Assembly (NCBI GenBank): GCA_934045075.1
Contig: OW203722.1
Location: 18,948,986-19,012,985, forward strand
DNA: 64,000 bases
Direction: 5' to 3'
Origin: Yponomeuta sedellus
Lineage: Eukaryota; Arthropoda; Insecta; Lepidoptera; Yponomeutidae
In this document: in pieces, positions 1 to 64,000 of the stretch
Position numbering within the stretch: the first letter of the stretch is position 1
How the letters are laid out: each line of letters begins with the position of its first letter
Made by a program: the position numbers and the translations under genes
The notes under the pieces: generated by a model
What the model was told of the DNA's origin: nothing
The model's input: only the letters and a program-made list of their open reading frames with translations
Databases searched by the model: none

Positions 1-190
1 AAATTTAAAAACCTATTTAGAGGCTAAAAATTTCACGCAACCTCTGGCTATCCGTGCCAGCGCTCTATCAATTGAGCCAATGGGCGACTCACCGGCATCA
101 GTGAAATTTCGAACCTCTTTACACTATTCTCTGTATTACGTACAGGTAATTTGCTTAAGCCAGATGTCGCTGCCTGATGCAAATTGCAAG
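1..190 (-). mobile_element. SINE-B copy (tRNA-derived), window-edge
   Basis: Reverse-strand copy of the tRNA-derived family SINE-B. Read on the minus strand it has the head 'GTAATACAGAGAATAGTGTA', then 'GATGCCGGTGAGTCGCCC', the A-box-like 'TTGGCTCAATTG', and the tail 'AGCCTCTAAATAGGTTTTT'. The B-box half of the tRNA part is damaged. The copy runs off the left edge of the window. Confidence 0.8.
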
Positions 191-467
191 TAAACGATTA
201 AGGCGCAAGATTGTCGCAAGCCATTGCGCCAACGCCAACACTGACAGTACTATGCATTTGTTTATTTATGGGTAAGTTATATCCAGTGAGTATCTATCTA
301 GTATGACGTTGTAGGGTCCGCAAGAAAAAAAATATCGGTAAACTTTCCTGTTTAGTAGCCACACCCTCCACCCCGCACCGTGCAGATACCTCAGTGGGCG
401 TGTCCCAGTATATTCATTAAAGTTCTTAACCAAAATCAAACGGTTTTATTTATAGAAACTCAATTCA
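191..467. other. Stretch with nothing recognised
   Basis: I see no gene and no repeat that recurs elsewhere in the window. Confidence 0.5.
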
Positions 468-471
468 TTAA

Positions 472-635
472 AGCCAGGTTTTCACGGTCTTAGTACGCTC
501 GGACCGAGTACGCCATCCGAGTATACTTATGATTGGACGGTTTTTCGTGAAAACACCAAAATAGCCAATCAGAAGTATTAGTTTACTCGAATGGCGCACT
601 CGGACCGAGCGCACTAAGACCGTGAAAACGCGGCT
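472..635. mobile_element. Snapback MITE-1, copy a (piggyBac-like, TTAA-flanked)
   Basis: A 164-bp, almost wholly palindromic element. The left end 'AGCCAGGTTTTCACGGTC' pairs with the right end, whose reverse complement begins 'AGCCGCGTTTTCACGGTC'. It is flanked on both sides by TTAA (468-471 and 636-639), the target duplication of piggyBac-type transposases. The arms run on through 'CGGACCGAG', 'GCC(A)TCCGAGT' and 'TGATTGG' to a short centre. It has no coding capacity, so it is non-autonomous. A second copy lies at 3541-3710. Confidence 0.8.
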
Positions 636-639
636 TTAA

Positions 640-1609
640 ACTCTGCAAAAACGTTGACTAAAAAGTCTGTGGTGGACATTTTACAAGGAAAAGAAGTAAT
701 CACAGGTAAAATAAACAGACTATGGGGACTGCCACAAAAGAATAGTGTTTCTGAAAATGAAGGCGAAAGCGTTGTCATCAAATTTAAATTTTGTTAAAAT
801 TTAGTGGCCAGTTAATATATACTCGTGGTCACATAACCAGCCAACGAAGGTAGCAAACAGTCGCAGTCAGTGTCGCTACCTTAAATTCAATAAACGATAG
901 GCCACACTTCCGAGATCCTAATTAATGTCCGAATATTAACGTAGAAGAGTCTTATCTTATCTAATGTCATTATGATAACGATTTTCAGCCCACGGCTGTC
1001 CACTGGTGGGTACAGGCCTTTTTTCCCAAATACTATCTCTCACGACCCCTTGTCAGCCGTATCCACGGACTCTCTGTCAACTCAACTACATCCTCTGACC
1101 ATCGGGGTGCTGGTCTGCCCACTGACCAGTCCAGTTCTCAGGAGCCACTCTGTGATTGTCCTAGTACGTCTGCCGTCTTTCCGCCTCGCAAGGTATCCTG
1201 TCCATTTCCATTTCATTCTCGAGACTCTTTCGCCTAATTAATGTGTCAGTAACAAATTTCTTTCTTTTTATACAGTTTCTTTTTTGTATCTCTCTCAAGC
1301 GAGATATGCCAGAGACTCGCGTTTTATTGCTATCGTATCCTCTTTGATGTTTGACATTCACTTTTTTAAATGTTTCATAAATTATTCCCTTCAAGGTTGC
1401 TAGCAATTTATCATCAAAAGCGAAGGAACACTTTAGCACTTAGTAAGGAACGAAAGCGGTGGCTGTACAGAGGATGAACGTTGCTCCACAAGCATGCGAC
1501 CCGGGTTCGAATCTCAACACACTATGTATAGCTATCACTTTAGTGTCTACAATACGAAGAACAAGATGTCCCATTTAAAATTTTAAATTACATGCACCAT
1601 ACAATATCT
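640..1609. other. Mostly unrecognised; weak repeat similarity 1085-1200
   Basis: No supported gene. Positions 1085-1200 ('GACCATCGGGGTGCTGGTCT', 'CCCACTGACC') resemble the tandem unit at 41.1-41.6 kb. Around 1455-1520 there is a B-box-like 'CCGGGTTCGAATCTC' suggesting a decayed tRNA-like SINE. An 89-codon open frame at 972-1241 runs through the first repeat and looks fortuitous. Confidence 0.4.
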
Positions 1610-2172
1610 ACCAACAACAGGCGCGGTCAGGTGCAGGATGGGTGACTCTCCCGTGACTACTGGCATTTTTTCCGAGCGCTTCCGTGCTTTGCAAGCGGGG
1701 CCTGCGGGGCCCTCAGGGGGCTTATTGGCGGCTTGATAACATCTGACAGTAAGGGCGAGATAAATAGTCGCTTCTAAGAACAAGTCTTAGCGAAAGCACT
1801 TGCTTAAGAATCGATTTGTCTATCATAGACAGTACTTTGGCACTCTCTAAGTCGCGAAACCCGGACTAATTCTTAGCATTGGCCTAAGAACATGCTTAGG
1901 TAAGCAAACGTCTACTTTGATACTTAGCTAAGTTAGCCTGAAGTAATGCTTAGGGAAGCTTGAGTACGGACTTGGGCTAAGCAACGACTATTTATCTCGC
2001 CCTAAGACCCGCCACTGTCTTACATTCCTCCACCAACCCGGACTTGACCACCGTAGTGGAGTATGGCTTAACCTTCCTGCGATGCTGGAAAAGACCCGTG
2101 CCCCAGCATTGGGGATATATCAAATACCAACGATGCATTGAGGACATACAAGGGTTGATATCAACATCGACT
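1610..2172 (+). mobile_element. SINE-A copy (5S-like head), interrupted by a MITE
   Basis: A SINE-A copy lacking its first ~50 bases. It starts at 'CAACAACAGGCGCGGTCAGG', reads 'GGATGGGTGAC', and passes through the shared body to 'GCGGCTTGATAACATCTGAC'. It is then split by the 250-bp element at 1753-2002. It resumes at 'GACCCGCCACTG' and ends in the 'GACATACAAGGGTTGATAT' tail. The uninterrupted copies (for example at 38057) supply the pre-insertion sequence 'CAGTAAGGCCCGCCACTG'. Confidence 0.85.
1753..2002. mobile_element. Harbinger-like MITE nested in SINE-A (TAA duplication)
   Basis: A 250-bp element whose ends match exactly for 18 bases: 'GGGCGAGATAAATAGTCG' from 1753 and its reverse complement ending at 2002. 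TAA flanks both sides (1750-1752 and 2003-2005). A 3-bp TWA duplication with G-rich termini is typical of PIF/Harbinger. The interior repeats CTTAG/CTAAG many times and has no open frame of note. The host SINE shows an empty site in its sister copies, so the boundaries are firm. Confidence 0.85.
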
Positions 2173-2349
2173 ATACCTACCACCAATTAATCAATCAACA
2201 AATCAGTCTCTACTCTTCCACTGCTTGACTTACGCCTCTTTCATGGCCTTCACCATCTTCATCCACTCATTACTATCGATCTGCCCCAAATCGTCGGCGA
2301 GCTGGTGGGCGTCCTACGCAGCGTTTATATACACCAAATAAGCAAATAT

Positions 2350-2532
2350 CTTAAAAACCTATTTAGAGGCCAAAAATTAGAGGCCACCCATGCCGGGATT
2401 CAAACCCGCGACCTCTGGCTATCCGTGCCAGCGCTTTTTCCAACTGAGCTAATGGGTGACTCACCGGCATCAGTGAAATGTCGAACCTCTTTACACTATT
2501 CTCTGTATTATGTACAGGCAGCGAAATCTGGC
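2350..2532 (-). mobile_element. SINE-B copy, left half of an inverted pair
   Basis: Minus-strand SINE-B with tail 'AAAAACCTATTTAGAGGC' (as written on +), B-box complement 'GGGATTCAAACC', A-box complement 'CCAACTGAGCTAATGG' and head 'CACTATTCTCTGTATTATG'. It meets a plus-strand copy head-to-head at 2532/2533. Confidence 0.85.
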
Positions 2533-2803
2533 GCATCTAACTGCAAAGTAGGTAGGGCTGTAAGTGATGCAATTTACTTCAGCCAGATGTCGCTGCCTGT
2601 ACGTAATACAGAGAATAGTGTAAAGAGGTTCGAATTTCACTGATGCCGGTCAGTCGCCCATTTGCTCGGTTGGAAAGAGCGCTGGCACGGATAGCCAGAA
2701 GTCGAGGGTTCGAATCCCGGCATGGGTGGAATTTTTGGCCTCTAAATAGGTTTTTAAAATTGTCCTTAGCACGGGTTAGTGCATTAAAAATAAAAATAGT
2801 ATA
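2533..2803 (+). mobile_element. SINE-B copy, right half of an inverted pair
   Basis: Near full-length plus-strand SINE-B: 'CATCTAACTGCAAAGTAGG', 'CTTCAGCCAGATGTCGCTGC', 'GTAATACAGAGAATAGTGTA', the tRNA-like part with 'GCTCGGTTGGAAAGAGC' and 'GGGTTCGAATCCCGGC', then the tail 'CTCTAAATAGGTTTTTAAAA' and terminal 'TTAGTGCATTAAAAATAAAA'. Confidence 0.88.
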
Positions 2804-3540
2804 AGCTATCTACCATAGTCTCGTGAAAAACACTTCATAAAAATATAATAAAATGATTCTACATAAGTAGTAAAACAAAACTTTCATACATAAAAAAATA
2901 TAACCGTCTCTTACGACAAAAGATCGTGTAAGTAAATAAGGAAGTTAATGATACATAAAAGAATTGTAAATTTTGGAGTGGCAGTATCACTCACTAGTGG
3001 CAAAGAATACATCATAAGGAAATTTAAGTATCTAATGTGTTCCCATACTTATAGCCTGTTTGATATTACTGAAAAGCTTGTTATTTTTGTTGATCTAAAA
3101 AGACCCTTTCGAGTAGACTACACACTTCTTTCTAGTGGAGTGTTTCTTTCTCTTTTTATTTACTATGTAATTCGACTAATTTGTCCGTTCATACTACGAG
3201 TAACGACTAGACACGCGGGATTGATCGGGGTGGGAGGGGTGGCACTCAAACCCTGAATAAAAAAACCATTCTATTTTCTCTTTAGTTTTCTTCTTAGAGT
3301 ATCGATGGCATGCTGTCGTGGTAAAAGTATTTGCCAATCAACGTAAGGGACTAGATGATTGTTGCCTAGGGTGCGCCAGACGTACAGTCTCAGTGAGTAG
3401 GTCGTACGGGGAGGTTCCTTTCAAATACCCCTCTCTTTAGTTATACGGCGGGTCTATTAAGACAATGAGTGGAACACATAAAAATAAGCTCGCACTTCAC
3501 TCTGGAGTGTAGAACAGCCATCTTATTCATTCGTTATTTA
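2804..3540. other. Mostly unrecognised; short repeat near 3343-3405
   Basis: No supported gene. A 102-codon open frame at 2948-3256 has no recognisable domain. The short segment 'GTAAGGGACTAGATGATTGT' to 'GGTGCGCCAGA' recurs at 52448-52500 and, inverted, at 62805-62875, so it belongs to an interspersed repeat I cannot name. Confidence 0.4.
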
Positions 3541-3710
3541 AGCCAGGTTTTCAAGGTCTTAGTGGACTTGGACCGAGTGCGCCATCCGAGTAAACTAATG
3601 CTTCTGATTGGACGGTTTTTCGTGACAACACCAAAATAGCCAATCAGAAGCATTAGTTTACTCGGATGGCGCATTCGGTCCGAGTCCACTAAGACCGTGA
3701 AAACGCGGGT
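3541..3710. mobile_element. Snapback MITE-1, copy b
   Basis: Second copy of the element at 472-635, with the same palindromic layout: 'AGCCAGGTTTTC' at the left and 'GAAAACGCGGG' at the right. The inner arms 'TAAACTAATGCTTCTGATTG' and their complement are nearly perfect. The flanks (TTTA and TTTAG) no longer show a clean TTAA pair, so it is older or truncated. Confidence 0.75.
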
Positions 3711-3733
3711 TTAGTAATGTAAAACGTGTCTTA

Positions 3734-3940
3734 CAGTCTGTTAGCCTTTAGAATATACCTCGGGCTCTTGAATAGGGTTCGGTTTTTGCCGAAAGCAAAC
3801 GAATGTAATACTACTTCCTGCTGATGATCAAGTTCTGATTTCGAAATTAAGTGTCATATTAGTTCCGATATTTCTATTACACGAATATATCCGATTCTAT
3901 CCGATAGTAGCCGAGGTATATTCTAAAAGCTAACAGACTA
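3734..3940. mobile_element. MITE-2, copy a (Tc1/mariner-like, TA-flanked)
   Basis: A 207-bp element with inverted ends: 'CAGTCTGTTAGCCTTTAG' at the left and 'CTAAAAGCTAACAGACTA' at the right, both continuing into 'GAATATACCTCGG'. TA flanks both sides. Termini beginning CAGT with a TA target fit Tc1/mariner non-autonomous elements. An inverted copy of the whole element is at 55781-55997. Confidence 0.75.
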
Positions 3941-3956
3941 TAGCTTGTTACGTGAT

Positions 3957-4027
3957 TAACCTTTTTCCCAAAGAGACAGTATGGACTTATACTTTCTGTT
4001 TTGTCTCTCTCTTTGAGAAAAGGTTTG
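3957..4027. repeat. Short imperfect hairpin
   Basis: Left arm 'AACCTTTTTCCCAAAGAGAC' and right arm 'GTCTCTCTCTTTGAGAAAAG' are imperfect inverted repeats separated by about 25 bases. It could be a very small snapback element. No flanking duplication is clear. Confidence 0.45.
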
Positions 4028-4439
4028 TGTCGTGCAGTGAGACGTAAATAAGCTGCCTAAACTATTGTGCTAAGACTCAGAAACATCATTCACTGCGTCT
4101 CTCAAAGGAATGGAAACTGATCTGACATGGCAACAATGCCTACGCTAAAGTAGCTGCTGTATGATAAGTCAGAAGATACCATTCAGCGTGCTTGATGGAA
4201 TGCGGACCCATGTCAAGTCGTTTTCACGTCTGTCCGAGTTAATATCACCTACCCTCGGATACTGACTATTTCTATGGCTATACAGGAAAATCTTCGCTTC
4301 AAACGTTTTCATCCAGCACCCACATGGTTTGATTCTGCAAACGTGATTTCTGATAAGTTTCTCAAAGTACTGAGATGGTAACTAAGATAATAAGCTAAAA
4401 AGAAAAGTAGATTAAAACTGACATGACACGTACAGAAAT

Positions 4440-4850
4440 CATCATCATCATTATTTACCCATTATGTCCCCACCGGGGGGCAAGGGTCTCTTCCCTGAGG
4501 AAGGTATAGGCGATACTCCACCAAGGGGGCCAAGGTACTGGTGGAGGCTTGCAAGACTAGTGGCTGGTCTTACTGCCAGAAGTTTTCAAGCCGCCCTAAA
4601 GCGGCTTGAAAACTTCTTGGCTTAACGACTTGGCTTAGACTTACTTGGCTTAACGACTGCCATCTATGGACGGCAGCCGGCACCAACTGTTTAACGTGCC
4701 TTGCGAAGCACGGAACCCCTTGGAAAAATGCCAATAGCGTTAGTCATACACGGTCACCCATCCATGCACTGAACGCACCCTATGTTGCTTAACCTTCGTG
4801 ATCGTTTAAGATCACTCAGGCAGCCGGAGCTACGAACTATTCACCTTAAA
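4440..4850 (-). mobile_element. SINE-A copy
   Basis: Minus-strand SINE-A. On the plus strand it starts with the tail complement 'TTATGTCCCCACC', passes 'AAGCCGCC', 'GCCGGCACCAAC' and 'GTGCCTTGCGAAGCACGGAA', and reaches the 5S-like head complement 'CGGTCACCCATCC'. An internal short duplication ('TTGGCTTAACGAC' twice) makes this copy irregular. Confidence 0.75.
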
Positions 4851-6339
4851 TATTTTGCACAGAAATATTTAAGGGTTTTATGAATAAAAACTGTGATTTA
4901 ATGGGCCATCTAGCGTCACCACTAGAAAAAAATTAACTCTTATGATACGAAAAATATTTTTTTGCAAAAAAATTAAATCATAATAACTCCATAATGGTGA
5001 TTCTAATGTTTAGAACCTTCGTGCAGTCTAAGGAAACCTTGGTAGCATCGAACCGACCAGCCAAGGGGGGAGAATGAGTATTGCTAGTTGTTTTTACAAT
5101 AATCTGCCGTGAATGTAACGAAAAAAAAACACCATTGTAACTAAAACTGCTTATCAAACTTAGAAAACGTCGTAACCTTACCGCTTTCGGCGAGCCAACT
5201 TTGAGGATTTCTAGAAACCATTTCTACCTGCTTCCTAACAATAAGTGCTACTACGGAAGCTCCAAGAAGTCTCAATCGAAAACCTGCAATAGACTAAGAA
5301 AAGATAAGAGATAGAACAATATTTACATATTAACCCAAGAGTACAGTTATTCACTATTATTTCATGTCATTGGAAGTATATCTATTTATTTATCTCTTAT
5401 TTTTGGGTCTTTGCTATCTGAATAAAAAGTGAAATCAATAAATTAAGACTTTTTATGTACTTTCGTATGGTGTGGAATAGAGAATAAATAATCTAATCAA
5501 CAGATCTACTATCGATGGCAGATAAAGGTATTATTATCATTATTAAGTATTACTATCCATATTACAATGTCGCGCGGTCGACAAAAATGTGAACAACGTT
5601 GAGCCGGTGTGTCTATGCATACTAAAATAATCCTTAAATACTTACTAAGTTGGAGTTACAATTGCACAAAAACGTCCATTCCACTGACGGTCTACCTACT
5701 TTGCCAATGTGCCTACTATAATGCCTACTTTTCCACTAACTATTCGTTCTCACAGAGCGACAAGTCCCATAGATATCGCGGAAAACCCGCCCTTAAGGAT
5801 CTTTGTGCAAGAGATACCAGCAGTAACTGTAACCAATGACTACGCAGGCTCAATTTACGATGCATAAAAGCTCGAGATAATAATTTCCTCACATCTCCAC
5901 GAGTCATATTCAATATTTTTATTAAGGTGCCACATGCGCGACCCTCATTCTAGGCCCTACATGTGGACGGAATTTAGCTAAATGACAGTGTAATAAATTT
6001 CGCTGGCATATGATCCATAAACCGGCGGATTGACGGCAGGCCCTCTTGACGACTGCCCGGGAATTGCGTAATAAGGACGAAATTCGGGATTAAAGGCGCT
6101 TATTTACATAGAAATAAGGGTGGCCCTGTGATTGGTAATTGGTGGCTCTCGACTGGATGTTTACTCTTTTTTCCGTTTATTTCGAGGGCCGAGATCGCGA
6201 TTCAAGTCCCTTTTGAGCGGCGTGACCTTTCCTTTACGTAGATTTTAAGCGTGTGTTTTGGTCGTGAATGCGGGCACACTGAACTTTGATTTTCATCGGT
6301 AAGTCAATGACATAATTTCATAATACAGATCAACCCTAC
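4851..6339. other. Long stretch with no recognised element
   Basis: About 1.5 kb without a gene I can support. A 76-codon open frame at 5609-5839 has no recognisable motif, start context or neighbour. Base composition is strongly AT-rich until about 5930, then more mixed. Confidence 0.4.
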
Positions 6340-6626
6340 AAGTAGCTACCTACTCGGGGCTGCAAGTGATGCAAATTACTTCAGCCAGATGTTACTGCCT
6401 ATACGTAATACAGAGAGTAGTGTAAAGAGGTTCGAAATTTCACTGATGCCGGTAAGTCGCCCATTAGCTCAGTTGGGAGAGCGCTGGCACGGTTAGCCAG
6501 AGGTCGCGGGTTCGAGTGGAATTTTGGGTGGGATTGGGTGGAATTTTTGGCCTCTAAATAAAAACCCATTTAAAGGCCAAATTGTCCTTAGCACGAGTTA
6601 GTGCATTAAAAAGAATATAACCCTAC
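6340..6626 (+). mobile_element. SINE-B copy with altered 3' part
   Basis: Plus-strand SINE-B: 'CTCGGGGCTGCAAGTGATGC', 'GTAATACAGAGAGTAGTGTA', A box 'TTAGCTCAGTTGGGAGAGC'. The B-box side has been rearranged: after 'GGGTTCGAGTGG' the sequence repeats the 'GTGGAATTTTGG' motif before resuming the tail 'TTAGTGCATTAAAAAG'. This copy is unlikely to keep a pol III B box. Confidence 0.8.
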
Positions 6627-6736
6627 CAATTTAGGAAAAAAATTGTGGTTCTGTAATGATTGTTACTTCGACTATGTTGGTCAGTAAACAGAAAACGTTT
6701 TTTAGTATTTCTTAATGATTTTCGATACTCATACAT

Positions 6737-6847
6737 CGGGTCTAATCGCGATTAGTCTACCCGAGACCACGGCAACTGTAACGCTGCCGAAACGTCGGGA
6801 AATAAGCTAATTACATTTTACCTAATAAATAATCGCGATTTGACCCG
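6737..6847. mobile_element. MITE-3, copy a
   Basis: Inverted ends 'CGGGTCTAATCGCGATTA' at the left and 'AATCGCGATTTGACCCG' at the right enclose 'ACCACGGCAACTGTAACGCT' and 'AACGTCGGGAAATAAG'. A second copy is at 46325-46463 and an inverted partial copy at 36080-36160. The element at 48725-48887 has a related core. Confidence 0.65.
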
Positions 6848-7179
6848 TTTAATATATAACGGTTTTTTCTGTTAATAAAAGAGTTAGCGTGTGTTTTTGT
6901 CGGTTACTGAAATTCCATTTCTATAATTTTAGTGTATTTTTATCAGAACTGAAAAGTTTCAAAGCAATAAATTTTCAGGGTTTAAGAGGCTTACAAGAAT
7001 TGAACGAGGCATGTACCATTTATAAAAGTTAAATAAGACTGGTTTCAACAACTACTTAACTTTAAAGCTAGTACAATGCATGAGAAATTGAGAAATCTAC
7101 CATTGAAAATAATTATGTACCTAAACTCTGTTAATTAAGGACTTTGAAAAGACCAAGTTTGGTGAGTGTTTTTGTCCAT

Positions 7180-7290
7180 TATTTCTCCACATTGATCTAG
7201 ATTTTGAAATGAACACCTAGTTGGGATTGTAACGTTCATTAAGCCGCTGTTTCTGCGCTACTTTGAATAAAACCTTTTCATTTCATTTCA
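7180..7290 (+). mobile_element. LINE 3' tail fragment
   Basis: 'TTGTAACGTTCATTAAGCCG', 'TTTCTGCGCTACTTTGAATA', then AAACC and a (TTTCA)n end. The same segment recurs at 8665-8775, and in diverged form at 51575-51665. This looks like the 3' untranslated end of a non-LTR retrotransposon with a short repeat tail. The clade cannot be decided from this part. Confidence 0.6.
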
Positions 7291-7334
7291 CTACAATTTA
7301 CTTCACATAGTTTTCAATTTTCCTTTATTTCACA

Positions 7335-7460
7335 TAGTTTTCTATGACAGTCCGATTTACATTTCAAAGTCGATAACACACAGATTAACAAGTAAACAGA
7401 CTGGGCTATGTAATGTTCATCGAATTACATAGTTATCTGTACAACGAATTGTCATAACAA
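7335..7460 (-). repeat. Interspersed repeat R3
   Basis: Contains 'CACAGATTAACAAGTA' and 'CGAATTGTCATAAC', which match, in the other orientation, 'TACTTGTTAATCTGTGGGTT' near 29975 and related sequence at 52140-52215. Its type is unknown. Confidence 0.5.
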
Positions 7461-7533
7461 CCCTTGAACCAGTAAAGCAAGTATACATTTTCCATTGGTT
7501 TTAGACTTATTTCAAAGTGATAGGGTTCAATTA

Positions 7534-7662
7534 GGACGCCCTCCGACCAGGTGGGATGACCATCTGCAAAAAACCGCCGGCAGATACTGGATGCGGCAAG
7601 CTCAAGACAGGGCGCTATGGCGCTCATTAAGGGAGGGCTATGTCCAGCAGTGGACTACATAA
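7534..7662 (+). pseudogene. RTE-like retrotransposon, C-terminal pol fragment
   Basis: A 42-codon frame ending in TAA reads GRPPTRWDDHLQKTAG, then RYWMRQAQDRALWRSL, then REGYVQQWTT. This is the C-terminal block of lepidopteran RTE-like pol proteins: an arginine/proline stretch, W-D-D, a run ending A-Q-D-R-x-x-W, and a terminal Y-V-Q-Q-W. The upstream sequence shows no endonuclease or reverse transcriptase in frame, so this is a 5'-truncated dead copy. The 3' sequence 'GAAGAAGAAGAA' is a likely tail. Confidence 0.8.
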
Positions 7663-7679
7663 TATAGCTTGAAGAAGAA

Positions 7680-8660
7680 GAAAGGTTCAATTTAAGGTGG
7701 CCTCTAATATACCAGTACCAAGTAAAGGGATAAACTATTTGTAGGTTTATAAAACAGACACATTCAAGAGACTGAAAATAAAATCACCAAACGATCTACT
7801 TGGTTGTTTGGTGATTTTAACCTACCGAGCCAAGAAAAAGTAATATGGATATGCCACAGGGCATATACCATGCAAGCCCACTAAGACAATGAAGCCAAAA
7901 TTCTAGCTTAATGTCAAGGACAGATTGCTAGAAAAAAAGGAAGCGAAAAAAAAAACAGGCCCTAGGTGAACCGTCTGTGAATCTGTCATCGCGCTATAAT
8001 GCATTTACAATGAGTGCACCACTACCATAGAAAGCCAACAATCGATGCTTCTACGCCATGCTTTTAATCCAACACTCGCGTCGAATTTAATTCAGATTTT
8101 TAATGGAATAACTGGCCTTTTTGTGGTGCGGATTGAATTAGATCGCAGTGAAAATGTAAATATGACTGCACAGCACGGCGTAACGAACTTATTATCTTTG
8201 CTTTGTGGCTCTAACTGTGTTAGTTCCAAACAGACCCGTGAATTCAGTAATGTTGTACAAAGCGGCAGAGAACAATTTTTTTGGAACAAAATTTTAAACC
8301 ACTTCTGATTTGTACCTGTTGAAATACAGTTGACATACTTTACAATTTTACACGAAATTTGTTTAGTCCTCTATTCTAGAATAATCGACTTTCACATAAC
8401 CAGCCTGGGATACTTTTTTAATTACAAAGTTTAGATATAAAACTGGCTAGGGTTTAGTTCAATACTAGTTTTACAGAATTATTAATTTCGTTTCGTAAAA
8501 TCCCGCTGTATTAGCTTTATATGCCAAGAAAACTGGTTTTAAAATCACTTTTCCTAAATTCCTAAAAAAAGCTTAGAATCATTTTTAATGTTTTTTTTTT
8601 TCATTCACTTTTCCTATAATTACTTTTCCTATAATTATTAATCTTCACCATTTTCATGAC
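7680..8660. other. Unrecognised stretch with two overlapping short frames
   Basis: Positions 8045-8308 (+) and 8092-8289 (-) are open over the same bases but encode nothing I recognise. The sequence is AT-rich with A/T runs. The motif 'CCAAACGATCTACTTGGTTGTTTGGTG' region near 7787-7815 forms a small hairpin. Confidence 0.35.
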
Positions 8661-8664
8661 TTTT

Positions 8665-8775
8665 ATCATCTTTCATCATGTTTTGAAATGGACTCCTAGT
8701 TTGAATTGTAACGTTCATTAAGCCGCAATTTCTGCGCTTTTTTGAATAAAACCTTTTCATTTCATTTTCACAACC
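8665..8775 (+). mobile_element. LINE 3' tail fragment, second copy
   Basis: Repeats the 7180-7290 sequence: 'TTGTAACGTTCATTAAGCCG', 'TTTCTGCGC', 'GAATAAAACCTTTTCATTTC'. It is preceded by 'GAAATGGACTCCTAGTTTG', compared with 'GAAATGAACACCTAGTTGG' in the first copy. Confidence 0.6.
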
Positions 8776-8889
8776 TATTTGAATGAGCATTTTGGAGTGT
8801 TTTAAGGAATTCGGATTTTGTAAATAAGACTGTAAACTCACCCCAGCAAGCTCAAAACCCAAAGTAAAAAATATATGTTTCAACGTATG

Positions 8890-9000
8890 ATATTTACATC
8901 CTGTTTGCTGAATGTCGAATGTAAAATGTAAGCCGCTGCCTTTGGGCCATAGTGTAGTCGAGAAAAAGGTAGCGAAAGAAAGAACTCCACTCTGTAGGTA
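8890..9000 (-). mobile_element. Interspersed repeat, inverted relative to 29510-29640
   Basis: 'GAATGTAAAATGTAAGCCGC', 'GGGCCATAGTGTAGTCGAGA' and 'GAACTCCACTCTG' are the reverse complement of the segment at 29510-29640, which ends in a LINE-like 'GAAATAAATTGAATTGAAT'. It is a non-LTR 3' end of unknown clade. Confidence 0.55.
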
Positions 9001-9204
9001 TATTTTGTTGATTAAAGCTTAGACTCCGTTTTTCTACTGTTTCCTAATTGATTACGTAGCCTTTCACCGTATATTCACGTTTATAATCATCATTATCACC
9101 TATTACTAAAGTCCAAAGATGACTATTTCTTTTAAGGCGTTTCGGGGCGCTAACTATCACCATTAATCGAAAAAAAAAATCATAACTTGTTTTATAATAT
9201 TATA

Positions 9205-9310
9205 TTTTCTTTATTAAGATACAAAGTAACATAGACAATAATTAAAAATTCATTTACAAAAATTTCGTCCACAAAGTCCGAGAAAAATAATACAAAAATT
9301 ATATAAAAAA
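9205..9310 (-). mobile_element. LINE 3' tail-like A/T-rich fragment
   Basis: 'TTTCTTTATTAAGATACAAA' and following poly-A/T sequence resemble the inverted 3' ends of the 'CAATAAAG' LINE family seen elsewhere. There is no conserved internal block, so this is weak. Confidence 0.3.
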
Positions 9311-9329
9311 AAATTTATAATAGGTTTTA

Positions 9330-9470
9330 TCTAAAAGTGATCATGAGGAATCTTAACAACTGTGACCACTATTTTTAGTGTAGTCTAGAACCTATCTAAG
9401 GATTACGACTACAACTGCACTACAACGTCAGCATTGCAATGTTGTAGTCGTTTTCTTTATAACATCCTGG
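9330..9470 (+). mobile_element. MITE-4, single-ended partial copy
   Basis: 'AAAAGTGATCATGAGGAATC', 'TTAACAACTGTGACCACTAT' and 'TTTTAGTGTAGTCTAGAACC' match one end of the complete element at 29647-29862. The opposite end is not visible. Confidence 0.55.
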
Positions 9471-9737
9471 ATGACTAATATCATCCACGGCAGCCGATGG
9501 GAATAGGTACATCCATGGAAATACACCCAGACCGAAATCATATCGATGACAGCAGATTTCAATGGGAATCGAAGAAATGACCTCTTATTTAGTAGATAAG
9601 CGTATTAACAACTAGACCAACGCAGCAGTCAAAACTTTTTACCGCGTACCGTCCCGCAGAAAAAAGTGTAGAAAACCATACACAGATAAATTTGCACTGG
9701 CTACCCGTCTTTCTAATTTCCTTCAGCAACTTCCCAT

Positions 9738-9865
9738 CGACAGGTTGCCTGTAAGAAATTGCTTTTAGCAATAAGGCCGCCAATTGTACTATGTATATTT
9801 GTAATTATTTTCTATTTGTGGTTTTTCCAGTGTACAATAAAGAATATTCTTATCTTACGCGAGTG
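9738..9865 (+). mobile_element. LINE 3' end (CAATAAAG family)
   Basis: 'GGTTGCCTGTAAGAAATTGC', 'TTTTAGCAATAAGGCCGCCA', then 'GTGTACAATAAAGAATATTC' and a TTATCTTA tail. This recurrent 3' end is found at least eight times in the window, in both orientations. It belongs to a jockey- or I-like LINE, to judge from my memory of lepidopteran repeats, and carries no coding part here. Confidence 0.65.
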
Positions 9866-10264
9866 CCGCACCTTTTTTCGCCTGTACCCAATATCAGGGC
9901 CTCAGCACGTGAGCTCAGACTCTGGGACTCCCAATAATTTGTTAGGGTTATTTCTCGTGGTCGATCGGGGGGAAAGGGGAGCGCGGGGCGAAGGGGCAAT
10001 TTATTTTTCGGTCGCGGTCCAATTATTTTTGGGCACGTTACGAAGGCATAAATCTGGACTGAGCGGCTGGCCGCACGCACCACCGGCTTGCCTAGGTTGT
10101 AGGCTGTTCCCAACTGATTTATCAAGATAAAGGCGAGTGCCTATTTGTTTTTTAAAAACGAAAATGGAGGCTCATGCCCTATTCAGGCCGCTTTACACTC
10201 ATTTGGTGGTTCTATTGCAAGCAGGTGACTTTTATGCCTCAACACTTCTCGAAAGTGATATCTG
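9866..10264. other. GC-richer stretch, unrecognised
   Basis: Open frames on both strands (9759-10130 +, 9850-10125 -) overlap the same GC-richer patch around 9960-9995 and encode nothing recognisable. I regard both as chance. Confidence 0.35.
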
Positions 10265-10662
10265 AGCAGATAATAATCAATATCAACCCATGTATGTCCC
10301 CACTGCTGGGGCACGGTCTCTTCTTGCTTCGAAAAGAAGGAAGATAGGAAGGTTAGGCCATACTCCACCACGGGGTCCAAGTCCGGGTTGGTGGAGGATT
10401 GTAAGACAGTGGCGGACCTTACTGTCAGAAGTTATCAAGCCGCCCATAAGGCCTCTGACATGGCTTAACGACTGCCATGGCATGCATGGCAACCGGCACC
10501 AACGGCTTAGCGTGCCTTGCGAAGCACGGAAGCGCTCGGAAAAAAATCCACTAGCGGTAGTCACGGGACGGTCACCCATCCTGCACCAGACCGCGCTTGT
10601 TGTTGCTTCACTCAAGTGATTGATTCCAATCACTCGGTTCGGCTAGGCCACGAGCGCTTCAG
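10265..10662 (-). mobile_element. SINE-A copy, near full length
   Basis: Minus-strand SINE-A. On the plus strand it reads 'TGTCCCCACTGCTGGGGCAC', 'AGGCCATACTCCACCACGGG', 'CTGTCAGAAGTTATCAAGCC', 'CGTGCCTTGCGAAGCACGGA', then the 5S-like head complement 'GACGGTCACCCATCCTGCAC' and 'CCACGAGCGCTTC' at the end. The open frames on both strands of this segment are repeat shadows. Confidence 0.9.
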
Positions 10663-10726
10663 ACAATAATGTTGTTTTATATTTACCAGACTTGTACTTC
10701 GACTACTAATATCCTACTAAATATTA

Positions 10727-10830
10727 TAAAGCAATCCGGACTTGGCCCCGGTAGTGGAGTATGACCTATAGACCTCAGGGAAGAGACCCGTGCCCCTAGG
10801 TAGGGACATAATGGGTTGATGATGACGATT
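10727..10830 (+). mobile_element. SINE-A 3' fragment
   Basis: 'CCGGACTTGGCCCCGGTAGT', 'GGAAGAGACCCGTGCCCC', 'GGGACATAATGGGTTGATGA': only the RTE-like tail portion of SINE-A. Confidence 0.65.
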
Positions 10831-10874
10831 ATATAGCACGGTCTTGTGCCGCCACATCCAGCGAGCTGACTGAC

Positions 10875-10925
10875 TGTGAAGCTTGGAAAACCATGAGGGA
10901 GGCCTATTTCCTGCAGTGGGTGTAG
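10875..10925 (+). pseudogene. RTE-like pol C-terminal scrap
   Basis: Sixteen codons before TAG read CEAWKTMREAYFLQWV, the terminal A-Y-x-x-Q-W block of RTE-like pol. The bases just before it ('GCCGCCACATCCAGCGAGC') are probably more of the same element out of frame. Confidence 0.55.
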
Positions 10926-11061
10926 AATGGATGATGACGATCATAAATGTGAAAGTTTGTTACTTAACACGCAGTAACTTCTGAATGGGGTTAAGTGAAA
11001 TTTGGCATACCGATTGACAAGGATCTGAATTGAGACAGAATACTTGAAACCTTAGTAATAC

Positions 11062-11319
11062 GTCGCCGTCGTCGTCGTCAGGCTATACTAGTCCACTGCT
11101 GGTCAAACCCCTTCCCTAAAGAGCGCCACGTTGTGCTATCATAGGGGGTGCCCATAATCCTCACGCTGGGCATGCGGGTTGGGGATCGCAGTTCGGTGGA
11201 ATTGTACTGCAGGGGGCGCTGCTGCCCACCCCCCGCTTTGTGTCCCTTAGTCGCCTTTTACGACACCCGAGGGAAGAATTAGGTTGGTTCTATTCTCTAG
11301 GCCGACACCACATACCACG
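11062..11319 (+). repeat. Interspersed repeat R5, copy 1
   Basis: Starts with a CGTCGT microsatellite, then 'GGCTATACTAGTCCACTGCT', 'GGCATGCGGGTTGGGGATCG', 'GGAATTGTACTGCAGGGGGC', 'CCCTTAGTCGCCTTTTACGA' and ends 'CTAGGCCGACACCACA'. A direct second copy is 618 bp downstream. It is a common lepidopteran repeat type whose class I cannot fix. Confidence 0.75.
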
Positions 11320-11679
11320 TAATACGTAAGTACGTAAATACGTAGTAATACGTGCCCGTGGTATAATATTTTATTGTCGCCGTAACCTTTTTCAAGCCAA
11401 TCCCTAAGATATTTATTTATTGCTTCCCATGGTAACAAGAATCGTATGATCGGATTCTGCGGTACGACGTTTGCCGGGACACCTAGTTGCAAATAAGTGA
11501 ACCTGGAACACAGTTACTGATCTACTTCAGACTATCATTCTTCACGCACTCGAATAAACGAGTTCCACGCTTGAATAATCATTGGTTTCCACCTTTTGTT
11601 TTCTTTGCCATTACTCTTACTCATATATACTTATACCTATATTTATTTCTCTCTCACTGATTTTCTTATCTTTTATATC
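11320..11679. other. Spacer between the two R5 copies
   Basis: Starts with tandem 'ACGTA'-rich sequence (ACGTAATACGTAAGTACGTA). No gene is recognised. An 81-codon minus frame (11247-11492) begins in this spacer and ends inside the repeat. Confidence 0.4.
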
Positions 11680-11935
11680 GTCTTCGTCTTCAGGCTATAC
11701 TAGTCCATTGCTGGACATAGCCCTCCCCTAAAGAGTGCCACGTTGTGCTATCATAAGGGGTTATGCCCATAACCCCACGCTGGGCATGCGGGTTGGGGAT
11801 CGCAGTTCGGTGGAATTGTACTGCAGGGGGCGCTGCTGCTCACCCCCCGGTTTGTGTCCCTTAGTCGCTTTTTACGACACCCGCGGGAAGAATTGAGTTG
11901 GTGCTGTTCTCTAGGCCGACACCACACAGCTTTTA
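11680..11935 (+). repeat. Interspersed repeat R5, copy 2
   Basis: Same order of blocks as copy 1: 'TCCATTGCTGGACATAGCCC', 'GCCACGTTGTGCTATCATA', 'GGCATGCGGGTTGGGGATCG', 'CTAGGCCGACACCACA'. The minus-strand frame at 11751-12041 is a shadow. Confidence 0.75.
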
Positions 11936-13142
11936 TGTGATGCCTAATATCTTCGTTGAATCTTCGGGATCGAAGTTTTCGAAGCATACGGGAATAGACC
12001 GTCGGATACCAGGCCCAAAGGCAAAGGAAAAACACCACCATGTAATAGTTGTTTGAGGCAAGTAGTTAATTCGTTGGCTTTACTTGACCATTTTATTACC
12101 ACGACGAATAAAATTAAATTGGCCGACTTAATTTGCGTTTTAAGGAAATAAATAATGCGACATTGGCGTATGTCGTGCTATAATACGACGTACTTAATTA
12201 TTTGTCGTAAAAGTACTTCATATGGTACAAAACTGCGGACTTATTCTACTACATTAAGTAAAAGAACGAAAAAATATCCTACTTATGTGGTATTTCATGC
12301 AATACATGGCAACTATCGCGGCATATCATTCTGTACTACGGAGTTAAATACAATACTAAAAAAAAAATACAATTATTTTGTGTAAAATAGCTCCGTCCAA
12401 ACCCTATTCCCTTTATTATTGATTGCAGAATCGTATTCATATACTTTTTTAATACCATAAAATTGTCCCTGGTCTCTGCCTACCCCTACAGGCGTGAGTT
12501 TATTTTATTTTATATATTGATAAAGTGTTGTATTCTAGCACTTAAGTAGACATTCTTCTCTATTAGGTATTCTTTTTTGAGAAGTCTGAAGATGTACAAT
12601 GATTCAGTATGTAAACTTAATGAAGTTCTTAATTCAGAAACTAAACAGGTAAGATTTCTGGCACGATAATTAATCAGTTGACGATTTTTTTTGCGGTTTT
12701 CAGTACACAGTACACAAACAACAAACAGTACACAAACAATTTAAATAATACTAAGATAGCACACCGCATTAGCTCTACTTTCTAGTCTTTGGCGTAATTG
12801 ACCACTGAAGCTTGTTTAATTTAAGATAATAAAGAAAATCTTCAGCTCCGACAGTCTTATTTCAACAAAAGGAAAAAGCTTATTCGGTCTAACGATCTGC
12901 TTTCTTGTTTCAGGTAAATGAGCGGACGACAATTTCAGCGGACAGAAAAAAACCTGTCTCGAAAGCTCTGGCAGGGTGAAAATTTTCTTTAAAAGAGTTT
13001 CTTTGCTTTTGTTTTAATTAATTTTACGAATTCATCCGTGACGTTTTGTTTCACGTTTGTGTAGCGCGAAAATTAAACTTTTTCTTAATTTCATAATTAA
13101 ACATTATTCTGAGCAATTTAACACGAATAATGGATCCGAGTA
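11936..13142. other. About 1.2 kb with no recognised gene
   Basis: AT-rich. A short RTE-like 3' scrap ('GTCCCTGGTCTCTGCCTACC', 'CAGGCGTGAG') lies at 12467-12500. 'ACAGTACACAAACAA' is tandemly repeated near 12700-12740. The 76-codon frame at 12155-12385 is not recognised. Confidence 0.4.
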
Positions 13143-13255
13143 AGACCAGCCACTAGTCTTGCAAGCCGGAATTGGCCTCCGTGGTCTATACCTTTCTCAG
13201 GGAAGAGACCCGTGCCCTTCGGTGAGGACATAATAGATAGATGATGATGATGATT
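13143..13255 (+). mobile_element. SINE-A 3' fragment
   Basis: 'GACCAGCCACTAGTCTTGCA', 'GGAAGAGACCCGTGCCC', 'GAGGACATAATAGATAGATG': the tail of the family, ending in a GAT-rich microsatellite. Confidence 0.55.
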
Positions 13256-13863
13256 GGATCCGAGTTATCCGAGCTATCCCAAGTTACAGTAGCAATAACA
13301 CTCGCTAACGGTAAAAGAAAACTGGGTGACTGAGGTGTTCAAATAACGTCACGCTTGAAATTGTTTATGTTAATTAAAATATTCTGTTTATTTATGACGT
13401 CCATAAACGTTTATGCACAAATCACTAGAAAACGACTCATTGAAACACTCCTCAAATGGAGTGTAAGTTGGTCTTTCTCTTTATGTCAGACAGATAGATG
13501 GAACATTCACGGCCTTCTAATTAGAACACTATTTTAATTACACAAGATCATCGTTCCGTTTGCCTTTTTATGAATTATTTGGGCGTTAAAAGAAGCAGGT
13601 ATATTCGGGCTCTTGGGTAAATTTTATTCATTCGGCTTAATGACTGCGTAATAGAGTTTATAGCTCCATTATTAATCTCGACGAAGTGCGCCGTCTCGGA
13701 AGGTTCAGCTGCGATCCAATTTCAGCCCTAAATTGTCGAATATAAGAGAATAATTTGAGCGATATTTATGACAGGTAGAAGGTAAGAGGCCTGAAATGGT
13801 AAGCGGAAACTCCTCGCTACAATTCAAAAGACATCTCAGTTATTATGAAATACTCGAAAAACA
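13256..13863. other. No recognised element
   Basis: A 60-codon frame at 13355-13537 starts with a hydrophobic run that could resemble a signal peptide, but it has no homology I know and no splice context. I do not call it a gene. Confidence 0.35.
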
Positions 13864-14231
13864 TGAAGCGCTCGTGGCCTACGCGAACCGAGTGAAGCGC
13901 TCGTGGCCTACGTGAACCGAGTGATTGGAATCAATCACTTGGTTAAGCAACAACAGGCGCGGTCAGGTGCAGGATGGGTGAGCGTCCCGTGACTACCGCT
14001 AGTGGCATTTTTCCGAGCGCTTCCGTGCTTTGCAAGGCACGTTAAGCCGTTGGTGCCGGCTTTCCTATAATGGCAGTCGTTAAGCCATGTCAGAGGCCTT
14101 ATGGGCGGCTTGATAACTTCTGACAGTAAGGTCCGCCACTGTCTTACAATCCTCCACCAACCCGGACTTGGCCCCCGTGGTGGAGTAAGGCCTAACCTTC
14201 AGCCAAGCAGTGGGGACATACATATATTCAA
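13864..14231 (+). mobile_element. SINE-A copy, full head, with 5' duplication
   Basis: A full-length plus-strand SINE-A. The first ~30 bases ('GAAGCGCTCGTGGCCTACG' to 'AACCGAGT') are tandemly duplicated. Then come 'GATTGGAATCAATCACTTGG', 'TTAAGCAACAACAGGCGCGG', 'GGATGGGTGAGCG', the shared body, and the tail 'GCAGTGGGGACATACATATA'. Spacing from TAAGCA to the GGATGGG block equals that in 5S rRNA. Confidence 0.9.
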
Positions 14232-14564
14232 CGGCGTGGAGCGAAAATCCGTTCCGATCGAACCCGATTATAACAGGTCAAGCTATTGAGAAATACTTAT
14301 AAGTAAATAAGAGAGAGCATCAATGGAGAATAGCCCAGGCATTATGAACGCTTGATATCTCTGAACTCTGCTCATTTATTTATGCTTCACAAAATTTCTT
14401 TTGAATTACTTCTTTAAAATAATACTGGAGGGTTGTGCGAAATATTCGCCTAACTAATACAAAATATTAATTGTAGAATACGGAAAATACAATAATTACC
14501 ATCGAGGAAATTGAGACACTAGGAAATCTTGTATTGCAGGCGGTCGACCTCGTTTAGCTCGACC

Positions 14565-14680
14565 ACTCGCTAATGTGAAGGAAGACATCGCGAGGAAACC
14601 TGAGTGTCTGACGTGTTTTAATATCTCAGCGCTCGAAATTGCGAATCCTTGGTGAGCACGCGTGGTAATTAAAATAGATA
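14565..14680 (+). mobile_element. SINE-C body fragment
   Basis: 'GTGAAGGAAGACATCGCGAG', 'GAAACCTGAGTGTCTGACGT', then 'CGAAATTGCGAATCC' and 'GTGAGCACGCGTGGTAATTA' match the body of the SINE-C copies at 57270 and 62285. The tRNA-like head is absent. Confidence 0.65.
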
Positions 14681-14681
14681 G

Positions 14682-14815
14682 ATAGATAAAAGATAGTACG
14701 AATATTCTTTATTGTACACCAGAGCACATATTATAAAACATGTAAAGATACAAAGTAAAGTTGGCGGCCTTATTGCTAAAAGCAATTTCTTCCAGACAAC
14801 CTTATCTTAGGCTTC
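14682..14815 (-). mobile_element. LINE 3' end (CAATAAAG family)
   Basis: Inverted copy: a TAGA-type microsatellite, 'GAATATTCTTTATTGTACAC', then 'GGCGGCCTTATTGCTAAAAG' and 'CAATTTCTTCCAGACAACCT'. Confidence 0.65.
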
Positions 14816-14924
14816 ATAAAAATAAATAACTAACCTTACTCGTAAGTCTTTTGTTTCTTGTGATGTGTTAATTTGTTCCAAAGTCAAAAGTTTTTCTCCC
14901 TACTTCAAATCATCTATCAGCGCG

Positions 14925-14968
14925 CGCGCGCGATGTCTGCCCACCGCGGTGGGCAGACATCGCGCGCG
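14925..14968. repeat. Perfect 44-bp palindrome
   Basis: Zero-spacer palindrome centred between 14946 and 14947 on CCGCGG. The arms read outwards through 'GTGGGCAGACATC' into an alternating CG run. I checked every pair from 14946/14947 out to 14925/14968; the next pair fails. It abuts a second palindrome with the same core. Confidence 0.9.
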
Positions 14969-15026
14969 TGTCAGATAAGGGAGATGTCTGCCCACCGCGG
15001 TGGGCAGACATCTCCCTTATCTGACA
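14969..15026. repeat. Perfect 58-bp palindrome, abutting
   Basis: Zero-spacer palindrome centred between 14997 and 14998. The core is identical to the neighbour ('GATGTCTGCCCACCG' and complement), but the outer arms differ: 'TGTCAGATAAGGGA' and complement. The next pair outward fails. The frame across both repeats the peptide MSAHRGGQTS, which is only a by-product of the repeated core. Confidence 0.92.
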
Positions 15027-15409
15027 ATAGACTTACTCCGTGCGGTGGAAATAAATATTTCTTATAAGTATACAGAACCAGCTAATGCAGCTAAAGTCTA
15101 GGTCCCACATACAGACGCATCTCTAAAAGTCTAGAATGTTTTATTACACCACTCTGAGCACAACAAAGCAACCTTTGTGAATTACGTATCGTACATACGC
15201 CGAGATTCTTGTTCGCGGACTCAAATCGTATAAAGTCCGTTGACCGTTCTACAGACATTTGTCCTTACTTAGTGCCACTTGGATGAGTATGTTCGAGGAT
15301 GGTAGAAGTGGCGTGCCTCGTGCAAGGCAGCAGTGACTGATTGATACTAATCAGTCAGGCTGTACTTATTACGGAAGGCCTTTTCCAAACGGCAAATTTA
15401 CTAGATTAT

Positions 15410-15549
15410 GGGCCAGTTTCTGCATTGAGAATTTCACTAAGTAAATACTTAAGAAACTGAGTTCTTAAGTTCTTTTCTGAAAATTTCAAAGAGACATCAC
15501 TACAGTTAACTATTTACTTGGCAAAATCCTTAATTCTGAAATTGGGCCT
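15410..15549. mobile_element. Degenerate inverted-repeat element
   Basis: The left end 'GGGCCAGTTTCTGCATTGAG' and 'CTAAGTAAATACTTAA' pair imperfectly with the right end, whose reverse complement reads 'AGGCCCAATTTCAGAATTAA' and 'CAAGTAAATAGTTAA'. It looks like an old MITE. I see no clear target duplication. Confidence 0.45.
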
Positions 15550-15867
15550 GTGGCAAGCATTACACTACATAAGGTTACATCTGCGCATAACACATTTTCT
15601 GAAAAATGTCATGTAGTTCTTTTTTCTATGTGTTTTTCTCAATTTAATATTTTTCGAAATATCAGGACAGTTTATTCACAATTTTAATAAATTCGCGTTT
15701 AGATATCGTAAAATGCCAATGTCGCAGAAATTGGTAAGTAAATCATTATATATTCGTGAAGAATGTCAAATTGATACCTACATTGTATGTAGAAACGTGT
15801 CAAGTTCCGTGCCGTCCCGGATTAGCAGTTTTGATATGCACTCAAAAGTATTATACAACTTATAAAC

Positions 15868-16800
15868 CATCATCATAATCAGTCGGTGTCAGTCCACCCC
15901 TCTCCCAATACTGTCGGTGTTAGTCCACCGGATGCCTCTCCCAATACTGTCGGTGTCAGTCCACCGGATGCCTCTCCCAATACTGTCGGTGTTAGTCCAC
16001 CGGATGCCTCTCCCAATACTGTCTGTGTCAGTCCACCGGATGCCTCTCCCAATACTGTCGATGTCAGTCCACCGGATGCCTCTCCCAATACTGTCGGTGT
16101 CAGTCCACCGGATGCCTCTCCCAATACTGTCGGTGTCAGTCCACCGGATGCCTCTCCCAACACTGTCAGTGTCAGTCCACCGGATGCCTCCCCCAATACT
16201 GTCCCTGTCAGTCCACCGGATGCCTCTCCCAATACTATCGGTGTCAGTCCACCGGATGCCTCTCCCAATACTGTCGGTGTCAACCCACCGGATGCCTCTC
16301 CCAATACTGTCGGTGTCAGTCCACCGGATGCCTTTCCCAATACTGTCGGTGTCAGTCCACCGGATGCCTCTCCCAATACTGTCGGTGTCAGTCCACCGGA
16401 TGCCTCTCCCAATACTGTCGGTGTCAGTCCACCGGATGCCTCTCCCAATACTGTCGGTGTCAGTCCACCGGATGCCTCTCTCAATACTGTCAGTGTCAGT
16501 CCACCGAATGCCTCCCCCAATACTGTCGCTGTCAGTCCACCGGATGCCTCTCCCAATACTGTCGGTGTCAGTCCACCGGATGCCTCTCCCAATACTGTCG
16601 GTGTCAGTCCACCGGATGCCTCTCCCAATACTGTCGGTGTCAGTCCACCGGATGCCTCTCCCAATACTGTCGGTGTCAGTCCACTGGATGCCTCTCCCAA
16701 TACTGTCGGTGTCAGTCCATCGGATGCCTCTCCCAATACTAGCCATTGAGTCCGATCTTATGCACTTCTCTTCCAGTCACTGCCCACGGGTTCGTCCTAG
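15868..16800 (-). mobile_element. RTE-like 3' remnant hosting the minisatellite
   Basis: The flanks 'ACCATCATCATAATCAGTCG' on the left and 'GAGTCCGATCTTATGCACTT', 'CTCTTCCAGTCACTG' on the right match, in order, the uninterrupted repeat at 21712-21800 ('ATCATCATAATCAGCCGGTA' to 'GAGCCCGATCTTCGGC'). That is the antisense of RTE-like retrotransposon 3' ends. The tandem array sits between these flanks. Confidence 0.75.
15893..16740. repeat. 36-bp minisatellite, about 23 units
   Basis: The unit is 'CCACCGGATGCCTCTCCC' plus 'AATACTGTCGGTGTCAGT' (36 bp). The CCACCG-type start recurs every 36 bases from 15925 to 16717, preceded by one deviant first unit. Because 36 is divisible by three and no phase contains a stop, long open frames occur on both strands (15886-16749 and 15917-16873 on +, 15879-16736 and 15889-16746 on -). 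These are artefacts. Variant units recur nine units apart (16177 and 16501), indicating a block duplication. Confidence 0.95.
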
Positions 16801-16801
16801 T

Positions 16802-17435
16802 CTACGATTACCGATTCACGGTCTCCACTCTAGGTCAAATTTACCGGTCATACTTGGCAAGGTTTCACTGTAAAACAATTTTAAATTCACTGAATACTTG
16901 ACCTGTGAATTCACAGCGCCATAGCCACACGAACGCTTTATTGCGTAATTGTTGTTATGTAAGCATATTTGTTTGTGGCAAAATAAATCACTCATTCATT
17001 CATTCAAATCATTCAGTCATACTATTATTTATAGACAAGTACGGTATCCACCCACACTCCGCCCACAGTACCCACACTCTGCTCTCGACCCACTATGACC
17101 TTCGCCCCACGACGCATACTTTCGTCGCATAGTTACTTAGCCTATTGATTTGATGTGATCTGCTACATTTTGCACTAACTTTGGACCGTATCTCCCTTTG
17201 TTGATGTGCCTTTATACATCCGCTTGGATGGTTTTAAAATAGAATATGCGATATGAATCAAAAAGTGTCCTTTTCAAGAATGCTAGGTATTTGAAAGAGC
17301 AAAGGAACTGATCATTCGGAAGTGAAGTTCGATCTTGATTATTCTGCCTTCGTCCGAGAGATTTTATATTTTTTACTAGAACATTTTATAAGAGCGAGAA
17401 CCATTTCTAGAGTTCCGCAGTCAACATAGAACCGA
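16802..17435. other. No recognised element
   Basis: Contains a (CATT)n-like patch near 16990-17020 and a 'CCCACACTC' direct repeat near 17050-17080. No gene is recognised. Confidence 0.4.
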
Positions 17436-17602
17436 GTATTGAACCGAGTAATACAGAGAGTATTGTAAAGAGGTTCGAAACTTCACTGATCATGCCGGTG
17501 AGTCCCTCATTAGCTCAGTTGGAAGAGCGCTGGCACGGATAAGAGGTCGCGGGTTCGAATCCCGGCAGGTGGAATTTTTAGCCTCTAAATAGGTTTTTGA
17601 AA
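17436..17602 (+). mobile_element. SINE-B copy, 5' shortened
   Basis: 'GTAATACAGAGAGTATTGTA', 'TTAGCTCAGTTGGAAGAGCG', 'GGTCGCGGGTTCGAATCCCG', 'CTCTAAATAGGTTTTTG'. Five bases are missing from the anticodon arm relative to other copies ('ACGGATAAGAGG'). Confidence 0.85.
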
Positions 17603-17644
17603 CATAGAAGTTGTAGAGTGTAGAGACAATCCAATAATGTGTAC

Positions 17645-17843
17645 GCTTAACGACTGCCATTACAGCCGGTACTGACGGCTTAGCGTGCCTTGCGAAGCAC
17701 GGAAGCGCTCGGAAAAAATGCCACTAGCAGTGGTCACGGGACGTTCACCCATCCTGCACCTTTCCGCGCCTGTTGTTTCGTGCCTACTTAACTCAAGTGT
17801 TTGATTCCAATCACTTGGTTCGACTAGGCCACCAGCGCTTCTA
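17645..17843 (-). mobile_element. SINE-A copy, head half
   Basis: 'GCTTAACGACTGCCATTACA', 'CGTGCCTTGCGAAGCACGGA', 'GACGTTCACCCATCCTGCAC', ending at the element's 5' end 'GGCCACCAGCGCTTC'. The tail half is missing. Four bases (CGTG) are inserted in the head between 'TTGTTT' and 'CCTACTTAA'. Confidence 0.8.
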
Positions 17844-18245
17844 TGGATTGGATTTGGCTGGTTACGAAAGTTTTAGTTCAAAAAAAGGTTAGACTAGTCA
17901 CATTGGCATCTCCACACTCCCTCAGCGTACGTCACGTAGCGTACACGGAAAGAATCTCTTCCTACACTAACCCCACTCTATTTTTACACATTTTTCCACT
18001 TTAAGACGACAGCGTATACCCAGGAGATAGGAACAGAGTTCAACGTAACTTTCCAATACAAATTACAATGAAATATACATTAACATACCTGTTCATCGAA
18101 CTGTTGTCTGAAAGACATCTCTTTTGGTAACAATAATGGCGATTGTACATCTTATGTCTACGAATGTATGTAGTTTTTTGCAGCGCAGTCTCTGATTATT
18201 ATTAGATTAGATAAAACGACGAATAAAATATAACAGAACAACATA
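17844..18245. other. No recognised element
   Basis: AT-rich. No recurrent repeat and no frame I can support. Confidence 0.4.
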
Positions 18246-18247
18246 AT

Positions 18248-18440
18248 GTAAGAGGCGTGACGACGCCTGTGTCCCAGAGGATTAAGCAGAGACCATGGAT
18301 TGCCATGTAGGTACACGACCCTGACAGATGACCTTCGCTTTACCAACAGTCTTTATTAGTCGTTGCACGCAGACACGCCGGCTTCGGGTACTTTTTATCT
18401 TGCCCTTTCCTAATACATCCTCTATTTGGTCGCCTGGACA
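18248..18440 (-). pseudogene. RTE-like retrotransposon C-terminal fragment
   Basis: The minus-strand frame reads DQIEDVLGKGKIKSTRSRR, then VCVQRLIKTVGKAKVICQGR, then VPTWQSMVSA and a stop. This is the C-terminal region of a widespread lepidopteran endonuclease-reverse transcriptase (the block D-Q-I-x-D-V-L-x-K-G-x-x-x-S-T-x-x-R-R). A related frameshifted copy is at 53030-53345 and scraps are at 37950, 38475 and 59300. No catalytic part remains. Confidence 0.8.
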
Positions 18441-19934
18441 AAAGTTTATAAAGAAAATATAATAGCCCCAAGGAAGAACCACGAAGATGTTGCTCATATT
18501 TAAGTACGTAGAAAAGATTATAATGCTTACATAATACGTGAATCAATTTCGTTCCAATTTGCACGCAGAGTGCGATATTTAACGAACGCAATTTGCAAGG
18601 CCGCGCTGGCGCTGGCCTTACTAGGGATACCTTTTGTTCCTACTCCAAGGGGTTTCGCAGTCTTGTTTGGAATAATTTCGTAAGGTATAATTAAGTTATA
18701 CCTCTGCCTGCAGCTCCCCAGTAAACTCCATTAATTTAACAATTGAACTAGCAACGACAGTAATGCTTTCAATCGAAGCCCTGAGCGGGAAAATGTTGCG
18801 CAGTTTAATTAAACAACCTATAGGGCTTCGTGTGTTAAGTACGTAACTGGATAAAACTCGTCGGCGATTACGGTTTTTAGCGCCAAATTCGAAACCAAAA
18901 CTCCCTGGTCCAATTCGATTTGAAAGCAAAAAAGCGCTCCTCAACAGTCCGACAAAACAATGCCAAGCCAACTCAGAAATGTTGATTAACTGCAAACAAG
19001 TTCGGACCACTATTTTCTGATGCAGGATTTTTAGGTATTTCACCTCGCAGACGACGGCCCGGCTTGCTGCAACTTTTATGAGTCCGTCCGGGACACTGGC
19101 CTCTTTACTTTTTTTTCCACCGGCCGGCCACTGGTGGAATCGCATTTTGGCCAGCCAGCATTTTGCATAGCGGTGTTAGAAAAATGATGATTTCTTTTTT
19201 CCACGTGCATTTCCCACCGGCCAGGGTGCAAAAATACCCTTTCAACATAGTTCGATTTTCGAAAAGCAAAAAAAGGCGTGCAGTTTTTAAGTGCTTAGAG
19301 CAATTCTTATTAATTATTCAGTCCTAGAGCAGTTAGAGAGTTGTAGAGAATTCAAACTGGAATAAGTGCCGGTGCTCGAGGAGACTTTAGTTTATTTAAC
19401 TTTGCTCTTTTCCAATTTCGGTTTAATTTAAAATTGAGTGGTCTTGCAATTAAGCAAGTACTGTTACTCCGGTGTTATAGGTAATTAATGGTGCGCCAAT
19501 AAAAACTTCTTAAATAACTGTAGTCGGTGGGAAATTGTGTAAAAGAATTTATCTTTGTTTATTTACATTTACTTTGGAACCTGCTTGTTATTTATTATGC
19601 AAAAAATAAAAACAGGAAAAACGCGACATTAGGCAGCAAAGGAAATTTCAACACGGACGGTTTTTTTTTTAAGATTAATACAGTGACACTCGACTTGGAC
19701 TCTCCAACTGAGCTATTAAAGGAAAAAGACTCATTGGGGAATCAAAAGTGCTTAAATAAACAGATAAGACAGAAAAAAGTATTACAGCTGCATTAATAGG
19801 CCGTTTTTTAAGTGTCAAACAACTTATACTTGCATGTGTTATAGTTTTTCAGACAAGCAATGTGTTATTCTGTTTTTAAAATACTTTTAGTGTGCAGTTA
19901 AGTTTTGTTACTCTCTATTTTATGAAGTTTTGTT
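18441..19934. other. About 1.5 kb, unrecognised; 149-codon minus frame
   Basis: The longest frame is 18696-19145 on the minus strand (149 codons), without recognisable domain, signal peptide or repeats. It could be an exon or chance. The amino-acid composition (few low-complexity runs, several Cys) does not decide. A frame at 19527-19796 (+) is Lys/Asn-rich, as expected of AT-rich noncoding DNA. Confidence 0.35.
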
Positions 19935-20040
19935 AATCTCCACCAACCCGGACTTGGCCCCGTGGTGGAGTATGTCCTAACTTTTTTGCGATGCAGGAAG
20001 AGACCCATGCCCCAGCAGTTGGGACATACAAAGGTTGATA
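19935..20040 (+). mobile_element. SINE-A 3' fragment
   Basis: 'TCCACCAACCCGGACTTGGC', 'GGTGGAGTATGTCCTAAC', 'CAGTTGGGACATACAAAGGT'. Confidence 0.65.
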
Positions 20041-20089
20041 TGAAATCGCTATTTAAGAAAAAAAAAGTACGCAGATATTTACTATCGAA

Positions 20090-20345
20090 CCAAGCGATTG
20101 GAATCAATCACTTGAGTTAAGCAACAACATTTTTCCGAGCGCTCCCGTGCTTCGCAGGGCACGTTAAGCCATTGGTGCCGGCTGTCATGTAATGGCAGTC
20201 TTTAAGCCATGTCAAAGGCCTCATGGGCGGCTTGATAACTTCTGACAGTAAAGCCCGCCACTGTCTTACAATCCTCCACCAACCCGGACTTGGACCCAGT
20301 GGTGGTGTATGGCCTAACCTTACCCGTGCCCCAGCTGTGGGAAAT
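20090..20345 (+). mobile_element. SINE-A copy with internal deletion of the 5S-like box
   Basis: 'GATTGGAATCAATCACTTGA', 'GTTAAGCAACAAC' and then directly 'ATTTTTCCGAGCGC'. About 50 bases carrying the GGATGGGTGACCG block are deleted. The body continues to 'GGTGGTGTATGGCCTAACC', and the tail is replaced by a hairpin. Confidence 0.85.
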
Positions 20346-20385
20346 ACAAATCAACTCTTGTATTTCCCACAGCTGGGGCACGGGT
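20322..20385. repeat. Perfect 28-bp inverted repeat
   Basis: Arm 20322-20349 ('ACCCGTGCCCCAGCTGTGGG' then 'AAATACAA') is the exact complement of 20358-20385, with an 8-base loop. It is built from the SINE-A tail ('CCCGTGCCCCAGC'), so it arose by inverted copying of a SINE-A end. Confidence 0.92.
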
Positions 20386-21045
20386 CAATTCGAAGTCATT
20401 TGAATAAACTTAAACTCAGGGTTTTACCAATGAATTGTAGAAAAAGAACCGGTTAAGTGCGTTTCGGGCGAGGGGTTTCAGGATTTTATTGCACTAATTG
20501 TGTTTTGATATTTCGCAAACGGTTCTTTGAATCGAAATATTGTTATTATACACCCATAATATTTTTAAACGACCAACCGAAAGATACCCCACACTATGGG
20601 ATAGACGGAGAAAAATATGTGCAGGGTAGGTATCTTGAACGAAATAAACGTATGAGTGTGATATATTACCGAAATCCCGAATCAAAATTCCGAAACGGAA
20701 TTCCGACTGTATGTGGCCTCCCTAATTAGGTACAGTCGACCGCACATCAACTTTTACATTTTATTATTGTCACCCGTAACGCGTAACGGAGTATCAATGC
20801 ACTGATATAAAGAATGAAAGAATGTTGACTTTACCACCAGCACCATAAATGTTGGGCCGCGATTGATTTTAATTTAGTTTTTCGCTACAAACATTGTAAG
20901 CCAGTCATGTACGTTTGGCAGATTAGCATGTCCCCACATGTCCCAAATCGTTTACTTATTAAAGTTTTAGATGTCTTTGCGAGTTTTTTTTTTGGTATAT
21001 GTAAATTTGGTATAATTATGTAGAATATAATCATGTGGGTACAGC
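20386..21045. other. Unrecognised; 90-codon frame at 20457-20729
   Basis: The frame is free of low complexity (it contains FYCTNC and YRNPESK) but matches nothing I know. It has no splice sites or neighbours that would support a gene. Confidence 0.3.
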
Positions 21046-21049
21046 GATA

Positions 21050-21292
21050 TCATTCCGATGTAAAATCTAACTGCAAAGTGGGTACTCGGGGCTGCAAGTG
21101 ATGCAAATTACTTCAGCCAGATGTTGCTGCCTGTACGTAATACAGAGTATTGTAAAGAGGTTCGAAATTTCACCGATGCCGGTGAGTCGCCCATTAGCTC
21201 AGTTGGGAGAGCGCTGGCACGGTTAGCCAGAGTTCGCAGGTTCGAGTCCCGGCATGGGTGGAATTTTTAGCCTCTAAACAGGTTTGTATAAT
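21050..21292 (+). mobile_element. SINE-B copy
   Basis: 'CATTCCGATGTAAAATCTAA', 'CTCGGGGCTGCAAGTGATGC', 'GCCAGATGTTGCTGCCTGTA', 'TTAGCTCAGTTGGGAGAGCG', 'GCAGGTTCGAGTCCCGGC', 'AGCCTCTAAACAGGTTTG'. It shares 'GGGAGAGCGCTGGCACGGTT' with the 6340 copy, so these two form a subfamily. Confidence 0.88.
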
Positions 21293-21711
21293 ATGTAAAT
21301 TTGTTAATTTTACATGTGTAAATTTGTATATTTTATATCTAAATTTTCCCATTTGTAAATATTCAATAAGCGTTGAAATAAGCCTTAAGTAAATTACAGA
21401 GCGCTCTTAGGAAGTGGCATAAGCTTGTAATACAGGCACTTTACTTTTAAATGGCGAACTTGCTTCTGCCAATGAGTTTTGTGTTGAAGGCAACTCCGGC
21501 GATTAGGCTGAAGGGTCTCCATATTGTGTTTGCGAAGCTTGCATGTGTTGAGGCCATTAGCATTTACATCAACGGTTTACGTGTTCGAAGGTTTTACTTT
21601 TCTAATAACATAATCGTGATAAAACTTTCAGGTGCCTAAAACGCTTAAGTAAAAAACATTGCAGGAGTAAAATAACCACTAATATTAGCTATAATTAAAA
21701 TCACCATCATC
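21293..21711. other. No recognised element
   Basis: Begins with an ATGTAAATTTGTA-type tandem patch (21290-21350). The 62-codon frame at 21451-21639 is not recognised. Confidence 0.35.
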
Positions 21712-21800
21712 ATAATCAGCCGGTATCAGTACACTGCTGGTCATAGGCCTCTCCCAAGACATACCACTGAGCCCGATCTTCGGCTCTCCTCTTCCAATCA
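21712..21800 (-). mobile_element. RTE-like 3' remnant, array-free sister
   Basis: 'ATCATCATAATCAGCCGGTA', 'TACACTGCTGGTCATAGGCC', 'TCTCCCAAGACATACCACTG', 'AGCCCGATCTTCGGCTCTCC'. This is the state from which the 15.9-kb minisatellite can be derived. Confidence 0.7.
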
Positions 21801-21832
21801 CTGAATAATTGAAATAAAAATCAGATAGAATA

Positions 21833-21900
21833 TTTTAAAAACCTATTTAGAGGCTAAAAATTCCATCCATGCCGGGATTCGAACCCGCGACCTCTAACTG
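21833..21900 (-). mobile_element. SINE-B 3' fragment, inverted partner
   Basis: Tail and B-box complement only ('CTATTTAGAGGCTAAAAATT', 'CCGGGATTCGAACCCGCGAC'). It joins a plus-strand copy directly at 21901. Confidence 0.8.
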
Positions 21901-22085
21901 GGCTGAAGAGGTTCGAAATCACTGATGCCGGTTAGTCGCCCATTAGCTCATTTGGAAAGAGCGCTGGCACGGATAGCCAGAGGTCGCGGGTTCGAATACC
22001 GGCATGGGTGGAATTTTTAGCCTCTAAATTGGTTTTTAAAATTTTCCTTAGCACGGGGTAGTGCATTAAAAATAAAAATAGTATA
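21901..22085 (+). mobile_element. SINE-B copy
   Basis: 'GAAGAGGTTCGAAATCACTG', 'TTAGCTCATTTGGAAAGAGC', 'GGGTTCGAATACCGGC', 'TAGTGCATTAAAAATAAAAA'. Head-to-head with the preceding fragment; the inverted arrangement lacks the outer head. Confidence 0.85.
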
Positions 22086-22400
22086 ATCGAGTGGGTACAA
22101 CGATGTCATTCCGATGTAAAAACCTAACTGCAAAGTAGTCGGGGCTGTAAGTGATGCAATCTACTTCGGCCAGATGTCGCTGCCTGTACATAATACAGAG
22201 AATAGTGTAAAAGAGGTTCGAAATTTCACTGATGCCGGTGAGTCGCCCATTGGCTCAGTTGGATAGAGCGCTGGCACGGATAGCCGAATTTTATTTAGAG
22301 TTCGCAGGTTCGATACCCGGCATGGGTGGAATTTTTAGCCTCTAAATAGGTTTTTAAAATTGTCCTTAGCACGGGTTAGTGCATTAAAAATAGTATAGTT
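22086..22400 (+). mobile_element. SINE-B copy, near full length
   Basis: Directly follows the previous copy: 'GAGTGGGTACAACGATGTCA', 'AAGTGATGCAATCTACTTCG', 'TTGGCTCAGTTGGATAGAGC', then an insertion in the anticodon/variable region ('GAATTTTATTTAGAG') before 'GCAGGTTCGATACCCGGC' and the full tail. Confidence 0.88.
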
Positions 22401-22489
22401 ATTTATAAGTCAAATGTTTCACGATACGAATAAAACTTATATTTTAAGATAAGTATTAGTTCCATTGTGAAAATCTAAATTATATCCCC

Positions 22490-22765
22490 TGCAGTCATGC
22501 GGTTCGAGAACCTTGTCCGACATGTCGGACCACGAAAAATTTTGATTCCTTTCTAAAAATCTTGATAATCCGACATGTCGGACACATGTCGGCTATCAAG
22601 ATTTTTTATTCCACTTAGTTCGACCATCGGACCAAGAGGATATTTAAAATTCCTCTTGTTTCGATCCGCGAACCACGAGGATTTTTAAAATTATACTTTT
22701 TTTGCCCCTCGAACAACGAGGATCATTAAATTTCTCTCGGTTCGACCTACAAACTACGAGGATTG
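22490..22765 (+). mobile_element. Repeat R6 with CCGACATGTCGG palindromes, copy a
   Basis: Contains 'CCGACATGTCGG' at 22517 and 22570 and a hairpin 'AAAATCTTGATA...TATCAAGATTTT' around the second. Three blocks of the form 'TTCGA...ACGAGGAT' follow. The inverted relative is at 51700-51930. Ends are uncertain. Confidence 0.6.
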
Positions 22766-22879
22766 CAATGTAAATTATAACACAGAAAATGTAATAACAA
22801 ACAATTTCTTTTTCCCACGACGAGCACCGTGAATTAGTCTAATCGTTGTTATATACATCGTCGTGAGTACTTTGTTTCA

Positions 22880-23515
22880 AAAAACTTTTATAACTTTATC
22901 ATCAGTACCGTATGCTCTATAAAAAGAAATTAGGAGATCGTATTATGAACATTATACGAAAAGAAAAGACTAGACATGCATACAGAAACTAATTGCTCCA
23001 TAAGCCTTGCAGCCGCGAATCCGAACACCCTGCCGTTGCAACTTTATTATCCGTACCGCAGGCTCTATAAAACGAATATAGGAGACCGTACATTGTTTTT
23101 AAAAAATATTCCAAGGTTAGGATTACATTGCTATGAAAACACGAGACCCTGGCAACCGCGAATCCGAAAGCTCTGCCGTTCTTACTCCATTATCATTACG
23201 TATGTTCCTTAAAAAGAAATATGTCTATGAAAACAAGAGACTATCTGACGCCTACAAAAACTAATCGCAACGTAACCCTGGCAACCGCGATTCCGAAAGC
23301 CCGGCCGTTGTGACTTCATTATCCGTACCGCAGGCTCTAAAAAAGAAATAACGAGATCGTATTTTGTTTCTAAAAAAATATTTCGAAATTAGAATGAAAC
23401 TTCTATGAAAACAAAAGACTATCTGACGCCTACAGCAACTAATCGCACCGTAACCCTGCCAACCGTGATTCGGAAAGCCCTGCCGTTGTAACTTCATTAT
23501 CTGTACCGCAGCCGC
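22880..23515. repeat. Imperfect long tandem repeat, 4-5 units
   Basis: The block 'GCAACCGCGAATCCGAAAG' plus 'CTGCCGTTGTAACTTCATTA' plus 'TCCGTACCGCAGGCTCT' recurs at about 23011, 23151, 23281 and 23459, with an older relative near 22890. Spacing varies from 130 to 178 because units carry deletions. Open frames on both strands (22976-23212 +, 23261-23497 -) follow the repeat. Confidence 0.8.
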
Positions 23516-23687
23516 CCCACCTGCTCCAATTTAACGCACAATAAAAGTGTCGCTCGCCCGTTGTTTTCCATGATGATGAGAGATGCGGAATAGCATTGTG
23601 CAGCGGGCGGGCGGGTTTTCCTATCACACCTATTCCAATTTTATTTAGATTACCTACACAGAGACAGCGCTTTAAAAGGGGACTTGA

Positions 23688-24010
23688 GTGGCTCGTTAGT
23701 CTAGTGGTACCACGTCTGACATCCATGTCGGATATCGTAGGTTCAGTCCTAGTGGAGGCCGCTGTATGTTTGTATAAATGAATGAATAACCATTTATTGC
23801 CAACAAAGAATATCATACACTTATAAACTTAGATACTAAATTACTTTGAATAAATAAATTAATAATAAATAATTAAATTACTAAATGCCCTCCGCCTGGG
23901 TGTATTTCTATGTTTGTGATAACCTTGCTTGGTTACGATGGCAGGGGGTAACCTAGTTTAGGACCAGGAAGCCGTTTGCGCCATCTCACGGTGGTACCGT
24001 AGTAGGTCAT
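23688..24010 (+). mobile_element. SINE-F (tRNA-like), interrupted
   Basis: tRNA-like head 'GCTCGTTAGTCTAGTGGTAC' (A box) and 'GTAGGTTCAGTCCTAG' (B box), then 'GGCCGCTGTATGTTTGTATA'. An A/T-rich LINE-tail-like patch (23776-23884) intervenes before the matching tail 'TTCTATGTTTGTGAT' to 'ACCTAGTTTAGGACCAGGAA'. The relative at 51938-52112 has the tail without the interruption. Confidence 0.6.
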
Positions 24011-24116
24011 AGGACTCGGATGGCAATGACTGAGCTAAGCCATGATATCTGGCTCAGTTACCCACTAATTGTCATACTACCTGAGGGTATAAAAGGTTTC
24101 GCAATCTATTGTTACC

Positions 24117-25445
24117 AACCAGGATCGCATAACGAACACGGCGCTCCGGCACCTCCCGCAACGCTCAATTGCGGTCGTGACGCGCCTGTTCAATGGCATC
24201 CTGCGCACCGGTCACTTTCCACAAACGTGGAAAACTGGCCTGGTCATCCTCTTGCCCAAGCCGGGCAAGAATCCACAGAAGCCCGAAAGCTACCGGCCCA
24301 TCACGCTGCTGAGTACCCTCTCGAAGGTGTTCGAAAAGCTCCTGCTGCATCACCTGCTCCCGCACGTCCAGCCTCGTCCGGAACAGTTCGGGTTCCGGCC
24401 TGAGCACTCGACGACGCTTCAGCTCACCAGGGTACTGCACGACATGACGGTGCGCCTCAACAAAAAGGAGTGCACCGTTGCAGTACTCCTGGATATGGAG
24501 AAGGCGTTTGACAGGGTATGGCATGAGGGGTTGCTGTACAAACTGTCGACGTCCGCTGCCCCTCGACGTCTCACCGCGGTCGTGGCCTCGTTCCTGAGGG
24601 ATCGCCGCTTCAGAGTGGCGGTGGAGGACGCCGTGTCCGAGGAGCGCCACATCCTTGCCGGCGTCCCCCAGGGAAGCTGCCTGTCCCCAGCCTGTTACGC
24701 CCGATACACCGACGACATACCAGTCCCGGAGGGCGTCCAATTGGCGCTATACGCCGACGACGCCGCCTACCTGGCGTCGTCCATGTCACCTAAGCACGCT
24801 GCAACCAAGATGCAGCGTGCCCTCGACGCTCTCCCCGACTGGCTGAAGAAGTGGCGTTTGTCGGTCAATGTCGGGAAGACACAGGCCATGCTGACAGGCC
24901 GCTGCCACCCGCCGCCGCCGCTCCGGCTGCACGGGCGGGTCATCGAGTGGCAGAACCAAGTGAAATACCTGGGGGTCACCATCGACCGTGGACTAACGAT
25001 GGCTGCGCACGCCAGCGCAGTCGTCAACCAGGTGAAGGTGGCGCGCGCGAAGCTGCGTCCAATCTTCACCTCCCGCCTCCCTCTGCGAGCGAAGCTCGGG
25101 GTCTACAAGACCTATGTCAGGCCCCGCCTCACGTACGCTGCGCCGGCATGGTTCGCGCTTGTCTCGGAGTCGAATAAGAAGCGGCTCCGAGCCCAGGAGA
25201 ACCTCTCCCTACGCACCATCGTCGGCGCACCTCGCTACGTGAGGAATGCGACGATCGCGAGGGACCTCAAGTGGGAGGAGCTGGACGCTTTCGTGGCGCG
25301 GCTGGCGACCGATATGTTCGCGCGTGCGGACCGGTCGCAGCTGCAGCACCTGCGCGGGCTGGCGCCACTGCACGCGCGACCGCCCGACAGCCGCGCCAAG
25401 CGCGTCCCCCGAAGCCTGGTCGAGTCCACGGCCAACTCGGTCTAA
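24117..25445 (+). pseudogene. Jockey-clade LINE reverse transcriptase, 5'-truncated
   Basis: Reverse transcriptase that would copy the element's RNA onto nicked target DNA. The frame is open from about 24093 to a TAA at 25443. Homology starts near 24117 (DRITNTALRHLPQRS) and has no Met there, so this is a truncated insertion. Fingers/palm motifs in order: SYRPITLLS, PEQFGFRPEHST, LLDMEKAFDRVW (first catalytic Asp), AGVPQGSCLSP, LYADDAAYL (YADD at 24750-24761), then the thumb motif YLGVTIDRGLTM and a C-terminal region to LVESTANSV. The clade is judged from GVPQGSCLSP and the thumb motif. ORF1 and the endonuclease are absent. The frame is GC-rich, unlike its surroundings, and has no stops, so the insertion is young. 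It lies 302 bp before the RAG1-like gene on the same strand. Confidence 0.9.
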
Positions 25446-25746
25446 AGAAGACCACCTGCGACCCCTAGTGAAGACCACCGCCTGGAAGGCCACCCATTGA
25501 CCTGTCCGTAGCCGCGGACAGCGGTAGATCCCTCGGGAAGAGGGCCACGCCCTGACCCCGACCCTCCACTTTCCCCAGGGGGAAGTGTGAGAAGACCGCG
25601 AGATGATGTTCCCAACATTCCTTTTTCGGCATCCGAAGTGAACACAAGTAATTAGTCATCAACCTGTTATCACCAAGTGCTTTAATTAGCCCAAGACGCG
25701 ACGCGTGTGTTTAAGTTCCAACTAGTCTGTGACCTGCTATTTTACA
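25446..25746 (+). other. Jockey 3' UTR and 5' flank of the RAG1-like gene
   Basis: GC-rich sequence continues to about 25600 ('CTTTCCCCAGGGGGAAGTG' is a hairpin) and is probably the LINE 3' UTR. Composition changes near 25620-25640. The next ~100 bases should hold the RAG1-like gene's promoter or 5' UTR. I searched here for a Transib-like CAC(A/T)(A/G)TG terminus and found none convincing. Confidence 0.5.
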
Positions 25747-28057
25747 ATGGAATTTGAAGTCACAGGTATGTATTATTAATTTACTTTACTATTTTGCCTT
25801 TTCCTTCTACATTTTTTTTTTAAATAGAGTGCTACGCCAACGTGGCATTTTTTATGTATTTATGTCTGTATATTTTTTACGTTGAAGCTTTTACTTATGT
25901 TTGTACCTACTTGTACCATTCAATTTGGTATAGAAATATGGGTTACAATGTCTACTACTAGGCCTCTCCAAATTTAGCTGCGTCATGCTGCGTCTGTAAG
26001 GTGCAGCCAGGTGCTACGCCGCGCGCCTGAACGCGTAGCAGGCGCGTAGCACTTGCTACGAAACATGTATCTATTTTGATCCGCTTTTAACGTATTTTTA
26101 TTTTGTTTTAGGTACTAGTATTAAGTGTTCTTTCAAAAGAATGCTTGTACTAGATACTTGGCTGTCTATTAAAGACAGCAAATCTGAACTGGAGCGTTGG
26201 CATCGAGTTTTTCGAGACCTAATACAATTGCTGCCTGATGTTGAGAATTACATTGCTGATGACTTGGAAAAAAGAGTTACTAAAGTTTGTACAAGATTGG
26301 TAGCAATTTGGAAGCAAGTCACGCGCAACCATTCTCGCATGGTCTCTAAGTACGGAGACTGGCTGAACGAAATTGAAGTTTGCGTTCTGCCAACTTGTGC
26401 AACAGTAGGGAGCCACAACACCCAACGGCCAGCAGCAGAAGCTTCGACAAGCACCCAACAGCACCAGCACAGGAAGGACTTTGAGGAATGTAGCAAGAGA
26501 TCAAAACGCCGCAGGCTTGCAGAGTTAAGTAAAGTAGACAGTTCTGCGATAAATTCTTTGTTGGACGATTCTAGTCTATCTAACGCCGCTGCATCTTTAA
26601 ATTTCAGCACTGACGAAGTCTTGTCTCTTATAAATGAGACAAAACTGACTAAACATCAGTATCTTTTGGTGAAAGACTTCGTTAATGCAAAATCACCTAA
26701 TGCATTACCATCTTATCAAAAAGTGTTAGAAGCTAAGAAGCGGTGCTATCCATCGCAAGAGTTTATCACGGAATCATCTGCTGAAGTAGAATTACAATCA
26801 TTGTTAGATCATACTGCTTGCCGGATACTAGAATCCCAAAAACCCGTTTTGAATAATATTGACCCTAATAAAGAATTTGTTTTGATTGGAAAATGGGGTT
26901 TCGATGGGAGTACGGGGCACAGCGAATATAAACAGATTTTTGGAGATTCTGGTATCGATGATGATGGCAGTATGTTTGTTACTTCATATTGTCCTCTTCA
27001 ATTGGTTTGTAAGTCCAATACCTCCGACCCAGATCAAATAGTTTGGAAAAATCCGCGCCCTTCTTCCACCAGGTATTGTAGGCCTATTCGATTCCAATTT
27101 GCCAAAGAATCCAAATACCTTTCTGTGCAAGAAGAAGCTTATTTCAAGACTAAAATTGATAGTTTACAACCGACTTCTTTCACTCACGGTGAATATGAAA
27201 TAAAAGTGCAGCATTCTTTACAATTAACCATGGTTGATGGTAAAGTGTGCAGTGCTCTGAGCGATACATCTTGTAGTAGATGTTATATTTGTGGTTCAAC
27301 TCCAAAAGAGATGAATGACATTGATAAATCGCTGAGCAAAACTGCAGATAGTGGTACCTATCAATTTGGACTATCTCCTCTTCACTCGTATATCCGATTC
27401 TTCGAATATTTAATTCACGTTTCTTATAGATTAGACATAAAGAAATGGCAGGTACGTTCTTCAGACGAAAAAGCTCTTCTTGCACAAAAAAAACAACATG
27501 TGCAGCAACAGTTTAGGCAGAAACTTGGTCTAATAGTCGACAAACCGCGAAGTGGAGGAAGTGGCACATCTAACGACGGAAACACTGCCAGAAAGTTTTT
27601 TTCTAACTCAGCGGTTTCAGCGGAAATTACTGGATTAGATAAAATCCTTATTGACAGATGTCATAATCTGCTGCAGTGTCTTTCGTCGGGATACAAAATT
27701 AATAACGCCACTTTTAAAGAGTATTCTCTAGAAACAGCACGTAAACTTGTTGCTACCTATCCATGGTACAACTTGCCATCGTCTGTACATAAGGTCCTCA
27801 TTCATGGGTCGGAAGTAATTGAACACGCATTATTGTCAATAGGTGAGCTTTCGGAAGAGGCCGCCGAATCTTGCAATAAATTAATCAAACTCTTCAGGCG
27901 TGACAACACGAGGAAAATGTCTCGGGTTGTCACAAACACCGACTTGATACATAGACTTCTCCTTAATTCGGATCCTTATATTTCTAGTTTAAGAAGGTTA
28001 CCACAGAAGAAGAAGTCTATTCTATCAAAAGAAGTATTAAATTTGTTGTCGGTTTAG
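25747..28057 (+). CDS. RAG1/Transib-superfamily recombinase, two coding exons
   Basis: Predicted DDE recombinase that would cut and paste DNA between terminal repeats; a 654-residue nuclear protein. Exon 1 is 25747-25765 (MEFEVT plus the first base of a Gly codon) and exon 2 is 26112-28057, joined in frame. Catalytic residues in spliced numbering: D271 (WGFDGSTGHSEYKQ, codon at 26903), D382 (MVDGKV, 27236) and E592 (SEEAAESCNK, 27866). D-D spacing is 111, against 108 in RAG1 (D600/D708). Zinc-site residues: C397 and C400 (CYIC, right after the second Asp, as in RAG1) and H566/H571 (VHKVLIH). Other blocks: YQKVLEAKKRCYP (208-220), VWKNPRPSS, KWQVR, LIVDKPRSGG, a basic KRSKRRR near 135-141 (likely nuclear signal) and a Ser/Thr/Gln-rich linker before it. 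There are no stops or frameshifts. The family call is firm. Whether it is an active transposon gene or domesticated is open. Confidence 0.92.
25766..26111 (+). other. Phase-1 intron of the RAG1-like gene
   Basis: Donor CAG|GTATGT at 25766 and acceptor 'TTTTATTTTGTTTTAG' ending at 26111. The 29 bases from 26112 to the internal ATG at 26141 plus one exon-1 base make ten whole codons without a stop, so splicing adds 16 residues (MEFEVTGTSIKCSFKR). The intron contains an inverted 'GTGCTACGCC'/'GGCGCGTAGCAC' pair (26011-26052) and another 'GTGCTACGCC' at 25832. Confidence 0.75.
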
Positions 28058-28340
28058 GAAAAAATGTAAAAAATAAGATAGGTATTTATGTTATTTTTTA
28101 CATAACTCCTATTATGTAAATATAATATTTTTTGTCCAATTGTGTGTTTGTACTTAGATGTTAGTTAAGTATTTACTTTATTTGTAATATAAAATGTAAA
28201 TAGTAAGGTTTAATAGTTATTAAGTTGCAAACCTTCTTTTAAGTGTAATAAAAATGCATAATTTTGTAAATAAAATAAGCTTTTTAAGATTATTTTGTTT
28301 TTTTTTATTGTGTTATGGCTTAAAGTATTACAAAACACCA
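28058..28340 (+). terminator. 3' UTR and poly(A) signals of the RAG1-like gene
   Basis: Very AT-rich. AATAAA at 28247-28252 and again at 28269-28274, followed by a T-rich tract with GTG ('TTTTTTATTGTGTTATGG'). No Transib-type terminal repeat matching the 5' flank was seen here. Confidence 0.65.
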
Positions 28341-28399
28341 TAATAATAATAATCAGCTATGACAACGACAGTCATTATTATCGCGAAACCCTATGACCG

Positions 28400-28612
28400 C
28401 TACTCTTAGGGCGTGGAACCAGTGATCTGTCCTGTAATGGCAGTCATTAAACCATGTCAGATAGGCGGTTTGATAACTTCTGGCAGTCTAACACTGTCTT
28501 ACAATCCTCCACTAACCCAGACTTCAACCTGAAGTGGAGTACGGCTTAACCTTTCTGCGACGCAGGAAGAGATCCGTGCCCCAGCAGTGGGGACATACAA
28601 AGGGTTGATACC
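28400..28612 (+). mobile_element. SINE-A, 3' two thirds
   Basis: 'GGCAGTCATTAAACCATGTC', 'GGCGGTTTGATAACTTCTGG', 'AATCCTCCACTAACCCAGAC', 'GCAGTGGGGACATACAAAGG'. The 5S-like head is missing. Confidence 0.75.
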
Positions 28613-28974
28613 AAATAAATTATGTTACTTTAATATCTTATGAACAAACAATAATATTTAGGGATTCATGAGGATCGCGCATCGTGACCTTGGTAAATAG
28701 TTAAGCAAATATGTAACGTACTTACTTAAACAGCATATTGAAAACGAGCGACTTCATCCTACAACAATTGATTTGTAGTTAGGCTGTCACCACTCGACGT
28801 CATTTTGTTCTAAATTGGGCTACAATTAAATTTAATATGTCAGAAACAACGACTAACGACGGAATAACGACTTAGTAAACGTTTTAACTATAATAAAATA
28901 GCATGAAACTTATTTAGACGTTGGAGCCCTTCGTGAATTTAAGGGATATTTGTAGGCAATTATATTATTAGGGC

Positions 28975-29350
28975 CGATCCAATCTCATATTATGTTTGTG
29001 TGTCAGAGTGCTTAGTGCGAGTTTGACAGATCCAATCGAATAACTTTACTACCTCGATAATCGAGCATTGAGTAGTGAGTATGAGTAAGTTAACCGTTCA
29101 AACTGGCAAAACGCTGTCACAATACAACTCGCACTCGCGTTTATTCGTGTTTTGGCTGGTAAACGTGTTCACTTCTCAACGTAAAAAACCATTACAACTC
29201 GCACTCAGCAATTTTAATTTCCATACTTGTCGCTAGGTGGCGCTTCCTCGATGCCATAGAAATATGAGTTTACGTTAACGCGATCGAGTACTAGTTAAAA
29301 AACTCGCACTAGCACTCAGAGTGCTTCCTAATCGAATTGCCATGTTTCCT
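28975..29350. mobile_element. Possible degenerate inverted-repeat element
   Basis: 'AGAGTGCTTAGTGCGAGTTT' near 29007 faces 'AACTCGCACTAGCACTCAG' near 29300. Further 'CAACTCGCACTC' motifs lie between. It could be an old MITE or nested copies. Ends are not defined. Confidence 0.4.
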
Positions 29351-29509
29351 AAAACAACAGGACGCTTACTAGCGCCACCAATGGAAAATAAAATATAACT
29401 TATTTTATAATACGTTTTTAAAGTTATTAATTGCAATCATGGAGTCTTATACTTATAGGTTGTATCTATCGTATTAGATTTTAGAGGACTTGAGAAAAGA
29501 TGCTCAGAG

Positions 29510-29640
29510 TGGAGTTTTTTTTCTTTTTCTCCACTACACTACGGCCCGAAGGCAGCGGCTTTCACTTTCATGTTACATTGTACTTTGACATTCAGCTAAC
29601 AAAATGTAAATTCTTTACGTTGAAATAAATTGAATTGAAT
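29510..29640 (+). mobile_element. LINE-like 3' end
   Basis: 'CTCCACTACACTACGGCCCG', 'AGGCAGCGGCTTTCACTTTC' and the tail 'GAAATAAATTGAATTGAAT'. Its reverse complement is at 8890-9000. Confidence 0.55.
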
Positions 29641-29646
29641 TTATGT

Positions 29647-29862
29647 AAAAGTGAACATGAGAAGTCTTAACAACTGTGACAACTATTTTTAGAACTTACA
29701 ATCTAGAATCTGTGATCAATAGATTGGAACTTTAATCGATTTCCGCTAAAAACAGCCGTTTTGATTCTAGGTTCTAGGTAGGTGGTTATTGATTCTAAGT
29801 TCTAGACTGTAGGTTCTTAAAATAGTTGTCACAGTTGTTAAGATTTTTCATGTTCACTTTTA
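29647..29862. mobile_element. MITE-4, complete copy
   Basis: About 60-bp inverted ends: 'AAAAGTGAACATGAGAAGTC', 'TTAACAACTGTGACAACTAT' at the left, and the complements 'ATAGTTGTCACAGTTGTTAA', 'CATGTTCACTTTT' at the right. The arms extend through AGAACCTACA-like sequence. Total 216 bp, no coding capacity. A partial copy is at 9330. Confidence 0.8.
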
Positions 29863-29924
29863 AATAAAAACGTATTATAACACAATTTATGTTTTTTTCC
29901 ATTGGTGGCGCTAGTTAGCACCTT

Positions 29925-30030
29925 AAAGCACCTTATTAAGACAATTCGATATACATTGCTTAGCCGTGTCTTCCTACTTGTTAATCTGTGGGTTAATCGA
30001 CTTTGCAATGTACTTCGAATTGTCATAGTA
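29925..30030 (+). repeat. Interspersed repeat R3
   Basis: 'AATTCGATATACATTGCTTA', 'TCCTACTTGTTAATCTGTGG', 'GCAATGTACTTCGAATTGTC'. It matches 52130-52230 and, inverted, 7335-7460. Confidence 0.5.
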
Positions 30031-30199
30031 AACTAGGATTTATAATTCTATGAAATAGTCTCCTATACTCAAATCGGCTAAGATCGATTTTGTATGAGCA
30101 AACAGGGCTCCGATAAATATTTTCATTCCATTATCACTTCGCTTGCAGAAAATGTTATCAAACCTCTTGTCATACACTTTGCCGAGATACTGACTTAGT

Positions 30200-30480
30200 A
30201 ATATGAATTAAAACCCTATTTAGAGGCTAAAAAATCCACCCATGCCGGGACTCAAACCCGCGACCTCTGGCTAATGGGCAACTGAGCTAATGAGCAAGTA
30301 CCGGCATCAGTGAAATTTCGAACCTCTTTACAATACTATCTGTATTACTTACAGGCAGCAACATCTGGCTGAAGTTATTTGCATCACTTGCAGCCCCTAC
30401 TACCAACCTACTTTGCAGTTAGGTTTTACATCGGAATGATGTGGCTGTACCCACATGATTATATATTTTTTTGCATTAAT
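30200..30480 (-). mobile_element. SINE-B copy with internal deletion
   Basis: Minus strand: tail, 'CCGGGACTCAAACCCGCGAC', then 'TGGCTAATGGGCAACTGAGC' where the anticodon arm has been lost or rearranged. The head continues to 'TTAGGTTTTACATCGGAATG' and 'CCCACATGATTATAT'. Confidence 0.82.
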
Positions 30481-33400
30481 ATGTATTAACTAAATTCCGG
30501 ATTCACTAACTTGAATTTTTGTCGGAAGAGTGAATCCGGAGTTAAGTTATTAATGTGTAGTGCTTACGGATGTTTTAGTTCACAGATGGATGGATAGATT
30601 GATAACACTTTATTCCACAACCAGAAAAAAATAATTACAACCATGAACCGAATTACTATTCGATAGTTATCACTAGGTTAGACCCACTAGATTCAATGGG
30701 AATCGGCCTAGAGCAGGCTATTGTCGCAGCTCAGTTCGAGAGCGCCCCTCCCGTAGACAATGGAGTCTTATCTCGCGGCAAGCGGTATTCAGTACCGCTG
30801 ATTTAATCAACTAACGTATGAAAACAATGCTGTCTTCTTTAGGGACGCTACGTGACTTAATTGACCGACGAGTGGTTAAAAAGACTTCGCTGGCCGAGCC
30901 TATTTACTTAGGAGCTCTAATTTCACAGGGATTTCTGCTGAAATAAGATCTAACGATAACCTAAAAGTAAGGCTCTCGCAAAGCCAATACGAACCTAACC
31001 GCTTCAGAGTAATTTCAGTGCATTATTCTTAGAAACCCATGTTGCACTTGACAGAATTCGTTTATGAAAACGTCAGAAAAGCACAGGGAACGTTTTACAA
31101 GCAATTTCACGCTTTTGTCTAAATATAAAAGGCACTAGAAGCTAACAATACACCCTTACAGCTCGAAGCAGTTAGCTTGGGGTTATTACATTTATTCCAA
31201 ATGCGCACAAAAACGTTTCCACGGGAGCGTAGTCTCTCTTTTCCCAAGTTATTATAACGTAAAGCAATTCCAGAGAGAGCGTGCAACGTGGAAACCTAAT
31301 GTGTATGAGTCTCGTCGGTATTGCAACACATCTTTGCGATAATTCGATTTCACTCAGTAATGCCACCTGTGCAATTTGCAACGCAATTACGAATGCATTC
31401 TCTCTGTTTCTCCTCTGGATAATGTTATTATGCCACGTGAACTGCACACTGCTTTTCATAATAATGCGGGGCTAAGTGTGTTTTAATTTTATTTTGTCTT
31501 CCGTCTCTATGTCTGGCAGCAATTTGCGCGAGTTTACTTTTAACTGAATGCAATCAATTTGAAAATGAACAACACCGAGGTCTTGTTAGCAAAATTTGTG
31601 AATTCGCTCTTCCCGGTACAGAAATTTGGCTGGCCGTTAACGCTAAAATATCAAAGTATGAAGGTAGGTGGGCTGACAATGGAAAATAAATAAATTTGGA
31701 ATATTCTCTACTCGGCCTTCTAATCGAAGACACTGCTTGGGGTGAAGAGCTGCCTATTGTGAAAGATTCCATCGAATTCCATTGTTGGCAGTTTGAAAAC
31801 TTGGCAATTGTCAAACTGGTTGAAAGGCCCTCCGCCAACCGGGAACGGGAAGAATATTAAAGAATCTTCAACTTTCCCAAACTTTGGGGCACTTTCTTAA
31901 GAAAATGTGGTTCCATTCGTGTATTAAAATGTTTTAGAAAAGTATTTGCTCTCGCTCAAAGCGGCACGGATTTGGGCTTAAGTGAATAATGGCATTTGAG
32001 GACTTTTCTTGCGCACCGATTAACATAATTCGAAGGCCATACTCTCGATGACAATAAGGGCTTTTCAGCTCGGCGTTTTTGACAACTGTCAGTTGGGTTC
32101 CCCAAAAGCTACTAGATGGCGCCGTGCCTAACTCTGTCTGAGAACGGAGGTTATTGACACAGAGTACCTATATAGGAGTGACAGAATCATAGAGTAGAAA
32201 GAAGACCAGTAACCAATGATACCTTGCTGCATACTATCAGCTATGCAGAAACGTTTCTTCAGTTTCTGGTCAGTTAGCCTCCTTCATTCAGATAGAGCAA
32301 CCACTAGCGCCATCAATTGATTAAAAGTGGTACAACTTTATTTTTTTAAGTCCCTCTGAAAAGCGCTCATTTAGAAATTTCACTATCCAAACGTGGATTT
32401 TAAAATGGGAATTCAAATATTATACAGTCACGTTTTCAATCACAAGTCCGATAGGCAAAGGCGGTAATCCTTGCAAATGCCTGCAAACGTTTGTAATCAA
32501 CGTTGGATATTGGAACGCAGTTTAGTCTGCTCGGCAGTTAAATAAAATTTGCTCAGGCAAAAATCTTTAGACTTCATTTGGCTATGTAAGCAATAAATCA
32601 TCTCGCAAACCTACAGGAGGATTAGGGGGTCCAGTAGGTAGGTATAAACGGAAGGCGGTGGGCCATTACCGATTCCTGTCCGAAAGTAAACTTTGTTTTA
32701 CTGGCACAGAATTAATATTCATTAAAAAATCTTTTTCAACATCATTCCGTGGAAACTTCGTAATCAGCCCCATGTCAGAAGAAGGAAGGCGATGGTGGGA
32801 CGGGTGCTACATCAGCGAATTTAAGAGTTTTATGACTTAGCAAATGGATTTTTCCGGTTTATTTTTTTACAGATTCTGTTAAGAGTACAGAATTTGATTT
32901 CCTAAGAATAACAAAATTCCCGTCAGTTTACAAAATGTTTAAATGTTAAACATTGACATCGCAGGACGTTAAAATTAACTCTTTGAGAAGGATAGACCTA
33001 AGACTGAAGCCGACTTGCGACTTGCGAATGTCACCACTTAAATCGAATTTATTAGAGGTGATACATGCACATGTACTGACCGGTTATAATCCTATCCCGA
33101 TACATGACTGACACCGATATGAATATTGCTAGGTTTGTTGTGATGTGTGACACTTGCAGAAAATATATATCGTGAGTTCGGGATGCAAAAAAAAAAGTGA
33201 ACTGCCTGAATCAAAAACCATTTCGAGCTTAGCATCCAAACTACAGTATTTTTAATGTAAGAGTTTTTCATCATAAAAGATGAGCCTTATTTTAAGTAAA
33301 TAATAATATTGAAATGCCCGTAATATGACCTCTATGATGACTTCACATGTTAAATCGTCTGTGGTAGTAGTTATTCTGTGGAAAAACTTCCAATGGCCTG

Positions 33401-33671
33401 TCAACTTCATCTGTCAAACATCTGTCTTTTTACACTGAACCATAGACAAATCCAATCGCGAACTCTACCTACACACAGAGTATGTAACATATGACGTCAC
33501 GCCGAATAATATTCATTTTAATTAAATAACAATGATAAACTCGATTAATCACGACAAAAATGAAATTCGTTTCTTAAAATTACATCTACTATCAGAATAT
33601 AAAATAAAATCCGATCATAAAAAAAACTTTGCATCCCTAATTCAGCTCGGAAAAGACTATGTTGTAACTTT
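30481..33671. other. About 3.2 kb, no recognised gene or dated repeat
   Basis: The largest stretch without recognised elements. A hairpin at 30486-30545 pairs 'ATTCCGGATTCACT' with 'AGTGAATCCGGAGT'. A LINE-tail-like 'ACACTTTATTCCACAACC' lies at 30607. Minus frames at 31172-31459 and 31554-31838 and a plus frame at 33532-33828 (which runs into the SINE at 33672) are not recognised. If the window holds any host exon, this stretch is a candidate place. Confidence 0.35.
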
Positions 33672-33900
33672 CGACGACCTCGGTGGCGCAGCGGTTTGGC
33701 ACGCTAACTGTAAAACCGAAGGTCTCGGGTTCGATCCCCGGCCGGGACATACACGGAACTTTTCGTGTTTGTCTCGGGTCTTGGATGTCATCTATGTATT
33801 AATTGTACTAAATCTATCGTCGAGTTAGCCCTATAACACAAGTCATTTATTTGTACTTAGTATAGGACTAACGAGATCTGTGTAATATGTCCATGAATAA
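33672..33900 (+). mobile_element. SINE-D (tRNA-like)
   Basis: tRNA-like head 'GACCTCGGTGGCGCAGCGGT' (A box) and 'CTCGGGTTCGATCCCCGGCC' (B box), then the typical body 'GTCTCGGGTCTTGGATGTCA', 'TCTATGTATTAATTGTACT', 'CCCTATAACACAAGTCATTT' and 'ATCTGTGTAATATGTCC', ending in an (ATT)n tail to about 33920. A head-only inverted copy is at 62985. Confidence 0.85.
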
Positions 33901-33920
33901 TTATTATTATTATTTATTAT

Positions 33921-34377
33921 CTGTTTATAGCAGTTAATACGCGACTCGGCGTCGTATACTGCCTACTCTCGTCTAGTCTGTCTGTTTACGTTTCAAGCTA
34001 GTTAGGCCGGAAAGAATCACGGAAAAAGAGAATAATTTCAGGGCAACCGCCCGGAACTAAAAACAATAACTCTCGAGGAAGTAATTCGGGAACTTTCTGA
34101 GGGCCGGCCGGACCATTTGTCCCGGACGGCCGGAAACTATGCCGGTAACCCGGCGGCCGTTCCGGAATTATTTCTCACTGTCACAGGGCGCGGTCGTCTA
34201 AGCCACTGGATTACTTAACCGATCTCCTAGTTGTCCTATTTTTGGGGCAACGGCCAGTGAAACAGAATCGAGCCCGCCCGTCCGTCTGACTTACCTTTAG
34301 AGGCTTTATCTCTTGGGCTTTAATACATTGGTAGCTAGTCGTTTTCCACTACGGCGGATTGACTAAATAATAGATTA
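33921..34377. other. GC-rich patch with hairpin, unrecognised
   Basis: 'GGGCCGGCCGGACC' and 'CCCGGACGGCCGG' (34102-34133) form a strong hairpin. No gene or recurrent repeat is seen. Confidence 0.4.
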
Positions 34378-34700
34378 TACTATTTTTATTTTTAATGCAC
34401 TAACCCGTGCTAAGGACAATTTTTAAAAAACCTATTTAGAGACTAAAAATTCCACCCATGCCGGGATTTGAACCCGCGACCTCTGGCTATCCGTGCCAGC
34501 GCTCTTTCCAACTGAGCTAATGGGCGACTCACCGGCATCAGTGAAATTTCGAACCTCTTACACTATTCTCTGTATTACGTACAGGCAGCGACATCTGGCT
34601 TAAGTAAATTGCATCACTTACAGCCCCGACTACAGAGAGACTACTCGCGACTACTCTAATACAGAGAATAGTGTAAAGAGGTTCGAAACGTGTAAAGAGA
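34378..34700 (-). mobile_element. SINE-B copy plus inverted head scrap
   Basis: Minus-strand near full-length copy: 'TTTAATGCACTAACCCGTGC', 'CCGGGATTTGAACCCGCGAC', 'CCAACTGAGCTAATGGGCGA', 'CACTATTCTCTGTATTACGT', 'GCATCACTTACAGCCCCGAC'. It is followed at 34655-34690 by a plus-strand head scrap ('AATACAGAGAATAGTGTAAA'), again a head-to-head layout. Confidence 0.88.
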
Positions 34701-34959
34701 CGATAGATATATCGTAAAAACTGTACCATATTGTCGGACGGACAAAAATAATAAATATTTCAAATCATGTGGGTACCCATACGTGGGTACATGGAACGTG
34801 ACTAATATATTTTTGCTTGTGTTCTATCGTACAAACGGTAATAGATACCATTCTCAAACTGGGCGCGATCACAGTTAAGTACGAGTATCTACGTAATGAG
34901 ATGATTTACGCAGGTAATTTACTGTGATCCTTTCGTTTTATTAACATTTACATACGGGC

Positions 34960-35150
34960 ACATACATTTCTTCTGGCGCCACACTATGATACCCTGTGTC
35001 GTGGGAACCAAAAGCAACGACATCACAAGCATATAAGCATCCAAGACCTGGAGTTTTTTTTGTCCCCAGCCGGGGTTCGAACCCGGGACCTCTTGCATGG
35101 TAGGCAGATGCGCTACCGCTACGCCACACAGAGGCCGTCACGCGCGTCAT
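34960..35150 (-). mobile_element. SINE-E (tRNA-like)
   Basis: On the plus strand: 'CACACTATGATACCCTGTGT', 'CGTGGGAACC', 'AGCCGGGGTTCGAACCCGGG' (B-box complement), 'GGTAGGCAGATGCGCTACCG', 'CTACGCCACACAGAGGCCGT'. A full second copy is at 41285-41462. The head could fold as a tRNA but the family is clearly repetitive. Confidence 0.8.
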
Positions 35151-35154
35151 TACG

Positions 35155-35275
35155 CGAAAGCGAGAGGCCCAGGTTTGATTTCCAGTGCGGGGATGTACCT
35201 ATGACTTTGTTAATTTTCAAAATTACGTACATCTGCAAATTTATGTAACATTACCACACGCCAACGGTGAAGTAA
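35155..35275 (+). mobile_element. SINE-C fragment
   Basis: 'CCCAGGTTTGATTTCCAGTG', 'GGGATGTACCTATGACTTTG' and 'AAATTACGTACATCTG' match the B-box end and early body of SINE-C at 57270. Confidence 0.55.
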
Positions 35276-35599
35276 AGTATCTAGCCTTACAGTATATCAA
35301 TGAATAACAAAAACCGGCATCACGCAGTGTATAGGGTTCCGTACGAGAAGGTTTTTTTTTTATTTTAAATTACTTATAAACAACTAACTGACCCAGAGCA
35401 ATTTTTTTGTAGAATAGTGCGTCTTTTTCTCTATTGGCTTAACGGCTGCTCATAGAAACATGAATAAATTGAGGACAGTAGCACAATAATGAAGTTAAAA
35501 AAAAACTATCAGATTTAAGGCTACCGAGTAACAGTCAACCAACTCATAAAATGAAAACTTCAAATGGAGTCCATTAAAAAATACTTTTACGAAGTGATT
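35276..35599. other. AT-rich stretch, nothing recognised
   Basis: Contains T runs and no recurrent repeat that I can see. Confidence 0.35.
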
Positions 35600-35715
35600 T
35601 AGCATATCTCTATAATACAAAAATGAATCGCTGAATGTAAGCGCAAATGTCGAGAATAACTGAACCGATTTCGCTGATTCTTTTTTTAGAATATTCCTTG
35701 AAGTACGAAGATGGT
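35600..35715 (+). repeat. Interspersed repeat R8, copy 1 (Helitron-like?)
   Basis: 'AAAATGAATCGCTGAATGTA', 'AACTGAACCGATTTCGCTGA', 'TTAGAATATTCCTTGAAGTA', 'GATGGTTCTTACGGAGAGC'. Shared with 36245-36432. It is cut off by a SINE-B fragment at 35722. Confidence 0.6.
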
Positions 35716-35721
35716 TCTTAC

Positions 35722-35872
35722 GGAGAGCATCAGTGAAATTTCGAACCTCTTTACATATACTCTCTGTATTACGTACAGGCAGTGACAGCCAGATAGCCAG
35801 AGGTCGCGGGTTCGAATCCCGGCATGGGTGGAATTTTTAGCCTCTAAATAGGTTTATAAAACCTTTTTTTAA
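35722..35872 (+). mobile_element. SINE-B chimera of both orientations
   Basis: Opens with the head in reverse ('ATCAGTGAAATTTCGAACCT', 'TCTGTATTACGTACAGGCAG'). Without any A box it then switches to the forward B-box half ('GGTCGCGGGTTCGAATCCCG') and tail. It is an internal-deletion product of an inverted pair. Confidence 0.8.
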
Positions 35873-36079
35873 GTTTTTTACTTGTTTGATATCGTTTTAT
35901 ATTATTATGACTAATTTTTAAAAATGGGACAATGTAAACGCATCACAAGACGGTAAAAACATTCCTAAAAGTTATTCGTGCTTTCCTCATTTTTTACGTA
36001 GATTCGTTTCAGTGACATTGTCATGTTTCGTACAAAACCCTTTCAATGAAGATTATAAAATAGTTAAGTATATATTAAA

Positions 36080-36160
36080 CGGTCTAATTGCGATTATTTA
36101 TTAGGTAAAACGTAATTACCTTAATTCCCGACGTTTTGACAGCGTTTCAGCATTACTGTA
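36080..36160 (-). mobile_element. MITE-3, inverted partial copy
   Basis: 'AACGGTCTAATTGCGATTAT', 'TTATTAGGTAAAACGTAATT', 'ATTCCCGACGTTTTGACAGC' are the complement of the 6737 and 46325 copies. Confidence 0.6.
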
Positions 36161-36244
36161 GTGAGAGGGTATTTATAAGTTCAATTAGTATTGCAGGGGC
36201 CCCACGGCAATACCTACTGATTGTAGATAGATGGAGAACACTTT

Positions 36245-36432
36245 ATCTATAATATAAAAAAAAAATCGCTGAATGTGTTGGTAAGCGCAAATCTCGAGAG
36301 CAGCTGAACCGATTTCGTCAATTCTTTTTTTTAGAATATTTCTTGAAGTATGAGAATGGTTCTTACGGAGAGCAAATAAAAAAAAATAAAAGGATCGACT
36401 GTTAGGCGGTACGAAGTTCGCTGGGTCAGCTA
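36245..36432 (+). repeat. Interspersed repeat R8, copy 2, ending CTAG (Helitron-like?)
   Basis: Same blocks as 35600-35715, continuing to 'GGCGGTACGAAGTTCGCTGG' and 'GTCAGCTAGTTG'. A 3' end in CTAG followed by T is compatible with a lepidopteran Helitron terminus. I see no clear 5' TC start or preceding hairpin, so the class is tentative. Confidence 0.45.
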
Positions 36433-37381
36433 GTTGTACATAAAAATGAAAATTACACAGATATTTCTTGACTGAGAGTACAAACGGCCTTGTCACTTAA
36501 AGTGATCTCTTCCAGACAACCTTTGGATGGACTGGACTAATACATTAGAGAAGGAAGAAGACGTACAAACGAAACATACAAAATGATAATTTTAGAGTTA
36601 CATAGTAATACATAAGTTACATTGTAAATAAATATTGATGGCCTTGATGACCTAAGCTCATAGATTTTCCTAAGATCTAGGACAGTCTCGTCTAAACATA
36701 AGGCCAAAGTCTACCTTCAATTCTCCAAAGGGAGAGTTGAATATAGAGCCTGGCCGGCAAGCGAACGGTGAGTGGGTATATAAAGATCCTGTGAACTCGT
36801 TCCTTTTCACACTCAAAAGAGTTACTGTGACGACACGTCGTACCCTTTTCTTTCTAAATTTACCCACTTTCCACGTACTGATTCCTTTTCCCCGAAAGAA
36901 AAAATCACACGAGCCCTATTTGGTACCGAATTGAAGGCTTAAATAAATGCTTAAGTTTATTTTGTCCCATCCCGCTCTTTCATTAAGAAAAAAATATACC
37001 CATCTCTCTCCCACATGAACAAATGTGCCTTTCACAATTCTCCGTCAACGCAACGATTGTAATAAAAGCTCGAAACATCTTCGCATTTTATACATTTTCG
37101 CTGAAATTTTCGCTGGCATTACGGCCGCGCCTTCCGTAAGGAGAGACGATCTGCAAAACGAGGTCGCAACTTAAAGTTGGCTGGTGTTTTCAGCAGAACG
37201 AATAGTGGGGGTAGTTGTATAAAATCGCCGAGGCATCTGGGTCTTACGCTAGCTTTTGTAAGCAGCTATGCAAGAAGCCAAGCCTCTACTCCCGTCCTCA
37301 AATGTAATGACTGAATTTCTATACCCACCTATATGTACTTGTAGCGATAAGACCGCCAATTTTATCATATTTTAAATTTTA
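36433..37381. other. Unrecognised, with a LINE-tail scrap
   Basis: 36495-36540 'GATCTCTTCCAGACAACCTT' matches the LINE 3' end family. 37335-37375 'AGCGATAAGACCGCCAATTT' is another scrap of it. Frames at 36670-36867 (-) and 36737-36934 (+) overlap and are not recognised. Confidence 0.4.
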
Positions 37382-37499
37382 CTAGCTGTGGCCCGCGGTG
37401 TTATGCGCGGTTTATCAATTTTTCCACGGGAATAAGATATTTTCCCGCAGTAAAAAGTAGCCTGTATGTTAATCCAGGGTGTCAGCTATACAATTGGGG
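37382..37499 (-). repeat. Interspersed repeat (ACTAGCTGTGGCCCGCGG type)
   Basis: 'ACTAGCTGTGGCCCGCGGTG', 'TTTCCCGCAGTAAAAAGTAG', 'CTGTATGTTAATCCAGGGTG' is a common lepidopteran end sequence. Read on the minus strand it ends in CAGCTAGT, as does the 36432 end. It is either a Helitron end or a LINE 3' region. Confidence 0.5.
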
Positions 37500-37725
37500 C
37501 CATCCGACCTGTGCTCAGCCAGTGGTACAGGCGCGAGCATACTTACGTACCACCTGACGCAGTTCCTCTCCGGACACGGTTGTTTCGGAAGGTACTTGCA
37601 TAGGGTGGCAGGTCGAGAGCCGACCACCAAGTGCCAAGACTGTGACTGTGACGAGGATACGTCCAGTCACACGTTGGAGGTGTCTCCGGCATGGGCGGAG
37701 GAGCGCGCGACTAATACATTTTCAG
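37500..37725 (+). pseudogene. R1-like LINE pol, C-terminal fragment
   Basis: The plus frame reads TYHLTQFLSGHGCFGRYLHR, then VAGREPTTKCQDCDCDED, then TSSHTLEVSPAWAEER. The spacing CxxC...H near the end is the zinc-knuckle region found after the reverse transcriptase in R1-type LINEs; the last Cys of the usual CCHC is replaced by Ser (VSPAW). The frame decays after AEER. No catalytic part is left. Confidence 0.72.
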
Positions 37726-37949
37726 AACCTGTAATTTTGATTGAGGACATATCAAAATTATAATTATACCTACGCAATTAAAAACCTTGAACCTTTCTGG
37801 GGCAGCAGTTACAACAATTACTTCTTAATTGTCGACCTTAGCCCGTAACTTTCACTTACAAAGTTACTATTTTTTATAAAGAGATAATACCGTGCATTAA
37901 CGGAAATATGAAACCACTTTTAAAAACTACTAGTTAAAACATAGGCAGA

Positions 37950-38050
37950 GACCAAGGACTACCGCTTGCCACGATCCTGACAAATTACCTTCGCTTCATC
38001 AACGATCATTAGTCTTTGCATACACGCACGCCGATTCCGCCCCTATATGG
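37950..38050 (-). pseudogene. RTE-like C-terminal scrap
   Basis: 'AGGCAGAGACCAAGGACTAC', 'CACGATCCTGACAAATTACC', 'CTTCGCTTCATCAACG' is the same antisense region as 18290-18360 and the complement of 53260-53330. Confidence 0.6.
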
Positions 38051-38056
38051 TCGAAG

Positions 38057-38420
38057 GAAGCGCTCATGGCCTAGGCGAACCAGGTGATTGGAATCAATCA
38101 CTTGAGTTAAGCAACAACAGGCGCGGTCAGGTGCAGGATGGGTGACCGACCCTTGAATACCGCTAGTGGCATTTTTCCGAGCGCTTCCGTGCTTCGCAAG
38201 GCACATTAAGCCGTTGGTGCCGGCTGTCGTGTAATGGCAGTCGTTAAGCCATGTCAGAGGCCTTATGGGCGGCTTGATAACTTCTGACAGTAAGGCCCGC
38301 CACTATCATACATTCCTCCACCAACCTGGACTAGGCCCCCGTGGTGGAGTATGGCCTAACTTTCCTGCGATGCACGAAGAGACCCGTGCCCCAGCAGTGG
38401 GGACATACAATTATTGATAA
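38057..38420 (+). mobile_element. SINE-A copy, full length (best reference copy)
   Basis: A complete copy: 'GAAGCGCTCATGGCCTAGGC', 'GATTGGAATCAATCACTTGA', 'GTTAAGCAACAACAGGCGCG', 'GTCAGGTGCAGGATGGGTGA', 'TCCGAGCGCTTCCGTGCTTC', 'GGCGGCTTGATAACTTCTGA', 'CGTGGTGGAGTATGGCCTAA', 'CCCCAGCAGTGGGGACATAC'. The first ~100 bases align to 5S rRNA from its 5' end with matching distances between the A-box, intermediate and C-box parts of the pol III promoter. Confidence 0.93.
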
Positions 38421-38474
38421 CGATAACGATTGGTCGAAGTATGTCCGAAGTGCGACATACCGACCCTTACGCCC

Positions 38475-38575
38475 ACATCCACTAGATATATTTATTTTGT
38501 CAATCTTTCGTCCTTCATCCTCTCTACATGTCTAAACCAACGCAACATTCCTGTCTCAATTTTAGTCCACAACGT
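38475..38575 (-). pseudogene. RTE-like pol fragment
   Basis: The complement encodes VERMKDER-like sequence. 'AAACCAACGCAACATTCCTG' is the antisense of 'GGAATGTTGCGTTGGTTTAG' at 53062. It is a short remnant of the same pol region. Confidence 0.6.
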
Positions 38576-40384
38576 TCTAAAACTACCACTACATGTTACT
38601 TAATTGTTAATCTCAAGTAGAGCCCTTGGAAAGGCGAGCGCCACGCATAGCCTTCCTTGGAGCAGGTCCAAGCGGGCCATTGTTGGGAATCCCATGAAAA
38701 GATCTCTGCCGGCGGTATTAATGAAAATTGGCGTGTGCCTCGGAAGAATGAATTAAATCTACGGCTTAGCAACTGCAATACGCCGGAATATCGCGCTCAG
38801 ACTAGTTTTTCATTTTCTCGTCGCTTTGTGGCGTGTCCAAATTGCGTTTTCGCGTTTTGGCAAGCGCAGTGTTTGACTGTCACAAATAAAACTGCAAATC
38901 AAACCGCAGGTAAAGAAAAATATGCCTAGAAAAAATCCCCCGTTCTATTAATATATGACTCACAGTCACAAATTCCATTTTCAAAACAGTATTTTTTTCC
39001 TTGCGAAATGTTATTTCCAGCCAGCTGTAACGTCCTTTATAATTATAAAACAGACTGAACGTCACATTTTTCTTAATTTCTTCTGCAAATTACGTTCTTC
39101 CAGCCAGTAAATCTGCTCTTGAGCTAAGAGGTAAAAAACACGCATACCTACATCCTCTAGGGGCTAGGGTACGCGATGATTTCTGCGATGTACGGGAGGC
39201 TGCTTGGGGGACGATTTACTTGACAGATTATTATGGGGTCGTTGCCTCTCTCCCTATTTCACTCACTGATAAACACATTTCCGTATGTGTGGAGCTCGAG
39301 ATGTCTACCGCACAAACAAAAGGGAGATGTGGTATGGAATTGTCACTAATAAATTATTCTTTCCTTGCTGAGATATTTTTTGTGGAAAGAAAGCAATACA
39401 CATGATATTTAATGTTTGTATATAAGTACTTACCTAACAAATAATACCTGTTACAAAAATCTCACATAAAAATTAAGATCCTTTTCACTCTGTCTTTTCC
39501 TGAAAAAAACATTGACTGTGTCAAGTATAAATTCACCGCATCTATGGATGGATTAACTATAACAACAGTTATTAGGGAGTAGTTTAAGAGCCATCCGAAT
39601 GCAATAATTGGTAGTTTTTACTCGACTACGGCAGAGCTCAAACCGAGGGCAGTGTGATTGGCTCGTATGTACCTATATCCAATTCAATGTTCCTTCATAA
39701 CTCCTTAACCAATGATTAGGTTTTGACAAATAATTTCTCAAAAGATTCCTCTCATTTGCCTGAGACTTGCATGAATACAATAACAAAAAATGCTATAAAG
39801 GCAATAATTTATTTTTTTCACTCTTACAATAAGTACCAACGATAGTTGCTGTCGCAGTAACGCACCAGTCTTAGGCTATTATCAATCCCATACATCAATC
39901 CAATCTGGCACATTTGGTTTCCATAAAACCAAGCAGAAAAACAAACTTCCGGCGCGACTGCCGCAACATTCAGAGATTCCAAATTCAAATCACACCAAAA
40001 CAAGCGCGCATCGCCGCATAGCAACACGACTATCTGTTCCATATTAAAAGTAGCTCGCAATTGGCAGGCTTTGCCAGTGGTAACATGTTGCGCGAAGTTC
40101 GGAAGGGCCGGGGTATCAGTAGACAAGGCCCCGGGCACAACTTGGGAACCTAAAACAGAAGTTACAACTCGAGAGCTTTCGCACAGAAGCGTATCAGAAC
40201 AGCTATTATCAGTGATTGGTCCTGCTACAAACGATACGATTCAACTAAGCACAAAAATTTTCGTATTGAATATTCAAGAACCCAGCGTTTGCTCTGCGAT
40301 CTTATGCAAAACATTTCGCTTTTTTCTTACAATCCATGTAGTCTATTCATACAATTATATGTCTACTACGTAAGCCATCGTCGG
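38576..40384. other. About 1.8 kb, nothing recognised
   Basis: The longest frames, 39824-40138 (-) and 40071-40373 (+), face each other and overlap; neither has a recognisable domain. Two 90-codon and smaller frames near 38657 and 38880 are likewise unassigned. Confidence 0.35.
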
Positions 40385-40475
40385 TTGTCTGGAAGAAATT
40401 GCTGTAAGCAGTAAGACCGCCAATCTTACTGTATCTGGTGAACAATAAAGAATATTCTTATGTTATCTTAAGTCC
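40385..40475 (+). mobile_element. LINE 3' end (CAATAAAG family)
   Basis: 'GGTTGTCTGGAAGAAATTGC', 'AGTAAGACCGCCAATCTTAC', 'AACAATAAAGAATATTCTTA'. Confidence 0.65.
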
Positions 40476-40841
40476 TCTCCAGATTGGCTGAGGTATAAGG
40501 ATAGAGGTCAGACACTCAGGTTTGCTCACCGTGTTAGTGGTATTGCTTGGATAGTACCGTGGTTAATTAAAGTTAATTGAAACCAAGCCAAGCCTATCCT
40601 TCTCGCCTCTCTATTTTGCGGTCGACAAGGCCCCAGGCGTCCCCAAGGACTTGTTCCCGGAAATCTTGAAACTCTGTCTGTTCCCCTCCCGGGTCGGGAT
40701 AAAGTGACGTCACGTTTGCTAAATTTTACACTTAGATAATGTTCAAGCCTCCAGCGCTTGTTTGATGTGCTGCGGAGGTGGGAAGACTGCGGGATTTACA
40801 TAAAGCTTCTTATAAAATAATAGACAGCCTACAACTGTATA

Positions 40842-41093
40842 GAAGCGCTCGTGGTCTAATGGAATCAATCACTTGGGTTAAGCAACAACAGACACGGTCA
40901 GGTACTGGATGGTGACCATCCCGTGACTGCCCCTAGTGGCATTTTTTCCGAGTGCTTTCGTCCTTCGCAACTGCAAGACACGTTAAACCGTTGGAGCCGG
41001 CTGTCATATCATGTCAGTCGTTAAGCCGTGTCAGAGGCCTTAAGGGCGGCTTCATAGCTTCTGACAGTAAGGCCCGCCACTACCTTACAATCT
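40842..41093 (+). mobile_element. SINE-A copy
   Basis: 'AGAAGCGCTCGTGGTCTAAT', 'GGAATCAATCACTTGGGTTA', 'GACACGGTCAGGTACTGGAT', 'TTTTTTCCGAGTGCTTTCGT', 'TAGCTTCTGACAGTAAGGCC', then a switch to an unrelated tandem repeat. The 5S-like part is diverged (GGATGGTGACC lacks one G). Confidence 0.82.
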
Positions 41094-41600
41094 ACCCACT
41101 GACCGCCGCGGTCCTTGCCATTCGCTTCCACGGGTGCTCTAACGACTTGGTCACATAGTTGGACCATCGGGCTGTCGGTCTACCCACTGACCGCCGCGGT
41201 CCTCGCCATTCGCTTCCACGGGTGCTCTAACAACTTAACATAACATATTATGTACACTAACATAACATTTTACACACTGGTACATACACATTGCTTCTGG
41301 CCCCACACTAGGATACCCTGTGTCGTGGGAACCAGAAACAACGACATCACAAACATGTAAACATTCAAGACCTGGACTTTATTTTTATTTCCAGCCGGGA
41401 TTCGAACTCGGGACCTCTTGCATCGTAGGCAGACGCGCTACCGCTACGCCACAGAGGTCGTCACATAGTTCGACCATCGGGCTGTCATTCTACCCACTGA
41501 TCGCTGCGGTCCTCGCCATTCGCTTCCACGGATGCTCTAACGACTTCGTTACATCGTTCGACCATCGGGCTGTCGGTCTAAGCACTGACCGCCCGATTCT
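41094..41600. repeat. ~89-bp tandem repeat split by a SINE
   Basis: The unit 'TACCCACTGACCGCCGCGGT', 'CGCCATTCGCTTCCACGGGT', 'GCTCTAACGACTT', 'GACCATCGGGCTGTCGGTC' occurs at about 41094, 41183, 41490 and 41578. The second and third units are separated by the SINE-E at 41285-41462, so the array predates the SINE. Confidence 0.75.
41285..41462 (-). mobile_element. SINE-E (tRNA-like), inside the tandem array
   Basis: 'CATTGCTTCTGGCCCCACAC', 'TAGGATACCCTGTGTCGTGG', 'GCCGGGATTCGAACTCGGGA', 'GGCAGACGCGCTACCGCTAC', 'GCCACAGAGGTCGTCAC'. Confidence 0.82.
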
Positions 41601-42560
41601 CGGGCGTCACTTCGTTTCTGCCCCGCTCCACTCCTATCTTCCCGTCTCGCCAGGTGTTAAGCCCAACGCCACCAATACCGAAATATTTTCGACCTTTCGA
41701 AGACCGGAGAATCGATCGGCGAAATGCGATACTTAGGCCTACTTAGGGTCATCTATATAATACGTGACACTAACTTCGTGCATTTGTGACACCTCTCCTT
41801 CTCTGGCGTGACGTCACATATTACGCGATTGTACTTCAAGAAATCTTTAAATAAAACCGGAGTGCACAAATTAAATTTACAACATCATTCCTCCCTTTCC
41901 TTTTTTTATAATGTCGTCATTGCATGAAGGTTTCATACCCTCATGTTAATATAAATTGCGGAGTAAATTTCTGTACTAGTAAGGTAGTCAAATTGAATTT
42001 AATATGTACTGTTCAATAACTATTAATACTATAAAGTATAACCACTATTAATATGTAGGTATTTAAGGTATAAAGAGGTATTTAAGTTCTAAAGCGTCGC
42101 TGACATTAATTAATATTGTTATTAATATTTTTATTGCACTTAAAGTTTAAAAATAAAACAGTACAATGCAATTGATAGAACAAATCATCGATTGCAGGTT
42201 CAGCTAGTAATTTGTAATCGTCTATCGTTTACCATTTGATTACACCTCGTTCTATTGGCGCCCAACGTGGGGCGTTACAGGGACATAGCTCGCCGAGAAA
42301 CAAAACAGAAATAAACTCAAAGTATTTGACGAATCTCAAACATCTTTGCCCAGATCAAAGCACTGTTTACACTAACCGCTTTCCGCACACAACTTATGTA
42401 CACTACTGAAACTAACGGAAACCCATATCGGAAGATAAGACATTGAAAACAAACACTGCTAGCACAACACGCGAGAGTTTCATACAGAAGTCTCTTTCAA
42501 AATTGCGTATGACAAATGAAAGTCAGGAGCTATAAATGGAAAGATTTTCCATATTTTACT
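41601..42560. other. Unrecognised
   Basis: Tail of a 138-codon frame (41320-41736) that only bridges the tandem unit and the SINE. A TATTAAT-rich segment lies at 42020-42150. No gene. Confidence 0.4.
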
Positions 42561-42562
42561 TT

Positions 42563-42690
42563 CTTGATTCTTCAGGATCAAGAAACAACAATAATGTAAT
42601 AATAAGAAACAACAGGAAGGAAGAATTCATCCTTCCTTCCTGTTACAGTCCACAATAATTGATATGTGGACTGTATCAAGAAGGAAAGAT
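42563..42690. repeat. Three consecutive hairpins
   Basis: Hairpins in a row: 'TTCTTGAT...ATCAAGAA' (42563-42587), 'AACAGGAAGGAAG' pairing with 'CTTCCTTCCTGTT' (from 42611), and 'ACAGTCCACA' pairing with 'TGTGGACTGT'. 'AAGAAGGAAAGATG' (42679) also pairs with 'CATCTTTGCCCTTCCTTCTT' at 42711-42730. This is either a snapback element or an RNA-like structured tract. Confidence 0.6.
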
Positions 42691-42727
42691 GAATCCAAAT
42701 GTGAGCAGCATCATCTTTGCCCTTCCT

Positions 42728-42795
42728 TCTTGTTCTTCAGGCTATATTATGTAGTCCACTACTGGACATAGCCCTCCCCTTATATGAGCGCCATA
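42728..42795 (-). mobile_element. RTE/R5-like 3' scrap
   Basis: 'TTCTTCAGGCTATATTATGT', 'AGTCCACTACTGGACATAGC', 'CCTCCCCTTATATGAGCGCC' matches the opening of repeat R5 at 11680. Confidence 0.55.
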
Positions 42796-42909
42796 TCTTT
42801 GCCCTTTGCATCTACTTAATCAGATGATGTTACAGCGTTCAGTGGCACCTTCACTCATACGCTGCAGTTCTTGGGACATTGTTTTTCAGATGGAGTAGCC
42901 TGTCAGTTT

Positions 42910-43025
42910 GAAACGCTGAGGTATAAGAAATTGCTGTAAAAATAAGGCCGCCATTATTGTACTGTAATTACTTTATGTTTGTTTTGCTTGGTCTATAATA
43001 AAAAATACTCTTGTCTTATCTTATG
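42910..43025 (+). mobile_element. LINE 3' end (CAATAAAG family)
   Basis: 'AGAAATTGCTGTAAAAATAA', 'GGCCGCCATTATTGTACTGT', 'TAATAAAAAATACTCTTGTC', 'TTATCTTA'. Confidence 0.6.
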
Positions 43026-43190
43026 TGAACACCTCAGACACTGAGGCTTTTTCACGTTATTTTCCTTTACGGTTACCGAGTGGTAATCCTACTACAACTT
43101 CACAAATGTACCTAAGTTAGAAAGCAAAGTCATTGGTACATACATGCCGGGATTTAAACCCACGACCACCCAAATGTGAGACCTATAATT
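43026..43190 (-). mobile_element. SINE-C copy, degraded
   Basis: 'GTGAACACCTCAGACACTGA', 'TTTTCCTTTACGGTTACCGA', 'AAAGCAAAGTCATTGGTACA', 'GCCGGGATTTAAACCCACGA'. It is the antisense of the SINE-C body and B-box end. Confidence 0.65.
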
Positions 43191-43869
43191 ACGTCAAAAT
43201 ATTACTAGAACTCACATTTAGTCCTAAACCGACCTTTCGTGTATTCAATGTGTAACGTATAACATGAGTTTACAAGACAAACTCCGAGGTCAGAGTTGAA
43301 ACATTAAGCTGCTGGTTCGATAACACTAGCCTAAGGTTGTATCTGCTAGCTAATACCAATATTGGTATTAATACCAATATGGTGTGTTGATCCTGAAGTA
43401 TAGTTCTACCAGGAATGTTCTACAGGGTGAATTAGAATTCGTTCACGATTTTTCAAGGGGACATTCTAACCATGATTTGGAACATTAAAATGAAAACGTC
43501 AAAAAAAAATATTATGTTTGCAAATTCTTCCGCAAAAGCATAATGAGAAAAAGTCATGACGAAATGAATTATAAATTAATAATAAACTGTAGTTCAAGAA
43601 TCTCATGGTCGACGGCAACCAACTAAATATCGCACGACAGCTTCTAAACATTTAATATGATAGAAAACATTTTTAAACCTTGCTGCCTGCCACTTTTAAT
43701 TCAGATTGAGTTTCAGACCGGCAATTATGAAAATTATAAATATATTAAACTGTAACAGCGATTCCCCGCTACCGTAACCAGGTCGTCCAATCAGAAAGAG
43801 TGAATTACTTATTTATTTACTTAGGTAAACTCACGACTTGACCCCAGAGTCAAGACAAAGGCAGAAAGG
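43191..43869. other. Unrecognised
   Basis: Includes an 'AATACCAATATTGGTATT' palindrome (43351-43368) followed by a third half-copy. No gene. Confidence 0.4.
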
Positions 43870-44005
43870 CAGGCTGGTTTTTTACTGCTGCTCCGACTCT
43901 CCAAGGTTTGCTAGAAGAAATCTCTTACAGAGATAAGCTCGCCTTTGTACATGTTATTTCGTATGTAATGTTATTTTTAATGTTTCGTGTGCAATAAAGT
44001 ATATA
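43870..44005 (+). mobile_element. LINE 3' end, diverged
   Basis: 'TTTGCTAGAAGAAATCTCTT', 'ACAGAGATAAGCTCGCCTTT', 'GTGTGCAATAAAGTATATAA'. A divergent subfamily of the same 3' end. Confidence 0.6.
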
Positions 44006-45067
44006 AACAGCAGATAACAGGGCAATAAATAACGAAATGAAGAGTTACCGCACAACTTAATTTAATTCTACTATTAATATCGTCGAATAAGTCTGATTGC
44101 GTCACTTTCTTAAGTGCGGTTTAAGTAGCTTTTAACTAAAACTCGTTACACAAAATTCCATTTCAAGCTCGACTTAAGAGACATTTAAGAAGTGATGCAA
44201 GATTGTTCGGGCCTACCCAAGCAATTTTAAAATCAATCTAAAAACCAATCACAATTTATTCTTGTGAAATTGTAGTCGCAGCCTTTTCTCGTGAATAGTG
44301 AAATCGTAAAGGAGATGTTTCTTTTAAAATTTACAACTCGAAGCTACGATGAGAAACATCGCAACCGCTTTACGGAACCCGGAATCTGGCATTCAATAAA
44401 CTCCACACCGTTACCCGCACTTCGGACAGGTAAAACATGCACACAACACAATCCACCCGCATTGTCATAAATAAATCCGGTTTCCGGTATTGTAATGTCC
44501 CGGAAGGATTCCCGATCACACCCTGTGTGACCTAGTGGCATCAGTTACAGATGGAAGGGGACAGAACGTCCATTCATAAGGAAGTCGACAAGTGAGTCTA
44601 TATAATTGGTCTCTATTTGTGAAAACTTGTTATTCTTTCAAAAATAATGGTAAACTTAGCTGTAAATTTTCCAAATACATTGCTTCTGGGCCCACACTAG
44701 GATACACGGTGTGTGTCTTGATAATATTGTTATTATTAAATATTTAAAACATGAAAGTACTTTTGTATGCAAAAGGTTACCAAGGGGCTCCGTATAGCTT
44801 AAATCTATAAAAACAGATGATATTTTCTATTGGTGGCGCTCACAGAACATAATTTTATGTTCTGTGGTGGCGCTAGTTAACCTTATGAGGTCCCTGGAGC
44901 AACTCTATCACATAGACAGACTACAACCTAACAAACGTATTTACTCCATATTGTAACTCGATATTAAAAGCTGCCTTGTCCATTATCTCCAAAAAAAATT
45001 GTATTAAGTGTGTATACGCCATAAATGACATAAATGAAGAGTTCTTCTATATAGTTTAACGGATATA
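44006..45067. other. Mostly unrecognised
   Basis: 44678-44722 is a SINE-E tail scrap ('CATTGCTTCTGGGCCCACAC', 'TAGGATACACGGTG'). 44834-44859 is a hairpin ('CACAGAACATAA' with 'TTATGTTCTGTG') flanked on both sides by 'GTGGCGCT'. No gene. Confidence 0.4.
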
Positions 45068-45442
45068 CGATATCAACGCTTGTATTTCCAACTGCTGGGG
45101 CACGGGTCTCTTCAAGCATCGCAGGAAAGTTAGGCCATACTCCACTACGGGGGCCAAATCCGAGTTGGTGGAGGACTTTATGACAGTGGCGGGCCATACT
45201 GTCAGAAGTTATCAAGCCGCCCATAATGAGCCGGTCTCTGACATGGCTGAACAACTGCCACTACACGACAGCCGGCACCAACAGCTTTACGTGCCATGCG
45301 AAGCACGGAACCGTTCCGAAAAATTCCACTAGCGGTAGTCACGGATCGGTCACCCAACCTGCACCTGACCGCGCCTGGTGTTATTTTTGCTTAACTCAAG
45401 TGATTGATTCCAAGCACTTCTTTCGACTAGGCCATATTCGAG
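45068..45442 (-). mobile_element. SINE-A copy, full length
   Basis: 'ATATCAACGCTTGTATTTCC', 'AACTGCTGGGGCACGGGTCT', 'GGCCATACTCCACTACGGGG', 'TGTCAGAAGTTATCAAGCCG', 'CGGTCACCCAACCTGCACCT', 'AACTCAAGTGATTGATTCCA', ending near 'TCGACTAGGCCATATTCGAG'. The minus frame 44964-45254 and the plus frame 45226-45462 are shadows. Confidence 0.88.
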
Positions 45443-46324
45443 CGTGCGTTTTTTGCGAGTGACATTTGCAGAGTAACTCGCCGGCGCGCCACGCGGGGGC
45501 GCTCAGGTGAAGTACATCAGCAAAGAGGCTAATTAATCTTCAAGCTATCTAAGCCTTATACGTTGACAGCGGCACGTTAAATGTACGTGTGTGTCAAATG
45601 CATTTTCGATTTCACTATGCAACAAGTGAGTTTTTCGGTGACCAAAACAGCCGACGCAAAACTTCTAGAGTTTTCTGTTCGGAGTCCCAGATATTGGCAG
45701 TCCAACGCACTGTCGGTAGGTAATTCAATTCTACCCGCGCCAGTGTTATGTACACTTCAATCTATTGTTAAAGGATTCCTCTGTCCAGCGTGTCCTTTGT
45801 CCGTTCTCCTTTGGCCGTCAGGCGAGGCGTGAAGACCTTTATTAGCTGAGAAACAATTTCAATAAAGCCTTCGGAGAAGTTTCCAACATTGGGGCAATAG
45901 CTGGATATTGAGGTGCGTTGACGCTTGATTTTAACTCACCACATGAAGGCGTCACTTGTATTGCACAGATAATACCTGTTACGAACTGTAAGCTGAGATG
46001 TTACGTAGGTACACACCGGTCCAACTAGTGCCTACGATTGTCTTTCGTGGGCGTTCATTGGTCCTGTCCAGGCCCTAGCGTCTAATATTTACATCGTTTT
46101 TCAATAGAATTATATAAGCACGACAATGGTTGTTATTTGCTTCAATTTTGTAGTCTACAAAGCAATAGCAGTACAATGTCTCCAGGGGTATAACCCGCGC
46201 AAATTAAATAGGCATCTCTCGCGAAGAAGATTGGATTAAGTAGCACGGGTCGTACCATTGCGATTGGACTAGACTGCCGATAGTGTGAATGAAACCACCA
46301 TAACCGGACTTTACTAATATGATA
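45443..46324. other. No recognised element
   Basis: An 83-codon frame at 45581-45832 (with VCVKC and LCPACPL) is not recognised. A local GC-rich run at 45479-45505 contains 'CGCCGGCGCGCC'. Confidence 0.35.
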
Positions 46325-46463
46325 TTTCTTAATGATTCGCGATACTCATACATAGTTATTAGTTATAGTCTACCCGTGACCACGGCAACTGTAACGCTGC
46401 CGAACGGTCGGGAAATAAGGTAATTACCTTTTACCTAATAAATAATCGCGATTTGACCCGTTA
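46325..46463. mobile_element. MITE-3, copy b
   Basis: 'CTTAATGATTCGCGATACTC', 'GACCACGGCAACTGTAACGC', 'GGTCGGGAAATAAGGTAATT', 'AATAATCGCGATTTGACCCG'. The left terminal repeat is eroded compared with 6737. Confidence 0.65.
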
Positions 46464-46497
46464 AAAATAAAACTATTTACTAATATGACTCTTGGCA

Positions 46498-46787
46498 TTA
46501 AAATTACTTTGCTGAATTCCGCCAAAAATCCCACAAGCACCATGCGGTTAGCTAATGCACCGCCCTCCCTCCCACTTTTTCAAGCAGAAGCAAGACACGA
46601 ACACACCAACACCAATACTTGTGTGAGAAAACACGCACTTTTGCTTGTTTTCTCACACAAGTATTGGTGTTGGTAGTGGTGTGTTCGTGTCTTGCTTCTG
46701 CTTGAAAAAGTGGGAGGGAGGGCGGTGCATTAGCTAACCGCATGGTGCTTGTGGGATTTTTGGCGGAATTCAGCAAAGTAATTTTAA
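46498..46787. repeat. Large inverted duplication, 136-bp arms
   Basis: The left arm 46498-46633 ('TTAAAATTACTTTGCTGAAT' ... 'GTGTGAGAAAACA') is the complement of 46646-46787, around a 12-base centre. The only difference I find is a 6-base insertion in the right arm (ACCACTACC against ACC). Both strands therefore encode the same chance peptide (NSAKNPTSTMRLANAP). A 12-base direct repeat 'TAATATGACTCT' lies at 46481-46492 and 46836-46847. Confidence 0.92.
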
Positions 46788-46847
46788 CTTTTTAATGCTA
46801 TTATGGATTTCCGCAAAGTAACGCCTGATTCTATATAATATGACTCT

Positions 46848-48097
46848 ATTGAACAACTATGCATTTTAGAGACTCGCCCCACTGTCATTCGCGAGAGGTA
46901 TGTAGTTGTTTAATTTGTGCGGATTTCCATTGACATGAAATTTTACTGCTATAACTTAGTCGACTTCAAAATAGAGGCATTTGCTTTAGGTGAAAACCTG
47001 TAATTGGCTCACTAACAATTTTTAAAGTTTAATATTTTGATTATCGGTTTTTTCATAGATAAGTAATATTTCATAGATAAATAAGTAAATATCATTAGCA
47101 GGGTGCGTGACAGCACCAACAGCATTCTTTTTACCATATCGGATAAGCTTGACTGTCCTATCTTGAGGCATTGGGTACAAATGCATGTCTCACACCCATT
47201 GTAATTTTTATTTTAATGTCGAAATTATTTTATGTTCACTAACATAGGTTAAACGTATACTAATAACTATGGATCATCGGTCTGAAATAAACGTATATTA
47301 TTAATATTATCATTAGGACCAAATGTTACGAAATAAACTGTATGAACAAGGAAAGTAATTAGGGTTGCATCTACTGATATTACAGGTTTAACTTAGTAGG
47401 CCACTAACTCTAATATCAAGGAATCTCCTTTTTGTAATTCCAGTTTTTTAGGCTTAGTTTGTAACCCCGTATGTACTAAGAGGCAAGTAAATTACTAAAG
47501 TATTATTATTAATGGAAGACGGGTGAAACGAAGTATAATATGAAAATAACACAAGAAAATGGGCAATGAAATGGTGACGACAAGGATATTACAGAATGAG
47601 TGACATGAGAGAGAAAAGTTAAAAGAAAAAATTATGCAGAATTATAAAATTATTCCAAGGAGTCTTCAACATTACGAGCCTTTCTGCAGAAATGCCATTC
47701 TATTGTAGTTTGTATTAATTGCGTTTACCGAGATAATTCCCTCGTTCATGTTCATGAGATAAGGCCCCACTGTCTGTCAAAACACCAAACAGTAAACAAG
47801 CTTTGTCGAGTTCCCTATTTTTGATTTTGGTAATTTGAATTTTGAATGAATTTGATTTTCATCAAACCTTGGGAACACTGATTCCACTTTTACCAATCTT
47901 ACCACGAAGGGAACTAACTCGTGGAACGCACTCTAGACTCTAAGGCCTGATTGATCAATGACATTACTAAAGCTGTCTGAGACCAATGGGCGAGATTGGC
48001 GAAGAACCAAGAGGTTGGCGTGACATGAAATAAGCCCATGGTCAGCAGTGGGTGGGCCTCATTCATGGATTGGATAATTAGTTCGGTTGACTTTTAT
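46848..48097. other. Mostly unrecognised; RTE-like tail scrap at the end
   Basis: Near 47985-48070, 'GGCGAGATTGGCGAAGAACC', 'CCCATGGTCAGCAGTGGGTG' resembles decayed RTE-like 3' ends. 48098-48122 is a SINE-B tail scrap ('AAAAACCTATTTAGAGGCTA'). No gene. Confidence 0.4.
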
Positions 48098-48122
48098 TTA
48101 AAAACCTATTTAGAGGCTAAAA

Positions 48123-48720
48123 GGCTATTATTTAAAGTTTTTCTGTTCGAAATTCTTGTCTATCTAACTTAATGAGGCCAACGAAGAAGGGAAATACCAC
48201 CTTGCATACGTATGGGCATGTAACTTTGGATTGCTTTACCTACAACTTTCTTAATAAAAACAAAACTTAGCTAAAGCCCATGTTTTCCAAAGGCTTATCG
48301 TTACGTAACTATTAAACTTTGCTACGTACGACTCTGGTTTTGATGGTTATCTGCATCGATTCTTACCTTTTACCAGATTGAATGGTCAGGCTAAATAATA
48401 GAGGGCCTCTCACGAACCCACTGAATGCCACCGAACGAAACTTGTTTACTTAGAAACTTAGGACTCATTTTAGATTAGAACTCTTTATTGCATACCAGGT
48501 AGCAAAATACAGAAAAAAAATCTTACATGTCCGTTTTGCCGTATACAATAATTGGCGGCGTATTTTAGCTCTTTATAAATTAACTTTTACGATGGTAGTG
48601 TATATTTAACCTGTTGTACCCTATTGGTACTTGTCAGTACACCCATACGAGTTGTCATGTATCAAGAATTAGAATTCAGTGATTTAACATATTTTAAACT
48701 TTCGCGACTTGTACACATAG
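48123..48720. other. Unrecognised
   Basis: An inverted LINE-tail-like 'ACTCTTTATTGCATACC' lies at about 48480. Nothing else is recognised. Confidence 0.35.
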
Positions 48721-48724
48721 TTAG

Positions 48725-48887
48725 AATATTTTCGGGGCTTAATCGCGTAGTAATTTATTGCTATTGACGTTACAGTCATCGTGGTCAGGAGAAGACTGTC
48801 TTCTCGTGACCACGATGACTTTAACGTCGTCGAAACGTCGAGGTAAAATAGCAATAAGTTACTACGCGATTAAGCCCCGAAAATATT
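48725..48887. mobile_element. MITE-5, snapback with perfect 29-bp ends
   Basis: 'AATATTTTCGGGGCTTAATC' plus 'GCGTAGTAA' (48725-48753) is exactly complementary to 48859-48887. The interior is also palindromic ('CGTGGTCA', 'GAGAAGACTGTCTTCTC', 'TGACCACG'). The core 'TAACGTCGTCGAAACGTCG' is related to MITE-3 ('TAACGCTGCCGAAACGTCG'). Confidence 0.85.
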
Positions 48888-49002
48888 GTAACTATTCAGT
48901 GATTTAGCTGATAAGAATTAATTTTTGCTAATTACACCGAGCCGTTTACTGAACTGTCTAGTTACCCAAGTGATCTAAAATAAAAATTCAAAATCGATAT
49001 TA

Positions 49003-49334
49003 CAAGGTCTCTTCCTACATCGCGGGAAGGGTAGGCCATACTCCACCACGGGGGCCAAGTCTGAGTTGATGGAAGATTGTGAGACAGTGGCGGGCCTTAC
49101 TGTCAGAAGTTATCAAGCCGCCCACACGGCCTCTGACATGGCTTAACGACTGCCATTACATGACAGCCAGCACCAAGGGCTTAACGTGCCTTGCAAAGCA
49201 CGGAATCACTCGGAAGAATTGCCATTAGCGGTAGTCACTTGACGTTTACCCATCCTGCACGTGACCGCGCCTGTTGTTGCTTAACTCCAGTGATTGTTTA
49301 CAATCACTCGGTTCGACTAGGCCACGAGCGCTTC
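49003..49334 (-). mobile_element. SINE-A copy, nearly full length
   Basis: 'AAGGTCTCTTCCTACATCGC', 'GGCCATACTCCACCACGGGG', 'CTGTCAGAAGTTATCAAGCC', 'GTAGTCACTTGACGTTTACC', 'CATCCTGCACGTGACCGCGC', 'AACTCCAGTGATTGTTTACA', ending 'GGCCACGAGCGCTTC'. Only the extreme 3' tail is missing. Confidence 0.88.
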
Positions 49335-50215
49335 AAAATAAAATTTATTTGTTACTAAATATTTGAGAAAAATTTACATTACGAAAAAACTGAAACCGAA
49401 ACTCACCACTACTTATTGGATAGCTTATATCAGTTGTCGTTTCTTTTAATTAATCATCGCATTCGATTTGCGATAGCCACACGCTTAAGCGCCCTCGTAA
49501 CTAGCTAGTTTATTGCGCCGCTATCTTAAAAACTTAATAGCCACCGCTCCAACCTTTAGCCCAGGAAAATTGCCTAGCATTTCATTTATATGCTAATGCA
49601 AGAAGCCCCACTTAGGAAGGGGGAATAGTGAAATGCCGAAACGAAACGTTGCTTGCCATGAATCCTGATTACTAGAGTATAGGTATCTAAGTTGACTGAC
49701 AAAGAGCACGCGCCATCACTCATGTCTCGCGGAGGAACCCATGCATTGAAATAAGAAAGAAATGTCTCAATGGATTTCAACGGTGGAGAGGACACTAGTA
49801 ATATAGTGTAATGTTTTATCGTTATCGAAGTGTCACGTTTACACTACGCAGTTTGTTGAAACATCACTTGGAAGAACCTTTTTGATAACTGGCAATTAAA
49901 AAAATTAAACCTATTTGGAACGCTCGGTGGCCAGTGGGGGCGATTAGGCACTTTAGGGAGTCTGTTTTAGGCAGCCACGTATATTGAATTTCCTACATTT
50001 ACAATATTTGTTTGGCAAAACAACGAATAAGGCAGCAGGATCACAGATAATTATTCGGTTTATTTCTTGCTTTTAAAGATTTTGAAAAGAGCAATACAAA
50101 AAAATAAGAGGCATACGAAAACTGCTGCGTTCGTTGACCTGGGTGTCGATTTGTTTCATGCTAATCAAAATGGTGGAAATCACAGGTAGTTAGTTAGTTA
50201 GACTTCAGATTTCCG
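49335..50215. other. Unrecognised
   Basis: Minus frame 49586-49795 (69 codons) is not recognised. No recurrent repeats. Confidence 0.35.
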
Positions 50216-50472
50216 CACTTATACTCATAGTTGGGCCATTGTACGTAGCAAGCGCTGAGGTACGTTAACACTTCAGACACTAGGGTTTCCTTACGATGTT
50301 TCCCTTCACTGTCAGCGAGTGGTATTGCTGCTATAATTTCACAAAATGTACACAACTGAGAAAACAAAGTCATTGGTACATGGGTACTTGGGGTTCGAAC
50401 CCCGGGTTCGAATCCACGATCTCCCGATTGAGAAGCCGACGTTCTACACAGCTCCGCTACCACCGCTCTGAA
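50216..50472 (-). mobile_element. SINE-C copy with tRNA-like head
   Basis: On the minus strand: 'AGAGCGGTGGTAGCGGAGCT', 'CGGCTTCTCAATCGGGAGAT', 'CGTGGATTCGAACCCGGG', 'TGTACCAATGACTTTGTTTT', 'GTGAAGGGAAACATCGTAAG', 'GAAACCCTAGTGTCTGAAGT'. The A- and B-box positions and the anticodon stem (CTTCTC...) are recognisable. A 'GGGTTCGAACCCCGGGTTCGAA' duplication marks the B-box end. Confidence 0.82.
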
Positions 50473-51574
50473 ATCACAGGCAATTGACAAAAAGTACCTA
50501 CTACATGGAGATCAGTGGAACCCAAGCACGCCTTGGCCTGCTATTATTTGGTATATTATTATTGTATTCACCCAATTCTGCACTTAGTTCAGATGTTTTA
50601 CGCCAGTCCTAGCATAAAATTGATTTTGCAACACATTTTCGTTTATTAAATAGTTTAAAACTCTTCATTCCACACCATAAAAGTACATTAAAAACCAAAC
50701 CCATGAATTGAAATACACGAAATGTTATTTATACAAAATGTTCGCATAAATGTAATATTAAAGCCGTTTGCAATCCCAGCAAGCGCTCTTCGGTTCCACA
50801 GTCTGATAAAAGTATGACCAAATCGAATCACTCGTTACCCCGAATTGATGCGGACAACATAAAAATTATAATTCGGTTAATACCAGGACCACCCTTCGCT
50901 CGTTATTAATAAAGCAATCTACCGACCGACCCTTTTTTAACCTTACTTTTTTTGTTACAGGTAAACTTGTTGTGGAATTATTTCTATTACAACGGGGACA
51001 CAACGGGACAAGTCTTTTGCTGAGAATTCAGCTAAGTATCTTCGTAGAGTACAGGTTATTACTTCATACTGTCACACTGTCATACTGTGTGCGTGCTGTG
51101 AAACTTACATAGTACGTGTTATAGTGGTTATAAACGACAGTAATCATGGATGTAGGTATCGTTGTTGACAAACTCTGAAATTGTGAAAGAATTGTCAGCG
51201 TTTCTTTCAAGTCTTTGCCAGTCCCTTCAATACCAAAGGTTTTCGCGAAGAGAATACTTCTTTCATTAAGCACGCACTTCAACATTAACTCATGTAATTA
51301 GTGCAATAAAGAATTAAATAATAATAAATAAGTGACAGTATAATCAAGGGGCACAGAGTGCACTAGGCTAAGTTCTCGGCCGGCCCCCACTATACACTTA
51401 CACGAACCGTTTTGAGCACTTTGCGCCCCCATTTATTTTCGAAGCCAGCTATGTAACAGGACTAAAAATTTAGTTGTTTAGTTTAGTTGCCAAATTGAAA
51501 CGTTACTCCCAATTTATAAATGCTTCTAGGCACTGAATGTCATCTATCTAACTCAGCATGTCAACTACTGTCTA
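50473..51574. other. About 1.1 kb unrecognised
   Basis: An inverted LINE-tail-like patch ('AACTCTTCATTCCACACC') at about 50660. Minus frame 51064-51285 (73 codons) has no known motif. Confidence 0.35.
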
Positions 51575-51665
51575 ACCCATACAATGACTGCCTCGTTTAA
51601 ATCGTAACGTTCAATGAGTTACAGTTTATGTGTAATTTTGAATAAATTACTTTGATTTGATGGAT
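51575..51665 (+). mobile_element. LINE 3' tail, diverged
   Basis: 'TAAATCGTAACGTTCAATGA', 'GTTACAGTTTATGTGTAATT', 'GAATAAATTACTTTGATTTG'. A divergent relative of 7180 and 8665. Confidence 0.5.
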
Positions 51666-51699
51666 TGAATTGGTCTATCGGTTCCCTGCGAATCGGATA

Positions 51700-51930
51700 A
51701 TGTGGCTGCCCGACTGTGATGATCCTCGTAGTTCGACGGGCGAACCAGGTGGTATTTTAAAAATCCTCGCAGTGCAGAGATTGTAGCAAGTGTAATTTTA
51801 AATATTCCGATGGTCGGATGGAATAAAAAAAATCTGATAGTCCGACATGTCGAGCAGCAAGGGATCTCAATTCCTCGTCGTCCGACATGTCGGACAACGT
51901 TTCCGAACCATGTGACCGCAGGGTATCGTT
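51700..51930 (-). mobile_element. Repeat R6, copy b (inverted)
   Basis: 'GATCCTCGTAGTTCGACGGG', 'CCGATGGTCGGATGGAATAA', 'GTCCGACATGTCGGACAACG', 'CATGTGACCGCAGGGTATC' form the complement of 22490-22765 with the same order of blocks. Confidence 0.6.
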
Positions 51931-51937
51931 CAACTTA

Positions 51938-52112
51938 CTTGACTACCATAAATCGATTTCGTGGGTTCGATTCCCGCCGGAGGCAGCCGTACTCTATTTG
52001 TACAAATAGCCTCAGTCCGGATATGTTTCTATGTCCGTGATTGTCCCTGTCTGTTTAACATAACACAGGGTACCCTAGTTTGGGATCAGAGCCGCGTTTC
52101 GAACAAATACAA
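51938..52112 (+). mobile_element. SINE-F, B-box half and tail
   Basis: 'TTTCGTGGGTTCGATTCCCG', 'CGGAGGCAGCCGTACTCTAT', 'GGATATGTTTCTATGTCCGT', 'GGTACCCTAGTTTGGGATCA'. The A-box half is missing. A related copy is at 23688. Confidence 0.65.
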
Positions 52113-52129
52113 TTCCTAGTTTATTATAA

Positions 52130-52230
52130 CCATTCTATGTACATCGCGGAGCCGATTCCTACTTGTCAATCTGTGGGTTAATCTGCTTTGCAATGTATGT
52201 TAAGTTGGCATTCAAACCATAAAATGTACT
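52130..52230 (+). repeat. Interspersed repeat R3
   Basis: 'ATTCCTACTTGTCAATCTGT', 'GGGTTAATCTGCTTTGCAAT', 'GTATGTTAAGTTGGCATTC'. It is followed by a hairpin 'AAAATGTAC...GTACATTTT' (52227-52252). Confidence 0.5.
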
Positions 52231-52264
52231 TCTTTGAAAGGTACATTTTATGTACCTGGGGCCC

Positions 52265-52600
52265 AGGACTAGTGATTAGATTAGATTAATAAGTTCTAAA
52301 GCACACCTTACATTTTAAAAGCATATTAAAATCTTAAATATCTTAGTTACATAGTATTGGTTTTTATTACCAAAAGCGATCTCTTCCAGACAGTCTTTGA
52401 ATGGATCTTCTTATCGTGTGAAGCCATCTTCGTGAAATAATGTGACAATCAGCGTAAGGGACTAGCTGATTGTCGCCCAAAGTGCGCCAGAGACTAAAAT
52501 CAAAATCAAAAAAGTTTTATTGAAATTAGCTCAGAAACTGCGACTTAATGAGCGTTACAAGCTAAACTGTCCGTAGGTGTCCATAGGTAGGTAATGATTG
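52265..52600 (-). mobile_element. LINE 3' ends and R2 scrap, composite
   Basis: 52265-52410 is an inverted LINE 3' end ('AAAAGCGATCTCTTCCAGAC'). 52448-52500 is the short repeat 'CGTAAGGGACTAGCTGATTG', 'AAGTGCGCCAGAG'. 52510-52565 ('AAGTTTTATTGAAATTAGCT', 'GCGACTTAATGAGCGTTACA') is the complement of the 'AACGTTCATTAAGCCGC' tail type. Confidence 0.5.
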
Positions 52601-53029
52601 TGTTGTGAGGAATTTGTTAATAAAAGTAACACACAGAGTTCCCGGGCTCACCCCTTCACAAAAGAGACCTACAAAGGTAAACTAGTTAGAGTGTTATTTC
52701 CATTACACCGGCTTCGCAACAGAGCAAACCTCCCGAGGCAAGTTAATATTGTGACAGAGTTTTATTAAACTCTCGCCGGCGTAATCGAATGTTTATATTA
52801 GCGGTGCTACGGGGTAGATAGGGCAGTACGATCGACCGAAGCTTCGCCAAACGGTGTAGCGGTGTAAACCTTTTTACACATTTTTTTATATTTCTTCCAT
52901 TTTGTCCTATCACTTTTATATAAACAAGCAAGAAAGTAGAATTAATGCAGTAGAAATGAGGTCCTTGAGAAGTGTTTGTAGTGTTAACTTTGAATAACAG
53001 GATACGCAATAGTCTAATTAGAGAACATT
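52601..53029. other. Unrecognised
   Basis: A minus frame (52743-53201, 152 codons) spans this stretch and the neighbouring RTE remnant. It is antisense to real pol sequence for its first third and is not a gene. Confidence 0.4.
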
Positions 53030-53345
53030 GTAGGCTGAAAGAGTATGTAGTGACTAGAATTGAGAAAGGAATGTTGCGTTGGTTTAGGCCTGTGGGGAGG
53101 ATGAAGGAAGAAAGAAAAAACAAATATATATTGCGAATGTGAGCGGAAGGGCTGGTATGGGACGTCCCAGGCGGACATACATCGACCGAATAGTGTAGCA
53201 AAGGGGAAGATAAAAATTAACCTCTTGCGTGCGTGCATGCAACGACTTATGAACGTTGATGAAGCGAAGGCGATCTGTCAGGATCGTGTTAAGTGGCAGT
53301 CCCTGGTCTCTGTCTGCTCCTCTGTGATACAGGCGTGAGGTTAGG
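53030..53345 (+). pseudogene. RTE-like pol C-terminus, frameshifted
   Basis: Frame 1 reads RIEKGMLRWFRPVGRMKEER. After a frameshift near 53135 it reads ANVSGRAGMGRPRRTYIDRI and a stop. Then 'GCATGCAACGACTTATGAAC' and 'GTTGATGAAGCGAAGG' give MQRLMNVDEAKAICQDR in another phase, ending WQSLVSVC. These are the blocks L-R-W-F-G-H...R-M, G-R-P-R-R, and A-K-x-x-C-Q-D-R of the same family as 18248-18440. Clearly dead. Confidence 0.82.
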
Positions 53346-53454
53346 TATGTATGTATGTACATTTATATCAACATTTAAAGTTACGTCGCCCATTCTAGAT
53401 TTCTTTTGGATTTTCATTGCTACTCCACCTTTTGACAAAACTACTAATGGCTAC
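53346..53454. other. Short spacer
   Basis: Begins with a GTATGTATGTATGTAC microsatellite, a usual end for this RTE-like family. Nothing else is recognised. Confidence 0.4.
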
Positions 53455-53595
53455 TTAAGATAAGAAAAGATAAGAATATTCTTTATTGTTACAGAAACGG
53501 CAGATACATAGTTACAGAAACGGCAGATACAAAAGATTAAATACAATAGGCGGCCTTATTGCTAAAAGTAATTTCTTCCAGGCAACCTCAACTTA
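53455..53595 (-). mobile_element. LINE 3' end (CAATAAAG family)
   Basis: 'AAGATAAGAATATTCTTTAT', 'TGTTACAGAAACGGCAGATA' (duplicated in tandem), 'GGCGGCCTTATTGCTAAAAG', 'TAATTTCTTCCAGGCAACCT'. Confidence 0.65.
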
Positions 53596-53697
53596 CCTAG
53601 TTGCAAATTAATAATCTTTTATACTACATTTCATCGAAGGATCTGCTACAATAAAATAAAACACAATTTTGACGGGTATGTAATCTACTCGTAATAT

Positions 53698-53990
53698 ACA
53701 GGGCGTCCCACGGATATGCCACATGGAGGGAAAGTGCGTTGAATATTGTAGATGGAACATTTTATTGAAAGAAGATATTATTTTAATTTAAACTGCATTC
53801 GTAGATTTTCAAATTATTACATGGTTGAACCGGAAATCGAACCCGCTACACGAAAAAAAAAGTACTCTGTAGCTCTATCATACCGATCGAAAGGCTTCAT
53901 CATAAGAATTATATTTGGCTAAATAACATAGAGTTAGAAAGAAAAGGAAGAAAGGACCATGAATTTCCAGGAATTCAATATTATTCAATT
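53698..53990 (-). repeat. Possible tRNA-like interspersed element
   Basis: 'CAGGGCGTCCCACGGATATG', 'CCACATGGAGGGAAAGTGCG', then a B-box-complement-like 'GGAAATCGAACCCGC' and an A-box-like region ('GTAGCTCTATCATACCG'). It occurs once here, so it is not confirmed as a repeat. Confidence 0.35.
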
Positions 53991-54059
53991 TAATTTATTA
54001 AATGCTCAAAATGAGTCCCATTCTGTTGAATACAAAGAGTAACGATACGATTTATATCA

Positions 54060-54752
54060 TATTCAACCTTGGATGGTAACCCTACTCTACGAAGGAGGAG
54101 GAACGATTTTCCGTCTAACTGTACTTAGAACCAAAATGTGCTGGTATTTCAGCCTTCCCGTTTTCAAACTTTGGGAATGGCAACCCTTCTATACGAAGCA
54201 GGCACAATTTTTCAGCTAATTGTACTTGACTTATAATCAAAATGTGCTGCTATTTCAGCCTTCCTGTTTTAAAAATTTGGTAATGGCAACTCTACTATAC
54301 GAAGCAAACACAATTTTCTAGCTAATTGTACTTGACTTATAATCAAAATGTGCTGGTATTTCAGCCTTCCTGTTTTCAAAACTTGGTAATGGCAACTGTA
54401 CTATACGACCCAAGCACAATTTTCTAGATAACTGTTTTTGAATTATATCCAAAATGTGGTGGTATTACAACGTTCCTGGTTTTCAAACTTTGGGGATGGC
54501 AACCCTACTATGAGAAGCAGGTCGCATAATTTTCCGGTTAACTGTACTAAAAACCACAAAGTGCTGGTATTACGGCCTCCTGATATCAAAATTAGGGGCT
54601 GCCAGTGCCGATACAATTTTTTGGCTGTACTTGATCCAAAACCAAAAAGTGCTGGTATTTCAAACTTTCTGTTTTTTTTTTATAGGGGATGGCAAATTGG
54701 CAACCCTACTTTCCGAGGCAGGCACAATTTTCCGGCTAACTGTACTTGTCGG
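54060..54752. repeat. ~105-bp tandem array, about 7 units
   Basis: Unit: 'GGCAACCCTACTATACGAAG', 'CAGGCACAATTTTCCGGCTA', 'ACTGTACTTGACTTATAATC', 'AAAATGTGCTGGTATTTCAG', 'CCTTCCTGTTTTCAAAC'. Starts at about 54074, 54174, 54281, 54386, 54493, 54595 (shortened) and 54685. Identity between units is moderate, so the array is old or short-lived amplification with drift. Confidence 0.85.
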
Positions 54753-55780
54753 AGAGGGCGCGGGCGTTCTCTCATTCGCTTATCATAGTTATTGATTGCT
54801 TTTTAAACGATGTCGCATCAGGCGGAGTCTGGCTCGCATCCAGCCTTGTCGTATAATCCGTCTCCCGTGATATGTGTCTCTTGTTTGACACACACAACCC
54901 GTATAATATCGATTGTAGCAAAAGAATCGCTGGAGATAAATCTACTGTGATCTTCCGTCATTGTTCGTCGTTGAGTTGTATTGTATTGAAAAGCTGTGAT
55001 TTATCGTCCTGTTTTTTTTATTTCGATAGGTGTTCGCCTTGCTAGTTATCGTGAAGGATAACATTTATATTTTTTCATAATATTTATCTCAGATTTATGT
55101 TATGTCCTCTACTAATTCCGCAGCCCCCTGTAAGATACTGTAAAAAAACAGCAATTTTATTTTGAAAATTATAATTTCAAACCACGACACTACAAAGTAC
55201 AAAAATGTTAAAATAACATACAAAATTTTGGCGTGTTTTAGGAATTTTTGGTATGAGTAAACAATACAATACAAATAACTATTTTACTATGGCGAAACCT
55301 TACATTGGAATTTAGAGAATTCGGAATTTTTCTTTAGTAAAAGTTGTTCGTAATGACAAGTAACAATTACATAAGAATTGTATAACACCATGTATAAATC
55401 TAGGCACAGCCTGCCAAACTATTATTAATCATGACTAAACGGTTTTAATCTGAAAGAAAAATATGAATATGTCGAAAAATATATGAAGTGCGACGTCATT
55501 CTACTAATACCCGCCTGATTTAAACTAGAAATACAAGATCAGACTATGGACAGCGTTCTAGATTACTGAATTAACAGTGTGTTTTGTAAACAACTTTACC
55601 CACCCACCCGGTATAACCTAATCGCGCACAAATACATAGAGGCCGGTCGGGTGCATATTACACTGTAATGGCAGACCGGCGAGCCTAGTCCCGCTTCGAC
55701 GAACCTAGTTCTATACACAATTGTTATAAAATTAAAATAAAACCCGATGAAATGCAAGTCGGACTCGCGCAACGAAGGTT
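54753..55780. other. About 1 kb, nothing recognised
   Basis: AT-rich, no long frame, no recurrent repeat. Confidence 0.4.
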
Positions 55781-55997
55781 CAGTCTGTTAGCTTTTAGAA
55801 TATACCTCGGCTACTATCGGATAGAATTGAATATATTGCAATAAGGTAAGGTTTATTTTGTATTGTTATTTATAATTTTTCAAAATAGTGAAGAAAAGTT
55901 TTACACAGAGCAGGAAGTAGTATTACACTCGTGTGCTTTCGGCGAAAACCGAAGCCTACTTTAGAGCCCGAGGTATATTCTAAAAGCTAACAGACTG
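55781..55997. mobile_element. MITE-2, copy b (inverted relative to copy a)
   Basis: 'CAGTCTGTTAGCTTTTAGAA' at the left and 'TTCTAAAAGCTAACAGACTG' at the right. TA follows the right end, but the left neighbour is TT. The internal 'CTTTCGGCGAAAACCGAAGC', 'GAGCCCGAGGTAT' is the complement of copy a's left part. Confidence 0.75.
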
Positions 55998-57269
55998 TAC
56001 CGTGTTAAATATAACTAATTATTAGGTTCATAAAAGTAAAGGTGGAAGTCAGGTTTGTCAACGATTGTTGCAAGTTGCAAAGCTTTGTCTCTCCCTACCC
56101 TCTGGATAGTGGAGGTTTATGTGATTAATTCCTTATACTCCAAATATAATATGGATCTTCAAAACACTAATTCTTTAAAGGGCCATAGTGTACGATTTAT
56201 TATTCAATTTTATTTATTCATAAGAAAACCTTATCATCATCCTCAACCCTTATCCATTATGTCTCCACCGAGACATAATGAGTTTATCATCACTCAGGCA
56301 GCCGGGACTACGAGCGATTCTAAATGTTTGAGCACAATCGTAAGAAAACATAAAAAAAGCACAATTATTTGCCAAACTGCAAATGCAATTTATCGGCCAG
56401 CTTTTAGTAAAAATTATTATTCATTATAATAATTAAGTAACACAATCTACATATCCAACAGTATCGATAGTACTTGCTAAGTCGAAAATGGCAAATGTAC
56501 ATCTCCCGCTTTTGATACTGACGTCTTTGAGTTACTACTAAAACGATCACCAACTAACCTGATTATCAAATAAAATCAAAAAAATATGGTACAAAAAACT
56601 TCTCCCAGAAAAGGCCTATACTTACGATTCAGTAGAGCGTATAGTTGATTTATGGAAATAAATCCTTGCCGAAACGGCACTGGCCCAGCCGAGTGCGCCA
56701 ATTTAGCAGGCGAGGCATGACGCGAGATGGCATCGCATCGCTCCAATACCACCCGGTACATAATTGAGCCGATATATGTATTCCTACCATAGGCCAAAAG
56801 CAAACCTTCAACCGATCGCCCGAATCTCGTCTTTATTCCCAACCATTTACGAGTTGCGTCAATTCCTAACTTCCACGCAAAGCTTTAAGTGTCGGTCGGA
56901 ATTTCAGCTTTGTTTTCAGGGTGGTAGGGTGCAATGTGTGCATGGGCTAAAGTGTAAGCCCGTGTCACTCGTTCAATATTATGCAACGATCAATCAATCA
57001 ATATTTGAACTGCCGTGTTTGTTTTTCGCGAACGTTTAAAAGTGATGGGGCTGCTGTCGAGATATAAGGGCTGCCACTGGAACTATGTTGAGCTCATTCG
57101 TGACTGTGTCGTGCGATAATTACTTGGCTGCTTCTGCGAATTTGGAAGTTTGACTTTTGACCAGTTCAAAAAATATTGGTCGCAGTCATTCTTTTCTTTC
57201 ACCTAACTTCCATTAACCTAGGAGTAAGGGATTGTTTACACTCGAAATACTTAGCACGAACTAATATTA
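55998..57269. other. Unrecognised, with a SINE-A tail scrap
   Basis: 56225-56330 has an inverted SINE-A-like tail ('CATTATGTCTCCACCGAGAC', with a small ATAATG hairpin) and 'ATCACTCAGGCAGCCGGGAC', which also occurs at 4813 ('ATCACTCAGGCAGCCGGAGC'). The 124-codon frame at 56055-56429 runs through this and is not recognised. Confidence 0.4.
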
Positions 57270-57545
57270 GAGACCCAGGTTCGATTAGCAGTGCGGGCAT
57301 GTTACCAATGACTTTGATTTCTAAGTTATGTACATTTGTGAAGTTGGGTGAAGGAAAACATCGTGAGGAAACCTGAGTGTCTGAGGTGTTCAAATACCTT
57401 GGTACTTGAAATTGCTAATGCGCGGTGGGCACGCCTGTTAATTAAGCCCATACTCTCTCTCTCTCTCTCTCTCGCAGAGAAGGCCTATGCCCTGCAGTGG
57501 GACGTTTATAGGCTACATAAAAAAAGTATTTGCACGGTGACTCTT
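57270..57545 (+). mobile_element. SINE-C copy with (CT)n and RTE-like tail
   Basis: 'ACCCAGGTTCGATTAGCAGT' (B box), 'GTTACCAATGACTTTGATTT', 'GTGAAGGAAAACATCGTGAG', 'GAAACCTGAGTGTCTGAGGT', 'TTAATTAAGCCCATACTCTC' leading into a CT microsatellite (57451-57473), then 'GGCCTATGCCCTGCAGTGGG', 'ACGTTTATAGGCTACATAAA'. The last block parallels the SINE-A tail, suggesting both use RTE-like 3' ends. Confidence 0.8.
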
Positions 57546-58357
57546 AGAGGCATATCTACTCTTAGGGAGAAAGTATGAGTATGTGCTCAATCATTACTCG
57601 TGTTCACCGCAGATTGACTATTTGAACTGCACTGAGGTTTCCTCACAAAATTTTAGTCTCTGATACATGTCGGACACCGAAAACACCCGAATATAAGGCG
57701 ACCACTCTCCCGATATCCTGAAGGTTAACAACTTTCGAGTTATCGCTGTTAATTACGAAACGCGACACGATATTTCTCACTTCGTCAGAGCTATGGCGAT
57801 GAATTTAAAAAATAACTACTGGGATCGTTAAAATTTACGAGGAAATTCGAAAACATATTCACTGGATTATTTATTTAGTCCAGGGCTTTGGCAAGTGTTA
57901 TTTTCTTTGATATAGCAACTTACGGCAAAATATTAAGCCCGCTCTCTGGAAAGGTTTTATGTACATTAAATAATAAAAAAGACGATTCGGATTATGTTTT
58001 CATCGCTAGGACATTATAGATAAAAATTACTGAAAGTGAGTTTTGTTTTTCATTTTCAGTAACAGTGACGTCAGTCGTTTTCTTCTCTTTCCATTTAGTC
58101 CACCCTATCTCGCTCTCCCTATTTTTTACCACTTCTCAACATTAGGCATTTTCCTTAGTTACCAATCACAAGTCACTTGTCATTAGGCTTACAGCCAGTT
58201 AAAGTTTGTTGCTTGAAATGTGACACAGATTGCCTTCAAACTTCGGCCAAGGACAAATTAGATAATAAGTTCTAGGAGCTTAGCTGCCTCTTGGAAATGT
58301 CAGAGATGAAATAATATTGGTTGTTCAGTTGCTTTTTATTATAAATTGACCTCTGTA
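57546..58357. other. Unrecognised
   Basis: No gene. A small hairpin 'CTGAAAATGAAAAACAAAACTCACTTTCAG' region (about 58030-58063) is the only structure noted. Confidence 0.35.
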
Positions 58358-58722
58358 TCTACGTAATGAGATGATTTACACAGCTACCAGTGGCATCTCC
58401 ACTCACACTAGATGGGTGAAGGGACCACTCGGGTGCTGTAGTGCCTGGGACATGGTTTTAGATGGTGTAGGCTTGCCCAGCACATATACCATCCTGACAG
58501 CTTAGTTGGCCTAGCTCACAGGAAAGACTAGTCAATACGTGCAGAGCCAACCAAGGCGTGGGTTTCCTCACGATGTTTTCCTTCAAGATTAGCGTGTGCT
58601 ATTGCACGTAACTTTAAAATTAAACAATGTCATTGGTACATGCCTGCATTGGGGATCGAATCTGGGTCTCTCGCTTGCGAGTCCATTGTTCTACCCACTG
58701 AGCTCGCACCGCTCCTAAAAAA
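58358..58722 (-). mobile_element. SINE-C copy with complete 3' body (R7)
   Basis: On the minus strand the head 'GGAGCGGTGCGAGCTCAGTG' (A box) and 'AGACCCAGATTCGATCCCCA' (B box) lead to 'GAAGGAAAACATCGTGAGGA', then a long body 'GGTTGGCTCTGCACGTATTG', 'CAGGATGGTATATGTGCTGG', 'CGAGTGGTCCCTTCACCCAT', 'CTAGTGTGAGTGGAGATGCC', ending 'ATCATCTCATTACGTAGATA'. The same body is at 61380-61665, interrupted. Confidence 0.78.
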
Positions 58723-59299
58723 AAGCATGTAGTTCTCAATGGATAACAAATTAATGCTGCTACCAGCATTAATTTGTTAATGCGACCAGCGATGCTGGCA
58801 CAAAAAATACTGAATACTTTCACACGAAGTAGAAGAAAAAACATGAATTCTTAATGATATAATGATCATCATCCATCAAAGTCTTCGGGGAGCTAAACTA
58901 ATTTTGATCAAAGAATTCCTCTTTTCAGCCGTGTACTTTTAGGCGAAAATATCGCTGTAAATATTAGGTAGGAGCCCTCGGCACTCAACGGTGATGATAT
59001 GTTTCCTCCTTCAAGAATACTGTACCTACACAGATTAAAAATACTGCGTAAGTAAAACAGCTCGCTTCTGCACCTTACCATACTTTGTCGCAGTGATGCC
59101 AACGTAACGATCGGTTACTTTTGAATAGTAATAACGACACTTCCGTTTTTGAAGGTATCATGACACAATTTTATCTGCTACATACATTTTTACCGCGTTA
59201 CAACAATTATTATCCAACTCGTACAGCGGAGTACATTCCTAAAATTATTTTAAATGATCTACCCACCGCAATTGTTGAAAAAATCTTGTATATACATAC
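58723..59299. other. Unrecognised; small hairpin
   Basis: 'AAATTAATGCTGCTACCAGC' and 'ATTAATTTGTTAATGCGACC' (58747-58790) form an imperfect hairpin. No gene. Confidence 0.35.
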
Positions 59300-59385
59300 A
59301 TACGTACATAACCTCACGCCTGTAGCCCAGAGGGGTAGGCAGAGACCAGGGACTACCACTTGCCGCAATCCTGTATATGTATGCT
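59300..59385 (-). pseudogene. RTE-like C-terminal scrap
   Basis: 'CCTCACGCCTGTAGCCCAGA', 'GGGGTAGGCAGAGACCAGGG', 'ACTACCACTTGCCGCAATCC' is the antisense end of the 53030 family, preceded by an ATAC microsatellite. Confidence 0.6.
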
Positions 59386-59629
59386 GGTAAGGAAAGGTCT
59401 GGAATATATGTCACTAAGGCTTTCGTTCGTAGGTTGTGGTTGCTAAATTTGGATTGATAAAATTAGCTATTTTTTCGCAACTGTATTAAAAATAGTCGTT
59501 CAGTACACGTGCGGAACCGTCATTGCAACTTGTTCCGACTGTCAACCATAGACATTTGTCGGAACTCTTTGCAATGACAGCGTTTCCGCACTTGTAATGA
59601 AATATACTATTTTCATTCATTCATTTAAG

Positions 59630-60010
59630 TTCACTGCTGGACATAAGCCTCTTCCATGGATTTCCAAGAAGACGGCATCCAGCGTCTTCCTGCCACCTGG
59701 ATGAGGTCTTCTGTGTATACCGTGGCTGGTCGTCCTACTCTGCGCTTTCCTACATATTATGGTCTCCATTCGAGAACTTTTCGGCACCATCGGTCATCAG
59801 TTCTTCGTGCTATGTGCCCCCACTGCCACTTCAACTTAATAATTTGCTGGGCTATGACCAATACTTTCGTTTGTCAACGGATCTCATCATTTCTGATTTG
59901 ATCTCGTAGAGAAATTCCGAGCATAGCTCGTTGCGAGACCTTGAGCTTTCTCATGAGGCCCATAATGTTTCAGTGCCATAAATTATTGGTGACACACACT
60001 GGTTGTATAA
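59630..60010 (-). pseudogene. RTE-like pol 3' region, decayed
   Basis: Plus-strand text begins 'AGTTCACTGCTGGACATAAG', 'CCTCTTCCATGGATTTCC' and runs to 'GATTTGATCTCGTAGAGAAA'. The complement encodes EFLYEIKSEMMRS (the L-R-D-x-I-R-N-E-E-I-R-R block) and GNPWKRLMSSSEL-like ends with several stops. This is the family whose 3' end underlies the minisatellite. Confidence 0.72.
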
Positions 60011-61379
60011 TTTTGTCTCGAGACTTTTCTAAGTTTCCCAAAAGATGCTCAGCTGAGGTGCTCTGAGTCATTCACAATAATAACAAAAAGAAGATTGTGC
60101 GAAGGCGCGGAAAAGACGCGACATGTTGCATTTGCGCCCTTACCCTGTCATTTCTGTGTGGGCTTCGTCCCGACCCTTAAGTACATATTGTATGAACGTG
60201 AATTGGAAAGACGACGCGTCTTTTCTGCGCCCTCGCCCGTCCTTTCTGTGTGGTCGGGGCTTAACACAAGTTAACAACACAATACTCCTCGTTGTTTGTG
60301 TCTCGTAAATTACTGTTTCCCGGAACTTTTCACACAAAATGTCAAGCGCCAAGATTTAAGATTCCGTCGGTGAAATCTCACATAGGATACTCGTACAGTC
60401 GGCAGCAGGTCAACCTCTACCTTTTTGTGGCAAAGTCGCTCCTAAGATAACTGATTGTAGTGTACGTATGTTATCGTTTTCGTGCTGTCGACTGTACTTC
60501 ACGGTTTACAGGCAGACATTGAGCAGCCTCCTTATAAAACACTCTTACGATGTTATCCATTAAAATATTATTCCTCTAAAACACTCCTCAGAGGCAGTTT
60601 AAATAATCAGGTGTAACGACCCTTTACCACATATTATTTAAAATGCATCTGAGGTGTGTTTTACGGTAAAGTGTTTTTTTATAAACAAGACTGTCAGTAT
60701 TTCAAATACTTCCCGCCAGTGTTTGAATTGTGAATTTCACTCTTAATAATTCACATGAGTAGTTACCGTCTCGTTAAATTATGAGCAATCTGACGAGATG
60801 GAACCATAGGTACTTTTTGTGACAAAAAAATGGAGGAATGTTAAATTAGTAAGAAAAATAGGTGAAATCAATAATTTATTCAACGTAAATAATTCATATT
60901 CTATTTGTTAATTTTCGGATCGATGTGTAACGGAGAAAAAAGCAGCGAAAAAAACTGCACTGAAAGCACGGATTGTTTAAAACCACAGTTAAGTATTGCA
61001 CTAATATTATAGTAAAAGTTTGTATCATAACGTGTTATTGAAATAACTTATAAGTGTTGCTTCAATCAAACGACTTTAATCAAACATAAATTAAAAAAAG
61101 CATTTCTTTGCCTTTTCTTCAACTTTATCTTTCACGTAAAACACGTTACAGATGAATTAAGATAATATACCCTATCAAACGGCGCTTATATTGCTAGTGT
61201 TCATAGACGGCAGAATTAACGTAATTCAATTTACCAAATGAACAATCGCGCTAAGACACGATTAAGGTGTATTTATTCTATCCTAGCACACAGAAAAGAC
61301 AATTCAATACGTACGGAGCCCACAAAACCACGGGTTTCCCCACGATCTTTTCCTTCACAATTAGCGTGCATTGCTACTC
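60011..61379. other. Mostly unrecognised
   Basis: 60131-60256 carries two imperfect copies ('GCGCCCTTACCCTGTCATTT' and 'GCGCCCTCGCCCGTCCTTTC', about 85 apart). 61318-61383 is an inverted SINE-C scrap ('GGGTTTCCCCACGATCTTTT'). No gene. Confidence 0.4.
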
Positions 61380-61665
61380 CAAATAAGACTACAGCTATAT
61401 AAGGTGTCAGGATGGTATAGGTGCTGGGCAAGACTACTCCTGTACGTAATACAGAGAATATTGTAAAGAGGTTCGAAATTTCACTGATGCCGGTGATTCG
61501 TCCATTAGCTCAGTTGGAAAGAGCGCTGGCACGGATAGCCAGAGGTCGCGGGTTCGAATCCCGGCATGGGTGGAATTTTTCCGAGGCGTCCGAGTGGTCC
61601 TTCACACATCTAGTGTGAGTAAAGGTGCCACTAGAAGCTGTATCATCTCATTACGTAGATGCTAA
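61380..61665 (+). mobile_element. SINE-C body (R7) interrupted by SINE-B
   Basis: 'GGTGTCAGGATGGTATAGGT', 'GCTGGGCAAG' then the SINE-B fragment, then 'CCGAGTGGTCCTTCACACAT', 'CTAGTGTGAGTAAAGGTGCC', 'ATCTCATTACGTAGATG'. Compared with 58358-58550, about 39 bases were replaced by the SINE-B piece. Confidence 0.7.
61434..61578 (+). mobile_element. SINE-B copy, truncated both ends
   Basis: 'CTCCTGTACGTAATACAGAG', 'GATGCCGGTGATTCGTCCAT', 'TTAGCTCAGTTGGAAAGAGC', 'GCTGGCACGGATAGCCAG' (anticodon stem and loop), 'CGCGGGTTCGAATCCCGGCA', 'TGGGTGGAATTTTT'. The tRNA part is the cleanest in the window: 7-bp acceptor (one mismatch, one G-U), D arm, 5-bp anticodon stem with loop ACGGATA, short variable loop and a T arm. 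Confidence 0.88.
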
Positions 61666-61734
61666 AGCCAAGTCATATATACCATTGCAGAGTGTAGAAC
61701 TAACTAAACGGTCTCGAACGGAGGCGGTCGAGAA

Positions 61735-61860
61735 TATGATGGCTGGATGATGTCAACAAGTTCTTGCCGGAGTCGTCAGAGGTGACAAATGACCAAAAAT
61801 CTTGGTCTAAAATAGGGAGGCCTTTGTCCTGCAATGGGTCTATTAGTGGAATATTATGAG
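61735..61860 (+). pseudogene. Non-LTR pol C-terminal scrap, copy 1
   Basis: 'GATGGCTGGATGATGTCAAC', 'AAGTTCTTGCCGGAGTCGTC', 'GGAGGCCTTTGTCCTGCAAT', 'GGGTCTATTAG'. The frame gives RWLDDVNKF-like sequence, then decays. The inverted counterpart is at 63730-63860. Confidence 0.55.
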
Positions 61861-61919
61861 GCCTATTAATACCCCCATTATTAATACCCGACTACATTCT
61901 TCGTGCAATCCACTCCATC

Positions 61920-62045
61920 CAAAGGTTGTCTGGAAGAGATCGCTCTTTGCGATAAGACCGCCAATTGTATAACATGCTTAGGTTTAAGAAATCATGGTTG
62001 TATTCTTTTTCTGGTTGTGCAATAAAGTGTTCTCTATCTATCTAC
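61920..62045 (+). mobile_element. LINE 3' end (CAATAAAG family)
   Basis: 'AAGGTTGTCTGGAAGAGATC', 'GCTCTTTGCGATAAGACCGC', 'GTTGTGCAATAAAGTGTTCT', then a TCTA microsatellite. Confidence 0.7.
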
Positions 62046-62284
62046 TATGGAGGCTACATAAAAATAAAAGGACTAACCGTAAACTTGGATTACACTTTTG
62101 TCATTCTCACAGTCGACAGCACATTAACCTTTCCACGCGTCGTAAACTCGTAACTAGAGAAACTTTAGGCTACGCAAATCGCAAGAAAACACTGAACCAT
62201 CTCAATATGCTTGGCTAAAACTTTATACAAAAATGATGTCTTTGTAAACAATTAAATTCGTTCATTGTAAATTTTTGTCTATTT
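62046..62284. other. No recognised element
   Basis: Two overlapping short frames (61965-62153 and 61994-62218) begin in the LINE tail and are not genes. Confidence 0.4.
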
Positions 62285-62480
62285 TTTTCTATGTAGCCTT
62301 TAAACGTCCCACTGCAGGGCACAGGCCATCTCTTAGACAGAGTATGGGCTTAATTACCATGCGTACCCACCGTGGATTGGCAATTTCAAGCACTGATTTA
62401 TGCGAACACCTCAGAACACTTAGGTTTCCTCACGACGTTTTCCTTCACAGTTAGCTAATGGCTACTTAAACTTCACAAAA
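62285..62480 (-). mobile_element. SINE-C tail half
   Basis: 'GTAGCCTTTAAACGTCCCAC', 'TGCAGGGCACAGGCCATCTC', 'AGTATGGGCTTAATTACCAT', 'TTTCCTCACGACGTTTTCCT' is the complement of 57350-57540 in the same order. Confidence 0.72.
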
Positions 62481-62984
62481 ACACAAACTTCTTTAAATTC
62501 TTTTTATGCTTTCTTTTTCGCAACATTCTTCATCCTTTTATTTTAAAGCACACGGACCGTCACATCCAGAAATAATCAATCACAGCCCGTCTCAACGATT
62601 CCACGTATCTTCATGTTATCAATAAGGGAATCCAATTTTCTCCCGGAGTCCGTAGACTCAGCCAGAAAACTGACACATCATTACGTGACCGACCCGGCCA
62701 GGGCCCTGCCCGATTATAATATATCGAAAACACTCCCCGTCTCACCTTCGAAGTGAATCTGAACATACAGAGGTCTTACCGAACGTGCGTGAAAGGAGCC
62801 TCGAGCGACGTACTGAGTACATTTGGCGCACCCTGGGCAACAATCAGCGTGTCCCTTACGCTGATTGTCAAATCATTTCACCACGCTAACATAAATATTC
62901 ATGGACATATTACACAGATGTCGTTAGACCCATACTAAGTACAACTAAATGAGTTGTGTTACAGGTGCTAACTCGATAATAGAT
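62481..62984. other. Mostly unrecognised, with R2 scrap
   Basis: 62805-62875 ('TTTGGCGCACCCTGGGCAAC', 'AATCAGCGTGTCCCTTACGC') is the inverted R2 repeat. No gene. Confidence 0.4.
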
Positions 62985-63140
62985 TTAATACAATAAATAC
63001 ATAGATAACATCCAAGACCCCAAGACAAACTAAAAAAGTTCGTTTCCCAGTTCGGGTTCGATCCCCGGCCGAGGATCGAACCCGAGACCTTCGGTTTTAC
63101 AGTCAGAGTGCCAAACTGGTGCACTACCGAGGCCATCCTA
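62985..63140 (-). mobile_element. SINE-D copy, head and early body
   Basis: On the plus strand: 'ACATAGATAACATCCAAGAC', 'GTTCGGGTTCGATCCCCGGC' followed immediately by its inverse 'CGAGGATCGAACCCGAGACC', 'TTCGGTTTTACAGTCAGAGT', 'GGTGCACTACCGAGGCC'. The B box is duplicated head-to-head, a local inverted duplication inside the SINE. Confidence 0.78.
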
Positions 63141-63158
63141 ACCCACGCTAACAAGCCG

Positions 63159-63236
63159 TTAATCTACTGTTAACAGCTGTCGGTTGGTCAAAGTGTATAC
63201 AGAAAAAACGTTTGACATCTGTTAACAGTAGATTAA
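63159..63236. repeat. Perfect 18-bp inverted repeat
   Basis: 'TTAATCTACTGTTAACAG' (63159-63176) and its complement at 63219-63236, around a 42-base spacer. It may be the termini of a tiny MITE. The flanks do not show a clear duplication. Confidence 0.75.
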
Positions 63237-63382
63237 TGGATTGTAAGTATACGAGAAACTGGGGTTAAGTAGAAGAAGACCGAGCCATGTAGCCAGCAAT
63301 TTGTTTTTTACGTATTCCCTATAACATGCATAACGACCTTCCACCATGTCAAATCTCTTATTCTTAATCTTTTTATTAATAA

Positions 63383-63490
63383 GAGTTATAACTTTCTGAG
63401 TTCTCCAGTTATAACTGTCTGAGTTGTAGAGTTATAACTGTCTGAATTGTAGAGTTATAACTGTCTGAGTTGAAGAGTTATAACTGTGGT
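63383..63490. repeat. 23-bp tandem repeat, 5 units
   Basis: 'GTTATAACTGTCTGAGTTGT' plus AGA repeats at 63385, 63408, 63431, 63454 and 63477, exactly 23 bases apart. Each unit contains the palindrome GTTATAAC. Confidence 0.9.
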
Positions 63491-63729
63491 GTTTGTTTGT
63501 TTTTTCTTTCTTTTTATAATTTCAAATTCAGCACCTACCACCAACACAAGTATAGACGAGTATATGGTTAGGTGCTTTATGCTTTACGTAGACGTCTTTT
63601 AGTCATTTTACTTTTAGCCTGTTATGGACACCTTTAATTAAGGTAGTATTTAGTTATATCCTTGGTGCATGTCAATATTAGGATGTACTAATGTTTACCT
63701 TGTTAGTGACCATAAGTTAATAAATAAAT
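63491..63729. other. No recognised element
   Basis: AT-rich. Ends in 'TAATAAATAAATATG'. Confidence 0.4.
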
Positions 63730-63860
63730 ATGGTTGTCCCACTGCAGGGCAAAAACCTCCCCCTTTTAGACCAAGATTGTTGCTATTTTGCCACCTCTGA
63801 CCACTCCGGCAAAAATTTGTCGAGATCAACCCGCCATCGTCTTCTCGGCTCGGTCCGATT
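63730..63860 (-). pseudogene. Non-LTR pol C-terminal scrap, copy 2 (inverted)
   Basis: 'TGTCCCACTGCAGGGCAAAA', 'ACCTCTGACCACTCCGGCAA', 'AAATTTGTCGAGATCAACCC', 'GCCATCG' is the complement of the 61735-61860 family. Confidence 0.55.
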
Positions 63861-64000
63861 GCGGTGGCCGCGGCGCTTTACTCACTCGGTGGCAAGTCAC
63901 ACCTACCTATGCGGGTGCATGCATACATCTGTATATACGTTAAATGCTACATAATCAAGGGGCAGAACACCAAAAAAAAATGTAGATAATTTTGTCTTTT

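Follow-up and report, generated by a model that had tools for sequence, protein, structure and literature searches.

An open RAG1-like reading frame in an insect genome raises the question of whether it is a host gene held intact by selection or the transposase of an element that has moved recently. The frame considered here lies in the genome of Yponomeuta sedellus, in a 64,000-nucleotide stretch of contig OW203722.1 that we refer to as the window. We conclude with high confidence that it is the transposase gene and belongs to one copy of an autonomous Transib, a young element 2944 bp long when complete that carries a single RAG1-like DDE gene. Youth, rather than domestication, accounts for the openness of the frame. 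The family is noteworthy for the combination of recent mobility, RSS-like asymmetric ends and junctions that look like the products of V(D)J-style resealing.

The predicted spliced frame comprises 654 codons and a stop, with zero internal stops (Table 1). A sequence-only reading of the window had described this frame together with D271, D382, E592, a CxxC and an HxxxxH, all of which are found at those positions: CYIC spans residues 397–400 and HKVLIH residues 566–571, with H571 placed 21 residues before E592. Without splicing, the stop-to-stop frame (26039–28057) has 672 codons. The predicted splice is supported by the residues TSIKCSFKR, upstream of the first internal ATG, which have counterparts in the relatives P0005, P0025 and P0028 and form a confident strand in a structure model built from the alignment; the strand does not appear when the first 100 residues are modelled from the single sequence, in a poor model (pLDDT 60.6). 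In the full model, residues 1 to about 95 form a confident domain that lies outside the listed matches, which barely test that part of the protein. One of these relatives, P0025, is a predicted Eumeta japonica protein in which, by eye, an unrelated N-terminus is fused to a Transib-like body near the exon 2 border and some core segments are missing; it may represent a decayed copy, or the gene model may be chimeric.

Table 1. Features of the Transib copy in the window (positions in the window)
Feature	Position	Strand	Comment
Presumed left 5-bp target site duplication, CATCT	23982–23986	+	Inferred from the 5-bp rule of other copies
Transib 5′ end, element positions 1–127	23987–24113	+	Matches 5′ ends of other copies
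5′ TIR block 1, CACGGTGGTACC	23987–23998	+	Matches other copies' 5′ ends
5′ block 2, GGTCATAGG	24005–24013	+	Subterminal alignment
5′ block 3, AATGACTG	24025–24032	+	Subterminal alignment
TATA-like box	24088–24094	+	
Reverse-transcriptase fragment, probably LINE	24114–25606	+	Absent from other copies; RVT_1 E 4.6e-37
Transib remainder, element positions 124–2942	25607–28424	+	99.5–99.9% identity to 29 other loci, borders common
Exon 1 of transposase	25747–25765	+	MEFEVT and first base of codon 7; spliced frame
Predicted intron, 346 bp, GT...AG	25766–26111	+	Inferred from sequence; GT donor at 25766, AG acceptor at 26110–26111; donor reads GTATGT in element copies
Exon 2 including stop	26112–28057	+	RAG1/Transib core: D271, D382, C397/C400, H566/H571, E592; private D342Y
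3′ block 3 (CAGTCATT)	28369–28376	+	
3′ block 2 (CCTATGACC)	28390–28398	+	
3′ block 1 remnant, GGAACCAGTG	28415–28424	+	Terminal TG of canonical copies missing
Right target duplication remnant, ATCT	28425–28428	+	Inferred; fits a three-base junctional loss (TGC)

A chance frame is excluded by homology to the HzTransib chain 6pqn (E 5.2e-117), which also bears out the earlier assignment to the RAG1/Transib-type recombinases. The Pfam RAG1 model alone reached 23.3 bits, below its 25-bit cut-off. As had been predicted, the three acidic residues fall on catalytic columns. D382 is aligned with the equivalent Asp of HzTransib, E592 with RAG1 E962 (counted from H937 in RAG1 numbering), and D271 with a DG motif shared by RAG1L and RAG1 and regarded as D600, although those stretches score weakly alone. 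Little or no variation is seen at D271, D382, E592, the CxxC or either His in an alignment of 37 sequences, made up of the window protein and 36 relatives picked from 120 listed of 677. Of the 120 proteins listed, out of 677, the best match is from Eumeta japonica (84% identity over 35% of the query) and the next closest has 78% identity over 88% of the query. Three pattern-matching stretches were found in viral_contigs, and none of the three encodes a relative.

The element is a Transib by every feature tested, and it is neither RAG1 nor a RAGL element. It shares with RAG1 of jawed vertebrates and RAG1L of ProtoRAG (6b40) the DDE core and the CxxC/HxxxxH zinc site, as well as a collinear GRP-type (NBD-like) segment in the family profile, which is weak alone. 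The N-terminal zinc fingers/RING (ZDD) and the CTT* motif Cx2Cx3GHx4C are absent, however: the only CxxC pairs are 394/397 and 397/400, and no Cys lies downstream of residue 594. Nor is there room in 2944 bp for the convergent RAG2-like gene of RAGL, and identity in the structural matches is 14–20%. Compared with HzTransib (Helicoverpa zea; PDB 6pqn/6pqr/6pqx/6pqy/6pr5), the Y. sedellus transposase has about 160 additional N-terminal residues that the HzTransib chains do not match. Relatives such as P0004, P0005 and P0008 have the GRP followed by a basic RSxRRR-type segment, in the manner of the NBD-equivalent ‘GRP’ Transibs described in PMC9435367, whereas the Y. sedellus element has lost the tripeptide itself (QHQHRKDF...). 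We considered the GRP segment as a discovery and dropped it, as it is already published in that source.

The genome searched comprises 657.5 Mb in 57 contigs. In a protein search 68 of 957 candidates were scored, and 68/68 are full length, given as 100% identical and free of stops; these are the best-scoring copies, which biases intactness and identity upward, and diverged older relatives lie outside the reach of such a search. Copy number was counted from 5′ ends: a 20-base 5′-end pattern occurs 321 times at up to 2 mismatches, against 0 for the reversed pattern. Among the first 100 of these ends listed, 59 are from the 68 scored copies, which leaves 41 others. We looked at 39 of the 41, and a 3′ end lies near the full-length distance in 28 (14/19 and 14/20); of the other 11, two are internally deleted and nine match the element at 99.9–100% across the first 1500 bases. 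The deleted pair, L166 and L169, are Transib derivatives without about 1.1 kb and 2.2 kb internally, possible seeds of non-autonomous elements. The absence of copies on contig C7 was dropped as a signal, the contig being only 45,946 bases long.

With borders taken from the copy alignment, the complete element starts with CACGGTGGTACC, ends with GGAACCAGTGTG and has 5-bp duplications on either side, with 263 bp upstream of exon 1 and 370 bp downstream of the stop. An identical 654-residue protein is encoded by 49 of 50 fully read copies, the window copy alone deviating (D342Y). Outside the junctions there are seven substitutions across the 50 copies, none common to two: the window copy has two, and L009, L012, L024, L031 and L040 have one apiece. 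The single internal indel seen outside T-runs is a 10-bp intron deletion in L004; 1-base T-run differences occur in L001, L013, L021, L025 and L032, one of them common to L001 and L013. Three of the seven substitutions fall in the coding sequence, which makes up 67% of the element's length. Taking 2.9e-9 mutations per site per generation, a rate for butterflies, the substitutions correspond to about 16,000 generations (95% range 6,600–33,800), an age biased low by the choice of copies as best matches. Recent mobility of the family is nearly certain.

These figures bear on the sequence-only reading, which had held the enzyme to be potentially active or under selection on the ground that a dead transposon would have collected stops. 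The frame has been preserved no better than the non-coding parts, so that youth is enough to account for its openness and that ground falls away; selection is unneeded, and the guess of activity fits a near-identical, intact burst. The element would, from this pattern, still be active at present. The same comparison tells against a domesticated, single-copy, Transib-derived host gene whose frame is held by selection. The open frame, the full set of catalytic residues, also present in relatives, and the predicted upstream intron would suit such a gene, but 321 5′ ends and 68 intact full-length copies, most of those read having intact ends and target duplications, would not, and neither would the unchanged non-coding parts or a D342Y found in the window copy against 49 identical proteins. 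We reject domestication on copy number and ends, and regard it as the least credible of the explanations considered. Scarcely more credible is the idea that the identity of the copies reflects an artefact of assembly or collapse, or gene conversion that homogenised old copies. All the copies come from one assembly, and near-identity across 2.9 kb is extreme; yet the flanks differ between the copies read, most of which carry a 5-bp duplication of their own, and conversion would leave patchy common variants, whereas no substitution is shared and the only common difference is the T-run of L001 and L013. Where the young Transib came from is an evenly balanced matter. Recent horizontal transfer into the lineage is just as probable as a burst of a resident element: identity is star-like with no substitution in common, and no close vertical series appears among the 120 of 677 proteins listed, but no donor was found among the part of the candidates scored.

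The terminal inverted repeats open with CAC and resemble the RSS heptamer (CACGGTGGTACC / CACACTGGTTCC), the outer 12 bp of the two ends matching imperfectly (CAC, TGGT, CC). Further in, GGTCATAGG starts at position 19 at the 5′ end and 29 at the 3′ end, and AATGACTG at positions 39 and 51, giving heptamer-to-second-block spacers of 11 and 21 bp, near those of the 12/23 RSS. The gapped subterminal alignment was matched in 3 of 2000 shuffles and in none of 200 internal windows. A common 9-mer alone arose in 106/20,000 shuffles and 47/4,608 internal pairs, and a common 9-mer followed by a common 8-mer in 0/20,000 and 0/4,608. Judged by its end sequences, with the second block about one helical turn deeper at one end, the element is a 12/23-type asymmetric Transib. 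PMC8355894 describes a few Drosophila and Anopheles Transibs with 12/23-like ends, PMC8289069 has most Transibs, HzTransib included, as symmetric, and PMC9435367 has Subgroup II comprising both symmetric and asymmetric members. Asymmetry is thus a known but uncommon trait, found here in a very young family. Transib5 (Drosophila melanogaster) and Transib2/N1/N2/N3 (Anopheles gambiae) likewise have a heptamer-like block and a second block at unequal distances, as described in PMC8355894; from that description, the element here differs in its 11- and 21-bp spacers, in GGTCATAGG and in its intact, near-identical copies.

Both ends were read in 96 copies (68 + 14 + 14, with the last two sets inspected visually and chosen because their 5′ end was intact). 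A 5-bp duplication is exact in 83 and is 4 bp in three (L010, L021, L034); one, L102/L121, has either a 3-bp duplication or two bases lost. Among 57 clean duplications, C stands at position 1 in 50 and G at position 5 in 46. Processed transposon–flank junctions are found in nine of the 96, with loss sizes inferred from the opposite duplication. At the 3′ end there are losses of 3 in the window copy (L001) and of about 7–8 in L031, L063/L064 and L089/L108; at the 5′ end, losses of 2 in L004 and 4 in L079/L080, CGT after ACACG in L017, CAGCGC after GCGCTG with CACGG lost in L003, and T added after ACCCA in L002. The additions in L002, L003 and L017 are the reverse complement of the adjoining flank, although the single base of L002 is weak and L003 could alternatively be one insertion and one substitution; palindromic additions are thus present in two or three of nine processed copies, which are few cases. 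Junction indels number nine in 82 copies × 20 bases against two in 50 × 2900 internally, a ratio of about 400 under settings of our own choosing (20 bases per junction copy, two internal indels allowed). L003 and L059/L060 occupy a common position (GAGCGCTG) in a tRNA-like repeat found elsewhere in the genome, a likeness judged by eye.

By analogy with HzTransib and RAG1, a pair of transposase subunits would bind both asymmetric ends, place nicks immediately outside the CAC, leave hairpins on the flanking DNA and release blunt transposon ends, which would then be inserted into a 5-bp GC-rich target with a consensus of about C-A-N-T-G. Open-and-shut joints with P-nucleotides are familiar chiefly from V(D)J recombination. 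About one copy in ten has a processed junction, and these may have formed through cutting of an end, off-centre opening of the hairpin on its flank and rejoining of that end as an ‘open-and-shut’ joint. We incline slightly to this explanation, in which hairpin opening and resealing without transposition would account for both losses and additions. Its rival falls a little short of an even chance. On that account the altered junctions are insertion errors, through carried-over donor flank or trimmed ends, or ordinary later deletions; most are indeed losses of 2–8 bases, at least one (L063) has microhomology, and the three 4-bp duplications indicate that the target stagger varies. It sits less well with the crowding of indels at junctions and with the additions in L017 and L003, which are the flank reverse complements that hairpin opening predicts. 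Imprecise insertion would explain some of the losses but hardly L003 and L079, in which the CAC itself is gone and which were probably unable to insert in that state.

A wider proposal, that a mobile Transib uses 11/21 asymmetry for long–short end pairing without RAG2 and that its copies preserve open-and-shut joints with P-nucleotides, is one we put forward as speculative and rather unlikely as a whole. If it were true, a living insect transposon would already possess the coupling rule and the junction chemistry used in antigen-receptor assembly. With functional HzTransib described as symmetric in PMC8289069, the origin of the RAG 12/23 rule has been argued largely from sequence comparison. 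Near-identical intact copies with asymmetric ends provide a natural enzyme–substrate pair for measuring pairing preference without RAG2, and the many junctions, each with its own flank, a natural record of cut-end repair. A literature search of titles and abstract starts, with subscription journals mostly outside it, showed, among the papers listed, neither work on Transib junctions nor an announcement of the Y. sedellus element.

The copy in the window is itself among the most altered of the 50 fully read, differing from L007 by two substitutions and a 1-base T-run difference. The earlier reading had missed its full extent (23987–28424), its interruption by a reverse-transcriptase fragment and the hundreds of end copies in the genome. 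Transib sequence stops after element position 127 and resumes at 124 around the 1493-bp insert, with TGTT duplicated at 24110–24113 and 25607–25610. The insertion must postdate that of the Transib, because it is located inside the Transib copy. The contrast once drawn between an intact recombinase and decayed RTE-like neighbours does not hold for the nearest of them, as this fragment keeps an uninterrupted 450-codon reverse-transcriptase frame (24093–25445). The other frames of at least 130 codons that touch the copy are either antisense to exon 2 or located entirely or mostly within the inserted fragment. An ungapped inverted-repeat search over 25300–28900 yielded no terminal repeats because the real 5′ end lies beyond the fragment. 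With the insert between the TATA-like box and the gene and the 3′ tip trimmed, the window copy is probably immobile despite its open frame; lying upstream of exon 1, the insert may also leave it poorly transcribed.

Elsewhere in the window, a 36-bp minisatellite (15899–16740; about 23 copies, 95% match) is open in several frames, one of which weakly matches Cuticle_3, probably through composition, and a 106-bp unit forms a tandem array of 3.7 copies at 54123–54519. Six low-score Rfam tRNA matches (2385–2458, 21190–21258, 34455–34524, 35069–35127, 41392–41454 and 61502–61569) are probably tRNA-derived SINEs.
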